Shown here: positions 1-64,000 of the stretch, piece after piece
How positions within the stretch are numbered: the first letter of the stretch is position 1
Layout of the letters: the number at the start of each line of letters is the position of its first letter
DNA from: Chloroflexi bacterium GWB2_49_20
GTDB lineage: Bacteria; Chloroflexota; Anaerolineae; Anaerolineales; Villigracilaceae
Assembly (NCBI GenBank): GCA_001796335.1
Contig: MGMF01000001.1
Span: forward strand, 248,001 to 312,000
DNA length: 64,000 bases
Reading direction: 5' to 3'
Notes under the pieces: model-generated
The model's database searches: none
The model's input: only the letters and a program-made list of their open reading frames with translations
What the model was told of the DNA's origin: nothing
Translations under genes and position numbers: made by a program

Positions 1-1239
1 AGCCTTACCAACCCCAAGCGTGACTGGTATCTCTGGCGCGAAAAGAAAAATAACTGGAGATCAATGACTGGAGGCTCCGGATGGAAATTCGATCCACTTA
101 CCAACCAGTATTACTACCACATGTACCTATCCGAACAACCGGATCTCAACTGGCACAATCCAGAAGTACGCCAGGCCCAGTTGGATGTTATCCGTTTCTG
201 GCTGGATCGAGGTGTGGATGGCTTCCGCCTGGATGTCTTTAATATCTATTTCAAAGATGAAGGGTATAAGAACAACCCCGTCAAGGTAGGGTTACGCAGT
301 TTTGACTGGCAAAAACACCTGTATGACTCCAGCCAGCCCGAAATGTACTCTTTGTTAAATGAATTTCGCAACCTGCTAGATACTTACCCACAAAGATATT
401 CTGTCGGTGAAACCTTCCTTGCAACTGCCGAAAAAGCTGCCAGTTATGTTGGTGATCATCTTTTACATGCGGCTTTTAGTTTTGATTTCACAGCGAGTCA
501 CCTTATGTTCCCCTGGAACCCGCGCTGGCTGCTCCAGCAAGTTTTTATTCGCGAAAAGACCTTCCAGGGTGAACGTTGGCCGGCAACCGTCATGGGCAAT
601 CACGATCTGCCTCGCACTGCCAGCAGATATTCCCACGGGGAAAATGACGCCCAAGCCCGGCTCGCCATGACTCTCTTGTTAACTCTGCGAGGCACGCCTT
701 TTCTTTATTATGGTGAAGAAATTGGCATGCGGGATATCAGCCTGTCTCGCAGGCAGATCATGGATCCGCCAGGGAAGCGCTATTGGCCGATCTACAAAGG
801 TCGTGATGGCTGCCGCAGTCCCATGCAATGGGATGATTCCGCGTTTTCAGGTTTTTCCAGCATTCAACCCTGGCTGCCTGTACACCCCGATTACCTGACG
901 CGCAATGCAGTCCAACAGGATCAGGAACCAGCTTCCATGCTCAACTTTACCCGCACGCTGATTGATTTGCGCAAAAAGCATCCTGCCTTGCGCAAAGGCA
1001 ATTTTTCCCCGCTGGTCTCCAAGTCCCGCCATGTGTTGGCTTATCTGCGTCAGATCCCTGGGCAAACCATCCTGGTGGCAATGAATTTCTCTGGGCAGAA
1101 GGTAAAGGCTACTTTCAAACCAAGCATAACCAATCGCGATTGGCAACCTCTCCTTTCCACAGCAGGCTTTAAACCTCCTGAAAATGGGAGCATTGAACTT
1201 TCGCCATATACGATCTGCATACTGGTTGAAAACAATTAA
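1..1239 (+). CDS. GH13 alpha-glucosidase / oligo-1,6-glucosidase (5' truncated by window edge)
   Basis: Glycoside hydrolase family 13 enzyme that hydrolyses alpha-glucosidic bonds of short malto- or isomalto-oligosaccharides, expected in the cytoplasm. The frame is open from base 1, so the gene starts upstream of the window; the ATG at 64 is internal because the preceding codons already read family sequence (RDWYLWRE). Visible catalytic residues, numbered from the window edge: nucleophile Asp78 in DGFRLDV, acid/base Glu137 in SVGETF and transition-state Asp202 in GNHDLPR. The 412 residues seen are about three quarters of a usual 530-560 residue enzyme, with the C-terminal beta domain complete. 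Exact specificity (oligo-1,6-glucosidase, maltase or trehalose-type) is not resolved. Confidence 0.9.
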   Translation, partial: SLTNPKRDWYLWREKKNNWRSMTGGSGWKFDPLTNQYYYHMYLSEQPDLNWHNPEVRQAQLDVIRFWLDRGVDGFRLDVFNIYFKDEGYKNNPVKVGLRSFDWQKHLYDSSQPEMYSLLNEFRNLLDTYPQRYSVGETFLATAEKAASYVGDHLLHAAFSFDFTASHLMFPWNPRWLLQQVFIREKTFQGERWPATVMGNHDLPRTASRYSHGENDAQARLAMTLLLTLRGTPFLYYGEEIGMRDISLSRRQIMDPPGKRYWPIYKGRDGCRSPMQWDDSAFSGFSSIQPWLPVHPDYLTRNAVQQDQEPASMLNFTRTLIDLRKKHPALRKGNFSPLVSKSRHVLAYLRQIPGQTILVAMNFSGQKVKATFKPSITNRDWQPLLSTAGFKPPENGSIELSPYTICILVENN

Positions 1240-1302
1240 GTCATCCCAAGACCAGTCTCCTGCTTGTCTTTTGGCATCAAACCATTATACTGATAGGCAG
1301 AT

Positions 1303-3525
1303 ATGGATATCTTTTCTGCCCATGCATTTATTACCGGGGATTATCCTACCAACCCCGAACCATTGAACCGCTTCCTCCCAATCATCCCGACAGGTGTGGC
1401 TCAGACCTACCTGTCTGATTTAAAAATTCAGCCTGGAAGTTATATCCTGGATCCATTTGGAACCTCCAGCCGCCTGGTCATGGAAATGGCACGCGCCGGT
1501 TTCCGTGTGTTGACCGCTGTTAACAACCCCATCACCCGCTTCCTGATGGAAATGGCAGCCGATCCACCTTCCCGGGCAGACCTTCAATCCGCACTATCCG
1601 AATTGGCCTCCAGCCGCAAGGGGAACGAACGCCTGGAAACCCACCTGCAATCACTTTATCAGACCACCTGCCCGTTTTGCCAACACTTCATCCCTGCCCA
1701 GGCCTTCATCTGGGAACGAGGCGAAAAATTTCCTTCATCCCGCGTTCTGCAATGTCCTCACTGCGGAAATGGAGGTGAATTTGAGGCCATACCCGAAGAT
1801 CATAAAAACATCTCCCAGCTGGCTGGCACAGCTGCCCTGCATAAAGCCCGTGCCCTGGAACGCGTGGCTGCCATGAGCGACCCCGACCGCCCACATGTGC
1901 AGGAAGCGCTCGAATACCACCTGCCACGCGCCATTTACAGCCTGATTACCATCATCAATAAGTTGGACAGCCTGGTCATTACTTCCCGCCAACGGCGAGA
2001 CCTGGCAGCCCTGGTATTGACAACCTGTGATGAAACCAACACCCTTTGGCCACAACCATCCGAACGCCCGCGCCCGCGCCAGTTGGTCATCCCGCCACGT
2101 TTTCGGGAAAACAATGTCTGGATGGCACTTGAGAAAAGCGTGGATACCTGGGCTTCCGATGAAACCAGGTTGCCCATCAGTGTCTGGCCTGATCTGCCAA
2201 CAGAAAAATCTGCAGTATGTATCTTCGAAGGCCCACAACGCGAGCTGGCCAGTCATCTTGATGTCATCCCGGTTCAGGCGGTTGTATCCGCATTGCCGCG
2301 TCCCAACCAGGCTTTCTGGAGTCTTTCTGCCTTATGGGCAGGATGGCTGTGGGGGCGCGAGTCTGTTGCACCTTTCAAACATGTCTTGCGCCGTCAGCGT
2401 TATGATTGGAACTGGCATGCAGCAGCCCTGTATGCAGCCCTCAAGAACTTGTACCCCCACCTGGCCTTAAATGTCCCCCTCTTTGCCCTGCTGCCTGAAC
2501 CCGAATCTTCTTTTTTATCAGCGGCATTGCTTGCGGCAGGATCATCCGGGTTTGACCTGCGCGCCATTGCCCTGCGCAGTTCCCATGACCCGGTTCAGAT
2601 CCACTGGCAGCGGCGTGTCTTTTCACGCCAGGATGCCAACCAGATCGAAAGTTCCGGCATACGGGATGCGGTTCGTGGATATCTTGAAAAACGAGGTGAG
2701 CCTGTCACTTACCTGCACCTGCATACCGCCAGCCTGGCTCACCTGGCCGAAAATCATTGTCTGAACTGGCAGGTGGATGCCCTAGCCAGCATTCATACGC
2801 CCATCCACCTGGCGCTGGAGAGTGAGTCGTTTACCAGGTATGATGGCAGTAAACACAGTCTGGAAATCGGACTGTGGGGCTTGAGCGATCCTGCTGCAGA
2901 CATATTACCCCTGCCCGACCGGGTGGAAATGGCACTGGTGCGATATCTATCCCGCAACCCAGGTTCCACGCAAAATCAAATCGAGGCTGTGGTAAACATG
3001 GAATTTCCCGGCTTGTACACACCTCAACTTGCCATTGTGAAGAATGTGCTTGCATCCTATGCAACCCCGTTAGGATCAGGCTGGCAACTACGCCCTGAAG
3101 ACAACCCTGCAGTTCGAAAGACAGACTTAAAAGCCATGCAGGTTACGCTAAAAGCCTTGGGAAAACGTCTGGGTTATCAGGTTTCAATCACAAAAAATCA
3201 ATACCAATCCATCAAATGGCTGGAAGATGGGCTGGAAATATATACTTTTTTTATAATTGCATCAGCTGTAATTGGGGGTATCTTGCTACAAGCGGTTCAA
3301 ACGACGGGGATACGCTGCCTGGTGCTGCCGGGTGGTCGAGCTGGTTTGCTATCTTACAAGTTAGAGCGTAATCCGGCTCTTAAGCAGCTCGCCAGTGATT
3401 GGCAGATGCTCAAATATCGTCAGGTACGGCTCCTGGCAGAAGATCCAGCCTTAACGCGCGAAGATTGGCAAAAGAAAATAGGTGCAGACCCATTCACACA
3501 ACCCGAACAAATGAGATTATTTTAG
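1303..3525 (+). CDS. Degenerate DNA-methylase-like protein, function unknown
   Basis: A 740-residue protein. Near the N-terminus (about residues 45-65) it carries a motif like the SAM-binding motif I of DNA methylases: YILDPFGTSSRLVMEMARAG compares with the usual DPFaGsGTt pattern. Two CxxC knuckles (CPFC about 123, CPHC about 151) look like a zinc ribbon. I cannot find a clear catalytic NPPY/DPPY/SPPY tetrapeptide; the nearest candidate is SALPRPN around residue 330. It may be a methyltransferase relative with lost or altered catalysis, or one acting on another substrate. It lies 63 nt after the alpha-glucosidase with no evident functional link. The ATG start has a weak AGG upstream. Confidence 0.6.
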   Translation: MDIFSAHAFITGDYPTNPEPLNRFLPIIPTGVAQTYLSDLKIQPGSYILDPFGTSSRLVMEMARAGFRVLTAVNNPITRFLMEMAADPPSRADLQSALSELASSRKGNERLETHLQSLYQTTCPFCQHFIPAQAFIWERGEKFPSSRVLQCPHCGNGGEFEAIPEDHKNISQLAGTAALHKARALERVAAMSDPDRPHVQEALEYHLPRAIYSLITIINKLDSLVITSRQRRDLAALVLTTCDETNTLWPQPSERPRPRQLVIPPRFRENNVWMALEKSVDTWASDETRLPISVWPDLPTEKSAVCIFEGPQRELASHLDVIPVQAVVSALPRPNQAFWSLSALWAGWLWGRESVAPFKHVLRRQRYDWNWHAAALYAALKNLYPHLALNVPLFALLPEPESSFLSAALLAAGSSGFDLRAIALRSSHDPVQIHWQRRVFSRQDANQIESSGIRDAVRGYLEKRGEPVTYLHLHTASLAHLAENHCLNWQVDALASIHTPIHLALESESFTRYDGSKHSLEIGLWGLSDPAADILPLPDRVEMALVRYLSRNPGSTQNQIEAVVNMEFPGLYTPQLAIVKNVLASYATPLGSGWQLRPEDNPAVRKTDLKAMQVTLKALGKRLGYQVSITKNQYQSIKWLEDGLEIYTFFIIASAVIGGILLQAVQTTGIRCLVLPGGRAGLLSYKLERNPALKQLASDWQMLKYRQVRLLAEDPALTREDWQKKIGADPFTQPEQMRLF

Positions 3526-3660
3526 AAGAAATTGAGGACAGGGGCAATTGGAAAGAAGGTTCATCCAGCCTTAATTAAAATGACCACGAAGTCCATCATC
3601 AATAGTAACTGTGTAGATGGTATCGTGATCAAATGTCCATGCAATTCATCTTGCGGTAGG

Positions 3661-6366
3661 TTATTTCACCATATTCCTCAGCACAGTGTGCAGGATACCG
3701 CCGTTGCGATAATAATTCACTTCCACAGGTGTGTTGAGCAACAATTTGGCTTTGAATTCGATGCTTTGACCATTGGCTTTCCTGGCTATCACCGTCACCG
3801 TGCTCTGCGGAAGCATGTTGTCGCCCAATCCGGTTATATCAAATATTTCATCCCCTTTCAAGCCCAGGCTCTCCGTATTCTGACCGACCTCAAATTGCAT
3901 TGGCAATACGCCCATGCCAACCAGGTTGGAGCGGTGGATGCGCTCGAAAGACTCGGCAATTACAGCTTTTACGCCCAGTAACAGAGTGCCTTTTGCAGCC
4001 CAATCCCGGCTGGAACCTGTGCCGTATTCCTTGCCAGCCAGCACAATTGATGGGACACCCTGGGCTGCATATTGCATGGCAGCATCAAAGATGCTGGTAT
4101 CTTCCTCGGGGTTGCCAAAATAATGAGTCACCCCTCCTTCGACGCCCGGCACCAACTGGTTCTTCAAGCGGATGTTGGCAAAAGTGCCGCGCGTCATGAC
4201 TCGGTCATTACCGCGCCGCGAACCGTATGAATTGAAATCCCTTATCACCACGCCCTGCTCCTGCAGATACTTACCAGCCGGGCTGTTGCTGGCAATGTTG
4301 CCTGCCGGGGAGATATGATCAGTGGTGATTGAATCGCGCAGCAAAGCCAGAACGCGCGCACCTTTGATATCACCTACATGCGGGACTTCCAAGTTCAAGT
4401 CATGGAAGAAAGGTGGATGTTGGATATATGTGGAGGCCTCATTCCAGGAATATAGATCTCCGGTTGTGACCTCAATATCTTTCCACATATCACTTCCTTC
4501 AAAGACATCCCGATATTTTCGAATGAACATGCGTGCATCCACTTTGGTGATGACCAGATCGAGCACTTCCAGCGTGGTTGGCCAGATATCTTTCAGATAA
4601 ACTGGTTTGCCATCCTTGCCGATGCCCAGCGGTTCACTATCCAGGTCGATATCCACGGTTCCAGCCAGAGCATAAGCCACCACCAATGGCGGCGAAGCCA
4701 GATAATTGGCTTTCACCTGAGGGTGCACACGCCCTTCAAAATTTCGGTTTCCAGAGATGACCGCCGCTGCCACTATATCCTGGCTGCCAATGGCTTTTGC
4801 CACCTCACCAGGCAGGGGACCGGAGTTTCCAATGCAGGTTGTGCAACCGTAACCAACCAGGTTAAATCCAAGTTTGGCCAGCGGCTCCAGCAGTTTGGCA
4901 TGCTCCAGGTATTCGGTGACCACACGTGAGCCAGGTGCCAGACTGGTCTTGACTTGTGGTTTGACTGTCAGGCCGCGTTCCAGGGCCTTTTTAGCCACCA
5001 GTCCGGCTGCGATCATCACAGACGGATTGGAGGTATTTGTGCAGGAGGTGATGGCTGCAATCACCACCGCCCCATGACCAATTTCGTAAGAGCCACCGTT
5101 CGTGCCAACCTTTACCTTGCGTTTCAAATCTTCGGGTTTCAATTCGAAGCCGAGTTCTTTGACCGGTGCTATCAGGGCTTGCTGGAAGGTTTTCTTCATA
5201 TCCGGCAGGTTAACGCGATCCTGCGGCCTTTTTGGTCCAGCCAGGCAGGCCTGCACCGATCCCAGGTCCAATTCGATGGTATCGGTGTATTCCGGGTCAG
5301 AACCGTGTTCATCCCGGAATAAATCCTGGACGTAACAATAGGCCTCTGTGCGTTTGATCATTTCTTCCGGGCGACCGGTCATCCGCATATAATTGAGGGT
5401 TTCCTTATCCACCGGGAAGAAGCCCATGGTGGCGCCATATTCAGGCGCCATGTTGGCGATGGTGGCACGGTCTGTCAGCGCCAGGTTCCCCATTCCCGGT
5501 CCAAAGAATTCCACAAACTTGCCAACCACTCCCTTGGTACGCAACATCTGCGTGATGGTCAAGACCAAGTCAGTAGCGGTGACACCATCTTTTAAACGGC
5601 CATGCAGTTTGAAACCGATCACATCCGGTAAAAGCATGTCCATGGGTTGACCCAGCATGACTGCCTCAGCCTCGATGCCCCCCACCCCCCAACCAACCAC
5701 ACCCAATCCATTGATCATGGTGGTATGCGAGTCCGTACCCACCAGTGAGTCTGGATAGGCCAGCGTTTCTTTGCCATCCTTCTTAACCAGAACCACCTGG
5801 GCCAGGTATTCCAGGTTAACCTGGTGGACAATACCGGTGGCAGGCGGTACTACGCGGAAATTATCGAATGCTTTCTGTCCCCATTTGAGGAACTCGTAGC
5901 GTTCCCGGTTACGCTGGAATTCCATTTCCGTATTACGTTGAAGGGAATCAGCCGTAGCAAAGAAGTCCACCTGCACTGAATGATCGATCACAAGGTCCAC
6001 TGGAACAATGGGATTGACCTTCTTAGGGTCACCTCCCAGGCGGGCGACTGCCGAGCGCATGGCAGCCAGGTCTACAACAGCTGGTACGCCTGTAAAATCC
6101 TGCATGACGACGCGCGCCGGCAGGAAAGGTATGCCTGGGCGGTTCGGATCAACCGGCTTCCAGGCAGCAATGGTTTTTACATCCTCTTGAGTAATCTCGC
6201 GATCGTTGCACTGCCGTAAAGCAGCCTCGAGCATGACACGGATGGAGTAAGGCAAGCGCTGGATGGTCGTCAAACCAGCTTTCTCAAGGGCATCCAGGCG
6301 ATAAATTGTATATTTGCCATGCTTGATGTTAAATACATCACGTGATTTGAAAAAATCTTCAGTCAT
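3661..6366 (-). CDS. acnA: Aconitate hydratase A
   Basis: Aconitase (901 residues, the usual AcnA/IRP length) interconverts citrate and isocitrate through cis-aconitate in the cytoplasm. The three cluster cysteines are present in TSCTNTSNP (about residue 440) and YGCTTC (about 506 and 509). The swivel domain carries [17 protein letters not shown] near residue 780. The N-terminal [15 protein letters not shown] segment is also typical. It is downstream of secA on the same strand, separated by 147 nt containing a strong hairpin, so it is probably transcribed on its own. Confidence 0.97.
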
Positions 6367-6440
6367 CGGTTCTCCAATTTGGAAATGTATTCAAAGAATC
6401 TTTGCCGTCTTTGAAGCTTCTCTATCATTTGGACTATGAT

Positions 6441-6481
6441 GGGGGGTGAAAATGCAAACTTCGCTCGCATTTTCACCCCCC
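6441..6481. repeat. 15-bp perfect hairpin between secA and acnA
   Basis: Arms 6441-6455 and 6467-6481 are perfectly complementary (GGGGGGTGAAAATGC and its complement) around an 11-nt loop. Neither side is followed by a run of T, so it is not a textbook intrinsic terminator. It may mark the 3' end of secA mRNA or attenuate read-through into acnA. Confidence 0.6.
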
Positions 6482-6513
6482 ACAATCCATCTATTTAAGA
6501 AGATATCATCAAA

Positions 6514-9500
6514 TCAATGTCTTCTTCTTTTTTTCTTACTGGAGGTCTCAGCAACCCGGGTCTCGGCCGGCGCCTCGTTGCTGGTTTCAGCTTGCAGGGA
6601 ACTCTGGGCACGAGGTGTGTAAAGGAAAATGCGGCTGATGACAGCAGAACGGATCTCTCCCATCAGATTTTGGAACAATTGCGAGGCTTGTCCTTTATAT
6701 TGTACCAGCGGATCTCTTTGTGCATAGGCTTCCAGGCCAATCGAGATGCGCAAGGCTTCAACGCGTGTCAGGTAATCCACCCACAATTCGGTAATTGCGC
6801 CCAGCAGCACCTGGCGATAGATCTGGGTTTGCATACGCTTACCAAGTTCAACCACAACGGCCTGGTGCTCTTCATTGTTTAGTTCAGGTAACGGCAGGTT
6901 AATGCTTTCTACTGACAGACTGCTGCCATCCATTAGATGGGCAGTTGCGGCAATTTGCGGCAGGTCCGCCAGCCTGGGCATGTTCATGTTCTGTGTCAGG
7001 CGCACCCATTCGCTCTCACCCCAGGCGGTGCGGATGACATCCCTACCTGCTTCCAGATGTGTCAGGACATTATCCATGACTTCATCCGGTTCAAGTTCTT
7101 CCAACAATTTGGCAGCCAGGTAGAGATAACTGAAACGTAAAATCACCTGCTGCACCTGGCGATGGGTTTTGTTATCAAAAGCAGTCCGACGACCCTGGGA
7201 TAGGGTGTTCAACAGACGGATTCTTTCGCTATCTTCCAGGGTCTCCTGGCGTTGCAGAATGACATCCAACTCACGTACCAACTGCCCGTTCTTGCCCAGC
7301 AGGTTGTCCTTGCGCTTTTCCAGCGCCCCATGTAAAGCCTGCATGACCTGATCCACAATTTCTTCCCAATCCTGTCCCTGCAGTCCGGACTTATCCAGGT
7401 CCAACGGATCTCCCAGACGGTGTTCGATGGCACCAAGCAAGCGCGTGATGGTCACACCGGTTAGTAAATTCTCCACTTGAGCTTGGATCGGTTCCTGTAA
7501 TTCATGCGGATCTTCGGTCAGGATGCGCATCTGTTCGGAAGTTAAGCTCACAGGCAGACGTGCCAACCCGGAGACCTCATCCAAAACTTCCTGGGCACGT
7601 CGTGGTGTTTCGTTTTCGTTGTCACTTATGTTATCGAAAAACGTATCCAGCGCATCCGTGCGTTCTCTTATCTGTTTTTCCAGGCTTTCTCCGGTATTAT
7701 GTGCCAGAACCTGAGTAGCATGCAGAATATGTTCCTGCTCAAGTTCAATGGCAAGCTGTGTCATTTCCAGAACGGCAGTGCGCAAGTCGAGCCCGGAGGT
7801 TTTAAGTCGATTCAGCAATAAACGGTAAGTGAAGGTTGGGAAAATACTACCATCCGGCATTGGCAGCAAAGGCTGGATCTGTTCCAGCCACGCCAGTAAT
7901 CGCCAAGGGCCTTCCTCGTCATCCAACGCAGCCGGTACGCGCTGTTGTATCTCACCGGTCAGCAATTCATCCACATCGTCAGTCAGGTCTTCCTTGTCAA
8001 AGACCCGGTCACGCTGGGAATAGATGCGTTTGCGTTGGGAATTAAGCACATCATCATATTCCAGAAGATGCTTACGAACATCAAAGTTTGCGCCTTCCAC
8101 CCGGTGCTGGGACTGCTCGATGATGCCAGTCACCATGCGGTGTTCAAGTGGATATGCATCGTCGATGCGCAGGCGTTCCATCATATTCTTCACCTGCTCG
8201 CCTCCGAACATGCGCATCAGGTCATCTTCCAAAGAGAGGTAAAAGCGAGAAGATCCCGGGTCACCCTGGCGGGCAGCACGACCACGCAACTGGTTATCAA
8301 TCCTACGCGATTCATGCCGCTCGGAACCGATCACATGCAAGCCACCCAGGGCGCGTACTTTTTCCATGTCATCAAAATATTGCAGGAAAAATTTGATTTC
8401 GCTTTCATAAATTCCAAAGGAAGTCGCGTCCAGTTTAAGTAAAGCCTGGCGGCGCTCTTCCAAAGACATTTCGTAAGGCTCTGCATAACCCGCCCGGCGC
8501 AGCACACGGTGTACAGTAATGAGAACTTCCTCGGCAATTTCGCCACCCAGCTTGATGTCGACACCACGCCCGGCCATATTGGTGGCAATGGTTACCGCTC
8601 CAAAGGCGCCTGCGCCCGCGATCACCTGGCTTTCCTCGGTATGTTTACGGGCATTCAAGACCTGGTGGGCAACACCTCCCTGTGTGACCGCTTTCAGGCG
8701 GGGTTCATCTTCAGGAGACAGATCCAGGATCTCAATCAACAGGCTGATATTAGCAGGGTCTTCGGGATTAAGGGTAAGACCCAGGTCGCGGCTCATCGGG
8801 CGCAGATCATTGGGTTGGATTTTTTCAAGTGGTTGGTTAAAATCTTCCAGTTCAGTGATCAAACGCCCATCTTCCTGGCGGTCGTTGGCTTTCAACCAGC
8901 TATGGCGTATCAGGAGCACCTGCAGCAAGCGCCGCAACGGTTCAGCCCGAAGCCGGTTGGACAAGCGGTCTGAGCCTTCCACCGATGTTGTTCCCACCAA
9001 CAAGGGTCGCCCCTTGATATGGAAAGTTATGATCTCGCGCACCAACGAGCGAACCTTGGCTTCAGCGGTACGGTAGATCACATCGGGGTAATCCTTGCGC
9101 TTCCAGAAAACTGGCGAGGAGGTGGGATCATCCAGGCGGGCATAATAGGTGTACTTGTAATTAAATTCATCCTGTGCCTGCACTTCCATCAGGGCGGCAT
9201 TGTGATGCGCCACCTGGTATTCCAGGTTGGTGGGAATCGGCAGTACTTCCAGATCATAGATCTTGGAAAATTCCTCTGCCTCTGTCAGGGCAGTACCGGT
9301 CATACCGGCCAGTTTTTCATACATTCGGAAATAATTTTGCAGGGTGATGGTGGCGTAAGTGATATTTTCAGGTTCCACCTTGACGCCTTCCTTGGCTTCG
9401 ACAGCCTGGTGCAGACCATCAGACCAACGCCGGCCGGGCATCAGGCGTCCGGTGAACTCATCCACAATCACCACCTTGCCGCCCTGCACCAGGTAGTCCT

Positions 9501-10554
9501 TATTGCGGTGGAACAGGAACTGGGCGCGTAAAGCCTGTTCAAGGTAACCGATCAGGCGCGCTTGTTCGGGAGTCACATCTTCGGGGCGTTCAGGATCGCG
9601 TAGTGGTTGTCCCAGTAACTGCTCGATATGGACTGTCCCGACTTCGGTCATGGAGATGCTGCGATCCTTCTCGCTGACCTCGTAATCTTCCGGTTTCAGT
9701 TGACGCACCAGTTGCGCCATGCGTGCGTACCATTCCACATCCCCTGAGGCTGGCCCGGAAATGATAAGGGGCGTGCGGGCTTCATCGATCAGAACATTAT
9801 CGACTTCATCCACAATGGCATAGTGGTGGCCGCGCTGGACACGGTCTCCCTTGCTCATGGTCATGTTATCGCGCAGGTAGTCGAAACCAAACTCGCTGTT
9901 GGTTCCATAGACCACATCAGCCGCATAAGCCAGCTTGCGATCCACCATGCGCAGCTTGTCCTGGTCTTCCCGTGTTGACTCACGTTCGGGGTCGTATAAA
10001 AAGGCCTTTTTGCCATTCTCCGTGGCGGCTGCCATTTGTAAAATCCCCACGCTCAGCCCCAGGAAATGATAGATCTCAGCCATCCAGCGCGCATCGCGGC
10101 GTGCCAGGTAGTCATTGACAGTGATCAGGTGCACCCCTTTACCTGTCAGTGCATTCAGATATACCGGTAAAGTGGCCACCAGAGTCTTGCCTTCACCGGT
10201 ACGCATCTCAGCGATCTGGCCGCGGTGTAACACCGTACCACCAATCAACTGGACATCGTAATGGCGCTGACCGAGGGTGCGTTTGCTGGCTTCACGTACG
10301 GTGGCAAAGGCTTCCGGAAGGATCTCATCCAGGGCCTCCTGCCCGGCCTGTGATAATTCGTCTTCATCCTGGATGCCTTCCAGCGCTGTGGCGATACGTT
10401 CCTTGAATAATGTGGTCTTTTGGCGCAGCTCGTCATCGCTGAGGGTTTCGTATTCCGCCTCCAATGCATTGACCAGCTCAACCACCTCACCCAGTTTGTC
10501 AATCTCTTTCTTATTGGGGTCGCCCCCGAAAATGCTGACGAATTTTCTAAGCAT
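6514..10554 (-). CDS. secA: Preprotein translocase ATPase SecA, oversized
   Basis: Motor ATPase of Sec-dependent export, acting at the membrane with SecYEG. Diagnostic motifs are intact: MRTGEGKT (Walker A), DEVDNVLIDEARTPLI, GMTGTA, ATNMAGRGVDIKLGG, GSERHESRRIDNQLRGRAAR and LEYDDVLNSQRK. At 1346 residues it is about 450 longer than usual. Two insertions account for this: roughly 80-90 residues between TTSVEGSDRLS (about 521) and HQVLNARKH (about 631), and about 260 extra acidic and helical residues after about 850 in the scaffold/wing part. The usual C-terminal zinc-binding CxC tail is absent; the protein ends in a basic KKKRRRH tail. No frameshift is seen. Confidence 0.95.
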   Translation of the reverse strand: MLRKFVSIFGGDPNKKEIDKLGEVVELVNALEAEYETLSDDELRQKTTLFKERIATALEGIQDEDELSQAGQEALDEILPEAFATVREASKRTLGQRHYDVQLIGGTVLHRGQIAEMRTGEGKTLVATLPVYLNALTGKGVHLITVNDYLARRDARWMAEIYHFLGLSVGILQMAAATENGKKAFLYDPERESTREDQDKLRMVDRKLAYAADVVYGTNSEFGFDYLRDNMTMSKGDRVQRGHHYAIVDEVDNVLIDEARTPLIISGPASGDVEWYARMAQLVRQLKPEDYEVSEKDRSISMTEVGTVHIEQLLGQPLRDPERPEDVTPEQARLIGYLEQALRAQFLFHRNKDYLVQGGKVVIVDEFTGRLMPGRRWSDGLHQAVEAKEGVKVEPENITYATITLQNYFRMYEKLAGMTGTALTEAEEFSKIYDLEVLPIPTNLEYQVAHHNAALMEVQAQDEFNYKYTYYARLDDPTSSPVFWKRKDYPDVIYRTAEAKVRSLVREIITFHIKGRPLLVGTTSVEGSDRLSNRLRAEPLRRLLQVLLIRHSWLKANDRQEDGRLITELEDFNQPLEKIQPNDLRPMSRDLGLTLNPEDPANISLLIEILDLSPEDEPRLKAVTQGGVAHQVLNARKHTEESQVIAGAGAFGAVTIATNMAGRGVDIKLGGEIAEEVLITVHRVLRRAGYAEPYEMSLEERRQALLKLDATSFGIYESEIKFFLQYFDDMEKVRALGGLHVIGSERHESRRIDNQLRGRAARQGDPGSSRFYLSLEDDLMRMFGGEQVKNMMERLRIDDAYPLEHRMVTGIIEQSQHRVEGANFDVRKHLLEYDDVLNSQRKRIYSQRDRVFDKEDLTDDVDELLTGEIQQRVPAALDDEEGPWRLLAWLEQIQPLLPMPDGSIFPTFTYRLLLNRLKTSGLDLRTAVLEMTQLAIELEQEHILHATQVLAHNTGESLEKQIRERTDALDTFFDNISDNENETPRRAQEVLDEVSGLARLPVSLTSEQMRILTEDPHELQEPIQAQVENLLTGVTITRLLGAIEHRLGDPLDLDKSGLQGQDWEEIVDQVMQALHGALEKRKDNLLGKNGQLVRELDVILQRQETLEDSERIRLLNTLSQGRRTAFDNKTHRQVQQVILRFSYLYLAAKLLEELEPDEVMDNVLTHLEAGRDVIRTAWGESEWVRLTQNMNMPRLADLPQIAATAHLMDGSSLSVESINLPLPELNNEEHQAVVVELGKRMQTQIYRQVLLGAITELWVDYLTRVEALRISIGLEAYAQRDPLVQYKGQASQLFQNLMGEIRSAVISRIFLYTPRAQSSLQAETSNEAPAETRVAETSSKKKRRRH

Positions 10555-10639
10555 AGATACCCTTTCGGAGTGCGATTATAGCATAGCGGTGCTGCCTGAC
10601 ATCTTAATCTTTCGTTAGCATTTCAATAGCCTTCAATAC

Positions 10640-11389
10640 CTACCACTCCAGGCCGCATTTCTTGAGTTGGTCCAGCAATTCCTGCGGGTCTTTTAGCCAC
10701 TGCCCCCATTTGCGTGAAATATGTTCTGTCCAAGAGTAATTCTCATATGTAAAAGTTTCTTCACGCTCCCCCTGGAGTTTGATCCTGGCTTTTTGTTTCT
10801 CATAATAACCCTGTGCCAGGTAACCTTCATCCATGGCTCGCATGGCTTCAGTCAACATCTCATCCGTGATCTTGTATTCGTCTTCAAATAAGGTAAAGGC
10901 CAGCGGATAGCGCGGGCGGGGCGGAAATTCCTCTGCCGGGTAACCCATGGTCAGCTGCACCAATGGAAAAACTCCATCAGGTAGTTTATATTCCTTTTTA
11001 ATGCGCTCCGCCCGGTAGGGGGTCGACCCCAGGAAGCAGCTCCCCAAACCCAGGCTCTCCCCGGCAGTGACCATGTTCTGAGCCATCAAGGAGGCATCCT
11101 GGATGCCGAAAAACAGCATTCCCAGGTCATTGGACACACGTTCCCAGCCGCGCCGACCCATGAACAGCTCCAACTTGTAAATATCGACACAGATGGTGAA
11201 CAACAAGGGAGCCCTAAAGGGGAGTTTTGCTTTGCGCGAGAGCAGCACACTGTAGAGTTGGGAGGCAAAGGGCGCTTGTTGTGCAGCGCGTATAAGCGAT
11301 TCGATGACCTCATCACCGGGTTTTTCCTGCGTATAGCGTCTCACCGATTTGTGATTGAGCATGGTTTCCAGGACCGGGTTCGTTTCCAT
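10640..11389 (-). CDS. Nitroreductase-family flavoprotein
   Basis: FMN-dependent nitroreductase-fold oxidoreductase of about 249 residues, similar to the NfrA/FRase I type that reduces nitro compounds or flavins with NAD(P)H. Family features are the N-terminal HKSVRRYT phosphate-binding segment, ESLIRAAQQAP, the central AQNMVTAGESLGLGSCFLG helix and LVQLTMGYPAEE. An in-frame GTG at 11410 would add seven residues, but the ATG at 11389 has GGAG about 9 nt upstream and the family starts right before the HxSVRxY element. Single-gene unit upstream of secA on the same strand; its physiological substrate is unknown. Confidence 0.85.
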   Translation of the reverse strand: METNPVLETMLNHKSVRRYTQEKPGDEVIESLIRAAQQAPFASQLYSVLLSRKAKLPFRAPLLFTICVDIYKLELFMGRRGWERVSNDLGMLFFGIQDASLMAQNMVTAGESLGLGSCFLGSTPYRAERIKKEYKLPDGVFPLVQLTMGYPAEEFPPRPRYPLAFTLFEDEYKITDEMLTEAMRAMDEGYLAQGYYEKQKARIKLQGEREETFTYENYSWTEHISRKWGQWLKDPQELLDQLKKCGLEW

Positions 11390-11607
11390 ATTTAAACTCC
11401 ATTTTTCCACTGAAATTGGTGAAATTCAAAACATGCATCCCAAAGGCAGCCATATATCTTAATCAACAAAAGACATTGCGAAGACATGATCCGAATCGCC
11501 GGGTTTATTGTACTATGATTGCAACGCGAAAATTGCATAAACAACCTGTGATCAAGCTAGAATCTGTCTCCCATTGCTCGTCAAATTATGGTAAAATCGC
11601 TCCGCCC

Positions 11608-11695
<88 letters not shown>

Positions 11696-11732
11696 TGTTT
11701 CTGGGTGAATTGGAACATTGATATTTGTATTT

Positions 11733-11821
11733 GGGGAGGTGCCAGAGTGGCCGATTGGGCTCGCCTGCTAAGTGAGTGCTGGGGTTAAACTCAGCCGCGG
11801 GTTCGAATCCCGCCCTCCCCG
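11733..11821 (+). tRNA. tRNA-Ser (anticodon GCT)
   Basis: An 89-nt class II tRNA, 38 nt after the other serine tRNA. Acceptor arms GGGGAGG and CCTCCCC pair, with discriminator G. The anticodon stem CTCGC/GTGAG encloses CTGCTAA, giving GCT. The bases CCA follow directly at 11822-11824, so CCA appears to be encoded. It shares a terminator with the upstream tRNA. Confidence 0.96.
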
Positions 11822-11832
11822 CCACATTAACG

Positions 11833-11864
11833 AAAGGCGCGTCTGAAAGGACGCGCTTTTTCTT
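11833..11864 (+). terminator. Intrinsic terminator of the tRNA-Ser pair
   Basis: A GC-rich stem, GCGCGTC (11837-11843) with GACGCGC (11850-11856), and a 6-nt loop followed by TTTTTCTTTT. It is placed right after tRNA-Ser(GCT). Confidence 0.9.
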
Positions 11865-11889
11865 TTAATTCGATGATGATTCATAAAGA

Positions 11890-11920
11890 GTCCCTAAGGG
11901 TTTTGAAAACCCTTAGGGAC
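11890..11920. repeat. 31-nt near-perfect palindrome
   Basis: Arms 11890-11904 and 11906-11920 are perfect complements (CCCTAAGGGTTTT type) around a single central base. There is no T-run on either strand, so it does not look like a terminator. It resembles dispersed extragenic palindromes; genome-wide copy number cannot be judged here. Confidence 0.7.
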
Positions 11921-11955
11921 TGGATCCCATGATTCTAAAAGTCTGGATTTAATCT

Positions 11956-13281
11956 TTACTTCCCCACTTGAAACCCATCCATGTACAGCTTGATCTCTGG
12001 CACGGCAGTAAGCTTCTCGTAGAAGAAGTTGTTAACCACATTGATCACCTCGGCACGCGCGGCTTCGGCTTCCGCGTTCAATTCCTGGTTGGTCTTCTGG
12101 CGGCTGAGAGTTTCACGCATGCGCAGCAACAAGCGCACGATCTCAGTCTCCTGCTCGCCTTCCAGTGCAGAGATCACTGACAGGATCAATTGGTCAGTCT
12201 GGGTCAGCATCTGATCACTGGTGATGGGTGAAGTCGGGTTGCAGCAATCCTCAATGGTGCGGATCAGTGACCAGACCTGGTAAAGCATGGAGGCAGGTTC
12301 ATCAAATAATTCCCGGATGAAACTCGCCTCACCATAGCGCCCGGTCAGGCGGAAGATATTGTACATACGCTTGGCTGCTTTGCCATAATTGACATGCTTG
12401 GTCAAATATTTGTTGACTTCCCCTTCCAATTGGCTGACATATTCATCCAGCGCATTTGCCGAAACGTGCTGGGCCAACTTGGAAAAGATGGGCACCGAAC
12501 TTGCTTCCAGATAGATCTCTTGAAAATATGGATCCAGGTAGCCATCCAGCGGAGTGATGGAGCCATCTGGAGCTTCCCAGGTCACATCCAGCATGTTACT
12601 GGCATTTGCCAGGCTGCCATGCACCGGGTCTGCAATGACCCAATCCAACTTGCACCAACCGGGTTCATCGGCAACCACATTCCAAACTACCACAATTATC
12701 TGTCCATCCGGCGTAAATCCATCAAACTGACCAGCCACTACCTCAGAAGCCGTCCAGGATATGGGCGTTCCTTTGCGGTTTAATTGACCATTTTTGACTG
12801 TATCAGCAGGGTACGAACCGAACTTGACCTCGATCAATTGGAAGGTGGTGCCTTTCATGGAATCAACCACCTTCGCATGCATGATCTCGGCCAGGGTGCG
12901 GCAAGCCTCAGCACGAGTGGGCGCCAGGATGTTGATGCGCTCAAAATAGTCACAATCACCTGGAAAAGTCTGGATTTTGGATTGAGCTGCAGAGCCCGAA
13001 AGGGCCAGGGCGGTTTCCACCCGACCAGGTTGATCGGCAAATTCCACCAGTTGGCCGATCTTGCGGAAATGCTCCAATTCATCCAGGCTGAAATCCAGCA
13101 TACTGACTTTATGGCCGAACACTCCCGTACGAGAGTCGTGCACCACGTTTTCCTGACCATCATTTGCAGCCAAGGCGGATAACCACTGCAACGCTTCTTC
13201 TTTATCCAATTCAACACCCAGTCGCCTGGCTGATTCAAGGATACGTTTTAAGTCTTTTGGGGGATTTTTGGATTTACCCAT
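11956..13281 (-). CDS. Conserved protein with possible nucleotidyltransferase-fold signature
   Basis: A 441-residue soluble protein with no signal peptide or membrane segment. I do not recognise its family name. Residues about 93-108 read GSAAQSKIQTFPGDCDYF, which fits the Pol-beta nucleotidyltransferase pattern GS-x(9-13)-DxD, and IEVKFG about 60 residues later could supply the third acidic position. The C-terminal half is helical and rich in charged residues. This functional reading is only a hypothesis. It is convergent with the tRNA-Ser pair and about 130 nt downstream of the exonuclease gene on the same strand. Confidence 0.5.
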   Translation of the reverse strand: MGKSKNPPKDLKRILESARRLGVELDKEEALQWLSALAANDGQENVVHDSRTGVFGHKVSMLDFSLDELEHFRKIGQLVEFADQPGRVETALALSGSAAQSKIQTFPGDCDYFERINILAPTRAEACRTLAEIMHAKVVDSMKGTTFQLIEVKFGSYPADTVKNGQLNRKGTPISWTASEVVAGQFDGFTPDGQIIVVVWNVVADEPGWCKLDWVIADPVHGSLANASNMLDVTWEAPDGSITPLDGYLDPYFQEIYLEASSVPIFSKLAQHVSANALDEYVSQLEGEVNKYLTKHVNYGKAAKRMYNIFRLTGRYGEASFIRELFDEPASMLYQVWSLIRTIEDCCNPTSPITSDQMLTQTDQLILSVISALEGEQETEIVRLLLRMRETLSRQKTNQELNAEAEAARAEVINVVNNFFYEKLTAVPEIKLYMDGFQVGK

Positions 13282-13410
13282 CTGTTACCTACTCCTTTAG
13301 AACAATCGGAGAAATGACACAACACACTAATGTGACACACCGTCGCGCTTGTTTGTTCTGGAAAGCAGGTTTGAATTATTATTCCACCTGCGGGATGTGT
13401 ATAAGGTAAC

Positions 13411-13980
13411 TTATTCAGATGTATTTTGAGCAGATTTAGCCAGCATTTTCTCAAAGATATTAGCCTGGTCGATGGCATCCTGCAGGGCGTTATGGCTGAG
13501 ATGATCAATGCTCCGATAACGCGGGCCAATATTTCGCATACTGGTCTGTGACCAGAGTACACCATCCAGCCCCATAAAGTAAGATTTTATATCCAGGGCA
13601 GCATGTCCAAAGGGATTATAACCCAGGTAACGCTGAAAGTAATCGTTAACAAACATCCAATCGAAGGGAGCATTAAAGGCCACAAATAGCGGGCGCTGAC
13701 CGGCGGGTACAACTTCCAGCAACCAATCTGCAAAATGCTGCATGGCAATTTTAGGTTCCACCCCACCTGCTGCCAGTTTTTCCATTGAAAGTTTACTGAT
13801 GTCAAGCGCCTCAGGCAGGGAACTATCCTTGTCTGGTTTTAGCTCGATATAAAATGTGTGCCTGGGCTCGGTAAGGGCGCAGGCACCTATGGAAAGCATG
13901 GCGTACTGGCTAGGGTTTGGTCCAGCAGTTTCAATATCAATTGATATATAGGTATCAATGAGTTCAGGGTCGCTTGGCAT
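13411..13980 (-). CDS. DEDDh 3'-5' exonuclease (DnaQ-like)
   Basis: Exonuclease-fold protein of about 189 residues. Motifs are DIET near the N-terminus (metal-binding Asp and Glu), FVAFNAPFDW with the second Asp, and HNALQDA with the catalytic His and last Asp. This is the DEDDh set of the RNase T / DnaQ group. A longer reading to 14073 would overlap the end of holA and add hydrophobic non-family residues, so I start at the ATG at 13980. Substrate (DNA proofreading, repair or RNA trimming) is unresolved. It lies just downstream of holA on the same strand. Confidence 0.85.
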   Translation of the reverse strand: MPSDPELIDTYISIDIETAGPNPSQYAMLSIGACALTEPRHTFYIELKPDKDSSLPEALDISKLSMEKLAAGGVEPKIAMQHFADWLLEVVPAGQRPLFVAFNAPFDWMFVNDYFQRYLGYNPFGHAALDIKSYFMGLDGVLWSQTSMRNIGPRYRSIDHLSHNALQDAIDQANIFEKMLAKSAQNTSE

Positions 13981-14029
13981 GGCAGGGATTATACTGTATT
14001 GAACTGGTTTAAATAAAATTCCAAAGATC

Positions 14030-15040
14030 TCACCCACATAGCTCAACCACCAGCATATCCAACGCCAGCTCAATGGTCGCCTGACCGGTTTTTATGCCTT
14101 CGTCCAATTCCAGCAAGCGATGATAAATTTCTTCCAGGCTTTTCAGGTCAAATCCACTGGCCTGATTCATTAGTTTACCCACCACAAATGGGTGCGCATG
14201 TAATTCCCGGGCAATGTCATCCTGCCCGCCGCCTCCGTCCATCACTTCACGCGCCTGTACCAACAGGCGGAATTGACGAATGACCATACCCCACAATGAA
14301 AAAGGGTCTTCATTTTGAACTAATTGTTGCAGAACATTCTGTGCCTTGCGGCCATTTTTATTACCAAGAGCATCCACCAGGGTAAATACATCCTGCTGGG
14401 CGCTGACAATGCTGACCTTTTCCACATCCTCCACAGTGACATTACGTTCAAAATCTACATATTCCAGCAGCTTGCCAATCTCCTGGACAGCAATCCGTGT
14501 ATTCTCCCCCACCATCTCTGCCAGTCGCGCTGCAGCGGCTGGATCAATCTTGATATGCTTCTTGTACGCCTCAGCCTGCTTCTTTGTTTCCCGGATGATC
14601 CAGCCGGGTAGATCCCTGCGACCCGGCATATTAAATTCCTGCGTCTGCACAGTGACCTTCCCGCCCTGTGCTTTTGCCAATTTTTGCAGCCATTCGTAAA
14701 AACTTTTGTTTTTATTGGCGGGCGAATCAAGATACTCCGCCAAAACCAGGGTTGTAGTGGGGGGTAAGGTTTCTATAAATGCAGATAACTTTTTAAGTTC
14801 TTTTGCTCCTTTATAAGCAGAATGAGGGTTTGCCAGGGTTACCAGCCTGCGTTCCGAAAGGAATGGAATGGCATTAGCTGCAGTATTTAAATCATTCATA
14901 TTCAGGTTGTGTCCATCCAGATGGGAGATATTCATCTCCGCAATGGATGGGTCCCCCATCGCGACGATCAATTTACGGATCGTCTGATCGATGGCAAACT
15001 CATCTGTGCCATAGAGAACAAGGACTGTCGGGGAATCCAT
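14030..15040 (-). CDS. holA: DNA polymerase III delta subunit
   Basis: Delta subunit of the clamp-loader complex (336 residues, usual length), which opens the beta clamp during DNA replication. The N-terminal domain begins VLVLYGTDEFAIDQTIRKLI, typical of HolA. The family middle and C-terminal segments DVFTLVDALGNKNGRKAQNVL and IRQFRLLVQARE are clear. As usual for delta, it has a P-loop-like fold without an active Walker motif. It sits between the exonuclease and a DUF6391-like gene on the same strand. Confidence 0.93.
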   Translation of the reverse strand: MDSPTVLVLYGTDEFAIDQTIRKLIVAMGDPSIAEMNISHLDGHNLNMNDLNTAANAIPFLSERRLVTLANPHSAYKGAKELKKLSAFIETLPPTTTLVLAEYLDSPANKNKSFYEWLQKLAKAQGGKVTVQTQEFNMPGRRDLPGWIIRETKKQAEAYKKHIKIDPAAAARLAEMVGENTRIAVQEIGKLLEYVDFERNVTVEDVEKVSIVSAQQDVFTLVDALGNKNGRKAQNVLQQLVQNEDPFSLWGMVIRQFRLLVQAREVMDGGGGQDDIARELHAHPFVVGKLMNQASGFDLKSLEEIYHRLLELDEGIKTGQATIELALDMLVVELCG

Positions 15041-15059
15041 TTAGACAGGGTACCCTGGT

Positions 15060-15563
15060 TCAATCGTTCGTGACAACGAGATGCAGGCAGAAATTTCCGA
15101 TTCTGACCGGGAATATATCCATTACCTTCAGGCCGCCAGGTTCACTGCTAGTGGTAATGCGTTCCTGAATAAGAAGTCCGAGTGGACGGGTATAGATGAA
15201 TGCCAATGTCACAAGGGAGATCACCAGAGGTAACCGGTCCAGTTTTTCGCGTCGATTTTTTGCACCACTCAAACTCAGCCATGCCAAAACTCCCGCCACT
15301 ATACCGGAGGTGGCATAGTTGGTGCCGCAGTTGGGATGCACAACCAACTGCCTTTCCCCATTTTGCAAGCGAATTAATGCCTGAAAAACAATTGAACGCA
15401 GGTCACCGGTATCCACCTTACCCAGCACAAAAAAACCTCCCGGGAAGGAAATACCAGCCAGCGCCAGGTTGGGTTGAAGGTTGCTGAGGAGGGTCAGGCT
15501 GGCATGTTCCAGTCCATGGTTGCGGCGGATGCGTGAAATGACAGGCAGATCAAGTATGCTCAT
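15060..15563 (-). CDS. DUF6391-like membrane protein
   Basis: A 167-residue protein with the conserved HGLEHASL element near residue 15, a GERQLVVHPNCGTNYA segment around 90-105 and two hydrophobic helices in the C-terminal half. This pattern matches my memory of the DUF6391 family common in Chloroflexota and cyanobacteria; the function is unknown. The conserved His, Glu and Cys could bind metal, which is inference. It is 20 nt upstream of holA on the same strand and probably cotranscribed with it. Confidence 0.65.
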   Translation of the reverse strand: MSILDLPVISRIRRNHGLEHASLTLLSNLQPNLALAGISFPGGFFVLGKVDTGDLRSIVFQALIRLQNGERQLVVHPNCGTNYATSGIVAGVLAWLSLSGAKNRREKLDRLPLVISLVTLAFIYTRPLGLLIQERITTSSEPGGLKVMDIFPVRIGNFCLHLVVTND

Positions 15564-15633
15564 GGTTTCTCCTTTTGAGTCTTACAGGATTATACCCGCA
15601 ATTAATAACTGAATTATTCAATGACAGGAAACA

Positions 15634-15666
15634 AAAAAACACAAGGCTTGTGACCCTGTGTTTTTT
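15634..15666 (-). terminator. Intrinsic terminator after the 15691-16410 gene
   Basis: A 10-bp stem of AAAAAACACA (15634-15643) with TGTGTTTTTT (15657-15666). Read on the minus strand the hairpin ends in a T-run. It lies 24 nt past the stop codon of the membrane-protein gene. Confidence 0.75.
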
Positions 15667-15690
15667 GAAATTTTTAGATCTGCAGTAAAG

Positions 15691-16410
15691 TTAATCAGCA
15701 GCGGCAGGCACAGACTCGACAGATTCGGTTTTCATGGGTGTGGTTGACCGCAAGAATCCGGCAAACAACAACAAAATCCCCAAAAATTCTCCAATATAGA
15801 GCGCACCAGGGAACTGTAAGCGGCTGAAAAATCCACCAAAAGCCGGCAGGGTGGCGCCTACAGCGATCAAGATATTGCCAATGGTACGGTGCAGAAGAAC
15901 CCGCTTGCGCCAGAAAATGAAAGCTGAATAAGCAGCTCCGCCCACCAGGGTTAAGGTGCCGTACATATTAAAGAACGGGGTCAGGACGCGCACACCCGGA
16001 CTGGTTATGGCACGACCGCTCAACTCACTGCCCGTATGTGTGCTGGCAGCCATCAAAGTCGGATCAAGCTGGGCAGTAAAAACTTTAAAAGCACCATAAA
16101 TAGAACCAAGGATCAAGATAACCAGAAGTATATTTGCCCACTTGCGTTTGGCCAGTAGATAAACTGTCCCCTGCCCCAGCCAGGCAGCTACCAGGATGGC
16201 TCCGAACAAATACCATAGACGGAAGACCAACGGGTTCCAACCAATGGCTCCATAATATGCCTCACTCAGACCACCGATTCCATAAAAGATGGTACCAATC
16301 CCCCAGATCAGCAGGTAGGTACCTTTTCGTTCCATGTAACGCTTTAGAACAAAGAAGGCGAATACAAAACTGACGATACCTGACAGCAAGGGCACAATTG
16401 AATTGAACAT
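15691..16410 (-). CDS. Seven-helix integral membrane protein, unknown
   Basis: About 239 residues with roughly seven hydrophobic helices (near 3-22, 31-50, 63-83, 91-110, 147-165, 175-195 and 203-222) and a short polar C-terminal tail. No family is recognised. An in-frame codon at 16473 would add 21 polar residues, but the ATG at 16410 is preceded by GGAGG at ideal spacing and starts directly into the first helix. It is followed by its own terminator and preceded by a tiny membrane-protein gene on the same strand. Confidence 0.7.
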   Translation of the reverse strand: MFNSIVPLLSGIVSFVFAFFVLKRYMERKGTYLLIWGIGTIFYGIGGLSEAYYGAIGWNPLVFRLWYLFGAILVAAWLGQGTVYLLAKRKWANILLVILILGSIYGAFKVFTAQLDPTLMAASTHTGSELSGRAITSPGVRVLTPFFNMYGTLTLVGGAAYSAFIFWRKRVLLHRTIGNILIAVGATLPAFGGFFSRLQFPGALYIGEFLGILLLFAGFLRSTTPMKTESVESVPAAAD

Positions 16411-16454
16411 ACATACCTCCAGAAGGAAATTTGGTTTATTGTTTATTTTTACAA

Positions 16455-16616
16455 CTAGACCGAGTTCGCCCACACACCCAGGGCAACCCCGAAGGTGATG
16501 ACCAGTAAAGTCAGGATCACCACCACGATAAAACCGATTGCGACCGGAATTAATTTTTCATATATTGCCGGGTATTGCCGGGTGGGAACTTTGGATTTGT
16601 TCATTTTTCCATTCAT
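16455..16616 (-). CDS. Small single-span membrane protein (about 53 aa)
   Basis: Reading MNGKMNKSKVPTRQYPAIYE and onward to a stop at 16455, it has a basic N-terminus and one hydrophobic helix of about 24 residues (IPVAIGFIVVVILTLLVITF). The start may be the ATG at 16616 or the one at 16604; the latter has GGAAAA just upstream. It lies 44 nt upstream of the seven-helix protein gene and may be its small partner. Function unknown; support is the clean membrane topology, the plausible start and the lack of any overlapping gene. Confidence 0.5.
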   Translation of the reverse strand: MNGKMNKSKVPTRQYPAIYEKLIPVAIGFIVVVILTLLVITFGVALGVWANSV

Positions 16617-16746
16617 ACTATTTTCTCGGTCTTTTTCTATTATTCTTCTTTAAGTATCCACTTTTAATTCGGGGAGATTGGGGAGTGAATGCGAGCTAAG
16701 CTTGATTTTACACTCCAACCCCTCACTTTTTCGAGTAGTAATTGCT

Positions 16747-17376
16747 TTAATGTATTTTCTGCTCGAATGACAGATAGGTTTCCAGCAAAGAGATCAAGAT
16801 CTGGTCAGTAAAAGTGTGTACTCTTTGGAGCATCTCGCTCCAGGCCGCACCGGATGGAATGCGTGCCTCCTGGTACACATCCACAATTGATTGCAGCAAA
16901 GCATTCCGAAAAAAAAGGAAAGCCCGGACTGCATCGACACTGTCAAGGTTGAAACTGCGTCCACGAGAGGCATACTCGTACCCAATGGAATGCGCCTCAG
17001 CCATGGCATCCTCCTCCTGGCAGACCAGATAATTTGACAAACCCTGCACCAATATTCTCCCACTCATCCGGTATTGCATCCGGGCATTATCATTTAATTT
17101 GTGATACCAGGGCTCAGATTCAAGACAATTTTCCTTGATCCGGAAATGCATGTTGCCGAGGGCATGCTGGATAACATTGGCTGGTACCAGGTTTTCAGTC
17201 TGGCGCGCCGTCTTGGCCCATAGTTCAACTTCTGTCCGCAGATAACGGCGATGATTACCTTGTGTGCGCTGAACCGGGATCTTGCCTTTATCAGACCACA
17301 AGCGCACTGTGCTGGGATGCACACCCAGCAATCCAGCCACCTGGCTTAGAGTCATCCAATTTTCATGTTCATTCAT
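16747..17376 (-). CDS. Excisionase/MerR-type helix-turn-helix regulator
   Basis: A 209-residue protein. Residues 7-55 (MTLSQVAGLLGVHPSTVRLW and then GNHRRYLRTEVELW) form the winged HTH of the excisionase/HTH_17 family, which binds DNA. The remaining 150 residues are helical and lack a known catalytic motif; they may be a sensor or dimerisation domain. It is transcribed alone, with an AT-rich promoter region (17377-17523) upstream. Its target is not evident. Confidence 0.75.
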   Translation of the reverse strand: MNEHENWMTLSQVAGLLGVHPSTVRLWSDKGKIPVQRTQGNHRRYLRTEVELWAKTARQTENLVPANVIQHALGNMHFRIKENCLESEPWYHKLNDNARMQYRMSGRILVQGLSNYLVCQEEDAMAEAHSIGYEYASRGRSFNLDSVDAVRAFLFFRNALLQSIVDVYQEARIPSGAAWSEMLQRVHTFTDQILISLLETYLSFEQKIH

Positions 17377-17523
17377 TGATATTTTTCCATCTCCGTAAAC
17401 GATTTTTCAACGATTCAATTAGTGCATCTATTGTGAAAAATCACTCTAAATTTATCACAACCAAATCTTGCGTCAATGTAGATTTATGCAGAATTTTAAT
17501 AGAGTTGCATTAGAAGAATATGA

Positions 17524-17563
17524 TAAAAAAAGTCCTCACAGGCAATGAATACCTGTGAGGACT
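17524..17563 (-). terminator. Intrinsic terminator of radA
   Basis: A perfect 12-bp stem (17531-17542 with 17552-17563, AGTCCTCACAGG type) and 9-nt loop. On the minus strand it is followed by a run of seven T (17524-17530). It lies directly after the radA stop. Confidence 0.93.
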
Positions 17564-17581
17564 GATGTGTTCGAATTCTTT

Positions 17582-19003
17582 TTAAGCTACTTTCCTGCCT
17601 TTGGGCAGGGGCTTGTCCAGGATCAGGGCAGCTTCCAACGCCTGGTAAAGCGAGCATGCCTCTATAATCTCAATCCCCCCCGGCCAGAGTTCACCCTTGC
17701 GTAGTCGTTTGGGCACCACCGCGGTCTTAAAGCCAAGCTTGGCTGCCTCACGTAAACGCACCGGCATTTGCCCGGGCATGCGTAATTCGCCCGCCAGTCC
17801 AATCTCACCGATCAGCACAGTATCCGCTTTGACCGGGACATCTTTCATAGACGAAGCCACTGCCGCAGCTATGGCGAGATCGGCTGCCGGTTCATCCACC
17901 TTCAAGCCGCTGACTACATTTACGAAGATATCCTGTTCAGCCAAACGCAGATTCATGCGTCGCGTCAACACTGCCGCGATCATCAGCACCCGGTTGATAT
18001 CCACCCCATTGGGAGTGCGGCGGGCATTGCCAAATTGGGTTGGACTGGTCAACCCCTGGATCTCCACCAGCAGGGGTCGCGTGCCTTCCATGGTGACGGC
18101 GATGGCAGACCCGGCTGTATTGATCATGCGCTCAGAAAGAAATGCCTCTGACGGATTGGTTACCTCCACCAGACCGCGTTCACTCATCTCAAACACGCCC
18201 ACTTCGGCAGTTGCGCCAAAGCGATTCTTGACCGAGCGCAGCAGCCGGTAAGCCTGGAAGCGGTCCCCTTCCAGGTACAGTACCGTGTCCACAATATGCT
18301 CAAGCACACGTGGACCGGCAATGACGCCTTCCTTGGTAACATGGCCAATAATGAATACCGAGACTCCTGATGTTTTGGCAAATTCACGCAAGCGCGAGGC
18401 GCTCTCTCGCACCTGTGAAACCGATCCGGCCGCAGACTCCAAAGCTGGCATATACACGGTTTGGATTGAATCAACGATCAATAACTGCGGGTGGGTTTCC
18501 TGCACATGCTCAAAGATGGTATCCAGGTTGGTTTCAGTGACCAAAAAAAGGTCATCTGCCAGGGATATTTTCCCGCCCGCCCCCACCAGGCGTAAGGCAC
18601 GCATTTTGATCTGGCGTTCAGATTCCTCTCCCGACACATACAAAACCCTTTGCCTGCCAGCCATTTCCAGCGCCATCTGCAGCATGAGCGTGGACTTTCC
18701 AATACCCGGGTCACCACCCACCAGGACGATCGAGCCAGGTACAATGCCCCCCCCCAGGACGCGCGCAAATTCACCTATTGGAACAGGGATGCGTTCTTCG
18801 GCATCTCCACTTACATCATTCAAACGACTGGCAGTGGAGCGCCCGCTCAGTCCGCGCGCTGCCCCTTTACCTGCCTGTGGTTCGGTCGCAATGACCTCTT
18901 CCACCATGCTGTTGAACTCACCACACTGGGGACAACGTCCCATATAACCGGCTGAGACCCGCCCACACTGCTGACAAACAAAATGACTTTGTGTTTTAGA
19001 CAT
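17582..19003 (-). CDS. radA: DNA repair protein RadA
   Basis: RadA (Sms), a RecA-like ATPase that promotes branch migration in homologous recombination (473 residues, usual length). It shows the N-terminal zinc finger CQQC...CPQC (residues 10-30), Walker A GGDPGIGKST, the RadA-specific KNRFGAT motif and a C-terminal Lon-like domain with LIGEIGLAGELR. It ends in a strong terminator and begins about 200 nt from the divergent gene at 19212. Confidence 0.97.
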   Translation of the reverse strand: MSKTQSHFVCQQCGRVSAGYMGRCPQCGEFNSMVEEVIATEPQAGKGAARGLSGRSTASRLNDVSGDAEERIPVPIGEFARVLGGGIVPGSIVLVGGDPGIGKSTLMLQMALEMAGRQRVLYVSGEESERQIKMRALRLVGAGGKISLADDLFLVTETNLDTIFEHVQETHPQLLIVDSIQTVYMPALESAAGSVSQVRESASRLREFAKTSGVSVFIIGHVTKEGVIAGPRVLEHIVDTVLYLEGDRFQAYRLLRSVKNRFGATAEVGVFEMSERGLVEVTNPSEAFLSERMINTAGSAIAVTMEGTRPLLVEIQGLTSPTQFGNARRTPNGVDINRVLMIAAVLTRRMNLRLAEQDIFVNVVSGLKVDEPAADLAIAAAVASSMKDVPVKADTVLIGEIGLAGELRMPGQMPVRLREAAKLGFKTAVVPKRLRKGELWPGGIEIIEACSLYQALEAALILDKPLPKGRKVA

Positions 19004-19211
19004 AGCAGTATTATACCTTCGGACAGGATTTTAGAATTTTATAATTAAAAAACCCCAAGGGGTATTGACGAGTATGCTATAGTTAATCATCATAATGCTC
19101 TATACCTTCTGGCCGGGAGACAACCTTATCCAAGGTATCATCTTCCCCATGCCAGCGAACTTTACTTTTTTAATTGATGGATGACCCATCTCGCAAATAG
19201 ATCAGGAGAGT

Positions 19212-19934
19212 ATGACTGCATCCAAAAACATGCTCATTGTTTTCATTCTTTTATTTACACCGATCCTCATATTGGGGATTGCCCTGCTGCTGACTCTCGT
19301 TCCATTGCCCCCACCGCTTCCAATGGCCGGGAGTCATGCCCGCAATCTGCTGGCAGCCATTCTGACCGGGATACTGGGGCTGGTCTGGGCAACCTCCCTG
19401 GTCATTTACCTGGTCGCTTCCTTTCTAATGGCTGGCCGGGCATTTGAATCTACATTTACATCCAGGGGGCTTACAGCCGGCAGTTATCTGGGTTTGGGAA
19501 GGCAGTATCAGGGCAGTATTGACGGGCGCCAGGTGGAGGCTCAATATTCACCAGGTCGGATGATACAGAATGGTTTGCTGAATATTCACATCCAGACCGA
19601 TACAAATCTACGAATGGCTGTTGGAGTGAATAGACCCTTGCTGGATTGCATCACCTGCCAGCAAGTGGAGGGCTCTTCATACGGTTTGGATGACATAAAT
19701 GTGTATGCCGAAGATATACCCTGGGCGCAAAACTTACTGGCTGAATCACCCAATGTTGAATTGATCAGGCGTTTAATGGATAAATCAGAAAAATTGGGAA
19801 TGCGTGAAATTTACATGCAGCCCGGAAGGATCTGGTTGCATGCCCGGCCATCTGCACAGTTTGATGCAAACTATGCTCAAATCTGGTTACAATTATTATT
19901 GGATCTTTCCAGGGCTATTGAGAAATCGCATTGA
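19212..19934 (+). CDS. Two-helix membrane-anchored protein, unknown
   Basis: A 240-residue protein with two hydrophobic segments at about residues 8-30 and 43-75, followed by a soluble domain. No family is recognised. The ATG at 19212 is preceded by AGGAGAG. Its 3' end overlaps the 3' end of the convergent dus gene by 20 nt, so read-through would produce antisense pairing. Confidence 0.65.
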   Translation: MTASKNMLIVFILLFTPILILGIALLLTLVPLPPPLPMAGSHARNLLAAILTGILGLVWATSLVIYLVASFLMAGRAFESTFTSRGLTAGSYLGLGRQYQGSIDGRQVEAQYSPGRMIQNGLLNIHIQTDTNLRMAVGVNRPLLDCITCQQVEGSSYGLDDINVYAEDIPWAQNLLAESPNVELIRRLMDKSEKLGMREIYMQPGRIWLHARPSAQFDANYAQIWLQLLLDLSRAIEKSH

Positions 19935-20898
19935 TCTGATCCAGCAATTCCAGGAATTCGTCAGGAGGTCTCTGGCTTAATAACTCCTTGCGGGCTTCAC
20001 GATCCAATCCATGCTGCAGGAGATATTGCACCGCGTGTTTTCGAAACAAGCGCTGCCCAATTTCCGATCCATAAAATTCAATATTGCGCTCAAGATGGGT
20101 ACACACCAACTGGCGTACCTGCTCGTATGCGACCTGGTCACGCTCCAATCTGGAAAATATCCAAGGGTTGGCAATCGCCCCGCGCCCGATCATGACTGCC
20201 TGGCAGCCGGTCGCCTGTTTCATGTGTTCGATATCAGCAACCTTTTTGATATCCCCATTTCCGATCACTGGTATTTTTACCACAGAACAAACTTCAGCAA
20301 TGGCATCCAGGTCAACCTGTCCGGCCAGCCCTTGCTGCTTGGTGCGGGCATGGACCGCGATCAGAGCCCCGCCATTTTCTTCAATGATCCGGGCGATCAA
20401 GACATGATTGCGGCAATCATCCCAACCCAGACGAATTTTGCCAGTCACTGGAACATCCAGCATGCTGCTCAATTTCTTGAAAATGTGCGCCACTTTCAGG
20501 GGGGTACGCATCAAACCCACCCCGGCACCATGATGGGTGACAGTCCGGGCTGGGCAGCCCATGTTGATATCAATGATGTCCGGTCCCAAGACTTGAGCTT
20601 TGAGTGCGGCCCTCACGATCAAATCCGGATCATCCCCATAGATCTGGAAAACCACGGGGCGTTCTGCCTGTGTGAACTTTAATTTTACTATAGGCCGCCG
20701 GGATTTTCGCAGGATGACATCCACCTTGACAAACTCGGTGTAACTCATGGCGGAGCCCAGCTCCCGGCACAAGGAGCGAAAAGGCCAATCTGAATATCCA
20801 TCCATGGGCGCCAGGATAGCGTCCCCATAAATGGGTATATTCCGCACCTGGAAGGTGGGAGTATTGATCGAGTCGGATCGCGAAATACTATCAGGCAC
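19915..20898 (-). CDS. dus: tRNA-dihydrouridine synthase
   Basis: FMN enzyme that reduces uridine to dihydrouridine in the D-loop of tRNA (327 residues). Motifs: APMDGYSDWPFRSLCRELGS at the N-terminus, NMGCPARTV with the catalytic Cys, TGKIRLGWDD, AVHARTKQQ and MIGRGAIANPWIF for phosphate binding. It is most like the DusB/Nifr3 branch, but the subtype is not certain. It overlaps the convergent gene at its 3' end. Confidence 0.93.
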   Translation of the reverse strand: MPDSISRSDSINTPTFQVRNIPIYGDAILAPMDGYSDWPFRSLCRELGSAMSYTEFVKVDVILRKSRRPIVKLKFTQAERPVVFQIYGDDPDLIVRAALKAQVLGPDIIDINMGCPARTVTHHGAGVGLMRTPLKVAHIFKKLSSMLDVPVTGKIRLGWDDCRNHVLIARIIEENGGALIAVHARTKQQGLAGQVDLDAIAEVCSVVKIPVIGNGDIKKVADIEHMKQATGCQAVMIGRGAIANPWIFSRLERDQVAYEQVRQLVCTHLERNIEFYGSEIGQRLFRKHAVQYLLQHGLDREARKELLSQRPPDEFLELLDQINAISQ

Positions 20899-21185
20899 GG
20901 ATGAATTATATCAATAGACATCTTACCCACCTGCCAAAATAACTTTTACTGAGGGTCGAATGGGTATAATAATATTAGCGAAAGCCAGCATTCGAAGGTT
21001 TTGTTGGGTTTCGGAGCAGAGAACAACATGATAACCCAATCGCTTAATACCCCTCAACCCAACCTACCAAAAATCCGTTAAGACTCAGACTTAGAGAGGA
21101 AACAACTTAATGAAAAGGATTGGTCTCAAGGAGACTCTCACTTTTAGATTAGTCTCATTTTGATTATTGTATTTTGGACAAACTC

Positions 21186-21728
21186 TTATTTTTTGAGTTT
21201 TTCAATAAATTGCTTGCGGAATTTGGTCACCTTTGGGGCAACCACTATGCCACAATATGGCTGGTTAGGATTATTCGCGAAATAGTTCTGGTGATAATCT
21301 TCAGCCTTGTAGAATTTCTCAAAAGGGACCACCTGCGTCACAATATGATCTCCCCAGATGTGATTCTGGTCCAAGTCAGTGATGGTCTGCTGTGCAATAA
21401 GATTCTGCTCTGGGGAGTGGTAAAAAATTGCCGAACGATATTGTGTGCCAGTATCCCCTCCCTGACGGTTAAGCGTGGTTGGATCATGTATGGCAAAAAA
21501 GATATTCAGGAGATCTGTATATGTGATCCCCTTTGGATCAAAAGTAACCTGGACTACTTCAGCGTGACCGGTTTCCTGTTCACAAACCTGGCGGTAAGTT
21601 GGGTTTACCAGGGTACCACCGGAGAAACCAGACTCAACTTTAAGGACACCCCTCAGTTCAACAAACACAGCTTCCAGGCACCAGAAACATCCACCGGCTA
21701 AAGTTGCAATTTGGGAACCAGATTCCAT
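21186..21728 (-). CDS. msrA: Peptide-methionine (S)-S-oxide reductase
   Basis: MsrA repairs oxidised methionine in proteins using thioredoxin-type reductants. The catalytic GCFWCLEAVF motif is near residue 15, followed by SGFSGG and the family segments VTFDPKGITYTDLL, FFAIHDPTTLNRQGGDTG and QYRSAIFYHS. The length of 180 residues is typical for a stand-alone MsrA. There is no msrB nearby. Confidence 0.96.
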   Translation of the reverse strand: MESGSQIATLAGGCFWCLEAVFVELRGVLKVESGFSGGTLVNPTYRQVCEQETGHAEVVQVTFDPKGITYTDLLNIFFAIHDPTTLNRQGGDTGTQYRSAIFYHSPEQNLIAQQTITDLDQNHIWGDHIVTQVVPFEKFYKAEDYHQNYFANNPNQPYCGIVVAPKVTKFRKQFIEKLKK

Positions 21729-21818
21729 GAGGTTACTCCTTTTATCGATAAATTTGTAACTTTTGAAAAATATGGGGTATGGTGGCCTATATAAGCGAAA
21801 TTATTGTGTGCCAATTTC

Positions 21819-21853
21819 CAAGTCCCGGTAAAACTACCGGGACTTGTTTTTTT
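21819..21853 (+). terminator. Hairpin with T-run on the plus strand between msrA and clpC
   Basis: A 12-bp perfect stem (21819-21830 with 21835-21846), AAAC loop and seven T at 21847-21853. The T-run is on the plus strand although both neighbouring genes are on the minus strand, so it may stop antisense transcription, or act on the minus strand without a U-tract. Confidence 0.6.
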
Positions 21854-21873
21854 CGAGGATCCCAAGAGCTGGG

Positions 21874-24348
21874 TTAAACTCCTTCAGGCACCAGTTCCGG
21901 TTCTGCTTTCTTCTGTTTCTTTAGAACCACATCTTCGCCATCCACATCCACCAGGATGACATCCCCCTCCATAAATTCACCCGAAAGCAATGCATCAGAG
22001 AGCTTGTCTTCCACCAACTGCTGGATGACGCGGCGCAGGGGGCGAGCACCCATATCCGGGTCAAAGCCCTGTGTAGCCATCAAGTTCAGCGCTTCTTCCG
22101 TGGCTGTAAGCGTGACAGAATGCTCGGTCAGGCGGGTGCTGACCTTGTCCAGTTCCAGGTTCACAATCTGGCGGATATCGTCCTGGTTTAGTGAGCGGAA
22201 AACGATCACACTATCCACCCGGTTGATGAATTCAGGACGGAAGACTTTCTTCAGCGAAACGGTCAATTTTTTGCGCATTTCTTCATAGGAGACTTTCTCT
22301 TCGGTTTTCTCATCCCGTTTAAGTTTGAAACCCAGCGCGGTCTGACGCTTGATATCTTCAGCGCCCACATTGGATGTCATCACGATGATGGCATTGCGGA
22401 AATCCACCTTGCGGCCGCGTGCGTCCGAAAGGTGACCCTCTTCCATGATCTGCAGCAGCATGTTATGAACTTCTGGATGCGCCTTTTCCACTTCATCAAA
22501 AACCACAATGGAGTAGGGTCGGCGGCGCAGCGCTTCGGTCAATTGCCCGGCATCCTCATAGCCCACATACCCGGGTGGAGAGCCTACCAACCGACTGCCG
22601 GTATGGCGTTCCATGAACTCAGACATATCCAGTTGGATGAGAGCTTCCTCACTGCCAAACATGAATTTGGCCAGGGCTTTGGTCAATTCGGTCTTACCAA
22701 CACCCGTGGGACCAAGGAATATAAATGATCCAATGGGTCGGCGCGGGTCTTTCAAACCAGCGCGTGCCCGGCGGACCGCCTTGGAAATAGCCTGGATGGC
22801 ATCCTCCTGACCGATGATATGCTTTTGCAGTTCAGCTTCCATTTCCAGCAAACGTTGGGATTCTTCCTGGGCGATCTGCATGACCGGCACCCCGGTCCAC
22901 ATGGCAACCAACTCGGCAATGTCGTTGGGTCCAACCACCGGGCTGTTGGCGCGGTCCCAACCGGTGCGCATCAGGTTGATCTGCTCTGTAATGGCAGTCT
23001 CCCGATCCGTTAATGTCTTTAACTCTTCCGTTTGACCATCTTCCTGGGCAAGGGCACGGTTTGAACGGATCTGTTTCAACTGCGTGTACAGGTCTTTGGA
23101 CGAGACAGCCGCGTCTGACTTGTACATACGCACGCGCGAGGAGGTTTCATCGATCAGGTCAATAGCCTTATCAGGCAGGAATCGTTCGGTCACATAGCGT
23201 GAAGATAGATGCGCAGCAGCTTCAATCGCTTCATCGGAAATGATCAGGTGATGATGGTCTTCGTACATTTTGCGAATGCCGCGCAGGATCTCAATGGTTT
23301 CATCCACACTGGGTTCTTCCACAATAATGGGCTGGAAACGACGCTCCAGGGCGGCATCAGATTCAATGTTTTTACGATATTCATCCAGGGTGGTTGCACC
23401 GATCACTTGCAGCTCGCCACGTGAAAGGGCGGGCTTAAGGATATTGGCTGCATCCACCGATGAGCCAGCCGAACCGGCTCCCACCAGCATGTGTACTTCA
23501 TCAATGAACAGGATCGATCCGGATTGCTTAAGCTCATCAATGACACGTTTCAGGCGTTCCTCAAATTGGCCGCGATACATGGTCCCCGCTACCAGGGACC
23601 CGACGTCCAGGCGCAGGACTCGTTTGTCCATCAGGGGGGCAGGTACATCTCCATCGACAATGCGCTGAGCCAGTCCCTCCACGATGGCGGTCTTGCCCAC
23701 CCCGGGTTCACCTATCAGCGCCGGGTTGTTCTTGGTACGGCGAGCCAGGATTTGAATAACACGTTCAATTTCCATCTGGCGACCGATGACCGGGTCAAGT
23801 TTATCCTGTTCAGCCAGGGTGGTCAGATCAACTGCCAGCTGGTCCACCAGGGGGGTTTTTGGCTCGTTCTTTGAAGCGGGTTTAATAGAACCTTCGGGTA
23901 CTGCATTGGAACTGCCCTCATGCAGGATCCGGCGAGTCTGGCGCCTGACCTGGTCCGGGGTAACACCCAGTTTGTTCAATACCTCCAGGGCAGCCCCATC
24001 CGTGCGAACCAGCCCGAGCAGGAGATGTTCAGTACCCACATATTGATGGCTCAAGCGTTGAGCTTCTTCAACTGCAAACCCGAGCACTTTTTGAGTATCG
24101 GGTGCCAGTTCAATCTTGACATCCATATTATCGCCATCGACAGATATGCGCGAAACCATCTCACGCACCCGGCCGGATTCAAGACCCAACTCACGCAAGA
24201 CTCGCCCGGCTACACCGCCATCTTCTTCCAGCAAACCCAACAATAAATGTTCGGTTCCAATATATCTCTGATGTGTCTTTTCAGCTTCCTGGTGAGCCAG
24301 GCTTAAAACCCGGCGTGCTCGTTGGGTAAATCTTTCCGTGCCTGCCAT
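21874..24348 (-). CDS. clpC: ClpC-type AAA+ ATPase
   Basis: HSP100 unfoldase that feeds substrates to ClpP (824 residues, usual length). Order: two Clp_N repeats (both with [13 protein letters not shown]-like or [12 protein letters not shown] sequence), first AAA+ module with GEPGVGKTA and [20 protein letters not shown], a central UVR/M-domain segment, second AAA+ module with [15 protein letters not shown] and [15 protein letters not shown], and a C-terminal domain. No ctsR, mcsA or mcsB is adjacent, unlike Firmicutes clpC operons. Confidence 0.96.
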
Positions 24349-24682
24349 AAAATATCTCCTGAATAATTACCATCCATCACCGGTGACCCACTTCTCAACG
24401 GTGGAGCTTGTTCCCAGCCCAGGTTTTCCCTTATAAATGAAAACTCCATTTTTAAAGATGAGCACCTGTCTATAATAGATAAAATCTGTCTGGTTTGATT
24501 TTACCAAAAAGCAACCCCAGTTTCATATGAGAAAGATTAGAGTTTATTGGTTATCATGAATTTGTGAATCACACCTTCTGCGGGAGTCCATAGGAAATAA
24601 AACGGAGATCCCCAGGTTGTGGTGATCTCCGTCAATTCCTTTAATATTCTCCGGAAGAGACAAGCTTATCTTACGATAAAGG
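24349..24682. other. Intergenic region clpC-helicase
   Basis: 334 bp without a gene. It holds the helicase terminator at 24594-24632 and presumably the clpC promoter. I see no CIRCE element or CtsR heptad repeat. Confidence 0.6.
24594..24632 (-). terminator. Intrinsic terminator of the DEAD-box helicase gene
   Basis: A 9-bp stem ACGGAGATC (24602-24610) with GATCTCCGT (24624-24632). On the minus strand it is followed by the T-rich tract TTTTATTT. Confidence 0.85.
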
Positions 24683-25930
24683 TTATTTATTTCCCGTCCG
24701 GTGATTTTGCTGAAAGCGTGATGCAGGGCGACTGATGACTTTCACACCCCGGGCTGCCAATGTCTGGCGCGGCGGTCGTTGGCTGACGACCGGCTTGGCC
24801 GGTGCTGCAACGCTGTAATCATAATCTTCCAGGGTCAATTTGGGCAATTTTTGCCCCATGATCTTTTCCAGTTCACGCACCATCTCATGATCTTCGGGAG
24901 TTACCAGCGTAAAAGCATCGCCAGCACGTTCCATGCGCCCGGTGCGGCCAATGCGGTGGATATAGGCATCTGCAGTATCGGGTATATCATAATTGATGAC
25001 ATGTGAGATGCTTTCCACATCCAGGCCGCGTGCAGCGATATCTGTGGCCACCATGATCTGGTAACGGCCTCTCTTGAAACCATTCAGAGCTTCCTGGCGC
25101 TGTCCCTGTGAACGATTGCCGTGCAGGCTGGTTACACGGAAACCAGAATTTTCGATCTGCATGGCCAGCTTTTGAGCACGATGCTTGGTGCGGGTGAAGA
25201 TCAGCACGGAGTTGGTGTCTGTCCGCTTGAGCAGTTGCATCAGCAACCCGGCTTTCAGGTGTTGTGGCACCGGGTAGAGTGCATGCGTAACGGTGATCGC
25301 CGGGCGGCTGAGCCCAATGGCAATGCGCTGTGGATTGCGCAGCGTCTGAGAGGCCAGTTGTTCGATCTCGCGCGGGAAAGTGGCCGAGAAAAGCATGGTC
25401 TGGCGTCTGACAGGCAGGCGCGCAATAATGCGCTTGACATCCGGCAAAAAGCCCATGTCGAACATGCGGTCAGCTTCGTCGAGCACCAGGAACTCAACGA
25501 AGTCGAGCTTGGCATGCCCCTGTGCGATCAAATCCAGCAGCCGGCCAGGGCAGGCTACCAGGATCTCAACACCAGAGCGCAAAGCTTTGATCTGCGGAGT
25601 TGCCCCCACACCCCCATAGATGGTGGCACTGCGCAGATTGGTGGCATTGCCGAGCTGGCTGATGGTGTCGTGGATCTGTTCCGCCAGTTCACGGGTGGGG
25701 GTAACGATCAGGGCGCGCGTACGATTGCGCGCTCCATTGACCAATTTGTTCAGGATAGGCAGAACGAAGGCTGCGGTCTTCCCGGTACCAGTCTGGGCTG
25801 TACCGATCAAGTCCTGACCGGTGAGAGCAGCAGGCATGGCTGCCGTTTGGATGGGAGTCGGGTCGGTATATCCCGCCCGTTGGATGCCCGTCATTAAGCG
25901 GGCATCAAGATTAAATTGAACGAATGACAC
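24683..25930 (-). CDS. DEAD-box RNA helicase
   Basis: ATP-dependent RNA helicase of the RhlE/CshA type for RNA remodelling (about 415 residues). Motifs: Q motif YTDPTPIQ, AQTGTGKTAAF, PTRELAEQI, VLDEADRMFDMGF, LFSATF and HRIGRTGR. A short basic C-terminal tail (RPASRFQQNHRTGNK) probably contacts RNA. The GTG at 25930 begins SFVQFNLD and has AAAGGA about 7 nt upstream; the alternative start at 25963 adds eleven unlikely residues. Confidence 0.93.
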   Translation of the reverse strand: MSFVQFNLDARLMTGIQRAGYTDPTPIQTAAMPAALTGQDLIGTAQTGTGKTAAFVLPILNKLVNGARNRTRALIVTPTRELAEQIHDTISQLGNATNLRSATIYGGVGATPQIKALRSGVEILVACPGRLLDLIAQGHAKLDFVEFLVLDEADRMFDMGFLPDVKRIIARLPVRRQTMLFSATFPREIEQLASQTLRNPQRIAIGLSRPAITVTHALYPVPQHLKAGLLMQLLKRTDTNSVLIFTRTKHRAQKLAMQIENSGFRVTSLHGNRSQGQRQEALNGFKRGRYQIMVATDIAARGLDVESISHVINYDIPDTADAYIHRIGRTGRMERAGDAFTLVTPEDHEMVRELEKIMGQKLPKLTLEDYDYSVAAPAKPVVSQRPPRQTLAARGVKVISRPASRFQQNHRTGNK

Positions 25931-26143
25931 TGTTTTTCCTTTTTTACAATAGACCCCTGGCAAAAGCCATCTGATACAACTGCGGCATATTGCGGGATGT
26001 CCAAAATATTCACAGGATGAGTTGTTGGTTTAAAACCAGACAGAATCCATCATTGTGATTGAATGGGTTTCAGAAGTCTATTTATTGTCAGGGGGATCGA
26101 GCGGACGCTCAAAGGATAACAGATGCAAAGACTGCTGAACTGA

Positions 26144-26467
26144 TCACCTCTGGTTTGTGCATGGCGAGATGACAGGATAAAGAAGATAATCTATAATAGC
26201 AGGGCTGTCAAGGGCAGGTTTGACAGGGCAGGATTTACAGGGCAGGTTCGGTTGTAAAGCGGAATTGATAAACCAGTCTCCTTGCATCCCGGCACGTATC
26301 ATGGACATGTGGACGGAGTAATCCTGTGGATCAAAGAAAACACTCTTATAGGCCAGATTCACGGTTCCAGCAGAATATCCCACCCAATTGGGGATGGAGC
26401 TGAAAACCATGATTAGGAGGATGCTAATTGCCAGCCAAAGTCGTTCTTTCTGAGTTGTTATTTTCAA
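26144..26467 (-). pseudogene. Truncated N-terminus of a large membrane protein
   Basis: The first 65 or so residues have one hydrophobic helix and the pattern SIPNWVGYSAGT then YSVHMSMIRAGMQGDW. This is typical of the N-terminus of long polytopic membrane proteins or glycosyltransferases in this group. The frame then runs into a short tandem repeat at 26210-26250 and stops after 107 residues, so the rest of the gene is missing. It abuts the 5' end of the following minus-strand reading region and is probably a deletion remnant. Confidence 0.5.
26210..26250. repeat. Three-copy tandem repeat, 14-15 bp unit
   Basis: The unit AGGGCAGGTTTGAC occurs three times with small changes (AGGGCAGGTTTGAC, AGGGCAGGATTTAC, AGGGCAGGTTCGG). 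It lies inside the truncated membrane-protein frame and probably marks the breakpoint. Confidence 0.7.
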
Positions 26468-26476
26468 CCTTCCATA

Positions 26477-28477
26477 TCAGGGTGTGCCGAGATAATAAAG
26501 AGAATAACTTTCTCCAAAATTTGTGGGTGGGGGAAGTTTGTCAAGGAGCCTTTTCAGTTGCACCCATTCCTCATTTGTGTCCCATGTTTCATTCTCTCGG
26601 AAAAAATTTGCTCCGTCCAGGTTTAGTAATAGATGCGTAAAACCCTGTTTTTGCCAGGACGCGAGAATCCTATCAGCAGATTCATAAGTACGGACATCGT
26701 GATACCAACGATCAATCACTTCATCCGGGTCGCATTTCGGCAAACAATATAGACTGCGTGTCTCCCAAAGCATAAGAACCCGGGTTCCTGCCGGCAACGC
26801 CTGGATGGCTTGCATGGCAGGCGCGTACCAACCAAGATGATCGGTAATATACTCATTTTCAGATCGCAGACCGAACATAACATCAGTTGCGGCCTGGCTC
26901 TGAGCCTTTAAACCCGTTTCGAATATGGCAAAACCAAAAACCAACAATATCAGAGCAGATGCAATCCTTCCAAAGCGGATTCCTTTGATTTTTAACCTAC
27001 TAAACGCAGTGAAACCCGCTCCTCCCAATATCGCCCAAGCTGGGAAAAACGAAAAGTAGAGCCTACTTTGGTTGAGAAGCCCGACCAACTGGCTGGCGAT
27101 TGCCCAAACAATTAAGCCCATTCCGGTAATAAACGCAGCACTCAGGATCGCTGTTTTTTCAGACTTCGTACGTTCACGCCAACCCGCTCCGCACATCAGA
27201 CTCAACCCCAACAATAACGGCCCAATCGAAGCGGAATATCCAATTTTCCCATCCAAGCCCCAAACGGTGGCCTGCCAGGGTAGGAGAAGCATTTCGAGCC
27301 AGGGGCGGGCAACTGAATTTTTTTGGTAAAAATCCAAGCGAATCTGATCCATTGCACCGGATGGGTATAGGAGTGGATAAACCGGGTTACCTGTAGCAAG
27401 AGCATTTTTAGCAAGCCACGGAGAAAATACGAGAACCGCTGAAAACCCGAACAGAAGAAGCGTTATTAGAGTAGTACGCCAGGGGAGAGATTTGAACTTG
27501 CTCAAGATGACGATCATCCCTCCCAGAAGCAAAATCCCGGCTGTATACTTTGTCGCCAACGTCATGCCGGCAAAAATACCTGCCAGAACGATACTTTTTG
27601 GTTCCATATTTCCAAGCCATTCATCCATGGCAATAATCATGGCTGTGGCAAAAAACATCGACGGCCATTCGACATATCCCCAAGCTATCGAAGCAGATAA
27701 TGTCTCTCCTACCAACAAACATGCAAAGGCCGCCCAAGCTGCATGATACCCAAGCCGTTCCTTTGTATAACTGAATATTCCTGCCAGGGTCAGGAATCCA
27801 ATTGACCAACCAAGCAGGGTTGCAGCTTCATTACCACCAAATAACATTGCAAGAGTATGCAACATTTCTGTCTCTTCAGGCATGCCCCAGAACATATTAT
27901 CAGGCAGGTAAGTTACACGACCTTCGATTAAGTATGCACGAGGAATGGCAAGGTGATAGGTTAATGTATCGAATTCAAGGGGTGGGGCAAGGGAAACGAT
28001 AAAACTGCAGGTCAAAATGAAAATCCCAAAGACAGCGATTGTTTTTCCAAAACGCCCTGATTGATTCCACGCTTCTTTCAGGGCAATCCATGAACGTAAC
28101 CAGTCAAGGATATTGTTAAAAAGCAGGAATCCGCTCAGTATCAAAATGGACGCAATTATCCACAAGTTGAAGCCCAGAGTAGCGCCTAAAGCTAATGTTA
28201 TGACACTGAGAATACCTAATCCGAGCGCAACCTGGGTGATCGTCTTAGAAAGAGGCTGATCTGTGCAGCCTTTCAGGATTTTGAATCCAATGCCTCCTGC
28301 GAGCGAGATGATTCCGAAGACTACCAGAACGCGCCAGGCTGCAATCAGCAAGCTGATCATTTCATCAGTGGAAAATGGTTTATGGGTGTAATAATAGCCA
28401 ATCAGAACTGTGATGAGCCAGAGTAAGCCAAGTGCTCCATAAACGATGGTTTTTCTGAAAGGATGGGATGTGTTCAT
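26477..28477 (-). CDS. Polytopic membrane glycosyltransferase-like protein (ArnT/RgtA type)
   Basis: A 666-residue protein with about a dozen hydrophobic helices and a C-terminal soluble domain. The loop after the early helices reads APPLEFDTLTYHLAIPRAYL, with an acidic residue where GT-C glycosyltransferases (GT39/GT83) bind lipid-phosphate sugar donors. It probably transfers a sugar from a polyprenyl carrier outside the membrane. The stop lies 2 nt past the next gene's region, making a tight pair with the gene at 28480. Confidence 0.7.
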   Translation of the reverse strand: MNTSHPFRKTIVYGALGLLWLITVLIGYYYTHKPFSTDEMISLLIAAWRVLVVFGIISLAGGIGFKILKGCTDQPLSKTITQVALGLGILSVITLALGATLGFNLWIIASILILSGFLLFNNILDWLRSWIALKEAWNQSGRFGKTIAVFGIFILTCSFIVSLAPPLEFDTLTYHLAIPRAYLIEGRVTYLPDNMFWGMPEETEMLHTLAMLFGGNEAATLLGWSIGFLTLAGIFSYTKERLGYHAAWAAFACLLVGETLSASIAWGYVEWPSMFFATAMIIAMDEWLGNMEPKSIVLAGIFAGMTLATKYTAGILLLGGMIVILSKFKSLPWRTTLITLLLFGFSAVLVFSPWLAKNALATGNPVYPLLYPSGAMDQIRLDFYQKNSVARPWLEMLLLPWQATVWGLDGKIGYSASIGPLLLGLSLMCGAGWRERTKSEKTAILSAAFITGMGLIVWAIASQLVGLLNQSRLYFSFFPAWAILGGAGFTAFSRLKIKGIRFGRIASALILLVFGFAIFETGLKAQSQAATDVMFGLRSENEYITDHLGWYAPAMQAIQALPAGTRVLMLWETRSLYCLPKCDPDEVIDRWYHDVRTYESADRILASWQKQGFTHLLLNLDGANFFRENETWDTNEEWVQLKRLLDKLPPPTNFGESYSLYYLGTP

Positions 28478-28479
28478 GG

Positions 28480-30048
28480 TTATCCGGAGAAAAGATATAC
28501 ACCCAAATCGCCAAATTTTTGAATTTTGAGAAGTGAATAATGTGCGGTCAGCCAGGAAAGTTGGGGATGCGTCTGTTCACCCGCCTGCGTATACTCTTGA
28601 ATGGATTGATCGAAGATAATGAACCAGATTCGACCAGCCTTCCCGACAGCGCCTTCCATATCCGCTCGCGCCTCCAACCCGAGAACCTGTTGCGTGGCCA
28701 GCGCGAGAGTGTCCACACCGGATCCGAGTTGGTCAGCGATGAAGACTTGCGGAAAATCGCGGTCATAATAGACGGCAGGTAACAGGGTCAATTTGCTGGA
28801 ATGGATGATGATGTCTCCATCATCGTATTCGGAGTTCAGAAACGCGTCCAGTTCCCGGTAAGGCGCATAAGGAAAACCCTTATATGTGAGGTTCTGATAA
28901 AGGCCAATGACCACCCCGACCAATAGCAAGATTGTTAATCCATTACGAACTACCCCGGGAAGGGAGCCATCGAACAATGCCCATGCCAGCCAGATGCAAA
29001 AGATTACACCACTCGGTAGCAGCACGCGCTCTATGTAAACCGGGACCCATTGAGAGAAGAGAAATAGCAGGAGGGGAGGCGTAAAGGATAGATAGAGCAA
29101 CCATTGCGCATTCGAGTTATGATTGTTGCGATGGAATGTTTGCAAGATGGCGATGGATACTACAACAAGCGCGATGAAGAGACTGACAAAGAGCAAACCG
29201 TTGGGGAGTGGCAGATTCGTCACGTAGACGAGCAGAAGTGTGAAGATTTTTTCAATACCAGGTCGGGCTATCCAGTAAGCAGTGGATATTTTAGTAAATT
29301 GACCTGGTATATATAAAAGCCACGGTAGGTAGAGCAATAATGCACCCAGCCCGGATAAGGTGACTGCAATCAGGGATTTCCAGTCCTTGCGGAAGAGGGG
29401 AGTGAGGGCAAGCGGCATAAGATAGAACGCGGCCAGGTTGTGGGTGTACTGGGCCAGTGCAGAGGAAATGGCAAAGATCAGCCACCATTTTATCCCTCTC
29501 TTCTTTGCAGCGCGCACGAAAGCATAAGTGGCAAGCATCAGCCAAAATGCCAGGAATGAGTACATGCGGATCTCTTGCGAGTAATGCACCTGGAATGGTG
29601 CTAGTGCGACAAAAACCCCGGTCAGCACAGCTAACTTTTCATTAAATAGTTCACGCGCCAAGAGATAAGCTAACCCCACAGTTGCCACACCAGCAATAAT
29701 GGATAAGATCCGCACCGCAATCAGGGAAGTTCCAAAGACCTGCATCCATATCCAGAGCAGGGTGTAATATCCCAATGGGTGGATGTCTGCTGCACCAGCG
29801 CCGGTAGAGGTTAATGTGCCGTAGATCATTGCCCCCAGGCCTTTTCCCGAGAAAAGGATGGAGAAAGCCTCGTCATACCAGATTGGACGGGAGGAGATCC
29901 CGGGAAGGCGGATTGCTAGCCCAAACAAAAGGAGAACGGGGAAAGAATTGCGCTTCAGTAGAGTCGCGATTGACAGGCGAATACCTTTGCCTGTGTGGTT
30001 TATTTTTGTCAGATGCTGGATCCGGTTTACTTTAAAAAAGTCTCCCAC
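28480..30048 (-). CDS. GT-C family membrane glycosyltransferase
   Basis: A 522-residue protein. WYDEAFSILF (about residues 56-65) is the GT39-like extracytoplasmic catalytic DE motif. HPLGYYTLLWIW and VALAPFQVHYSQEIRMYS are typical of RgtA/ArnT-like polyprenyl-phosphate sugar transferases. It has about 10-11 hydrophobic helices and a C-terminal periplasm-type domain. It starts with GTG at 30048, the only start before the family sequence. It is immediately upstream of a second membrane glycosyltransferase (2-nt gap), so the two form an operon. Confidence 0.8.
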   Translation of the reverse strand: MGDFFKVNRIQHLTKINHTGKGIRLSIATLLKRNSFPVLLLFGLAIRLPGISSRPIWYDEAFSILFSGKGLGAMIYGTLTSTGAGAADIHPLGYYTLLWIWMQVFGTSLIAVRILSIIAGVATVGLAYLLARELFNEKLAVLTGVFVALAPFQVHYSQEIRMYSFLAFWLMLATYAFVRAAKKRGIKWWLIFAISSALAQYTHNLAAFYLMPLALTPLFRKDWKSLIAVTLSGLGALLLYLPWLLYIPGQFTKISTAYWIARPGIEKIFTLLLVYVTNLPLPNGLLFVSLFIALVVVSIAILQTFHRNNHNSNAQWLLYLSFTPPLLLFLFSQWVPVYIERVLLPSGVIFCIWLAWALFDGSLPGVVRNGLTILLLVGVVIGLYQNLTYKGFPYAPYRELDAFLNSEYDDGDIIIHSSKLTLLPAVYYDRDFPQVFIADQLGSGVDTLALATQQVLGLEARADMEGAVGKAGRIWFIIFDQSIQEYTQAGEQTHPQLSWLTAHYSLLKIQKFGDLGVYLFSG

Positions 30049-30200
30049 CCAGGGTTCGCGCTCCTCTGTTGAAATTATGATGGATTAACAGGCTACACTA
30101 CTTAATGATAACCGAATTCTACCCCAAGCGCCGCAATGATTTGTGCTTTTTTATCCATCTTCATCAATTTATTGAGACGGTGCTTTCCTTTTTCTATATT

Positions 30201-30569
30201 TTATCTCTGTTTTTTTAAATTTTCAGCAACTCTAAATTTCACAATTTTACTGATTAATTCCAACGGTAGTGGTTCGTCTATTGGAAACCTTATCGTACCC
30301 TTTGAACCTTCATAAATGGATAATTCATTTTTAAATTCCTCAATTCCACTTGGTGTGGGATAAAACCCGATATGGTTTTTATAAGCAGCAAAATGGACTA
30401 AATTGCCATTCTGAAAGAAGGTAGGCATTTGATAACTTATCTTTTCCACGGCGCCAGGCGCGGAGTCTTTTATGGTTGCCCGTAAACCTTTCAGTTTTAA
30501 TTGTACTTCTTCAGGAAAGATTGCAATATACTCATCAATTGATTTATTACTATTCTTATTTCTTTCCAT
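30201..30569 (-). CDS. DUF1801 / YdhG-like protein
   Basis: A 122-residue soluble protein of the DUF1801 family. Typical features are SIDEYIAIFPEEVQLKLKGL, ISYQMPTFFQNGNLVHFAAY, HIGFYPTPSGIEEF and KGTIRFPIDEPLP. The molecular function of the family is poorly known. It is a monocistronic gene between glycosyltransferase and lipA, with a good AAGGAT-type site upstream of the ATG. Confidence 0.88.
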   Translation of the reverse strand: MERNKNSNKSIDEYIAIFPEEVQLKLKGLRATIKDSAPGAVEKISYQMPTFFQNGNLVHFAAYKNHIGFYPTPSGIEEFKNELSIYEGSKGTIRFPIDEPLPLELISKIVKFRVAENLKKQR

Positions 30570-30627
30570 GAGTTATCCTTTTTTTTCTGACGATTAATGC
30601 GATGGTTACAATTTGGCAATCGTTAAT

Positions 30628-31572
30628 TCACACGCCTGTCTCGCCATACAATTTGCGGTGCACAGCGCTTAAAGCCCGCACCTGCTCTCCGGCATGATAG
30701 GAGGAACGTACCAGTGAGGCACTCTCCACCCATTTAAAACCAATGGATAACCCATATTCCTTGAGTTCCTTGAACTCTTCCAGGGTGTAGTAGCGGCTGA
30801 TCGGATAGTGCTTTTTGCTGGGCTGGAGATATTGCCCGATGGTCAGGATATCCACGCCCCAGGCGCGCTGGTCGCGCATGACCGCCTTGACCTCATCGAT
30901 TTCCTCACCCAACCCGACCATGATTCCGGATTTGGTAAGCACTTCGGGGTCAAGCTTCTTGGCGTTGCTGAGGGTGGCAGCCGCCCAGGCATAGTTATCC
31001 TGCGGTTGGATCTGCTTGAACAGGCGCGGCACAGTTTCCACGTTATGATTCAGGATCTCAGGGCGGGCTTCCATGACGATTTTCAGGGCTTCCAGGCTGC
31101 CCTTGAAATCCGGGATGAGCACCTCGATGGAGCAGCCCCGGTGCAGCTCGCGAATGCGCCGGATGACCATGGCAAAGATGGGAGCACCGCCATCCCGGCG
31201 TTCATCCCGGTTGACCGAAGTGATGACGGCATGTTTGAGTTTCATGGACTTGACTGCCTGGGCTACGCGTTCAGGTTCCAGCCAGTCCAGCGGACCGGGT
31301 TTGCCGTGTTTGATATCGCAAAACACGCATGAGCGCGTGCACACATCTCCCAGCATCAGGAAGGTGGCCGTACCAGATCCCCAGCACTCGCCCATGTTCG
31401 GGCACATGGCCTCTTCACACACGGTGTGAAGTTCCTTAACCCGCATCAACTGGTGGAGCTGTTGATAAGTTTCTCCGGACGGGGCACGGACTTTGATCCA
31501 TTCGGGGCGGCGCAAGGGGGTGGTATTGATCTGTTCGGGTTTTACGCGGTCGCGTGTAGGTGTGGCTGCCAT
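30628..31572 (-). CDS. lipA: Lipoyl synthase
   Basis: Radical-SAM enzyme inserting two sulfurs into octanoyl side chains to form lipoyl cofactor (314 residues). The auxiliary cluster motif [12 protein letters not shown] and the radical-SAM motif CVFCDI in [12 protein letters not shown] are intact, and RSSYHAGE near the C-terminus supplies the conserved Ser ligand. There is no lipB or lplA next to it. Confidence 0.96.
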
Positions 31573-31661
31573 AATCTCTCTTTGAAACGGTTAATATTTA
31601 TCAATTTTTTCTAGTATATTATACTATATTGTCGGTTTATATACCCGATTGAAATGCAGAC

Positions 31662-32984
31662 TCAAATATTATCGGTTTTTTTAACCACCAGGTGCAAACC
31701 AACCACCTTGACCACCTTGACCCGATCACCCTTGCAGACCGGGTCAGACCCCCCAGCCAGTTCCGCAGTCCACAATTCACCCCCCAACTGCACCTGTCCG
31801 CTGAATGTGATGTCACTGGATGCAACTCCATCCCGCCCGACCATGGATTCATGCCCGGTGCGAACCGGCACCTTTTGGGCGCGCAGGGCAAGTCCGATAA
31901 TGAATGCAAACATGGCGCCGGTTAGAATACCGATCAGGATGACCAGCGGCATGGATACCTTCTGAAATTGGGGGGTGCCCGGTGAGTTGAACAACACCAG
32001 CGCTCCAACAATGAAAGAGCCGATACCGGCCGCCGTCAGTGCGCCGTGAGTGGGTGCTTTAATATCCACAATAAATAACACAAAAGCGATCACGAGGAAT
32101 AAGAGCCCAAACCAGTTGACCGTCAGCACGCCCATACCGTAACCGGCAAATGCCAGGCAGACTACACCTATAAAACCAGCCACCCAGCCACCCGGGCTGG
32201 AAAGCTCGATGAAAATGGCCTGTACACCGATGCTCAACAGGATAAAGACCACATTGGGGTTGGTCAACATCTGCAGGATGGATTCGATCAGGGTCATGGG
32301 GATGGTTTCGATCACGGCCCCGGCGGTGTGCAGGCTGCGCTCACCCTCCACGGTCACCACCGTAAAGCCGTCCAGTTTGGCAAGCAGGTCATTTATGTCG
32401 GTGGCGACAAAATCCACCAATCCGGCCTGCAAGGCTTCACTGGCAGAGACTGCCCGCGCTTTTTCGATGGTATCTTCGGCCAATTGTACGGCCTGTGCGC
32501 CACGTCTCTCGGTCAGTGTGCGTACGGTAGCTTTGAGGGCTTCCATCTCCTTGGCTTTGAGGGTTTCCCCCAGGTCCTCACCCTGCCCACCCACCGGGCT
32601 GGCCGCACCGATGATGGTCTCGGGAGCCATGGCAGAAGCATGCCCTGCCAGTGTGATCACCGTCCCGGCGGACCCGGCCATTGCGCCGCGCGGAGCCACG
32701 TACACCACGATTGGCACCTGGCTGGCGCGCATATCCTGCAGCATGTTATTCATGGTATCAATTCCCCCGCCCGGAGTGTTCAACTGCAGGATGAGCAGCT
32801 CTGCTCCCTGCTGCCCGGCAAGTTTTATGGAACGCGCCAGGTATTCCTGCACTGCCGGGGCGATCGGCCCGTCGATATTCATCACCAGGACCAGGGGTAG
32901 GGGTGCACCACTTACCGCCTGCGCAGGCTGGAAAGCGAACAACAGGATCGTGATGGCAAGCAGGAAAATTCGTGTTTGTTTCAT
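31662..32984 (-). CDS. NfeD-family membrane serine protease
   Basis: A 440-residue protein. It begins with a signal peptide (about 1-24), then a ClpP-class serine-protease domain: LILQLNTPGG, then GAMAGSAGTVITLAGH with the probable nucleophile Ser. Four or five transmembrane helices follow (about 235-370), and a C-terminal OB-fold NfeD domain ends the protein. This long NfeD1b type is linked to membrane-protein quality control, usually with a stomatin partner, which is absent here. Confidence 0.9.
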   Translation of the reverse strand: MKQTRIFLLAITILLFAFQPAQAVSGAPLPLVLVMNIDGPIAPAVQEYLARSIKLAGQQGAELLILQLNTPGGGIDTMNNMLQDMRASQVPIVVYVAPRGAMAGSAGTVITLAGHASAMAPETIIGAASPVGGQGEDLGETLKAKEMEALKATVRTLTERRGAQAVQLAEDTIEKARAVSASEALQAGLVDFVATDINDLLAKLDGFTVVTVEGERSLHTAGAVIETIPMTLIESILQMLTNPNVVFILLSIGVQAIFIELSSPGGWVAGFIGVVCLAFAGYGMGVLTVNWFGLLFLVIAFVLFIVDIKAPTHGALTAAGIGSFIVGALVLFNSPGTPQFQKVSMPLVILIGILTGAMFAFIIGLALRAQKVPVRTGHESMVGRDGVASSDITFSGQVQLGGELWTAELAGGSDPVCKGDRVKVVKVVGLHLVVKKTDNI

Positions 32985-33031
32985 ATCAGCTCCACGGATA
33001 TTATAACCTTTATATTAATCCCAATCCTGGC

Positions 33032-33060
33032 TTGACCGTCTGCGCGCCTCACGGTAAAAT
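33032..33060 (+). promoter_or_regulatory. Sigma-70-type promoter of tRNA-Gly
   Basis: TTGACC at 33032-33037 and TAAAAT at 33055-33060 are separated by 17 nt. The tRNA starts 14 nt downstream. Confidence 0.8.
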
Positions 33061-33073
33061 CAGGCACACAAAT

Positions 33074-33144
33074 GCGGGTATAGCTCAGGGGCAGAGCACC
33101 TGCCTTCCAAGCAGGCTACACGGGTTCGAATCCCGTTACCCGCT
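33074..33144 (+). tRNA. tRNA-Gly (anticodon TCC)
   Basis: A 71-nt tRNA. Acceptor arms GCGGGTA and TACCCGC pair, with discriminator T. The anticodon stem CCTGC/GCAGG encloses CTTCCAA, giving TCC. TTCGAAT T-loop. CCA is not encoded. Confidence 0.97.
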
Positions 33145-33157
33145 CCTGTTTATTCTA

Positions 33158-33195
33158 AAAAATCACCTTAACCTCTCCCGGGTCAGGTGATTTTT
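33158..33195 (+). terminator. Intrinsic terminator of tRNA-Gly
   Basis: An 11-bp stem AAAAATCACCT (33158-33168) with AGGTGATTTTT (33185-33195), ending in T-rich sequence 14 nt after the tRNA. Confidence 0.82.
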
Positions 33196-33291
33196 AGTTC
33201 CGGCAGCTTGCATTCCTTCGGGCTGCAACCATTTTTCCCCAACCTGGCGTAAAATACAAGCAGAGTAATCCCTTGCTGCAAAGGAGGCCCG

Positions 33292-33999
33292 ATGACACTC
33301 TATACCCTGAGTCCCTCCGACCTCACTTTTTTGTGGGACGGATGCAGATTCTGCTTCTGTATGAAAGTAAAACACAGCATCATTTACCGCGGACCCTTCC
33401 CCGGCATGTTTGGGACCATGGGTGATCTGACCAGCCGGTTCTACCTGGATAAACCCACCTCCGAGATCTCCCCTGACCTGCCGCCGGGTATTGTCAAATA
33501 TAAGGAGAAATGGGTCAAATCCAGCCCCATCTTCTTCCCGGAGTATGCCTCGCAGTGCGTCATCCGCGGCCGCTTCGACGCGGTCATTGCCTTTGAGGAT
33601 GGCTCCTACGGCATTATCGATTACAAGACATCAGACGCCTCCGCAGAAAAAGCCGCCTTCTACAGCCGGCAGTTATCCGCCTACGCGTATGCCCTCGAAA
33701 ACCCGGCTCCCGGCGCGCTCAACTTTTCACCCATCACCCGGCTGGGGCTGTTTATCATCACCCCCCATCGTTATGAAAAAATATCGAGTGAAGAAGCAGC
33801 CTTCATCACCCGCACCACCTGGATGGATGTGCCCCGGGATGAACGCAGTTTCCTGGCATTTTTAGGAGAAGTCATGTCCGTTCTGGACGCCCCCCAGCCC
33901 CCGCAGTCCGCTGAATCTTGCGCACTGTGCAATTACAGGCAAGCCATGGGTGGGTTTGATGATAATGAATCCCCGTTCATGAACACCAATCTGGAATGA
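33292..33999 (+). CDS. PD-(D/E)XK nuclease-fold protein (RecB/Cas4-like)
   Basis: A 235-residue protein. RGRFDAVIAFEDGSYGIIDYKTS (about 95-117) carries the RecB-type motif with catalytic Asp, Asp and Lys, followed by the QLSAYAYAL helix (QxxxY motif). Cysteines at the N-terminus (CRFCFC) and C-terminus (CALC) are placed as in Cas4/AddB proteins that hold a [4Fe-4S] cluster. No cas gene or CRISPR is near. Probably a stand-alone DNA-processing nuclease. AAAGGAGG sits 5 nt before the ATG. Confidence 0.78.
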   Translation: MTLYTLSPSDLTFLWDGCRFCFCMKVKHSIIYRGPFPGMFGTMGDLTSRFYLDKPTSEISPDLPPGIVKYKEKWVKSSPIFFPEYASQCVIRGRFDAVIAFEDGSYGIIDYKTSDASAEKAAFYSRQLSAYAYALENPAPGALNFSPITRLGLFIITPHRYEKISSEEAAFITRTTWMDVPRDERSFLAFLGEVMSVLDAPQPPQSAESCALCNYRQAMGGFDDNESPFMNTNLE

Positions 34000-34024
34000 A
34001 CTTATCCCGTCAGGAGAACTACAA

Positions 34025-35755
34025 ATGATAAAGCCGAAACACTTAAAGATCTGGTTGCTGCTGGTTTTATTGGAAGGATCCCTGTCCGGGATCTACCTGG
34101 TCGCCATGCAGTTCGACTCCAACCGTGGTCACACCCTTAACTACCCTGCCATCCGCCTGGCCCTGGCCGGATTGGGTGGCTTGCTGCTGGTGGTCTGCCT
34201 GGGCTTGCTGTGGAATTTCCAGCGGCGTCCCAATTCCGCACTCAACCTGTGCACCCGCCTGGACGAAAAGCTGACCGGAACGACCCGCCGCCTGTTCGTG
34301 CTCCAGTTCTTCCTGGGGGTGGCGCTGGTCTTCATCACTGAGCTGTACCTGATGAGCTATATCTCCATCCCCCAACCCCTGCGCCCTGTGCTGGTTTGGG
34401 GCTGGTTTATCTGCATGCACACCTGGCTGATGCTGCGCCTGTTGTACCGAAACCTTTACCACCAGAGACCCGGCCTGTTTGCCCGCCTGCGCTCCAAATG
34501 GCAGGGCAGCCTGCCGGTCCAGCGCCAGGTCATGCAGATAATGTTCGTCATCGGCCTGATCTATTTTGCCGCCTTCATCCCGATCAATTCCAACAGCCAG
34601 CCCACAAATTTCAAACCCTATTTTGGGCACGATGACGAGATCGTCATCTATCCCAGTGTCATTAATATCCTAACACCCGGCGCCACATTTACGGAGAGCG
34701 TCAACAACCTGCTGGTCGACAACAACTGGTGGTACGGCTACCCCTACCTGTCCATCTCTGCCGCCACCCTGATCCTGCCCCGCATCCTATATGGCCCGGC
34801 TTTTGGCGAGCATGTTCAACTTAACCTGCTGCTCCTGCGCCAGTTCATCAACATCCTGCCCATGCTGCTGGCCCTGGCATTGCTGGTGTACCTGGTGACG
34901 CGTTTTAAATCTCTGCCCACCTCGGTGGGCATGTACCTGTTCCTGCTGTCCCTGCCCGGGGTATTTATATTTGACATGCGCTTCTGGCATCCAGACAGCC
35001 TAGTCTTGCTGCTGGTCTTATTGACCTTCTTCTTCCTGCAGCGGGATGCCTTGCGCTTTAAAAAATATTTCTACCTGGCTGCCGTCACCTGCGCCCTGGC
35101 AGCTGTCATCAAACTATGGGGATTATTCTTTTTCCTGGCCATCGCCGGGTACCTGCTGGCCGGGATGCTGCGCAAAGTGATCCCCCTCAAAAAGGCTGTG
35201 CTGGCCGGGGTCGGATTCATTGCCGTCATGGGTCTCACCATCATCATTTCCAGCCCATGCCTGCTGTACCCCGCCACGGTGAAATCTTTGGTCAATACCT
35301 GGGGGCACCAGCTCACAACCAATGCCACAGGTTATAACGAACCTGATCCGGAAGGCGTTTACCAGACCGGCCTGCCCAACTGGCTGCGTTATTTCAACAA
35401 GTACTTCATGCACCCGTGGTTCTTCTTCTTTGCCTTTACTGCGCTGGTGCTGGGATCCTTATGGGGTTCGCAGGTTTATCTTAACCGCCTGCTGCTGGCC
35501 TGGTGCCTGGTGACCGTCGTATACCTGGTGGAATTTGTGGCGGTCAAGTCTTATCAATATATGCTGCCCGTCATGCTGCCCCTCTATGCCGGCGGATTCC
35601 TGCTGCCGGCCCTGGCAGAACCTGGTACCGGGCTGCGCGGCCCGGCCTGGCTGACTCGTCCACTCACCCGCCGCCTGCTGTGGGGTTTGCTGCTGCTGAT
35701 GGTCATCGGCCAGTTCGCGGTCAACATCAATACCATCCTAAAATTTCTGTCCTAG
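34025..35755 (+). CDS. Polytopic membrane protein, probable GT-C glycosyltransferase
   Basis: A 576-residue protein with about 11-12 hydrophobic helices across its length. GHDDEIVIYP (about residue 200) has adjacent acidic residues after a helix, similar to the donor-binding loop of GT39/GT83 enzymes, and FWHPDSLVLLLVLLTFFFLQ resembles the same families. It lies 25 nt after the PD-(D/E)XK gene on the same strand; GGAG is upstream of the ATG. Substrate unknown. Confidence 0.7.
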   Translation: MIKPKHLKIWLLLVLLEGSLSGIYLVAMQFDSNRGHTLNYPAIRLALAGLGGLLLVVCLGLLWNFQRRPNSALNLCTRLDEKLTGTTRRLFVLQFFLGVALVFITELYLMSYISIPQPLRPVLVWGWFICMHTWLMLRLLYRNLYHQRPGLFARLRSKWQGSLPVQRQVMQIMFVIGLIYFAAFIPINSNSQPTNFKPYFGHDDEIVIYPSVINILTPGATFTESVNNLLVDNNWWYGYPYLSISAATLILPRILYGPAFGEHVQLNLLLLRQFINILPMLLALALLVYLVTRFKSLPTSVGMYLFLLSLPGVFIFDMRFWHPDSLVLLLVLLTFFFLQRDALRFKKYFYLAAVTCALAAVIKLWGLFFFLAIAGYLLAGMLRKVIPLKKAVLAGVGFIAVMGLTIIISSPCLLYPATVKSLVNTWGHQLTTNATGYNEPDPEGVYQTGLPNWLRYFNKYFMHPWFFFFAFTALVLGSLWGSQVYLNRLLLAWCLVTVVYLVEFVAVKSYQYMLPVMLPLYAGGFLLPALAEPGTGLRGPAWLTRPLTRRLLWGLLLLMVIGQFAVNINTILKFLS

Positions 35756-35861
35756 CTTTTTTACAGCTTCTTACATCAATTTCTGAACTTATTGTGTGTG
35801 CTTAAATTCTCACAAATCACAGAAATAGGGTTCAAATATTTAAGCAGTACCCTGTAAACAA

Positions 35862-35870
35862 TGCTATAAT
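35862..35870 (+). promoter_or_regulatory. Extended -10 promoter of tRNA-Ile2
   Basis: TGCTATAAT, an extended -10 element 12 nt upstream of the tRNA. There is no good -35, which an extended -10 can replace. Confidence 0.6.
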
Positions 35871-35882
35871 TACCCTGCCTTC

Positions 35883-35955
35883 GGGCCCGTAGCTCAGCGG
35901 TTAGAGCAGGCGACTCATAATCGCTTGGTCGCTGGTTCGAATCCAGCCGGGCCCA
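35883..35955 (+). tRNA. tRNA-Ile2 (anticodon CAT, lysidine type)
   Basis: A 73-nt tRNA. Acceptor arms GGGCCCG and CGGGCCC pair, with discriminator A. The anticodon arm GGCGA-CTCATAA-TCGCT gives CAT. The stretch from the anticodon stem to the T-loop matches, as far as I recall, the E. coli AUA-reading ileX tRNA (GGCGACTCATAATCGCTTGG), rather than elongator or initiator Met tRNA. CAT would be modified to lysidine by TilS. The 3' part serves as attB for the adjacent integrative element, and its last bases come from the element side. Confidence 0.93.
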
Positions 35956-35956
35956 C
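35922..35956 (+). repeat. attL: 35-bp direct repeat in tRNA-Ile2
   Basis: From CGCTTGGTCGCTGG in the anticodon stem to the end of the tRNA plus one base. It is identical to 45457-45491. It restores a full tRNA at the left junction. Confidence 0.93.
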
Positions 35957-36067
35957 TTTTGATGCATCTTTTAAGGTGCAGTTTACAAATTAAAGAAAAA
36001 AATAATAATCTTTTTTAATAATTTCATAGTAATTTTCTTATTCCCACCTCAACACTAAATAAATATT

Positions 36068-36988
36068 ATGGAAAATCCAAAAGACACTCAACAAATAATA
36101 CAAAACCCTCTTAAGTTGATTCTAAGAAATTTGCGGTTGCTTGAACTTGTGTTAATTGCAAAAAGAAATAAGCCATTCTTTGATGAATTTGTTTCTTTTA
36201 TCATTAGCAAAGGTTATCAATCTGTTTATGAGTTTATTATTGAACCAGATAACCAGAAAGCTATTAGTACAATTTCTGATTATTTTTATTATGAACCTAG
36301 TGAATTATTATTTGATGGTTTACTCCGCCCTTATCCACCTAATAAGGCTAAGTGGTTTTTTATTTCATGGCTATTTAGAGACGCAGCCACTCAAAGACTT
36401 CAACCACTTCTCTCTAATGTTCCAGGAAAAAGTGATATAGAAAGAAAGACATTTTTATTAAATGAATTAAGAATAGATGTAGGACCACTCTTCCCAGACC
36501 CACACAGTTGGGAATGGCCAGCTTTTAATGAAATAATGATAACAAGATTAGAGGGAAGTAGAAGGGCTTTAAAAGGAACCCGGATAGAAGAACTAGTTCG
36601 AAGTGTATTAAGAGATCTAATAAATACAAATCACTTATCTTTAATAATTAGTAACGCCCAAGTAAAAGTTAACGATGAGACATATGATATCGAAGTAAAA
36701 GGTAAATCAGGCACATTACTTATTCCTGTAAAAACTAGGGAAACAATGGGTGGAGGTCACGCACTTTTATTTACTAGAGACATTCATAAATCTATAAATT
36801 CTGCAATCCAAATTGGATACCATTGTATACCTGTTGTAATTGCCGAATCTTGGTCAGGAAACTTGGATACTTTGAAATCAGAAAAATATATATATATTCA
36901 AGCCAATCCGAATCAACTTGAAACAATTGAACCAATGTTACGAGAAAAGTTGTTTGATATTATTTCAATACTCAAAGTTATTGAATAA
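36068..36988 (+). CDS. Putative type II restriction endonuclease
   Basis: A 306-residue protein directly beside a DNA methyltransferase. The segment ETYDIEVKGKSGTLLIPVKT (about residues 202-221) followed by RETMGGGHALLFTRDI has the Asp...xVK pattern of PD-(D/E)XK restriction enzymes. The IPVKTRET-GGGH block is a signature I associate with certain type II endonucleases. It is convergent with the methylase (stops adjacent at 36988/36989). There is no Shine-Dalgarno before the ATG. Recognition site unknown. Confidence 0.72.
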   Translation: MENPKDTQQIIQNPLKLILRNLRLLELVLIAKRNKPFFDEFVSFIISKGYQSVYEFIIEPDNQKAISTISDYFYYEPSELLFDGLLRPYPPNKAKWFFISWLFRDAATQRLQPLLSNVPGKSDIERKTFLLNELRIDVGPLFPDPHSWEWPAFNEIMITRLEGSRRALKGTRIEELVRSVLRDLINTNHLSLIISNAQVKVNDETYDIEVKGKSGTLLIPVKTRETMGGGHALLFTRDIHKSINSAIQIGYHCIPVVIAESWSGNLDTLKSEKYIYIQANPNQLETIEPMLREKLFDIISILKVIE

Positions 36989-37882
36989 TTACAATAAAGA
37001 ACCCTGAATTAATCTTTTTTTTGCCATTTCACAATATTCCGGGTTGCTATCTATTCCTATGTAATAGCGCCCTAATTTATTAGCAACTACTGCAGTTGTT
37101 CCACTTCCAATAAAAGGATCCAATACAATCCCGTTTTCTGGACAACCTGCTAATATACAAATCTCCACTAATTTTTCTGGGAAAACCGCAAAATGAGAAT
37201 CTCTAGATTTTGATAGAGGAATCTCCCATACTGTTCGCCTATTTCTTCCTAATGGATTAAATATTTTATCCCAATTACCACTGTGTAAATTAGTTACACC
37301 TGCAAACTTTCCGTTCTCAGGCGTTCCATTTGCTTTACCTAAATGATTCCGTCCACCTTTCATTCTGCTTTTATCAGAAAAAGTAATATAAGGTTCACGA
37401 ACAGCATCAGCATTATAAAAATATTCTTTACTCTTTACAAATAAGAATATATATTCGTGATCAATTGTCGGTCTGTTTTTTACTGGTGAGGGCATGGCAT
37501 TTGGTTTATGCCAAATAATGTCAGATCTTAATATCCATTTCGAATTTATTTGTGCAATTGCTACCCTCCAAGGCATCCCAAGTAATTCATTATCAATATA
37601 TTTATCACCCAGGTTTAACCAAAATGTGCCATCTTGTTTAAGAATTCTTTTGCATTCAACAAAAACTTCCGTAAGATTATTTATATATTCTTCTACATTG
37701 GCCTCATTACCAATTTGAACAGCTGTACTGTAATCCCGTTGTTTGTAGTAAGGGGGACTTGTAATAATGCAATTCACTGAACTGCTAGGAATTTCTTTTA
37801 AAACATCAACTGCATTTCCAAACTTAATAGTATTAATGATATCCCTATTAAAGATTTCATTAATGTTGTTCTCGTCTCTCAT
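36989..37882 (-). CDS. Site-specific DNA methyltransferase (beta class, N4-C or N6-A)
   Basis: A 297-residue SAM-dependent methylase that would protect DNA from the adjacent endonuclease. The catalytic motif TSPPYYKQRDYS is near the N-terminus (about 41-52) and SAM motif I (DPFIGSGTTAVVANKLGRYY) near the C-terminus, so the order is that of beta-class enzymes. TSPPY is most often seen in m4C methylases but does not exclude m6A. GAGG precedes the ATG at 37882. Confidence 0.93.
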   Translation of the reverse strand: MRDENNINEIFNRDIINTIKFGNAVDVLKEIPSSSVNCIITSPPYYKQRDYSTAVQIGNEANVEEYINNLTEVFVECKRILKQDGTFWLNLGDKYIDNELLGMPWRVAIAQINSKWILRSDIIWHKPNAMPSPVKNRPTIDHEYIFLFVKSKEYFYNADAVREPYITFSDKSRMKGGRNHLGKANGTPENGKFAGVTNLHSGNWDKIFNPLGRNRRTVWEIPLSKSRDSHFAVFPEKLVEICILAGCPENGIVLDPFIGSGTTAVVANKLGRYYIGIDSNPEYCEMAKKRLIQGSLL

Positions 37883-37941
37883 AAATAACCTCGATAATTG
37901 GAACAGATTATAATGACTTTTTTCAAAAATAATAGCATTCT

Positions 37942-38994
37942 TTATAATTTTTGTAATAACTGCTCTATTAAAGTGACCAACACTTCATTATTCCGAATTA
38001 CTTTCATATCCTCTTTTTCACCAATATTGGTTATTTGTTCTCTAACATCTATTCTTGAAAGTATTCCATAAACCCCGTCAGTAATACTAATATTTGAATG
38101 CATTAGATTTTGACTAACGGCTTTTAACGCCAAAATATCTTTTGAGTTCTTCAAAGCATAAACCGCATGACCGTGTCTAAATTTATGTGGGGAGTGATAA
38201 GTTAAATCAACTTTTTTAAGCCATTGTCTCAAATCCTTACTCGGTCTTTGGTAACGATTTTCACCTACTTTAAGGATTTGTGGATCTAATTCCCCTGTAT
38301 CAGGGGATGCAGGAGCAAACCAAAATCCATTATTCGGCAATACATTTCGAATTTCTATATCCCAATCTCTAACAACATCTAATAATTCGGGAATATTTAA
38401 TAAATAAGTGGTGGCATGTTTTTTAAATTTTGTATGAACCCCTAACTTTGGCCATTGTTTTATAGTTAGGTTTTCAATATCTACAGCCATTATCGGCAAA
38501 GTGACAAATGCTCCCACTCTTATCCCTGACAAAAACCAAAATACAGCAGCAGCCCTAATACGCCTATCTCTATAAGTAAATACTGATGCTTTAGCAATTG
38601 CCATTATTTCTTCTAAGGTTACCGCTTCATGTTCTCTATACTCAATAGTCATTCTTGGAGTTTTAAGAGTATCCAACCATGCTTGTGAAACAACCCCAAA
38701 ACCTCTCCGATGAGTTGTTAGCCACTTATAAAAATTATGAGCCGCTCTTATTACTTTTCTAATGTAAATAGGAGATAGGATTTTTGAATTTTTATCACGA
38801 TTTGCAGTTAACATATAATCGGGAAAAACTGGACGGATAGAAGAAGATTTTTCAAATGGTTCATTACCAGCCCATTCCAGCAAATGAGAGAGCATAGTTT
38901 CTTCTAATCTTAAAGAATTCTTAGATAGAAGATCTACTTCACGCCGATAATGCAAATATGCTCGTATGAATTTCCAATTTTCCCGATTAATCAT
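37942..38994 (-). CDS. Tyrosine recombinase (integrase)
   Basis: About 350 residues. The catalytic set is visible in the C-terminal half: SGIRVGAFVTLP (Arg I), HKFRHG (HxxR) and LMHSNISITDGVYG with the second His/Asn position and the nucleophile Tyr. The N-terminal part is a SAM-like core-binding domain. The ATG at 38994 overlaps the upstream gene's stop as ATGA, implying translational coupling; a GTG three codons earlier is possible. It should catalyse integration at the tRNA-Ile2 repeat and, with a helper, excision. Confidence 0.93.
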   Translation of the reverse strand: MINRENWKFIRAYLHYRREVDLLSKNSLRLEETMLSHLLEWAGNEPFEKSSSIRPVFPDYMLTANRDKNSKILSPIYIRKVIRAAHNFYKWLTTHRRGFGVVSQAWLDTLKTPRMTIEYREHEAVTLEEIMAIAKASVFTYRDRRIRAAAVFWFLSGIRVGAFVTLPIMAVDIENLTIKQWPKLGVHTKFKKHATTYLLNIPELLDVVRDWDIEIRNVLPNNGFWFAPASPDTGELDPQILKVGENRYQRPSKDLRQWLKKVDLTYHSPHKFRHGHAVYALKNSKDILALKAVSQNLMHSNISITDGVYGILSRIDVREQITNIGEKEDMKVIRNNEVLVTLIEQLLQKL

Positions 38995-39401
38995 TTTCCC
39001 CACTTTTTATTTTCAATGATCCTTGGAAGCTTACGTCCACAATTTGGGCATTTACAAATCCAGTATATAAAACCGCCTTTTTTAATCAAATGGGGGTTAT
39101 TCATAATAACTGGTTTCTTACAAGTCAAGCAAAAAGCCTCATTTTTCCCTAATTCTATTCTTGGATAAAAAAATTCATACCATTCTTGAAATTCTTTTCC
39201 ATTTATCCATAGACGTCGTTTGTTATCTCTTCTATGTGGACACCCTTGATGCATATAAACTCGATACACCTGTCTACGATTAAAACCAACCTCAATTGCT
39301 AATTCACCTGGTGTATATTCCATATCCAGCAGCTTAATTAAACGCATTCGCTGATAACCTTTTAGACGACCTTTTAAAATAATCTCGGTTTGGTCCGTCA
39401 T
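38991..39401 (-). CDS. HTH / zinc-ribbon DNA-binding protein, candidate excisionase
   Basis: About 136 residues. The N-terminal region contains a helix-turn-helix (YTPGELAIEVGFNRRQVYRV) and a basic winged segment (RRDNKRRLWINGKEFQEWYE), like an excisionase. The C-terminus has a zinc ribbon CLTCKK...CKCPNC. The ATG at 39401 has GAGGA upstream and lies 10 nt after the rep stop. It is translationally coupled to the integrase, so a role as recombination directionality factor is likely. Function is inferred from position and domains. Confidence 0.68.
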   Translation of the reverse strand: MTDQTEIILKGRLKGYQRMRLIKLLDMEYTPGELAIEVGFNRRQVYRVYMHQGCPHRRDNKRRLWINGKEFQEWYEFFYPRIELGKNEAFCLTCKKPVIMNNPHLIKKGGFIYWICKCPNCGRKLPRIIENKKWGK

Positions 39402-39411
39402 ATAATCCTCT

Positions 39412-40311
39412 TCATTTACCCATATTTTCAAGAAGATTGTCATATTTTGCCCCTCTTCGACTACGACCACGTTTTATTAGCTTATCAATTGCTTCTGGTG
39501 GAAGAATATCGATTGCTACGCTTAAGGCAGGCATAACTTGTCTATCCAACCAATTAACCATCCTTGTGACTGTTAACTCTTTGGCATCCCCAATTGTTGC
39601 CCATGCTCTTGCTTCACCGGAAATAAATTCTTGCCACCAATCAGTATAAAAATCAATGTAATCTCGCAAATGGCCAATACTTATTGAAAACCATTTTGAA
39701 ACATCTTCGGCTAATAATAAATCCTGTGCGATTATTTGAGCTCGAAAATCTCTTGTTTCAATTTCCAATCTTGTATAACCCCGTTTGTTGTAAATCCTGA
39801 TTCTACGATCTGCTTCTCTCAATCCAAACTCAACTGTATAAGTTCCGATTTCTCCATTATCTCGCTTACCCAAAGGTGATTTATGTACTACTAAATTTTC
39901 ACGTTTCCCTAATGTTCTGATATTGTTTTCAATTATTTCTTGTTCAGCTTGTTCAGGAGTGAAACCAAGATTATCAAATGCGAAATCTAAACGAGTAAAG
40001 TTATATGCATCTTTATAATTGCTTTCCAACAAAACCCCTAATGCATGAAAATAATCCCACGAAATTAATTCGCACGCTTGACCAGGTATTTCGTAATGGA
40101 AATATTCTCTATCTTCTTGAACAGGATTAAGATAAATTTTAAATTCCATTAAGGAATGCCATATTTCTTTAAATCCTCTTCCACCATGCCCCATTTCAAC
40201 CATTTCCCCAAACCTATCTTTTAATAGAATGTCATAAATATTAAATGCTTGATCTCTAGGAGCATGTATTGTGAAGGCTAACCAATGAATTCCAAATGTT
40301 ACTTTTTCCAT
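39412..40311 (-). CDS. Rep_trans-like rolling-circle replication initiator
   Basis: A 299-residue protein. Motifs typical of the replication-initiation factor family (Rep_trans, PF02486) are FTRLDFAFDN (about 125-135), RIRIYNKRGYTRLEIETRDF (about 185-204) and WLAFTIHA near the start. The family nicks one DNA strand and initiates rolling-circle replication of plasmids, phages and some ICEs. The exact active-site Tyr is not certain. It is in the same operon as the integrase. GGGAG lies upstream of the ATG. Confidence 0.78.
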   Translation of the reverse strand: MEKVTFGIHWLAFTIHAPRDQAFNIYDILLKDRFGEMVEMGHGGRGFKEIWHSLMEFKIYLNPVQEDREYFHYEIPGQACELISWDYFHALGVLLESNYKDAYNFTRLDFAFDNLGFTPEQAEQEIIENNIRTLGKRENLVVHKSPLGKRDNGEIGTYTVEFGLREADRRIRIYNKRGYTRLEIETRDFRAQIIAQDLLLAEDVSKWFSISIGHLRDYIDFYTDWWQEFISGEARAWATIGDAKELTVTRMVNWLDRQVMPALSVAIDILPPEAIDKLIKRGRSRRGAKYDNLLENMGK

Positions 40312-40353
40312 TTTTTTAAACTCCCACCCCCTATCAGTATGGGGGGGGTTATC

Positions 40354-40405
40354 GCTTTCACAAGCTGGCAGTCCTCCTTACGTGCGGGCTGGCAGTTGTG
40401 AAAGC
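40354..40405. repeat. Inverted and direct repeats before rep
   Basis: A perfect 10-bp inverted repeat (GCTTTCACAA at 40354-40363, TTGTGAAAGC at 40396-40405) encloses two direct copies of GCTGGCAGT (40364-40372 and 40388-40396). It overlaps the 3' end of the small gene at 40378 and lies 40-90 nt upstream of rep. It could be a Rep binding or nick site, or a regulatory hairpin. Confidence 0.65.
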
Positions 40406-40614
40406 TGAATTTCTGATACTTCGCTCTGATCTTTATCTTCAATACTCTTTGTAAGGCTGATATAGCCTGTCATTAATGCCAAACGCATGAATTCAGCCTT
40501 TTTGTATCCTGATCTCTTTTGAAAATCCATTAAAGAATATTTGACAGGTAAAGGTAAAGTAACGTTTACCCTTCCGTACAATCCTTTTTTAGTTTTGATT
40601 ATTTTTTCAACCAT
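40378..40614 (-). CDS. Small ribbon-helix-helix-like protein
   Basis: A 78-residue protein with a basic N-terminus containing a beta-strand-like GRVNVTLPLPVKYSLMDFQK and a helical segment GYKKAEFMRLALMTGYISL. This is the CopG/Arc type arrangement of plasmid copy-control proteins. AAGGAAGG lies upstream of the ATG. It is the first gene of the rep operon and may repress it. Confidence 0.6.
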   Translation of the reverse strand: MVEKIIKTKKGLYGRVNVTLPLPVKYSLMDFQKRSGYKKAEFMRLALMTGYISLTKSIEDKDQSEVSEIQLSQLPART

Positions 40615-40643
40615 ATTTCCTTCCTTAATCTAATTTGCACCCG

Positions 40644-40789
40644 CCGCCCGTCCTAAGTGCAGCCTACCAGGCTGACACTCACAGTCAAGGGCTTTTGGCT
40701 GTTGCCGCTTCGCTCAAGCCCTTGACAGTGAGCCTCGGTCAGCCTGGTAAAGATGGCTAAGGACGGACGGCTAAGGCTATAACGGGCGG
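40644..40789. repeat. 146-nt GC-rich imperfect cruciform (candidate replication origin or oriT)
   Basis: The left arm (40644-40694) and right arm (40716-40789) pair through several perfect blocks: AAGGGCTT core with TCAAGGGCTT/AAGCCCTTGA, CTCAC/GTGAG, TACCAGGCTGAC/GTCAGCCTGGTA, GTCCTTA-type and CCGCCCGT/ACGGGCGG. The loop is 21 nt. It is sharply more GC-rich than the flanking element DNA and sits between the divergent rep operon and the XRE gene. Such structures serve as double- or single-strand origins in rolling-circle elements. Confidence 0.7.
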
Positions 40790-40850
40790 TAAAATCGACC
40801 TTGCACTTCAAACCAGAAGGATGTAATATAGATACATATTATTCAAGGTT

Positions 40851-40898
40851 CAATTATTCTAATAAGGAATGTTATTATATTCTAAATTAGAATAATTG
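40851..40898. promoter_or_regulatory. Dyad operator upstream of the XRE gene
   Basis: A perfect 13-bp inverted repeat, CAATTATTCTAAT (40851-40863) and ATTAGAATAATTG (40886-40898), with a third partly overlapping ATTCTAA-A-TTAGAAT palindrome at 40879-40893. It lies 24 nt before the XRE start and is a probable binding site for that repressor. Confidence 0.7.
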
Positions 40899-40921
40899 TC
40901 AATATTTCTACAGGTTTTCTT

Positions 40922-41317
40922 ATGATTGAAAAATTCCTTGATCTTCTGAGAGACGAAGGTCCATTTCTCCCCAATAGATATACAATTGCATTAGGAAAAC
41001 GAATTCGTGAAGCCAGGCTTGAATCGAATATGAGTCAAGCAAAACTTGCTGAAAAAGCATATTTTAAGCAATCGTCAATTTCCAAAATCGAAGCTGGAAC
41101 TAGATCGGTAGCAGCAGAAGAAATCTTATATTTGAGCTATGCACTAGATAAACCTATTATTTATTTTTTCCCGAAAGAATTTGTTTATGAATTGAGCGAA
41201 AACGAATTATCGTTACTTGAAAAGGAATTACTTATCCAAGTACGTCATTTAAGTAAAGAGGATATGCGAAGATTAATAGCCCAAGCTAGGGCTTTAGTAG
41301 ATTTATCAGACCGATGA
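40922..41317 (+). CDS. XRE-family helix-turn-helix regulator
   Basis: A 131-residue protein. Residues about 23-75 form an HTH_3 domain: IREARLESNMSQAKLAEKAY, then QSSISKIEAGTR. The rest contains helical residues that may form a dimer or ligand domain. It lies 46 nt upstream of the OLD gene on the same strand and behind a dyad operator, so it probably represses itself and the OLD gene until a trigger releases it. The ATG at 40922 lacks a good ribosome-binding site. Confidence 0.85.
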   Translation: MIEKFLDLLRDEGPFLPNRYTIALGKRIREARLESNMSQAKLAEKAYFKQSSISKIEAGTRSVAAEEILYLSYALDKPIIYFFPKEFVYELSENELSLLEKELLIQVRHLSKEDMRRLIAQARALVDLSDR

Positions 41318-41363
41318 TCACATAAATTGGATAGTACAACAAAGGGAAAGGAAACAACACATT

Positions 41364-43337
41364 ATGAAACTCACATCTGCTGAAATCACTGATTTCCAAT
41401 CTATTCGCCATTCAAATCCTTTTGAAATTGGGGAAATTACTTGTTTGGTAGGAAAAAATGAAGCAGGGAAAACAGCTTTACTAAGGGCTCTTTATAGGCT
41501 CAACCCTATCATTCCTGAAGAAGGCAATTTTGATGTTACAGATGATTACCCTCGAGCGGATGTAGAGGATTATCAACAAGATGTAGAATCCGGAGATCGT
41601 GAACCAGCGAAAGTAATTGAAGCAACTTTCACATTATCAGATGAAGAAATATGCGGCATAGAAACTGAATTTGGAAAGGGGATTTTATCAGATAGCTTTC
41701 TTACCCTGAGTAAAGGTTATGATAATAAGCTATTTGTTAGTTTATCAACCAATCCTAAAAAAGCTATAAAATCAATTATTGATCAAGCTCAAATACCTAC
41801 AGAGTTAGCTAAAAATTTAATTACATCCTCCTCATTGGATAATCTCGTCAAACTAGCTGACGAAAATAATAGCTCTGAGTATTCGGAACATATTAATCGT
41901 CTTAAATCAATAATACAAAACATTAACGCTAAGAATGGTTTAATTATTTATATCTATGATAAATACCTCGCCGGTAGTCTTCCTAAGTTTCTTTTGTTTG
42001 AAGAATTTTACTTAATGAAAGGATGCGAAAATATAGAAGTTTTAAAGACAAGAGTTACACAAAATAAGCTAGAAAAATCAGATTATCCGTTGTTAGGATT
42101 GATTGAGTTAGCTAGATTAAATTTAGATGAATTGCTGAATCATAAAAGGACAGAGGAACTTGTAAATAAACTTGAAGGGGCAAGTAACCATCTTAGCAAA
42201 AAAGTGCTAAAGTATTGGTCTCAAAACAAACATATAAATATAAAATTCGATGTTCGTCCCGCCCGTCCTGGTGACCCTGAAGGAATGAGACAAGGAACTA
42301 ACATTTGGGGTCGTGTTCATGATTCAAAGAGAGAAGTATCTACTCTACTTGGTACTCGTTCCCGTGGATTTGTGTGGTTCTTTTCCTTTCTTGCTTGGTT
42401 TGATCAACAACAAAAGAATAATCAACCCTTAATTTTATTACTTGACGAACCAGGCCTTTTCTTACATGGTCGTGCTCAGGCGGACCTACTTGATTTTATG
42501 GAGAAAGAGTTAAAACCTAATCATCAAGTTATATATACAACCCACTCACCTTTCATGGTTGACCCTTCAAAACTTGACCGTGTCTTAATCGTTCAAGATA
42601 GAAGCATGGATGAAGATAAAACTTCCCCAAATGAAGACGGTACAAAAGTAATTAATAACATTGATGATGCTACTGAGGATAGCTTATTTCCATTGCAAGG
42701 AGCTCTTGGATACGATATTTGTCAATCTCTGTTTATAGGGCCGAATTGCCTTATTGTCGAAGGTGTATCAGATCTTCTCTACTTACAATCAATATCATCC
42801 CTACTTGAATCAAAAAACATGGAAAAAATTGACGATAGATGGACAATTACACCAGTCGGCGGAGCTGATAAAATACCCACATTTGTAGCCTTGCTTGGAG
42901 CTCAAAAGAAAATAAAAATTGTCACCCTTATCGACATTCAGAATAAAGATAAACAGAAAATTGATAATTTATTTGAGAAAAAGCTTCTCAAAAAGCAAAA
43001 TGTTTTAACATTCGCTGATTTTGTTAATTCAAAAGAAGCCGATATCGAAGATATGTTTGGAGAAAATCTTTATCTAAAATTAGTAAACGAAGAGTATTCA
43101 AGAGAATTATCTACTCCAATACTAGCCAAAAATCTAAATTCAAAATTACCAAGAATAATTATGAGATTAGATAATTATTTTAGCAAAAAACCATTAACCG
43201 ATAATCATAAATTCAATCACTATCGCCCAGCTAGATATTTTGCTGAAAATATAACGAAATTAGCAGACGATATTCCTACAGATATTATTAATAAATTTGA
43301 GGAAGTATTCAAAACTATAAATAGATTACTCAAATGA
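41364..43337 (+). CDS. OLD-family ATPase with Toprim nuclease domain
   Basis: A 657-residue protein. The N-terminal ABC-type ATPase has Walker A GKNEAGKTALLRALYRLNP (about 30-48) and Walker B/D-loop LLLDEPGLFLH with THSPFMVD (H-loop). The C-terminal Toprim domain has LIVEGVSDLLYL (catalytic Glu) and VTLIDIQNKDK; the usual DxD is DIQ here. OLD nucleases such as GajA act in anti-phage defence. There is no UvrD-like GajB partner, so it is not Gabija. AAGGAAAC lies upstream of the ATG. Confidence 0.88.
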   Translation: MKLTSAEITDFQSIRHSNPFEIGEITCLVGKNEAGKTALLRALYRLNPIIPEEGNFDVTDDYPRADVEDYQQDVESGDREPAKVIEATFTLSDEEICGIETEFGKGILSDSFLTLSKGYDNKLFVSLSTNPKKAIKSIIDQAQIPTELAKNLITSSSLDNLVKLADENNSSEYSEHINRLKSIIQNINAKNGLIIYIYDKYLAGSLPKFLLFEEFYLMKGCENIEVLKTRVTQNKLEKSDYPLLGLIELARLNLDELLNHKRTEELVNKLEGASNHLSKKVLKYWSQNKHINIKFDVRPARPGDPEGMRQGTNIWGRVHDSKREVSTLLGTRSRGFVWFFSFLAWFDQQQKNNQPLILLLDEPGLFLHGRAQADLLDFMEKELKPNHQVIYTTHSPFMVDPSKLDRVLIVQDRSMDEDKTSPNEDGTKVINNIDDATEDSLFPLQGALGYDICQSLFIGPNCLIVEGVSDLLYLQSISSLLESKNMEKIDDRWTITPVGGADKIPTFVALLGAQKKIKIVTLIDIQNKDKQKIDNLFEKKLLKKQNVLTFADFVNSKEADIEDMFGENLYLKLVNEEYSRELSTPILAKNLNSKLPRIIMRLDNYFSKKPLTDNHKFNHYRPARYFAENITKLADDIPTDIINKFEEVFKTINRLLK

Positions 43338-43431
43338 ATTAGTATGTTTAAATTTTAACAACAAGCCTCTTCTAAGTTTAGAACATATAACCGCAAGGTT
43401 AATATCTGCACTCCATGGAATGCAAAAATAT

Positions 43432-43463
43432 TACCTAACTGGAATTGATCTAGAATACGCTTG
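43432..43463 (+). repeat. Att-like repeat, copy 1
   Basis: A 32-nt sequence ending GAATACGCTTG, 94 nt after the OLD stop. It matches copy 3 at 28 of 33 aligned positions, and related sequence extends about 25 nt upstream. It diverges after CGCTTG. Confidence 0.75.
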
Positions 43464-43530
43464 TTTTTCATAATAGTGATTATCAATAACATAGAAATTT
43501 TTTACTCAATTGATAATTCAAGGAATAATT

Positions 43531-44400
43531 ATGAAGCCTACGCTTTCTCTCTTTTGGAGTTATATTAAAGCTCTCTCAAGGAATTGGGTTCTTTGGTTAT
43601 CAATTGGCATTGATCTGATTGCTCGAATAATACAAGTATTTCCATTTTTTCAAATTATTCCACAAATATATTTTCAAATTACATATACTACTATTGCCTT
43701 CATAGGATTGGTTTGGGCAGGTTTTATCACATATTTAAATTTGCTTGCAAGAATCCCTGATGAATCAAAACCATTAAATCCTGAAATATCTCTTTTATTT
43801 AAAGAAGGGAATGAATACTCATTTGGATTTCAGGATAATTCAATATACATACCTAACAAAGAAGATAGAAAGATAGCTCATAATGAGTTCAATACGAATC
43901 CTAATGAGGTTCTTAAAGATTCTACTTTACCAAAATCCGAATTAACTTTACAGCTAAGAATTGAAAATACTGGCCTAGTTCCAATAAGAATTCTAAAATT
44001 TGGCGGATCAGTAGAAGAGCATCGAAGTAAATTACCTTTACATTTTATGGTACCTGATGCTAAAAATTATGATGATAGTAATCTATCATATCCAATGGCA
44101 TTGCCCCCGAATAACAGTTTTCACTTTAAGGTTGTCGTTTCTATTCATCCATCGCCTTTATTATCTGATGCTCAGGTTGCTGCACGATTTCCCATATGGT
44201 CAAATGATCACGATTCAGTTAATATTGCTATTTGGATTGAAGCGATTCAACCTTCTGGTGTAAAGATATACAATTTTCAAGCTAATCATGAAATTTCAAC
44301 AACTCCCTTATTCAATTTATATATAGACCATTGGAAATATTTATCTCGGAAAGATTTAGTTGAATTAACTACTATGAAAAGCTATAATACATTTTCTTAA
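43531..44400 (+). CDS. Orphan two-helix membrane protein (cassette 1 cargo)
   Basis: About 289 residues. Two hydrophobic helices lie near residues 15-60 (WLSIGIDLIARIIQVFPFF and TTIAFIGLVWAGFITYLNLL), followed by a long soluble domain with beta-rich hydrophilic sequence. The ATG at 43531 has AAGGA at good spacing; a start at 43510 is possible. No family is recognised. It is the only gene between att-like copies 1 and 2, and may be a defence effector or regulator, which is speculation. Confidence 0.65.
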   Translation: MKPTLSLFWSYIKALSRNWVLWLSIGIDLIARIIQVFPFFQIIPQIYFQITYTTIAFIGLVWAGFITYLNLLARIPDESKPLNPEISLLFKEGNEYSFGFQDNSIYIPNKEDRKIAHNEFNTNPNEVLKDSTLPKSELTLQLRIENTGLVPIRILKFGGSVEEHRSKLPLHFMVPDAKNYDDSNLSYPMALPPNNSFHFKVVVSIHPSPLLSDAQVAARFPIWSNDHDSVNIAIWIEAIQPSGVKIYNFQANHEISTTPLFNLYIDHWKYLSRKDLVELTTMKSYNTFS

Positions 44401-44427
44401 TCATACCTATTGTTTGTGCTTCATTTG

Positions 44428-44461
44428 TAGCCGAATTGGATTTGAGCTTGAATACGCTTGG
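44428..44461 (+). repeat. Att-like repeat, copy 2
   Basis: A 34-nt sequence (TAGCC...TTGAGC...GAATACGCTTGG), 27 nt after the membrane-protein stop. It matches copy 3 at 30 of 34 positions. It diverges from copy 3 after CGCTTGG. Confidence 0.8.
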
Positions 44462-44630
44462 TTAAGATAACAATGTTTATAGAATACATTACATAAATAC
44501 AAAAATACATTATCAGCAATTTGGCTTGACCTGTTAATAATATGTATTGCCCCAGCCACCTGCTGGAATTGGAATTCTATAGCACTTTGTGAAAATTGAT
44601 TACTAATAGCGATTTTTTGAGGTTATTGGA

Positions 44631-45308
44631 ATGAGCTGGGATTTTCGTCAGACACTGGTTCAAATATATTTTTATTCTTTCCCAATATTGTTATATGTAA
44701 GTGCAAGTACTATTACTTATGGCTACCCGATAATTAAAGACTCTGAGTTTGCTATCATATTACTTATTATTTCTTTTTATATTTCATCTCATTCATTCTT
44801 CCAACCAAATAAATATCTCTCCTTTATCCATATAACCAAGAAATATATATACCTATATATAGCAACACTCTTAACTTTCATAATATCCTTGTCAATTTAT
44901 AGTGGAATTATTTTATACGGGAATATTCTTCAAATATATATCGTTTATCCTTTATTATTACCTTTGGGTTTATACCTGGGGTCGGTAGTGGTTTTTATTA
45001 TTAACGAAATTGCTTATAGTAAAGACTATGAAGTAGAGAATAATTTTCAACCTCGCGAGAAAGTATTACTGCCTACTTCAAAGAAATCCATTAATCTAAA
45101 TATCTTATTGCAAGGAATACTAAATTGCTGGAATAAAACACCAAAATTTCTGTTTGTAATTATCTTTAGCACGATTACCACTTTCGTGACATATCAACTT
45201 TCTAATTATGAAAATAATGTCGTTAGTCACGCCACTGTTCTAGGGACATGGTTAGCAATATTTTCTATCGTTTTATTTAATAAAACCAATGATCATATCA
45301 AGAAATAA
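44631..45308 (+). CDS. Orphan polytopic membrane protein (cassette 2 cargo)
   Basis: A 225-residue protein with about six hydrophobic helices (near 9-30, 37-53, 69-92, 97-118, 163-182 and 196-215). No family is recognised. GAGG lies 8 nt upstream of the ATG. It is the only gene between att-like copies 2 and 3. AT-rich codon use differs sharply from the core genes before 35.8 kb. Confidence 0.65.
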   Translation: MSWDFRQTLVQIYFYSFPILLYVSASTITYGYPIIKDSEFAIILLIISFYISSHSFFQPNKYLSFIHITKKYIYLYIATLLTFIISLSIYSGIILYGNILQIYIVYPLLLPLGLYLGSVVVFIINEIAYSKDYEVENNFQPREKVLLPTSKKSINLNILLQGILNCWNKTPKFLFVIIFSTITTFVTYQLSNYENNVVSHATVLGTWLAIFSIVLFNKTNDHIKK

Positions 45309-45429
45309 GATGATATTCCACTTCAGATGGACGCAGTAGAAAACATATTATTAATCAGTAATGTATTCGTGATGTATTATCACCTAAAACTGCTTGTTTA
45401 ATATCCACTATCCATCCCAAGGATAGTTG

Positions 45430-45463
45430 TAGCCTAACTGGAGTTGAGCCTGAATACGCTTGG
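45430..45463 (+). repeat. Att-like repeat, copy 3 (leads into attR)
   Basis: A 34-nt copy TAGCCTAACTGGAGTTGAGC...GAATACGCTTGG. Its last seven bases CGCTTGG are the first bases of the tRNA-derived right repeat, so here the repeat is continuous with a real attachment site. Confidence 0.85.
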
Positions 45464-45491
45464 TCGCTGGTTCGAATCCAGCCGGGCCCAC
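45457..45491 (+). repeat. attR: 35-bp direct repeat
   Basis: Identical to 35922-35956 in tRNA-Ile2. It lacks the 5' half of the tRNA, so it is not a tRNA gene. It marks the right end of the element. Confidence 0.93.
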
Positions 45492-45527
45492 CTTTTGGCA
45501 CTTCTTTTAATGCGAGATTAACCTTAT

Positions 45528-45560
45528 AAAAAAATCCAGTTAATATTCTGGATTTTTTAT
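45528..45560 (+). terminator. Intrinsic terminator, probably the original one of tRNA-Ile2
   Basis: A 12-nt left arm (45528-45539, A-run plus TCCAG) with right arm CTGGATTTTTT (45548-45558) around an 8-nt AT loop. It sits 37 nt after attR, the distance expected from the tRNA before insertion. Confidence 0.85.
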
Positions 45561-45908
45561 TTTTTAGGTTAGTACTCCTAATCTAAGGTGATGAAAAGAC
45601 AATATTCATTCTTACATAAATCTTCCATGATATTTTCTCCTTTTTTATTGAGTTTGTTATAATTTTATGAACCAATTGATTCTGAAAATGTTTTTCCAGG
45701 AAATTTAATAGTTTTCTACAGCAACCCTACAGCAACCAAATTAGATAGTGTTGAAAGCATAGACAAGAGATACATTTTTACCCCCATATGTAGAACAAAG
45801 TAGACTATTAACCACCATATATACTGTATATAGAACATTCGTGTCAACTCTTATATGGTGATTAGAGGAATTTAAGAAAGAGATTATGACAAATTAAAAA
45901 GGCAGTCT

Positions 45909-45923
45909 CCCAAATAAGTGGGA
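45909..45923 (+). repeat. Hairpin repeat copy A
   Basis: CCCAAATAAGTGGGA, extended to TCTCCC/GGGAGA stem at 45906-45925. One mismatch to copy B at 46280-46294. Confidence 0.6.
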
Positions 45924-46043
45924 GATTAAGAAAAATCTCTCAGTTTTGAGATGCAATGATATTCCATATAATCATTAACCTGGATTATTGAATTGAGGTA
46001 GTATATCAATAACAACGAAATAAAAACTTGAGGAGAATTAATC

Positions 46044-46271
46044 ATGCAGAACTTTTCAGTACCCAACCCGCAAATAGTACCAAGTCCAGCTGCACGAGCA
46101 GCAGTAGACACATTATTAGAAATACAAGATCTACATGATATGCTCGAAAAATACAATCAGATTAATTCAGATCAAACTGAAAAAATGATTCGTTTAACAA
46201 ATGGGATTGCAATCTTGACCTTCCTAATGGTGATAGGATTAGTAATACAGATATGGTTATCTCTAAAATAA
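46044..46271 (+). CDS. Small tail-anchored membrane protein
   Basis: A 75-residue protein. Residues 1-50 are soluble and partly coiled (TLLEIQDLHDMLEKYNQINS), and one hydrophobic helix ends the protein (GIAILTFLMVIGLVIQIWL). A strong GAGGAGA site precedes the ATG at good spacing. No family recognised. Near-identical hairpins lie about 120 nt upstream and 9 nt downstream, so it may be a compact, self-contained unit. Confidence 0.6.
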   Translation: MQNFSVPNPQIVPSPAARAAVDTLLEIQDLHDMLEKYNQINSDQTEKMIRLTNGIAILTFLMVIGLVIQIWLSLK

Positions 46272-46279
46272 AAAAATAA

Positions 46280-46294
46280 CCCACATAAGTGGGA
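46280..46294 (+). repeat. Hairpin repeat copy B
   Basis: CCCACATAAGTGGGA, nine nt after the small-gene stop. It may be a weak terminator; no T-run follows. Confidence 0.6.
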
Positions 46295-46488
46295 TATTAG
46301 ATAAGTTTCTTGCCAATTAATTACTCTCCCGGGTAGAGACCTAATAAATAATAAATCTATATATATCTTTTTCATATCTTGGGAATTTATTTATTTTTCA
46401 ATTAACATGTAAACTCTTGTGACTGCTCAGGTAGGTGAGACAAAGGGAGGTAGATAAGGTGTACCTGTTATGGCCAGTCGCAACACAT

Positions 46489-46737
46489 TCAGAACTTGCT
46501 CCCCATTCTTGCGGGAAGTTGAAATGTAGCCACGGATCTGGCAGAAAACAACGGTTTGATCTCTCCACCCATGACCTGGTCCAGTTCTGATATTGGGAGC
46601 ATTTGATCGATGTGAGTACGCGTATTGACCGTGGCACCCACAATGCGGACATACTCGCCATGGTCTTCAACAAGATCGACCTTGATCGGTTCGAGCCAGC
46701 GTGGCCCCTTAATTATGCTGCCGGGAGCGATGATCAT
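46489..46737 (-). pseudogene. N-terminal remnant of a SNF2/DEAD-type helicase
   Basis: The first 55 residues ([20 protein letters not shown], then [13 protein letters not shown] and [12 protein letters not shown]) match, in my recollection, the N-terminus of long DUF3883-type SNF2 helicases found in defence loci. The sequence then changes and ends after 82 residues, while such helicases exceed 900. No ATPase motif is present downstream on this strand, so it is a deletion relic. Confidence 0.5.
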
Positions 46738-46879
46738 GCGAATGTGTATCCTTCGATTTCGAAACCCAGTCCCTTTATATGAAGAATTTGTTCAACAATT
46801 AAAAAGAAATATGAGACACAAATGTCATCCTGATTTTATCAGACATCTTTTAGGGGCGAGTGTGCTTATGAAACTCTGA

Positions 46880-47507
46880 TGCAATGATTTCCGCCCTTAG
46901 GCTGTCGTTTATTTTCAACGATTTGATAATGATATAGTAGCATAATTCTGATTAATTGGCGACAAAAACAGAACTATCTGATGACGAATCTATGATTTAT
47001 TATTAAAGTTCCGCATTATCCACCGGTCCTGCACGATGATGGGCTGCCTCGGTATCTTGGTTGGTTTGATTTCATATAATAATCAAAGCTGCCAATTAAA
47101 TTCATAGACCAGAATCAATTTTGTTGACAGGTTCCTTGGCTTTTTTTCCAAAGTTAACCTCACTTTAATTAGTAGAGGGATTTCAGTCATCTTTTTGCCT
47201 GCTTCCTCTTGGATGGTTTACAACACATAAAAAATAAGCATTAGGGTTCTGATGTCAAGTTTCTTCCATATAAGAAGTGTTGATAAATTCGTTAGCTCTA
47301 ACCAGACCGATCATGTACAAAATAACTTGAAGAAAAACGAGAGTGTATCGGTTTATAAAGTTCATACATGGAGAGAAACTCAAAGAAAAAAATATAAATA
47401 TAATGTTTCCCCTAATTGACATGCATCCGGTATTCAAATGAGTTTATAATTTTGGAAATATAATTTTAAAGATAATTCATTTTTAATTTGATTATGGAGG
47501 TCTAGCA
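46880..47507. other. AT-rich gap without recognisable gene
   Basis: 628 bp. One short open stretch at about 47007-47080 (reading KVPHYPPVLHDDGLPRYLGW) may be a relic of a protein gene. Otherwise no repeat, tRNA or convincing ORF is seen apart from the ribosome-binding site of the next gene. Confidence 0.5.
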
Positions 47508-48446
47508 ATGCGAATAGTCCTAATTTGCCAAGCGACATTCGGTGAAAAAGTACTCGAGGGTTTATTGCAGAACTATGAGAAAATAGTAGGGGTTTTTTAT
47601 CCGCCTGATCCACCAGAAAAACCTAGTAAGATTCATTTAATTGCGGAAGAAAGGTCAATCCCTGTTTATCAACCAAAGAAGATGCGGGACCAAGGTGTTT
47701 TCGACTTATATAGTGCACTAAAACCTGACCTCACAGTTATGGCGTTTGTGACTGATATAATTCCAGAGAATTTCCTAACTTTCCCAACTTTTCATACAAT
47801 CCAATTCCATCCTTCACTGCTCCCAAAACACCGGGGTGGTAGTGCTATTCAATGGGCTATCATTCAAGGAGATACAAAAACAGGGATAACAATATTTTGG
47901 CCAGACTCTGGGATAGACACTGGACCTATCTTGCTCCAAAAAGAGATTCCAATTGGTCCAGATGACACAACTGGCTCATTGTACTTTGAAAAGATATTTC
48001 CAATGGGAGTGGATTCTTTACTAGAAGCTGTAAAACTTGTTAGAGAAGGAAATGCCCCAAGAATTCCTCAAAATCATAGTCTTTCAACTTATGAACCCTT
48101 ATGCAAAATAGAAAGTGCGAGAATTGATTGGACAAAACCTGCTAATGTTGTTTATAACCTAATAAGAGGCTGTAATCCTCAACCAGGAGCGGTTTCCTTT
48201 TTTCAAGATAAGCTTTTAAAAATATATGATTGCCGTTTAGAAGCCGAAACCCTTCAAATTTTACCTGGAGAAGTAGGGAATCTAAGAGAGGATAGTTTTA
48301 GCGTCGGATGCAAATTTGGGGCTATTAAAATACTTCGTGTTCAGTTTGAAGGCGAACAAAAAAAGTCTGCAGGAATGTTTGCAGTTTCTGTTGGATTAAA
48401 AAACGGCGACAAGTTAGCTCTGCCAAATTATGAAAGAGTGATTTAA
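47508..48446 (+). CDS. 10-formyltetrahydrofolate hydrolase-like formyltransferase-fold protein
   Basis: A 312-residue protein with an Fmt-type N-terminal formyltransferase fold (HPSLLPKHRGGSAIQWAI with catalytic His, FWPDSGIDTGPILLQ with catalytic Asp) and an Fmt C-terminal OB domain. The His motif lacks the Asn seen in PurN and Fmt (Asn-x-His); the sequence is closer to the hydrolase domain of 10-formyl-THF dehydrogenase (ALDH1L1), which releases formate from formyl-THF. A C1-releasing role in the catabolic island is inferred. GGAGGT precedes the ATG. It could instead formylate another amine. Confidence 0.75.
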   Translation: MRIVLICQATFGEKVLEGLLQNYEKIVGVFYPPDPPEKPSKIHLIAEERSIPVYQPKKMRDQGVFDLYSALKPDLTVMAFVTDIIPENFLTFPTFHTIQFHPSLLPKHRGGSAIQWAIIQGDTKTGITIFWPDSGIDTGPILLQKEIPIGPDDTTGSLYFEKIFPMGVDSLLEAVKLVREGNAPRIPQNHSLSTYEPLCKIESARIDWTKPANVVYNLIRGCNPQPGAVSFFQDKLLKIYDCRLEAETLQILPGEVGNLREDSFSVGCKFGAIKILRVQFEGEQKKSAGMFAVSVGLKNGDKLALPNYERVI

Positions 48447-48770
48447 AAATTTCAAATTTATAGTTATCTATAAGAAATGATATTAAAAGATAAAATTTTT
48501 AATCTTAACTGGACCCGAAAGTGAAATGAATCGCGGGCTTGTTATTTGGATTTTCACAACCACCTTAATTGTTAAGTATTGATTAAATAAATAATCTTTT
48601 TTAAGCAGGAATGCACTCATGCAAGTTCGAAATATGACTTTCATCAATAGATACTAAGACAAATGTTACTAAGTTTAAGTAACAATATCTTATAAAATTT
48701 CACTATGCTGAAATAGTTTCATATATGTGAATTAAAATCATTAAAAGGGGTTCCAAAACACGGTGCCTTA
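48447..48770. other. Regulatory intergenic region before the IclR gene
   Basis: 324 bp. The block 48632-48736 is shared with the region upstream of the ABC transporter (61584-61688), including an identical 13-nt dyad. No gene is seen. Confidence 0.75.
48709..48721. promoter_or_regulatory. Putative IclR operator upstream of the regulator gene
   Basis: TGAAATAGTTTCA, a dyad with 5-bp arms and 3-nt centre, 49 nt before the regulator start. The identical sequence occurs before the ABC operon. Confidence 0.7.
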
Positions 48771-49559
48771 ATGGAAAAAACAAATAAAGTTAACGAGAAT
48801 CATGTGAAATCTGCTATGAGGACTCTGGATATTCTTGAACTATTGGCAGGATATCCTGACGGTTTATCTTTTATGGATATTTCTAATCACTTAAAATTAC
48901 CGGTCAGTAGTTTATATAATCTAATTACAACATTGATTTATCGTGGTTATTTGATTCAAACAAATCGGGGAAGCAAATTGCACCTAGGCTCAAAATTAGC
49001 TCAACTTAATGTTGCTTACCTTGAGAATGTCAACCTAATTCTTTTGGCAGATGTGCAGATGGAGAAGTTGAGGGAAATCACAGGGGAGACTACTAGTCTG
49101 GCTGTTCTACATGGAACCAGGATTGTGATCATTCATAAACGCCCTGGAAAAGGTATCCTCCAGGTGATAAATCCTGTAGGAACACGACTTCATGCTCATT
49201 CGACGGGATCCGGAAAGGTTGTGTTGGCAAATCTGCATGAAAGGGAAATCGATGAATTGTATCCGGATGAGGTTTTACGTGCTTTTTCCCCGAATACAAT
49301 AACGAACAAAATATTATTGAAAGAGGAACTTGCCAAATACCGCAATCAAGGTTATGCCTTCGATAATCAAGAGTCAGAGGAAGGTGTATGGGCTGTTGCG
49401 AGTTGTATCTGGAATCAAGAGGGGCAACCATTTGCTTCCATAAGTATTGTTGCTCCGATTGTTAGAATCAATAATAAAGATACATCAACTTGGTATAAGC
49501 TTTTAAAGGACTCTGCGGATGAGATTAGCGCCCAACTTGGTTATAAAAATAATGGTTAG
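48771..49559 (+). CDS. IclR-family transcriptional regulator
   Basis: A 262-residue protein. The N-terminal winged HTH spans about residues 15-80 (RTLDILELLAGYPDGLSFMD, then LPVSSLYNLITTLIYRGYL), followed by the IclR effector domain with LHAHSTGSGKVVLA and YAFDNQESEEGVWAVASCIW. This family senses small acids or aromatics and binds short dyads. The shared 13-nt dyad indicates autoregulation and control of the ABC importer. Confidence 0.9.
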   Translation: MEKTNKVNENHVKSAMRTLDILELLAGYPDGLSFMDISNHLKLPVSSLYNLITTLIYRGYLIQTNRGSKLHLGSKLAQLNVAYLENVNLILLADVQMEKLREITGETTSLAVLHGTRIVIIHKRPGKGILQVINPVGTRLHAHSTGSGKVVLANLHEREIDELYPDEVLRAFSPNTITNKILLKEELAKYRNQGYAFDNQESEEGVWAVASCIWNQEGQPFASISIVAPIVRINNKDTSTWYKLLKDSADEISAQLGYKNNG

Positions 49560-49862
49560 ATGCAATCGAGAAAAAGATATATGCAGAAAATGGATGTTTA
49601 GTGAATGAATATTCTGCTAGTACCAACAAATAATTGATATTAAAATATTTCTCAACGGACAAATATCGAAATGAATCGTTCACCGAGACATTCACACACT
49701 GCGAGCAATCTCGTGAAAGAGATCCTGGTTGCTGGCGAGTCAAGGATGGAGATTTAGTAACCTCCCTAAATTGAATAGTTCCCAATTAATTCGGATAACA
49801 GGATGATGCTTTAGTGGCGATATGTATTAATCTATAGATTTTTTTCGTAAAAAGGAGTCTTT
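49560..49862. other. Intergenic region before the flavoprotein gene
   Basis: 303 bp. No gene or clear repeat. AAAGGAGT and a GTG start lie at its right end. The 13-nt dyad of the regulator is not present. Confidence 0.55.
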
Positions 49863-51647
49863 GTGAATTTCAAAGAATTAAACTCGATTTCTACTGATGT
49901 GCTTATTTTAGGAGGAGGTGGTGCAGGTATGCGCGCTGCTATTGCCGCTGCACAGCAAGGTGTCCAAGTCATGTTGTTGACCAAGGGGCAAGCAGCTCGT
50001 AGTGGCGCCACCCCAATGGCATGCCCCTCATACCAGGCTGCCTTTGCTATAGAGGATGAACGTGATAGCTCAGAAATCGCCTTTGAGGATACCTGTTTTG
50101 AAGGGCGTTATTTGGGTGATGAAAATCTTGTCCATGCCCTGACACACGAATCAACCGAACGTGCTAATGATATGGCAAATTACGGAATTAAGTTTCGCAA
50201 AAAAGAAAATGGAAATTACTTACAAGTAGTCCATCCAGGGCATTCATTTGAACGTAACTTGGTTATTGTTGGAAACGGCTATGCCATGTCAGCAGGTCTT
50301 CTGCGAGAGGTAAAAAAACATGACAATATCACACTTGCAGAGGATGTAATCGCCACTCGTTTATTGAAGGATAAGGGGAGGATTAGTGGAATTATTGCTC
50401 TCAATATGTGTGAAGGAAAACCTATAGTTGTACAGGCACCAGCTATTATTCTAGCAACTGGCGGTTATCCAGAACTTTGGCGGTGGACGGATACTGAGCC
50501 AGGCCTAACTGGCGAAGGAGCTGTGTTGGCTTTCCAGGCAGGAGCTGATCTAATAGACTTAGAGATGATGCTCTATTATCCAACCGGATTATGCTACCCA
50601 TCTGAGGTTGAAGGTACGTTAGTTCAATATGAGGGTTTGCTGACCGACAAATACTGCGCAGGAGTAATGCTCAACGGGTTGCGAGAGCCATTTCTTCCTC
50701 ATACCGATCGCCTGCCAGTGAGAGATGTGATGATGAAGCTCATGTTTCGTGAGGTAGAAGAGGGGCGTGGAACGCCTCACGGTGGTGTCTATATCGATTT
50801 AAGGCAATCACCGAGATCTCCTGAGGAGATCATGGAGACCTTGAAACGTCTAGATTCTCTTCCTTATAACCAACTCAGTGACCTGGGAATAGACATACTC
50901 AAGGAACCTATCGAGGTTCAGCCGGTTACTCATTACACCTTGGGGGGTGTCCGTATCAATGAGTGGACTGAGACTACTTTGCCTGGTTTATTTGCAGCTG
51001 GTGAAGTTTCCGGTAATGTGCATGGAGCAAACCGTACTAGCGGTAATGCTTTAGCAGAGACTCAGGTTTTTGGTGCTCGAGCTGGGATTCGAGCAGCTGA
51101 ATATTCAAAACAAACAAACCAAGGTAAATTGGATAAAGCGGAAATTAATGAAGAATATCAACGTATAAATCATTTTCTTGATAAAAAAAATCATCCTTTA
51201 CGTCCCATAGAAGCAAAGAGGAGGATTAAGACTGTTATGCACAATGATGTAGGCTATCAACGCAGCGCAGAAGGATTGAAAAAAGCCATTCAAACTCTAC
51301 AATTAATTCGCGCAGAAGAAATCCCGCGTTTACAAGCAGCCTCAAACACCCGTATCTATAATTACGAATGGGAAGAAGCACTAGAAGCAGCGTTTATGGT
51401 GGATTTGGGAGAGATGATTGCTGCATCGGCACTATCAAGAGAAGAGAGCCGTGGTCATCACTGGCGCACTGATTTTCCAAACATGCGTTCAGAGTGGGAA
51501 AAGCATACCATTGTCCGTATAAATTGCAAACATGAATATGTTGTTATGGATGCCCCGGTGGTGCGGTTGAAGGATCGTACAAGAGAACGCCGTGTAGCAG
51601 ATCCTGTACTGTTGAAAGCAGGCGTTCTGAGTGGGTACGAGAAATAG
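49863..51647 (+). CDS. Soluble fumarate-reductase/succinate-dehydrogenase-type flavoprotein
   Basis: A 594-residue FAD enzyme. Residues 14-30 hold the Rossmann GGGGAGMRAAIAAA, and HYTLGGVRI and HGANRTSGNALAETQVFG are the substrate-site and FAD motifs of the SdhA/FrdA/NadB family. Where SdhA has the flavin-attaching His (RSHT), this has RSGAT, so FAD is probably non-covalent. It starts with GTG behind AAAGGAGT. It overlaps or abuts a [2Fe-2S] protein gene. It may reduce or oxidise an unsaturated dicarboxylate or a related acid; the substrate is not known. Confidence 0.85.
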   Translation: MNFKELNSISTDVLILGGGGAGMRAAIAAAQQGVQVMLLTKGQAARSGATPMACPSYQAAFAIEDERDSSEIAFEDTCFEGRYLGDENLVHALTHESTERANDMANYGIKFRKKENGNYLQVVHPGHSFERNLVIVGNGYAMSAGLLREVKKHDNITLAEDVIATRLLKDKGRISGIIALNMCEGKPIVVQAPAIILATGGYPELWRWTDTEPGLTGEGAVLAFQAGADLIDLEMMLYYPTGLCYPSEVEGTLVQYEGLLTDKYCAGVMLNGLREPFLPHTDRLPVRDVMMKLMFREVEEGRGTPHGGVYIDLRQSPRSPEEIMETLKRLDSLPYNQLSDLGIDILKEPIEVQPVTHYTLGGVRINEWTETTLPGLFAAGEVSGNVHGANRTSGNALAETQVFGARAGIRAAEYSKQTNQGKLDKAEINEEYQRINHFLDKKNHPLRPIEAKRRIKTVMHNDVGYQRSAEGLKKAIQTLQLIRAEEIPRLQAASNTRIYNYEWEEALEAAFMVDLGEMIAASALSREESRGHHWRTDFPNMRSEWEKHTIVRINCKHEYVVMDAPVVRLKDRTRERRVADPVLLKAGVLSGYEK

Positions 51648-51654
51648 GACTATT

Positions 51655-52020
51655 ATGTCACACATACTACATCCGACCCCGAGAAATTTTCATGAAATCG
51701 GTGAACCTATTACTGCTGAGATCTTCCGTTTTGACCCTACTAAGGATAGTCAACCGAGGATGCAAACCTATGTCGTACCATATACGCATCGCATGAGTAT
51801 CTTCACCTTGCTCCGTGAGATTTACGAGAATATCGATCCAACCCTGGCTTTTCGCAATCAACAGTGTGGTCGGGGAATCTGTGGAACCTGCCGCTTTCAA
51901 ATTGGGGTGATTGGAAAATCGGTGAAAAGTTGCACCGTTCCTCTCGAGCCAGGAGCACATGTAATTATCATGCCGTTCAAAAAAGAAAAAGTGATCCGAG
52001 ACCTAGTTATAGAATTTTAA
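51655..52020 (+). CDS. Truncated SdhB-like [2Fe-2S] ferredoxin subunit
   Basis: About 121 residues. The plant-type ferredoxin domain has CGRGICGTC and a fourth Cys in SVKSCTVPL, as in the N-terminal domain of SdhB/FrdB. The C-terminal [4Fe-4S]/[3Fe-4S] domain of those proteins is missing; the chain ends at EKVIRDLVIEF. The ATG at 51655 has AGGA upstream; a start at 51631 would overlap the flavoprotein. It is probably the electron-transfer partner of the flavoprotein. Confidence 0.82.
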   Translation: MSHILHPTPRNFHEIGEPITAEIFRFDPTKDSQPRMQTYVVPYTHRMSIFTLLREIYENIDPTLAFRNQQCGRGICGTCRFQIGVIGKSVKSCTVPLEPGAHVIIMPFKKEKVIRDLVIEF

Positions 52021-52331
52021 ATTGCATAACAATGTTGAGGTGTATGTAAACATTAATTCTAGAAGCTCAGTCGTACAGGCGTCCACTCCATTGAGAAAGT
52101 ACATTGTCTCCTGATTTCAGATCCGAACAGCACATTATTCAATGTTTTTAGGTTTTTAAACCAATGGTTTATGTAAAAAGGATTTATATTCGCTGATTAA
52201 ATCTAAATCTCCCCGATTAGTTGATATCGATCCAGAAAGTCTTAAAAAAACCAGCAATATATATTTTTTGATTGAAGGTGAGTTAACCATATGGTACACC
52301 TCAACTGAAATATCTAAAGAGGAATAAAAAT
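52021..52331. other. Intergenic region before the oxidoreductase operon
   Basis: 311 bp. I see no gene and no copy of the regulator dyad. The operon promoter presumably lies here. Confidence 0.55.
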
Positions 52332-52898
52332 ATGATTCAGATACGTTTTCATGGGCTGGGCGGGCAAGGTGTTGTCTCTTCTGCGCACTTGATGGGAAAA
52401 GCAGCAATCATCGGAAAGATGTGGGCTAATTCATTGCCGTTTTTCACAACTTCACAACGCGGAGGTAAAGTATCTGCTTATACCCGCATTGATGTAAATC
52501 CGATAGACCAGCATTGTTATATATATGAACCCGACATTCTAGTCTTATTTCATCCACTCCTTCTTCAAGATAATGACGCAATGAAAGGACTAAAAGTAAA
52601 TAGCAAATTGTTAATCAACACAGCAGGTCAAAGAATATTTATTCCTGATCCCTTTACTCAAGATACTTACTGTCTCGATGCGGATGAAATTTCCCGCTCT
52701 GTACTAGGAATTCCCGTGCCCAGCACAGTTATGGTTGGAGCTCTTCTGCGAATGATAGAAAATATAACTATGGATAATTTAAAGAATGCCGTTGAGCAGA
52801 GCTTTGGGCAAAGGCAAGTGGCAAAAAACATCAAGGCCATTGAAAAGGGCTTTGAATCATGTAAACTACTGGAATTGAAAGGTGAGCGACTAAAATGA
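52332..52898 (+). CDS. 2-oxoacid:ferredoxin oxidoreductase, gamma subunit
   Basis: A 188-residue gamma subunit of a four-subunit POR/VOR-type complex. GLGGQGVVSSAHLMGKAA and the TTSQRGGKVSAYTRI segment are typical. The complex cleaves 2-oxoacids with CoA and ferredoxin to acyl-CoA, CO2 and reduced ferredoxin in the cytoplasm. It is the first gene of the order gamma-delta-alpha-beta, with 4-nt overlaps. GAGG lies upstream of the ATG. Confidence 0.93.
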   Translation: MIQIRFHGLGGQGVVSSAHLMGKAAIIGKMWANSLPFFTTSQRGGKVSAYTRIDVNPIDQHCYIYEPDILVLFHPLLLQDNDAMKGLKVNSKLLINTAGQRIFIPDPFTQDTYCLDADEISRSVLGIPVPSTVMVGALLRMIENITMDNLKNAVEQSFGQRQVAKNIKAIEKGFESCKLLELKGERLK

Positions 52899-53176
52899 AG
52901 GTTGAAAATTGGGAAAATCGAAGACCTATTTCTCCTTGGTTGCCAGCGGTCAATGATCGTAGGTATGTCACAAAAAACCCCTACCATTTTGGTAAACCGA
53001 TTGTGGATATAGACTTGTGTAATGCTTGTGGTATCTGTTGGATTGGATGCCCAGATGGGGCTATTTCGAAGTTTGATGATTATATAGTTATTGATTATGA
53101 AAACTGCCGCGGATGTGGAGTGTGTGTGCAGCAGTGCGCGCGAAATGTCATTAAGCTGGTGCAGGAGGATGAATGA
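52895..53176 (+). CDS. 2-oxoacid:ferredoxin oxidoreductase, delta (ferredoxin) subunit
   Basis: A 93-residue protein with two [4Fe-4S] motifs: CNACGICWIGCPDG and CRGCGVCVQQCARN. The second lacks the usual Pro after the fourth Cys. It relays electrons to external ferredoxin. ATGA overlaps with the gamma stop. Confidence 0.93.
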   Translation: MKVENWENRRPISPWLPAVNDRRYVTKNPYHFGKPIVDIDLCNACGICWIGCPDGAISKFDDYIVIDYENCRGCGVCVQQCARNVIKLVQEDE

Positions 53177-54378
53177 ACTTAGCTTACATTTCTGGCTGTG
53201 AGGCTGTTTCTATTGCTGTCAAGCTTGCCAGAGTTGATGTGGTTTCAGCATATCCTATAACTCCTCAAACATCTATCGTGGAGGGTATTGCAAAAAGCAT
53301 TGCTGATGGTGAACTTCAGGCGCAGATGGTTCACGTGGAAGGTGAGCACAGTGCGATGTCCGCTTGTGTTGGTGCTGCTTGCGTCGGGGCGCGGACCTTC
53401 ACAGCGACTAGCGGGCAAGGGTTGGCTTTCATGCAAGAACCCGTTTTCTGGACAGCAGGGCTTAGGTTACCGATCGTGATGGCAGTGACTAACCGTTCTT
53501 TGTTGGGTCCCAATACCATTTTTTGCGACCATCAAGATACATTATCTCAGCGTGACTCCGGGTGGTTGCAGTTATATGTTGAGAATTGTCAGGAGGCATT
53601 AGATAGTATCCTTATTGCATATCAATTGGCTGAGTTACCGCAAGTGCAACTTCCAATCATGGTCTGCCTTGATGGCTTTTTCCTTTCGCATATTTACGAG
53701 CCGGTTGCCATCCCGAACCAGGAGGTTGTCGATGCTTTCCTACCCAAACAATTGGCAAAAAATGCATTACTCAATCCAAAGGATCCTAAACTTCTCAATG
53801 TTCTCGCACCTCCAGAATATTACACCGAATTTGAATATGATAAACATATCAGTATGAAAGGGGCTGAGAATCTTTTGACTGCATCTTTTGCCTCGTTTGC
53901 AGAATCATTTGGACGTAATTATTCCAACCTGGAGGCTGATTACCTTGATGGAGCAGAAATCGTCTTGTTATGTATGGGGACAATGGCTGGAACGGCGCGA
54001 TCTGTTGTCAAAGAGCTCCGTGCACAAGGCCTACCCATAGGACTTATCAAAGTTAAAACTTTTCGTCCTTTTCCGGTGGAGGTACTTGCAGAGATGCTTT
54101 CTGGGAAAAAAGCTATTGGCGTTCTGGATCGAAATATATCCTTTGGCTCCAGCGGAGCATTATTCCAGGAAGTTCTTAGAAGCATAAACATGTTGGAAAC
54201 ACGGCCACATATTATTGATTTTATAGTTGGGCTGGGAGGTAGGGATGTTAGTTATTATACGATACGCGAAGCGGTTAAGTTGCTCGAGGTGGCTATAAAA
54301 GAAGGAACAGTACAAAAAAATCTGGTTTGGCTGGATATTAGATTAGATCTTATCCAGACTTGGGGACTGGAGATTTAA
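53173..54378 (+). CDS. 2-oxoacid:ferredoxin oxidoreductase, alpha subunit
   Basis: A 401-residue alpha subunit. SAYPITPQTSIVEGIAKSIA at the N-terminus and HVEGEHSAMSACVGAACVGA hold the pyrimidine-side elements of the ThDP site. The C-terminal transketolase-like domain has VGLGGRDV. It overlaps the delta stop by 4 nt and abuts the beta start. Which 2-oxoacid is used cannot be told from sequence. Confidence 0.93.
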   Translation: MNLAYISGCEAVSIAVKLARVDVVSAYPITPQTSIVEGIAKSIADGELQAQMVHVEGEHSAMSACVGAACVGARTFTATSGQGLAFMQEPVFWTAGLRLPIVMAVTNRSLLGPNTIFCDHQDTLSQRDSGWLQLYVENCQEALDSILIAYQLAELPQVQLPIMVCLDGFFLSHIYEPVAIPNQEVVDAFLPKQLAKNALLNPKDPKLLNVLAPPEYYTEFEYDKHISMKGAENLLTASFASFAESFGRNYSNLEADYLDGAEIVLLCMGTMAGTARSVVKELRAQGLPIGLIKVKTFRPFPVEVLAEMLSGKKAIGVLDRNISFGSSGALFQEVLRSINMLETRPHIIDFIVGLGGRDVSYYTIREAVKLLEVAIKEGTVQKNLVWLDIRLDLIQTWGLEI

Positions 54379-55281
54379 ATGCCAATATCTATAAAGACCT
54401 TAACTAATGAAGAATTAATGGCACCCGGTCGCACTGGTTGTCCAGGTTGTGCAGCGATGCTAGTCGCTCGCTTGGCTCTGAAGGTGCTAGGTAGACAGAC
54501 GATCATGGTAAGTGCAACGGGGTGTGTAATTTCCAACATAACCCACGCGGGAGGACCAAGCATTCCTTTTATCCATAGTCTGCTTCCGGGTTCGGGTTCC
54601 CTTATCTCGGGGATTGATGCAGGATTGAAGGCTCTTGGTAAACGTAATGGGATCAATCTCATGGTCCTGGCAGGTGATGGTGGTACAGCAGATATTGGAT
54701 TTCAAGCATTGTCCGGAGCTGTAGAACGCGGTCATAAATTCCTCTACATCTGCTACGATAACGAGGGTTATATGAACACTGGAGGGCAGAGATCGGGAAC
54801 TACTCCTTATGGGTCAAGTACCAGCACAACACCTACCAATATGTCGGTTGGCAAACATTCAAGTGTAAAGAATCGAAAAAACATGGTCCTTATTATGGCT
54901 GCCCATCACATACCTTTTGCAGCAACAGCTTCGATTGCCTATCCACAGGATATGCTTCGCAAAATCGAGAAGGCTGTTCAAATTGAAGGCCCAAGTTATA
55001 TCCATGTTCTCGCACCATGCAATTATCGCTGGGGATTCCCCGAGGATCAGAGTATCAACTTGGCAAAGCTTGCAGTTGAAACCCGTATTGCCCCACTTGT
55101 GGAAGTAGAGCATGGTAGGAAGTACACACTGCAAATGTCCAACCGCCTCAAACGCCCTGTACAAGAATATTTGTCTACCCAAAAACGCTATCGACATCTA
55201 TCTGATGAAAATATCGCTGAAATTCAGCAGGCAGTGGATGAAAATTGGGAATACTTGGAACAACTGGCAAATATTGGCTAA
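54379..55281 (+). CDS. 2-oxoacid:ferredoxin oxidoreductase, beta (ThDP) subunit
   Basis: A 300-residue subunit with a cluster-ligand Cys pair in GCPGCAAM and a ThDP-binding GDGGTADIGFQ...CYDNEGYMNTGGQRSG. It completes the four-subunit complex. It is directly followed (12 nt) by the acyl-CoA synthetase genes, which points to a linear 2-oxoacid to acid plus ATP route. Confidence 0.94.
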   Translation: MPISIKTLTNEELMAPGRTGCPGCAAMLVARLALKVLGRQTIMVSATGCVISNITHAGGPSIPFIHSLLPGSGSLISGIDAGLKALGKRNGINLMVLAGDGGTADIGFQALSGAVERGHKFLYICYDNEGYMNTGGQRSGTTPYGSSTSTTPTNMSVGKHSSVKNRKNMVLIMAAHHIPFAATASIAYPQDMLRKIEKAVQIEGPSYIHVLAPCNYRWGFPEDQSINLAKLAVETRIAPLVEVEHGRKYTLQMSNRLKRPVQEYLSTQKRYRHLSDENIAEIQQAVDENWEYLEQLANIG

Positions 55282-55293
55282 CCGGAAAAGCAT

Positions 55294-56682
55294 ATGTTAA
55301 ACACACTTCAATTGAAACGGCTCAATCAAGCATTATCACCTAGAACTGTGGCAGTTATCGGTGCTACAAAGGAAGTTGGGCGGGTTGGTTTTTCAATCTT
55401 AGAAAGTATCATACTAGGTGGTTTTGAAGGTAAAATCTTCCCAGTCCATCCCAGAAATGAAGAAATACTGGGTTTGAAGGTTTATCCTAACTTGGAAGCG
55501 ATAGGAGAACCAATTGATCTTGTAATAATTGCCCTCAACGAACGGAAGACTATTGACGCATTGGAGGAGTGTGGCAGGTATGATGTTAAAGGTGCGATCT
55601 GTGTGGCCGGGGGGTTTAGCGAAGTTGGTGAAGAAGGAAAGAAATTACAGGAAAAGATGACTATTGCCGCTGAAAAAAACAACATCATGTTGATTGGGCC
55701 TAATACACTCGGGGTTCTAAATTCAGAGAGCAAGCTCAATGCTACTTTTTGGCCTATCACACTCGATCAGGTAAGCGGTATTTCACTTATTACTCAGAGT
55801 GGTGGAGTCGGTCAAATGGTAGGCTTCAAGATGCAAGATGAAGGCTTACCCATAAACAAAATGATCGGGTTGGGAAATCGGGCAGTCCTGGATTTTGATG
55901 ATCTTCTTCAGTATTTGAATGGCGATCCTTCTACAAAGGTGATTGGAGTTTTCCTAGAGGGTACCGAAAAAGCCCGTTCTTTTGTACAAATTGCAAGGGA
56001 ATCCGTCAGTAGAAAACCAGTCGTAGTTATGAAAAGTGGCCGTTCGCTGCTTGCCAAAGAATTTTCTGTGACCCATACTGGATCAATGGCTGGTTCATAC
56101 AAAATGTATCAGGATATCTTTGCACAGAGCAGTTTGCTAACTGCTGCAAGTGTAGATGAATTAGTCAGCATTTGTAAGGCACTCTCCATTGCACCATTGC
56201 CAAAAGGTAATGGCGTTTCTGTAGTCACTCCCACTGCCGGTCCAAGCCTGATCCTTGTTGATTTACTTGACAGTATTGGGTGCAAATTCAATCCATTTTC
56301 AAGTGATACGATTAGGAATATGAAAAACCTTTTCGTTAATGTCCCAGTAATTCTAAAAAATCCTCTGGATGCCGCCTCCGCGGGTTATTCTCCTGAGACC
56401 TATGTCAAGTTGGTCGATATTGTGCTTGGCGATCCAGGAGTTGACCTGATGATTCCTATCTGGATTGAACATAAGAACCGGCGTTTTCCTGCCCTGGAAT
56501 TGGCCGAATTGGTTCAGAAGCACCAGAAGCCTATACTAATTTATTATATAGGCAACCAAAAATCCAAGCAAAATCAAAAAGATTGCCAGGAAAATGGCAT
56601 CCCTTTCTACCTTTCACCAGAAGAGGTAGCCTGGGGAGCTGGTGGGATGATCAAATATAGGCAAATAAGGAATGGAAAATAA
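55294..56682 (+). CDS. ADP-forming acyl-CoA synthetase, alpha subunit
   Basis: A 462-residue CoA-binding and ligase-CoA protein of the ACD family. AVIGATKEVGRVGFSIL (CoA-binding Rossmann), LIGPNTLGVLN, a SVTHTGSMAG loop with the conserved phosphohistidine-type residue, and VVTPTAGPSLILVDL are visible. With the beta subunit it converts acyl-CoA, ADP and phosphate to acid, CoA and ATP. It is separate from the beta gene, which overlaps its end. Confidence 0.9.
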   Translation: MLNTLQLKRLNQALSPRTVAVIGATKEVGRVGFSILESIILGGFEGKIFPVHPRNEEILGLKVYPNLEAIGEPIDLVIIALNERKTIDALEECGRYDVKGAICVAGGFSEVGEEGKKLQEKMTIAAEKNNIMLIGPNTLGVLNSESKLNATFWPITLDQVSGISLITQSGGVGQMVGFKMQDEGLPINKMIGLGNRAVLDFDDLLQYLNGDPSTKVIGVFLEGTEKARSFVQIARESVSRKPVVVMKSGRSLLAKEFSVTHTGSMAGSYKMYQDIFAQSSLLTAASVDELVSICKALSIAPLPKGNGVSVVTPTAGPSLILVDLLDSIGCKFNPFSSDTIRNMKNLFVNVPVILKNPLDAASAGYSPETYVKLVDIVLGDPGVDLMIPIWIEHKNRRFPALELAELVQKHQKPILIYYIGNQKSKQNQKDCQENGIPFYLSPEEVAWGAGGMIKYRQIRNGK

Positions 56683-56686
56683 GCCT

Positions 56687-57355
56687 ATGGATAAGTATTT
56701 TGATAACTATCAACAAAAAGTACTTTTAGAGACGGAAGCGAAAAGAATACTTCTGTCAAAAGGCATTCCCACAACTAAATTTCAAGAGGCTTCAAATATT
56801 GAGCAAGCATTACAGGCAGCAGATGATATTGGTTATCCTGTCGTTCTCAAATCTCTTTCCAGGCAAGTGATACATAAAACAGATGTAGGTGGTGTAAAGC
56901 TAAATTTACAAACACCGCAGCAGGTGGAACAAGCCTTTCAACAAATCATGAGTCGTATTAAACCAATAGATCCCGAAGTGAAAGTGGTTGTGCAAGAGAT
57001 GATCCCGCCGGGTGTTGAAATAATCATTGGAACAACCACAGACCCACAGTTCGGACCGGTCATTATGCTAGGTACTGGGGGTATATTCACAGAATTGCTG
57101 GATGATATCGTTTTTGGGCTCATTCCAATTTCAGAGAAAGATGGTTGGCGAATGATGCGTTCCCTTCGAGGATATCCTCTTTTAATGGGTTATCGTGGGC
57201 AGCCAAAGGGAGATCTGGATTCATTGGTTGAGATCTTGATAAAAGTATCTGAATTGGTTTGGGAAAAGCGGGAAATTCTTGAAATTGATTTAAATCCAGT
57301 GATTGTAGGGGAATTAGGATCAGTAGTGGTTGATGCGCGTTTTGTTCTGGAATAG
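56687..57355 (+). CDS. ADP-forming acyl-CoA synthetase, beta (ATP-grasp) subunit
   Basis: About 222 residues. ATP-grasp motifs are LKSLSRQVIHKTDVGG (about 55-70), VQEMIPPGVEIIIGT and GTGGIFTELLDD. The start at 56687 (MDKYFDN) is preferred; one at 56672 would overlap the alpha stop by 11 nt and put a purine-rich site too near. It completes the substrate-level phosphorylation step. Confidence 0.9.
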   Translation: MDKYFDNYQQKVLLETEAKRILLSKGIPTTKFQEASNIEQALQAADDIGYPVVLKSLSRQVIHKTDVGGVKLNLQTPQQVEQAFQQIMSRIKPIDPEVKVVVQEMIPPGVEIIIGTTTDPQFGPVIMLGTGGIFTELLDDIVFGLIPISEKDGWRMMRSLRGYPLLMGYRGQPKGDLDSLVEILIKVSELVWEKREILEIDLNPVIVGELGSVVVDARFVLE

Positions 57356-57490
57356 GTATTGCCACTTCCTTACACTACATCGTCACGAGCATATGCACGG
57401 ACAAGATTTTACCGTTAAATGAATCCAATACCCAACTGTTTAAATTGGTTATTAGCAAATGTTGTAGAATGTTTCTTCTCAATAAAAAAA

Positions 57491-57895
57491 TTATATTGAT
57501 AAAACAGCAACTGCCTGAAATTCAATCAATAAACCTGGATCAGCCAGGTGATTTACTTCAACGATGGTACTTGTTGGCAAATTGGTAATAAAAAACTCTT
57601 CCCGACCTTTTACTATGTTTTTAAACTCACGGATATCCGTTGTATATACTGTGATCATAACAATATCCTCAAGATCACCACCAGCGGCTTTTAACACCGT
57701 TAACATATTTCTTATTGCCTGACGAGTCTGTTCGAGCATATCTCCCCGACCAACAAGATTTCCGTCTTCATCTCGCGATAATTGTCCTGATAGAAATATT
57801 AGTGTATTAGGGGAATCTACCCGAATATAATGGTTGTATACACTTGAGCGAATATTGCGTAAATTTGTAGGGTTTCCTCGAATAATTTTTACCAT
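57491..57895 (-). CDS. RidA/YjgF-family protein
   Basis: A 134-residue RidA homologue. PNTLIFLSGQLSRDEDGNLVG, EQTRQAIRNMLTVLKAAGGD and VEVNHLADPGLLIEFQAVAV are typical. RidA proteins hydrolyse reactive enamine/imine intermediates. The catalytic Arg of canonical RidA (in a SR...V pattern) seems not conserved; position 103-107 reads FITNLPTST. It probably detoxifies or processes a pathway intermediate. AAAGGA precedes the ATG. Confidence 0.85.
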   Translation of the reverse strand: MVKIIRGNPTNLRNIRSSVYNHYIRVDSPNTLIFLSGQLSRDEDGNLVGRGDMLEQTRQAIRNMLTVLKAAGGDLEDIVMITVYTTDIREFKNIVKGREEFFITNLPTSTIVEVNHLADPGLLIEFQAVAVLSI

Positions 57896-58096
57896 AATAT
57901 ATTCCTTTGTTTTTTTTATGATCCTTATTAGTCAAGAATTTATATTTTTAAAACCAATTATCCAGAAACTAGAAAACTAAAACCCTGTGTGAATAGATAA
58001 CTTCTCCAGAAATTTCTTAATCTGAATAATCCAATGTGGAAATTAAATTCACAGTAACTCTCGATTCAAATTAGCAGATTGAGAAATTATGAAAAT

Positions 58097-58441
58097 CTAC
58101 CGAAGGTGTGGAGAAGTTATTACAAGCGCGACTACTCCTTCCTCACCTTCATTCAGTGTTGCATGACTTTCTTTTGGCGATAAATATGCAGCCATCCCTG
58201 AACTTAGGATTTCTTTCTCGCCATCTCCTCCAATCATGGTTAATCGACCACTAAGAATAAAAAACAACTGCTCGGATTTTTCATGTGAGTGCATGTCACT
58301 TCCGCTACCGACAGGTCCAAATGAAACTTGAATTGTTAAGTGATCTGAGTTTTCTGGTCCCAAAACATCCACAACGGTTAAATTACCAAAATGATTATCA
58401 GGTTTAAACGCTTTCTTGTTATTTGTGTCAATTACTTTCAT
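58097..58441 (-). CDS. Cupin-domain protein
   Basis: A 114-residue single-domain cupin. GSDMHSHEKSEQLFFILSGR has the metal-binding His-x-His and Glu of cupin motif 1, and SPKESHATLNEGEEG carries the second-motif His. Could be an isomerase, decarboxylase or sensor. It lies 13 nt after the ThDP-enzyme stop and is in the same operon. Confidence 0.85.
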   Translation of the reverse strand: MKVIDTNNKKAFKPDNHFGNLTVVDVLGPENSDHLTIQVSFGPVGSGSDMHSHEKSEQLFFILSGRLTMIGGDGEKEILSSGMAAYLSPKESHATLNEGEEGVVALVITSPHLR

Positions 58442-58454
58442 TTCTTTTTATCCT

Positions 58455-60122
58455 TTATTCCTTAGAAAATTCTTGCATATATCTGCTTTCGACAGATGCA
58501 ATTTGAACATTCAATACGGATGGAAGTCCACTATTCATTGCGTTTAGTAAAGCATTCCCGATCTGCATAGGAGAATTAACTAATTCGCCATATCCACCTA
58601 GAACCTCTGAAATACGCTCATAATTACGGAATTCTAAATTGGTAGAGAAAGTACGTCCATAAATTCGTTTTTGGGGGAGAGAAATTGCTCCCCATGATGC
58701 ATCATTTCCAATTGCTATGATTAATGGAATTCCATAACGCGAAGCGGTATCAAGTTCCATGCAATGATAACCAAACCCTCCATCTCCAACGATGACTACG
58801 ACCGTTTCATTTGGTCTGGCAAGTTTAGCAGCTAAACCATATGGAATCTCTGCTCCTAGTGTTCCTGATTGTCCAGCTCTTAGGTAACTACCTGGTTGAT
58901 ATGCGCGGTAGTAAGCATCAGCCCAAAAATCTATATTTCCATGACTACTGATCAAGACGGATTTTCGTGGAAGGATCTCAAAAATCCCTTTCAGGAAATG
59001 CAATGGATGCATAGGTACAATTTCTTTTGATAATGTTTCCTCATTTTCTCTTTCCCAATTGCTACGAGCTTGTTCTAAATCTGACAACCAATGATTTGAC
59101 CGTTTGTGTTTTACAATTGCTGTTTTTGTAAGTTGATGAAGTGCGGATTGTGCATCTGCAACGATACCTAGGTGTACTGGTCTGTAACGACCAATTTCAT
59201 TTGCTTCTATATCAACTTGGATTATTTTTACATTTCTATTGAGAGAAGCCGGATTACCGAAATTTAGGTCAAAGTCTAACCTATGACCTAGTAAAATTAA
59301 CAAATCAGTTTCTTTTAAAGCATCTTTTAGAACAGGGTTTGCTGAAATATATCCAGGTCCAAAATATAAAGGGTGGTTTTCTGGGACTGCTCCACGTCCA
59401 CCTCGGGCTAAAAAGAACGGTAATTCATACAAATCTATCAATGCTTTAAATTCATTAAAAGCACTTGACCAAAATATTCCGCTACCTCCTATTACTAATG
59501 GTCTTTCTGAATTATTAATTAATTCAACTGCACGTTTTATGTCCTTTGGGTCGCCCTGTGGTCTGCTGTGTGATCGTGAATTTAATGGATCATGAGGTTC
59601 AAATTCACTTCGTTCAATTTGATGACGTAATACTTCGCTAGGAAATTCGAGGAATACCGGGCCAGGTCTTCCTGACAGAGCGTTTCTAAAAGCTCCAGAT
59701 ATGTATTCGGGTATCCTTTTCGTTTCTTTAACTGACTTTGCCCATTTTGTAATAGGCGAAACAAGTGGTATTGGATCAATAGCCATACCAGCTTGCATAT
59801 CTTGCATTGACTGATTGACTTGTCCAGATATGACTATAATTGGAGATGTAGCTAAATGAGCAGTAAATATGCCAGTAATGACATTAGTTAAACCTGGTCC
59901 TAAAGTAGTTAGGACAACACCAGGGTTTCCAGTTGTGCGAGCCCATCCATCAGCCATAAAGACCGCCGCAGCTTCATGGCGGGTGTGGATAATCTGTATT
60001 CCAATTTCTTCACAAGCTCGATAAATGGGATTTAGAACACCTCCTGAGACAGAAAATATATATTTTATTCCCTCATTCTTTAACGCTTGCGCGATTAGGT
60101 ATCCACCATCTATTTGATACAT
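58455..60122 (-). CDS. Acetolactate-synthase-like ThDP lyase/decarboxylase
   Basis: A 555-residue ThDP enzyme. RHEAAAVFMADGWART holds the activating Glu, the central domain has GYISANPVLKD and DLLILLGHRLDF, and the ThDP-binding motif is GDGGFGYHCMEL with GND. It is shaped like acetolactate synthase, oxalyl-CoA decarboxylase or 2-hydroxyacyl-CoA lyase. The true substrate is not known. It is in an operon with an SDR upstream and a cupin downstream. AAGGGA lies upstream of the ATG. Confidence 0.85.
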   Translation of the reverse strand: MYQIDGGYLIAQALKNEGIKYIFSVSGGVLNPIYRACEEIGIQIIHTRHEAAAVFMADGWARTTGNPGVVLTTLGPGLTNVITGIFTAHLATSPIIVISGQVNQSMQDMQAGMAIDPIPLVSPITKWAKSVKETKRIPEYISGAFRNALSGRPGPVFLEFPSEVLRHQIERSEFEPHDPLNSRSHSRPQGDPKDIKRAVELINNSERPLVIGGSGIFWSSAFNEFKALIDLYELPFFLARGGRGAVPENHPLYFGPGYISANPVLKDALKETDLLILLGHRLDFDLNFGNPASLNRNVKIIQVDIEANEIGRYRPVHLGIVADAQSALHQLTKTAIVKHKRSNHWLSDLEQARSNWERENEETLSKEIVPMHPLHFLKGIFEILPRKSVLISSHGNIDFWADAYYRAYQPGSYLRAGQSGTLGAEIPYGLAAKLARPNETVVVIVGDGGFGYHCMELDTASRYGIPLIIAIGNDASWGAISLPQKRIYGRTFSTNLEFRNYERISEVLGGYGELVNSPMQIGNALLNAMNSGLPSVLNVQIASVESRYMQEFSKE

Positions 60123-60133
60123 AATAATCCCTT

Positions 60134-60919
60134 TTATGCCACTGCTTTTCCGCCATCGACTTGTATTATATCTCCTGTAATAAAGGAGCCACGGTCGGAA
60201 ACTAGAAAAGTAATCAGATCTCCCATATCTTTAGGATCCCCGAATCGATGAAGAGGAATCAAGTTTAGCCAGTGTTCTTCAGCATCCTTCAGACTAATTC
60301 CTTGATGTTGAGATGTTGTTTCTATGGCCTCCTCCAACCGGTTGGTCATAATAGGGCCGGGACAAACTGTGTTTACAAGTATATTATCCGGGGCGAGTTC
60401 GACTGCTAAGTTCAATGCTAATCCATTGATAAAATGCCGAGTTGCATCAGAAATTACCAATCCTGGTTGGGGTTTTTTGACACCAACAGTTGTAATATTA
60501 ATTATCCTTCCCCCACCACGTTTCTTCATGTGAGGGATTACCAATCGACATAAACGGATTACTCCCATCACCTCAATCTCTAAAGAATCTAACCAATCTT
60601 GTTCAGTTACTTTCATAAATGAACCCAATGCAGGTCCACCAGAGTTATTAATTAATATATCTATTCCTCCAAATATTTCCACTGTCTTTTCGACAACCTT
60701 CTCTAATTCATTAGGATTTCTCAAGTTGGCAACAATACAATGAACTTTCCCTCGGTTATTCCGAGAAATCATTTTTGCTGCATTATCTAAGGTTTCTTGG
60801 TTGCGAGAAAAAATAGATACATCTGCTCCTTCGCGAGTCAAGGCATAAGCAGTTGCAAATCCTAAGCCTTGACTTCCACCCGCAATTAATGCGACTTTTC
60901 CTTCTAGACCAAATTCCAT
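60134..60919 (-). CDS. Atypical short-chain dehydrogenase/reductase
   Basis: A 261-residue SDR fold. The NAD(P) motif is GGSQGLGFAT and the NNSGGP motif is present. The usual YxxxK reads SDATR (about residues 155-159) and the catalytic Ser is Thr (ITTVG), so the canonical Ser-Tyr-Lys triad is missing. A subgroup with S...R at this place exists, so the protein may use a different mechanism or bind without catalysis. AAGGAGG lies before the ATG; first gene of the minus-strand operon. Confidence 0.88.
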   Translation of the reverse strand: MEFGLEGKVALIAGGSQGLGFATAYALTREGADVSIFSRNQETLDNAAKMISRNNRGKVHCIVANLRNPNELEKVVEKTVEIFGGIDILINNSGGPALGSFMKVTEQDWLDSLEIEVMGVIRLCRLVIPHMKKRGGGRIINITTVGVKKPQPGLVISDATRHFINGLALNLAVELAPDNILVNTVCPGPIMTNRLEEAIETTSQHQGISLKDAEEHWLNLIPLHRFGDPKDMGDLITFLVSDRGSFITGDIIQVDGGKAVA

Positions 60920-61767
60920 ATGACCTCCTTGTGATTTCCAGTTCTCTTATTATTATATACGACGTGAAATTATCAAGACATGTCATGATATTTAAGATAC
61001 TTATGTTATTAATAGAAATAAAAATTAAATCCCAAAAGAAATGGGGTGCTATTTGAATTTTTGTTTTTGATTTTTTCAACCCAATCACGAAACATAATTA
61101 ACATATTTGATTTATTAGTAAGATTCGCAATAAAAATAGTGGGGAAAAGATTGAAATGTAAAAATGAACTATATTTATCTCGCAATATGATTGTCAATAT
61201 TGTTAAAACAGTCTGAATGTATTTTTTATCCATACGTACCTATAAATATACTAGTTTCAAAAGTTTTCAAAAGTGTTTGAGCACTTTTCCTTCAACTCTT
61301 CAGATCGATAAACGATATATTTTGTTAGGAGACTTGGCTTTGAGAAGTCAAAATCGAATAGATTGAAATAAATAATAAATCTGAATAATACTGATTGATC
61401 ATAAAATTAAACCCATCGATCATACAATTTTACTAGGTGATGGAGACAGAAGAGTAGACTCAAAAAAAACATTGGATCCAAAATAAATATACTCGTCAAA
61501 TAACATATGTTACTTGTAATGTTAAGTCATGAATGATGAATAATTCCTTTTGCTTTAACCTATGAAGCATCCCCGAGAACCAGATATGACTTTCGTCAAG
61601 AGATACTAAGACATAAGTCACTAAGTTTTGTATAAAAAATCTTATACAATTTCTATATCGTGAAATAGTTTCACGTAGATGAAATTGTACCATAGAATAT
61701 CTAATTTAATAAGGTCTTCAAACAAAATCATACCGAAACATATAATGTTTCAGGAGGTTCTATTATT
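60920..61767. other. Long AT-rich divergent intergenic region
   Basis: 848 bp between the SDR operon and the ABC importer. The right part holds the shared regulatory block (61584-61688) with the dyad at 61659-61675. The left 660 bp hold no convincing gene; scattered stop codons break all frames. Confidence 0.65.
61659..61675. promoter_or_regulatory. Putative IclR operator upstream of the ABC importer
   Basis: CGTGAAATAGTTTCACG, a perfect 7-bp dyad with a 3-nt centre, containing the same 13 nt found before the regulator gene. Part of a 105-nt block conserved between the two promoters. Confidence 0.75.
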
Positions 61768-62535
61768 ATGATTAGCTTGGTGGATGTCAGTAAGACTTAT
61801 GAGGGGAAACATGCTGAAAAGGTACTCGCGGTAAAGAGTATTAATCTCGATGTCCAAGAGCGGGAGTTTATTACAATAGTTGGACCAAGTGGATGCGGAA
61901 AAAGCACATTGTTGAATATGATCGTTGGACTCCTGCCGATAACATCCGGGAAAATATTATTTAATGATGAATTGGTGGTTGGTCCACGAAAAGATGTTGG
62001 TATGGTTTTTCAACGACCACTCTTATTACCCTGGCGAAATATTCTACAGAATGTTCTTTTGCCAATAGAAATTTTAGGAAGATCAAATTCTGATTACCAA
62101 GAAGAAGCTCTTAAGCTCCTGGAGCTTGTAGGTCTATCAGGATTTGAAAATAAGTCACCATGGGAACTTTCCGGGGGGATGCAGCAGAGGGCGTCCATAT
62201 GCCGAGCATTGATTCATGATCCAACGCTTATCATTATGGATGAACCTTTTGGGGCATTAGATGCCATGACTCGTGATGAAATGGGGATTGAACTCCTTCG
62301 TATTTGGCAAGAACGACAAAAAACAGTTCTATTTGTTACACATAGTATTAGGGAAGCTGTATTATTGGCGGACAAAGTGATTGTGCTGACAGCACGACCT
62401 TGTCTAATCCAAGAAATAGTCAAAATTGACCTTCCAAGACCGCGTACAAGCGATACTGAATTTACAACAGAGTATGACACTTATGTAAAAGAGATTCGCA
62501 AGATGATCTATGAATGCGGAGGAAAAGCTTCATGA
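61768..62535 (+). CDS. NitT/TauT-type ABC transporter ATP-binding protein
   Basis: A 255-residue ATPase of the SsuB/TauB type. Walker A GPSGCGKSTL, Q-loop VFQRPLLLPW, signature LSGGMQQRASICRA, Walker B LIIMDEPFGALD and switch His VTHSIREA are intact. It powers uptake with the following permease and substrate-binding protein. AGGAGG precedes the ATG at 61768. The substrate class covers sulfonates, nitrate, pyrimidine precursors and aromatic acids. Confidence 0.94.
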   Translation: MISLVDVSKTYEGKHAEKVLAVKSINLDVQEREFITIVGPSGCGKSTLLNMIVGLLPITSGKILFNDELVVGPRKDVGMVFQRPLLLPWRNILQNVLLPIEILGRSNSDYQEEALKLLELVGLSGFENKSPWELSGGMQQRASICRALIHDPTLIIMDEPFGALDAMTRDEMGIELLRIWQERQKTVLFVTHSIREAVLLADKVIVLTARPCLIQEIVKIDLPRPRTSDTEFTTEYDTYVKEIRKMIYECGGKAS

Positions 62536-63350
62536 ATCAAAAACCAACCAATAGTTCTGGTCGGGAAAGCCTCTTTTCTAAAATCGTCAACTTGCCAAAA
62601 GGAACAATTCAAAATAGATTGTTACCTGCTATCACTTTCATTATCCTTATTATTCTTTGGGAGTTAGTAACAAAAGTTGCAGATCTTCCTGTTTGGTTAC
62701 TTCCTGCTCCGAGTGATATTGTGAAATCACTGGTTGGAAGAAATGATATGTTCATGCACACTTGGGTTACTTTCTACGAGACGATTTTAGGTTTTTTGTT
62801 AGCAATTTTAATTGGTGTACCACTTGCTGTTTTAGTAAATTCCTCCCCATTGATATCCAATACGATATACCCTCTGATTCTAATAACTCAATCAATTCCA
62901 AAAGTTGCCTTTGCCCCAATTTTATTGATATGGGTTGGTTATGGAATTGTTCCAAAAATAATAATTGCATTTTTAGTAGCTTTCTTCCCAGTTGTTATCG
63001 ATACTGCGACCGGCCTAAACAGTCCATCTCCAGAATTAATTAATCTTGCAAGACAACTTAATGCCAGCAAAATTCAGATATATACCAAAATACGCTTTCC
63101 CTCTGCGCTGCCTCATTTCTTTTCTGGGTTAAAGGTTGCGATTACTCTTTCTGTAATTGGAGCAGTTATTGGGGAATTTGTTGGATCTGATGTTGGTTTA
63201 GGTTATATCGTTATTATGGCTACTTCTCAATTTAAAACCCCACTTTCATTTGCAGCTATGTTGTTATTAGCTCTTATGGGAATTGTTCTCTTTTTTGTAA
63301 TTGCCCTTATCGAAAAATTGTCAATCCCTTGGTATGGTCGTGGGGAATGA
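62532..63350 (+). CDS. NitT/TauT-type ABC transporter permease
   Basis: About 272 residues of the SsuC/TauC/BPD_transp_1 family with about six hydrophobic helices. The EAA-like loop NLARQLNASKIQIYTKIRFP is visible (about 190-209). The ATG at 62532 overlaps the ATPase stop as ATGA and has GGAGG 8-9 nt upstream. A start at 62514 would be within the ATPase gene. Confidence 0.92.
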   Translation: MNQKPTNSSGRESLFSKIVNLPKGTIQNRLLPAITFIILIILWELVTKVADLPVWLLPAPSDIVKSLVGRNDMFMHTWVTFYETILGFLLAILIGVPLAVLVNSSPLISNTIYPLILITQSIPKVAFAPILLIWVGYGIVPKIIIAFLVAFFPVVIDTATGLNSPSPELINLARQLNASKIQIYTKIRFPSALPHFFSGLKVAITLSVIGAVIGEFVGSDVGLGYIVIMATSQFKTPLSFAAMLLLALMGIVLFFVIALIEKLSIPWYGRGE

Positions 63351-63369
63351 ATAATAATTAATAATCACT

Positions 63370-63389
63370 AGGAGGTGTTTATGAATTAA
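63370..63389 (+). promoter_or_regulatory. Perfect ribosome-binding site on a two-codon ORF
   Basis: AGGAGG at 63370-63375, then ATG at 63381, AAT, and TAA. This start-stop element lies 20 nt after the permease stop and about 90 nt before the binding-protein start. It may control translation of the downstream gene or be a relic. Confidence 0.55.
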
Positions 63390-63479
63390 TTTGTTGATAC
63401 GAACCAATGTTTCTTGATGAAAACTTGATCAATTTCTTTATCTATAACCAAAACTATTAGGCTAGAGGAGAAGGAAAGA

Positions 63480-64000
63480 ATGTTATCAAATCAGAAACGT
63501 TTTATTAGTGTTGTTATATCGATTATCCTCATGGTAGTCTTTGTGCTAAGCGCAAGTGGATGTGCCCAAAAGACACCAGTTGAATCCAATAAACCAGATC
63601 GAGTGATATTTGCCCTGGATTGGGTAATATTCGGACGTCATACTCCATACTTTGTAGCTTTGGATAAAGGATACTTTACTGATAATAATATTGACGTAAC
63701 TATCTTGCGAGGATACGGTTCGGTAGATTCAATCAAACGTTTAGCTTCAGGAAAAGCAGACTTTGTTTTGGCAGATATGGGTGGATTAGTTTTAGCCAGA
63801 GCGAATGAGAATGTCAAAGCCAAAACGGTATTCATGGCATATGGGAAAAACGGACATGCAGTCTTCTTCCTCGAAGGATCTGGGATTGAAACACCGCAAG
63901 ATCTGGTTGGAAAGACCATCGCTGGAGCTCCAGGTGCTACAGTTACAGCTCTCTTCCCGGGTTTCCTTAGGGCAAATAATATCGATCCTGCCGATGTAAA
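63480..64000 (+). CDS. ABC transporter substrate-binding lipoprotein (3' end beyond the window)
   Basis: The frame runs from the ATG at 63480 to the window edge without a stop (173 residues of about 330). The N-terminus is a lipoprotein signal with lipobox SASGC (Cys at about 28). DRVIFALDWVIFGRHTPYFV and VALDKGYFTDNNIDVTIL are typical of NMT1/SsuA-like binding proteins. GAGGAGAAGG precedes the ATG. It is expected to be anchored outside the membrane and to deliver the pathway substrate to the permease. Confidence 0.92.
   Translation, partial: MLSNQKRFISVVISIILMVVFVLSASGCAQKTPVESNKPDRVIFALDWVIFGRHTPYFVALDKGYFTDNNIDVTILRGYGSVDSIKRLASGKADFVLADMGGLVLARANENVKAKTVFMAYGKNGHAVFFLEGSGIETPQDLVGKTIAGAPGATVTALFPGFLRANNIDPADV

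Follow-up and report, generated by a model that had tools for sequence, protein, structure and literature searches.

Introduction

The single-strand origins (sso) ssoA and ssoU of Gram-positive rolling-circle (RCR) plasmids are primed by RNA polymerase, work on one strand, lie mostly 5' of the double-strand origin (dso) and are common to plasmids with different rep families (PMC5703833, PMC4595007). A similar use of folded single-stranded DNA (ssDNA) has been described for Frpo/ssi of F-type plasmids, in which a long hairpin restores the -35 and -10 boxes that RNA polymerase uses (PMC9849209, PMC11541004). Rep_trans proteins are also found as relaxases in the IME_oriT of streptococci, small integrative elements without transfer machinery of their own (PMC7563843). 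A keyword search of the open-licence literature found no described sso in Chloroflexota among its top-ranked papers.

The window analysed here is a stretch of 64,000 nucleotides from Chloroflexi bacterium GWB2_49_20, in which a first-pass annotation, made from the sequence alone, had marked a large inverted repeat between a rep operon and a divergent XRE gene.

Gene content of the integrative element

The hairpin sits within an element of 9.5 kb, at both ends of which the same 35 bp from the tRNA-Met 3' end are present as an exact repeat (Table 1), and tRNA repeats bound the related elements as well. Two further genes of unassigned family are also inside the element, and neither conjugation genes nor capsid or export genes were recognised in it. 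The Rep family profile matched the solved Rep 4CIJ at 3e-16, and the residues R107, D109, T159, G163, Y174, R181 and E183 were invariant among the aligned relatives. The catalytic motifs of Rep_trans proteins are RxD, T/SxY/ExG, YxK and RxE (PMC5714925), and both profile and motifs place the initiator in this family, with the E of motif III (YxKxxE) off the stated spacing. Searches with Rep by tblastn gave no match in phages and one distant Exiguobacterium plasmid among the plasmids; in viral contigs no Rep was confirmed by alignment and the loop pattern was absent.

The name HTH/zinc-ribbon-like was given by eye because no Pfam family matches the product of that gene. The 78-aa protein had no Pfam or PDB match; it is RHH-like by eye, its predicted model was of low confidence, and the fold search gave no significant match. 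The consensus promoter between the XRE gene and the hairpin is oriented to transcribe through the hairpin, and the AT-rich palindrome over it is likely the XRE operator.

Table 1. Features of the element and of the large hairpin region (window coordinates).
Feature	Position	Strand	Evidence
attL: 3' end of tRNA-Met	35922..35956	+	35-bp exact repeat
Type II restriction enzyme (cargo)	36068..36988	+	PADLOC REase_II 1.6e-35
Type II DNA methyltransferase (cargo)	36989..37882	-	Pfam PF01555; PADLOC MTase_II
Tyrosine integrase	37942..39003	-	Pfam PF00589
HTH/zinc-ribbon-like protein, conserved in chassis	38991..39470	-	relatives; named by eye
Rep_trans replication initiator	39412..40311	-	Pfam PF02486 1.6e-15; phrog_453
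Small GC-rich hairpin, loop ACTGATA, candidate Rep nick site (dso, possibly also oriT)	40323..40348	-	relatives; MOBT/Rep_trans nic description
Second inverted repeat, GCTTTCACAA ... TTGTGAAAGC, adjoining nick hairpin; may be bound by Rep	40354..40405	-	z -4.5, region with both hairpins
Small protein (78 aa), RHH-like by eye, first gene of rep operon	40378..40614	-	relatives in L004, L078, L080, L081, L083
Large hairpin, candidate sso	40643..40771	- (rep-sense, folding strand)	fold z, covariance model, covariation
-10-like TAGGCT	40661..40666	-	16 nt past -35-like box
-35-like TTGACT, 3' arm	40683..40688	-	TTGAYN in 15 of 15 tabulated copies
Terminal-loop motif GAGCGAAGCGGC, includes GCGAAGC mini-hairpin sequence	40704..40715	-	
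Conserved 5'-arm motif TGTCAAGG, partner of -35-like box	40720..40727	-	
5'-arm bulge ATCTTT opposite -11/-10 of putative ssDNA promoter	40749..40754	-	
AT-rich palindrome over sigma-70-type promoter, likely XRE operator	40851..40898		85% complementary; role inferred
Consensus sigma-70-type promoter TTGACA-N17-TATAAT, toward rep	40874..40902	-	12 of 12 consensus positions
XRE-family repressor, divergent from rep	40922..41317	+	Pfam PF01381 6.5e-10
OLD-like ATPase/TOPRIM protein (cargo, probable defence)	41364..43337	+	Pfam and PADLOC searches
attR: copy of tRNA-Met 3' end	45457..45491	+	35-bp exact repeat

Structure of the large hairpin

The inverted repeat is located where the first-pass annotation had placed it (146 nt, 40644-40789), with a right limit that has to be moved inwards: pairing stops about 18 bases earlier, and the paired part comprises 129 nt. 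Its 21-nt loop was recovered as described, enclosed by arms of 17 nt that are 94% complementary (40678-40694/40716-40732), and a second arm pair of 12 nt is perfect (40665-40676/40738-40749). The GC content of 0.57-0.59 amid AT-rich flanks also agrees with the earlier description. When both strands were folded as DNA, values of -48.1 kcal/mol (z -10.3) for the minus, rep-sense strand and -41.5 kcal/mol (z -7.1) for the plus strand were obtained, and no shuffled sequence was as low as the native one on either strand. The about 23 extra bases that had been reported in the right arm around ACGGACGGC are not an insertion, since ACGGACGGC is paired to the left foot, GCCGCCCGT. The bases left unpaired in the minus-strand fold form small bulges, two on one side (5 and 4 nt) and one of 5 nt on the opposite side near the foot. 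The loop, GAGCGAAGCGG in most copies, keeps GCGAAGC, and d(GCGAAGC) is a very stable DNA mini-hairpin (PMC4686876). A search of Rfam returned nothing relevant.

In the host genome of 3.37 Mb (28 contigs) the hairpin occurs in full once. A second, broken and partial copy (L010, at G000:C14:334031) matches at 74% over 89 nt and adjoins a different XRE gene close to the end of a contig. A dispersed repeat, an outcome that the first-pass annotation had named as fatal to its proposal, is ruled out by these two copies.

Distribution, covariation and strand

We searched 396 genomes of the class and 400 of the order for homologues of rep and compared their surroundings, the copies coming from draft genomes in which several elements are decayed. 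The first-pass annotation had suggested looking for the hairpin beside homologous rep genes, and it was present at some of them: homologous large hairpins were found 5' of rep at L004, L048, L049, L056 and L050, a shorter hairpin with the same TGTCAAG/CTTGACA stem at L012, and one hairpin copy in the remnant L018. At other rep loci unrelated strong hairpins occupy the slot, and the large hairpin is missing beside many Rep_trans homologues. A covariance model was then built from seven cores, found beside or by similarity to the rep locus of the window, and it recovered 16 copies in 15 of the 400 genomes of the order; seven of these matches are therefore its own members and nine are new. The phylum sample added only two weak partial matches, both in G037, a member of another family of the class (L088 and L089); these have TGTCAAGG ... 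CCTTGACA stems, and an integrase-like gene lies near the L089 copy.

In 12 aligned copies 88.4% of the cells are paired and 20 of the 47 pairs show two-sided change. Out of 500 shuffled alignments, which leave the relatedness of the copies uncorrected, none was as good on four of five measures and one was on the fifth; when the stem partners were slid, the pairing fell to 28-42%. The strong secondary structure in ssDNA that is expected of an sso is thus found here, both in fold z and in covariation. The eight intact copies contain 16 G-T cells and 4 A-C cells, which favours the rep-sense strand as the folding strand. The model scores agree, with 79.9 bits on the minus strand and 16 bits on the plus strand for the window, and 73-94 bits on the rep-sense strand versus at most 23 on the other for the seven model members.

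Besides the six copies accompanied by Rep_trans (the window, L004, L048, L049, L056 and L050), four copies (L078, L080, L081 and L083) lie in elements that keep the XRE gene, the hairpin, the small protein, the HTH protein and the integrase, with the initiator swapped for an unrelated HUH protein of the REP_ORF2-G2P type (PF23343, E 5e-13 to 3e-22, with the HxH motif). The hairpin is therefore probably recognised by a host factor and not by the initiator of the element, and its association with both families corresponds to an sso shared among elements with different initiators. A search for the L078 hairpin in plasmids and phages found none.

A separate candidate nick hairpin

Nearly all rep homologues have a small GC-rich hairpin 20-260 nt 5' of rep, such as CCCCCCATACTGATAGGGGGTGG, with loops ACTGATA, ACTAATA, ACTAGCA, ACTGTTA, ACTGACA or CTAATGACA. 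The nic site of MOBT/Rep_trans proteins has been described as a GC-rich hairpin whose loop contains CT'AA (PMC9371924). The exact tetramer CTAA occurs in L047, L055, L013 and L014, CTGA in the window, and CTAG and CTGT in other relatives. From these sequences the small hairpin, rather than the large one, is probably the Rep nick site. Since CTAA is on the rep-sense strand in those four loci, this strand is presumably the one that is nicked and displaced. The large hairpin lies 5' of the candidate nick hairpin on the same strand, so that it would be the last part exposed as ssDNA, as with most plasmid ssos; the sso is 5' of the dso in most RCR plasmids (PMC4595007). Its position thus fits the usual, though not universal, placement of an sso on the displaced strand, given the nick and strand proposed.

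Promoter-like boxes in the stem

In the 3' arm, all 15 copies have TTGA and 11 of them retain TAGGCT; the spacing between both boxes is 16 nt in 13 copies, 15 in L018 and 17 in L080, and most columns between them vary and covary. Most copies show TTGAYN-N16-TAGGCT, a spacing that would suit the 16-18 nt expected of an Frpo-like ssDNA promoter, but the -10-like box keeps only TAxxxT of TATAAT; the -35-like box of the window matches at five of six positions. A bulge of 5-6 nt in the 5' arm is opposite -11/-10 in most intact copies, and it shrinks to a single base in the folds predicted for L048 and L049. The orientation of the boxes would direct transcription toward the hairpin foot, the template being the 5' arm followed by the adjoining ssDNA.

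Interpretation and alternatives

The structure, conservation, covariation, position, strand, spacing and bulge described above are best accounted for if the large hairpin is the sso of an integrative rolling-circle element, which we consider probable; its priming by RNA polymerase is a narrower proposal, held with little better than even confidence. Of the roles put forward in the first-pass annotation, the sso is therefore the best fit, and the dso and oriT find no support because nearly every homologous rep has the separate small hairpin with a CT'RN loop on its 5' side. For the steps of Rep nicking, ssDNA intermediate, polymerase recognition and primer synthesis we infer the following scheme. 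The element would excise and Rep would nick the rep-sense strand in the small hairpin, after which replication would displace the nicked strand. On the displaced strand the large hairpin, which lies 5' of the nick, would become single-stranded and fold, rebuilding a promoter with the 3' arm as non-template strand (TTGACT and TAGGCT) and the 5' arm as template, kept partly melted by the bulge opposite -11/-10. Host RNA polymerase could then make a short RNA off the hairpin foot toward XRE, to be extended by DNA polymerase into the second strand. The same hairpin would be expected with two initiator families because the host reads it. Among the points that count against the sso are that the remnants L077 and L082 retain an intact hairpin without rep or a recognisable nick hairpin, and that in the window the rep transcript also includes the hairpin in its 5' leader, where a role in RNA would select the same strand.

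The latter point leads to one of the two main rivals of an RNA polymerase-primed sso, a leader RNA structure that would control how the first rep-operon gene is transcribed or translated. The consensus promoter reads through the hairpin, that gene begins about 28 nt past the hairpin foot, and the mRNA strand is the better-folding one. However, this reading is weakened because L048, L049 and L056 have the hairpin with no RHH-like gene after it and no adjoining XRE gene was seen there; no terminator-like site was found, and this reading would explain neither the spacing of the -35/-10-like boxes nor the mini-hairpin loop in DNA nor the association with two RCR initiator families. We regard it as unlikely. 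The other main rival, priming of the sso by a primase or primosome, is a sub-case of the sso and overlaps with it in probability. Second-strand origins of the primase type exist (PMC4595007), and the loop motif GAGCGAAGCGG and the 5'-arm motif TGTCAAGG could be protein-binding sites, but the constant TTGAYN/TAGGCT spacing and the -11/-10 bulge would not be accounted for, which makes this mode of priming doubtful.

The closeness to rep and the strong fold could also suit a large hairpin that is itself the nick site, dso or oriT, with its loop cut by Rep. This is highly improbable, given the separate small hairpin with its fit to the MOBT nic description, the occurrence of the large one beside HUH initiators of an unrelated family and its absence at many Rep_trans homologues. 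Least probable of all is a recombination or packaging hairpin (a folded attP or an inovirus-like signal): the remnants L010, L018 and L079 do break at or near the hairpin, but the tRNA repeats, away from the hairpin, are the att sites, and the window element has no recognised capsid or export genes.

Returning to the sso, a wider proposal is offered tentatively and with low probability: a host-read sso family would be common to integrative elements with two unrelated initiators, and its bulged ssDNA promoter would also transcribe the divergent XRE gene while the element is still single-stranded, thereby turning on repression and the cargo that lies behind it before the second strand is made.

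Comparison with described systems

The hairpin resembles ssoA and ssoU in its length (about 130-160 nt), strong fold, apparent use of one strand, likely position upstream of the nick and occurrence with different initiator families, and it differs in its host group, Chloroflexota, and in the CS-6 motif of ssoA, TAGCGA/T, which is not kept and appears as TAGCGA only in L050. With Frpo/ssi it would share a long ssDNA hairpin with -35/-10-like boxes, a proposed likeness of structure; in contrast to Frpo, it lies upstream of the likely nick and would be the last to become single-stranded, so that its main role is unlikely to lie in expressing leading-region genes. ICEBs1 also combines a single-strand origin with an integrative element and a Rep_trans-related initiator, but its sso1 is downstream of oriT, which counts against an sso at the position found here, and it carries conjugation genes of its own. 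The IME_oriT are likewise integrative elements of small size that encode a Rep_trans protein but lack transfer machinery of their own, whereas the Chloroflexota elements lie in tRNA genes, carry defence cargo and would only hypothetically be mobilised by a helper.

If the proposal is right, an sso type from Chloroflexota would be added to those described. The copies yield a model, supported by covariation, for a putative ssDNA promoter and its pre-melted site, and the hairpin could serve as a marker for small defence-carrying integrative elements with differing initiators.

Remnants and other related elements

Three loci with the hairpin (L077, L079 and L082) are without rep, and two more, L084 and L085, are in a degraded state. 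L082 (about 8255-10679) is an element of about 2.4 kb between 34-bp tRNA-Met repeats, with XRE, the hairpin and a protein that is TIR-like by eye; having neither rep nor integrase, it is possibly a non-autonomous derivative. In L018, L077, L079 and L010, from which rep has been lost, the breaks are at or just past the 3' foot or the loop of the hairpin, as if the hairpin were a deletion hot spot. The Rep_trans element L013 (5358-10949) encodes a P-loop-like protein as well as membrane and repeat-rich secreted proteins and looks inovirus-like by eye; its identification as an inovirus through a Zot-like protein had no support from Pfam, PHROGs or PADLOC. In L018, a tandem array of ACCGGTAATACCGGCAA-type repeats (about 6690-6780), which may serve as operators or iterons, is located between XRE and the hairpin.
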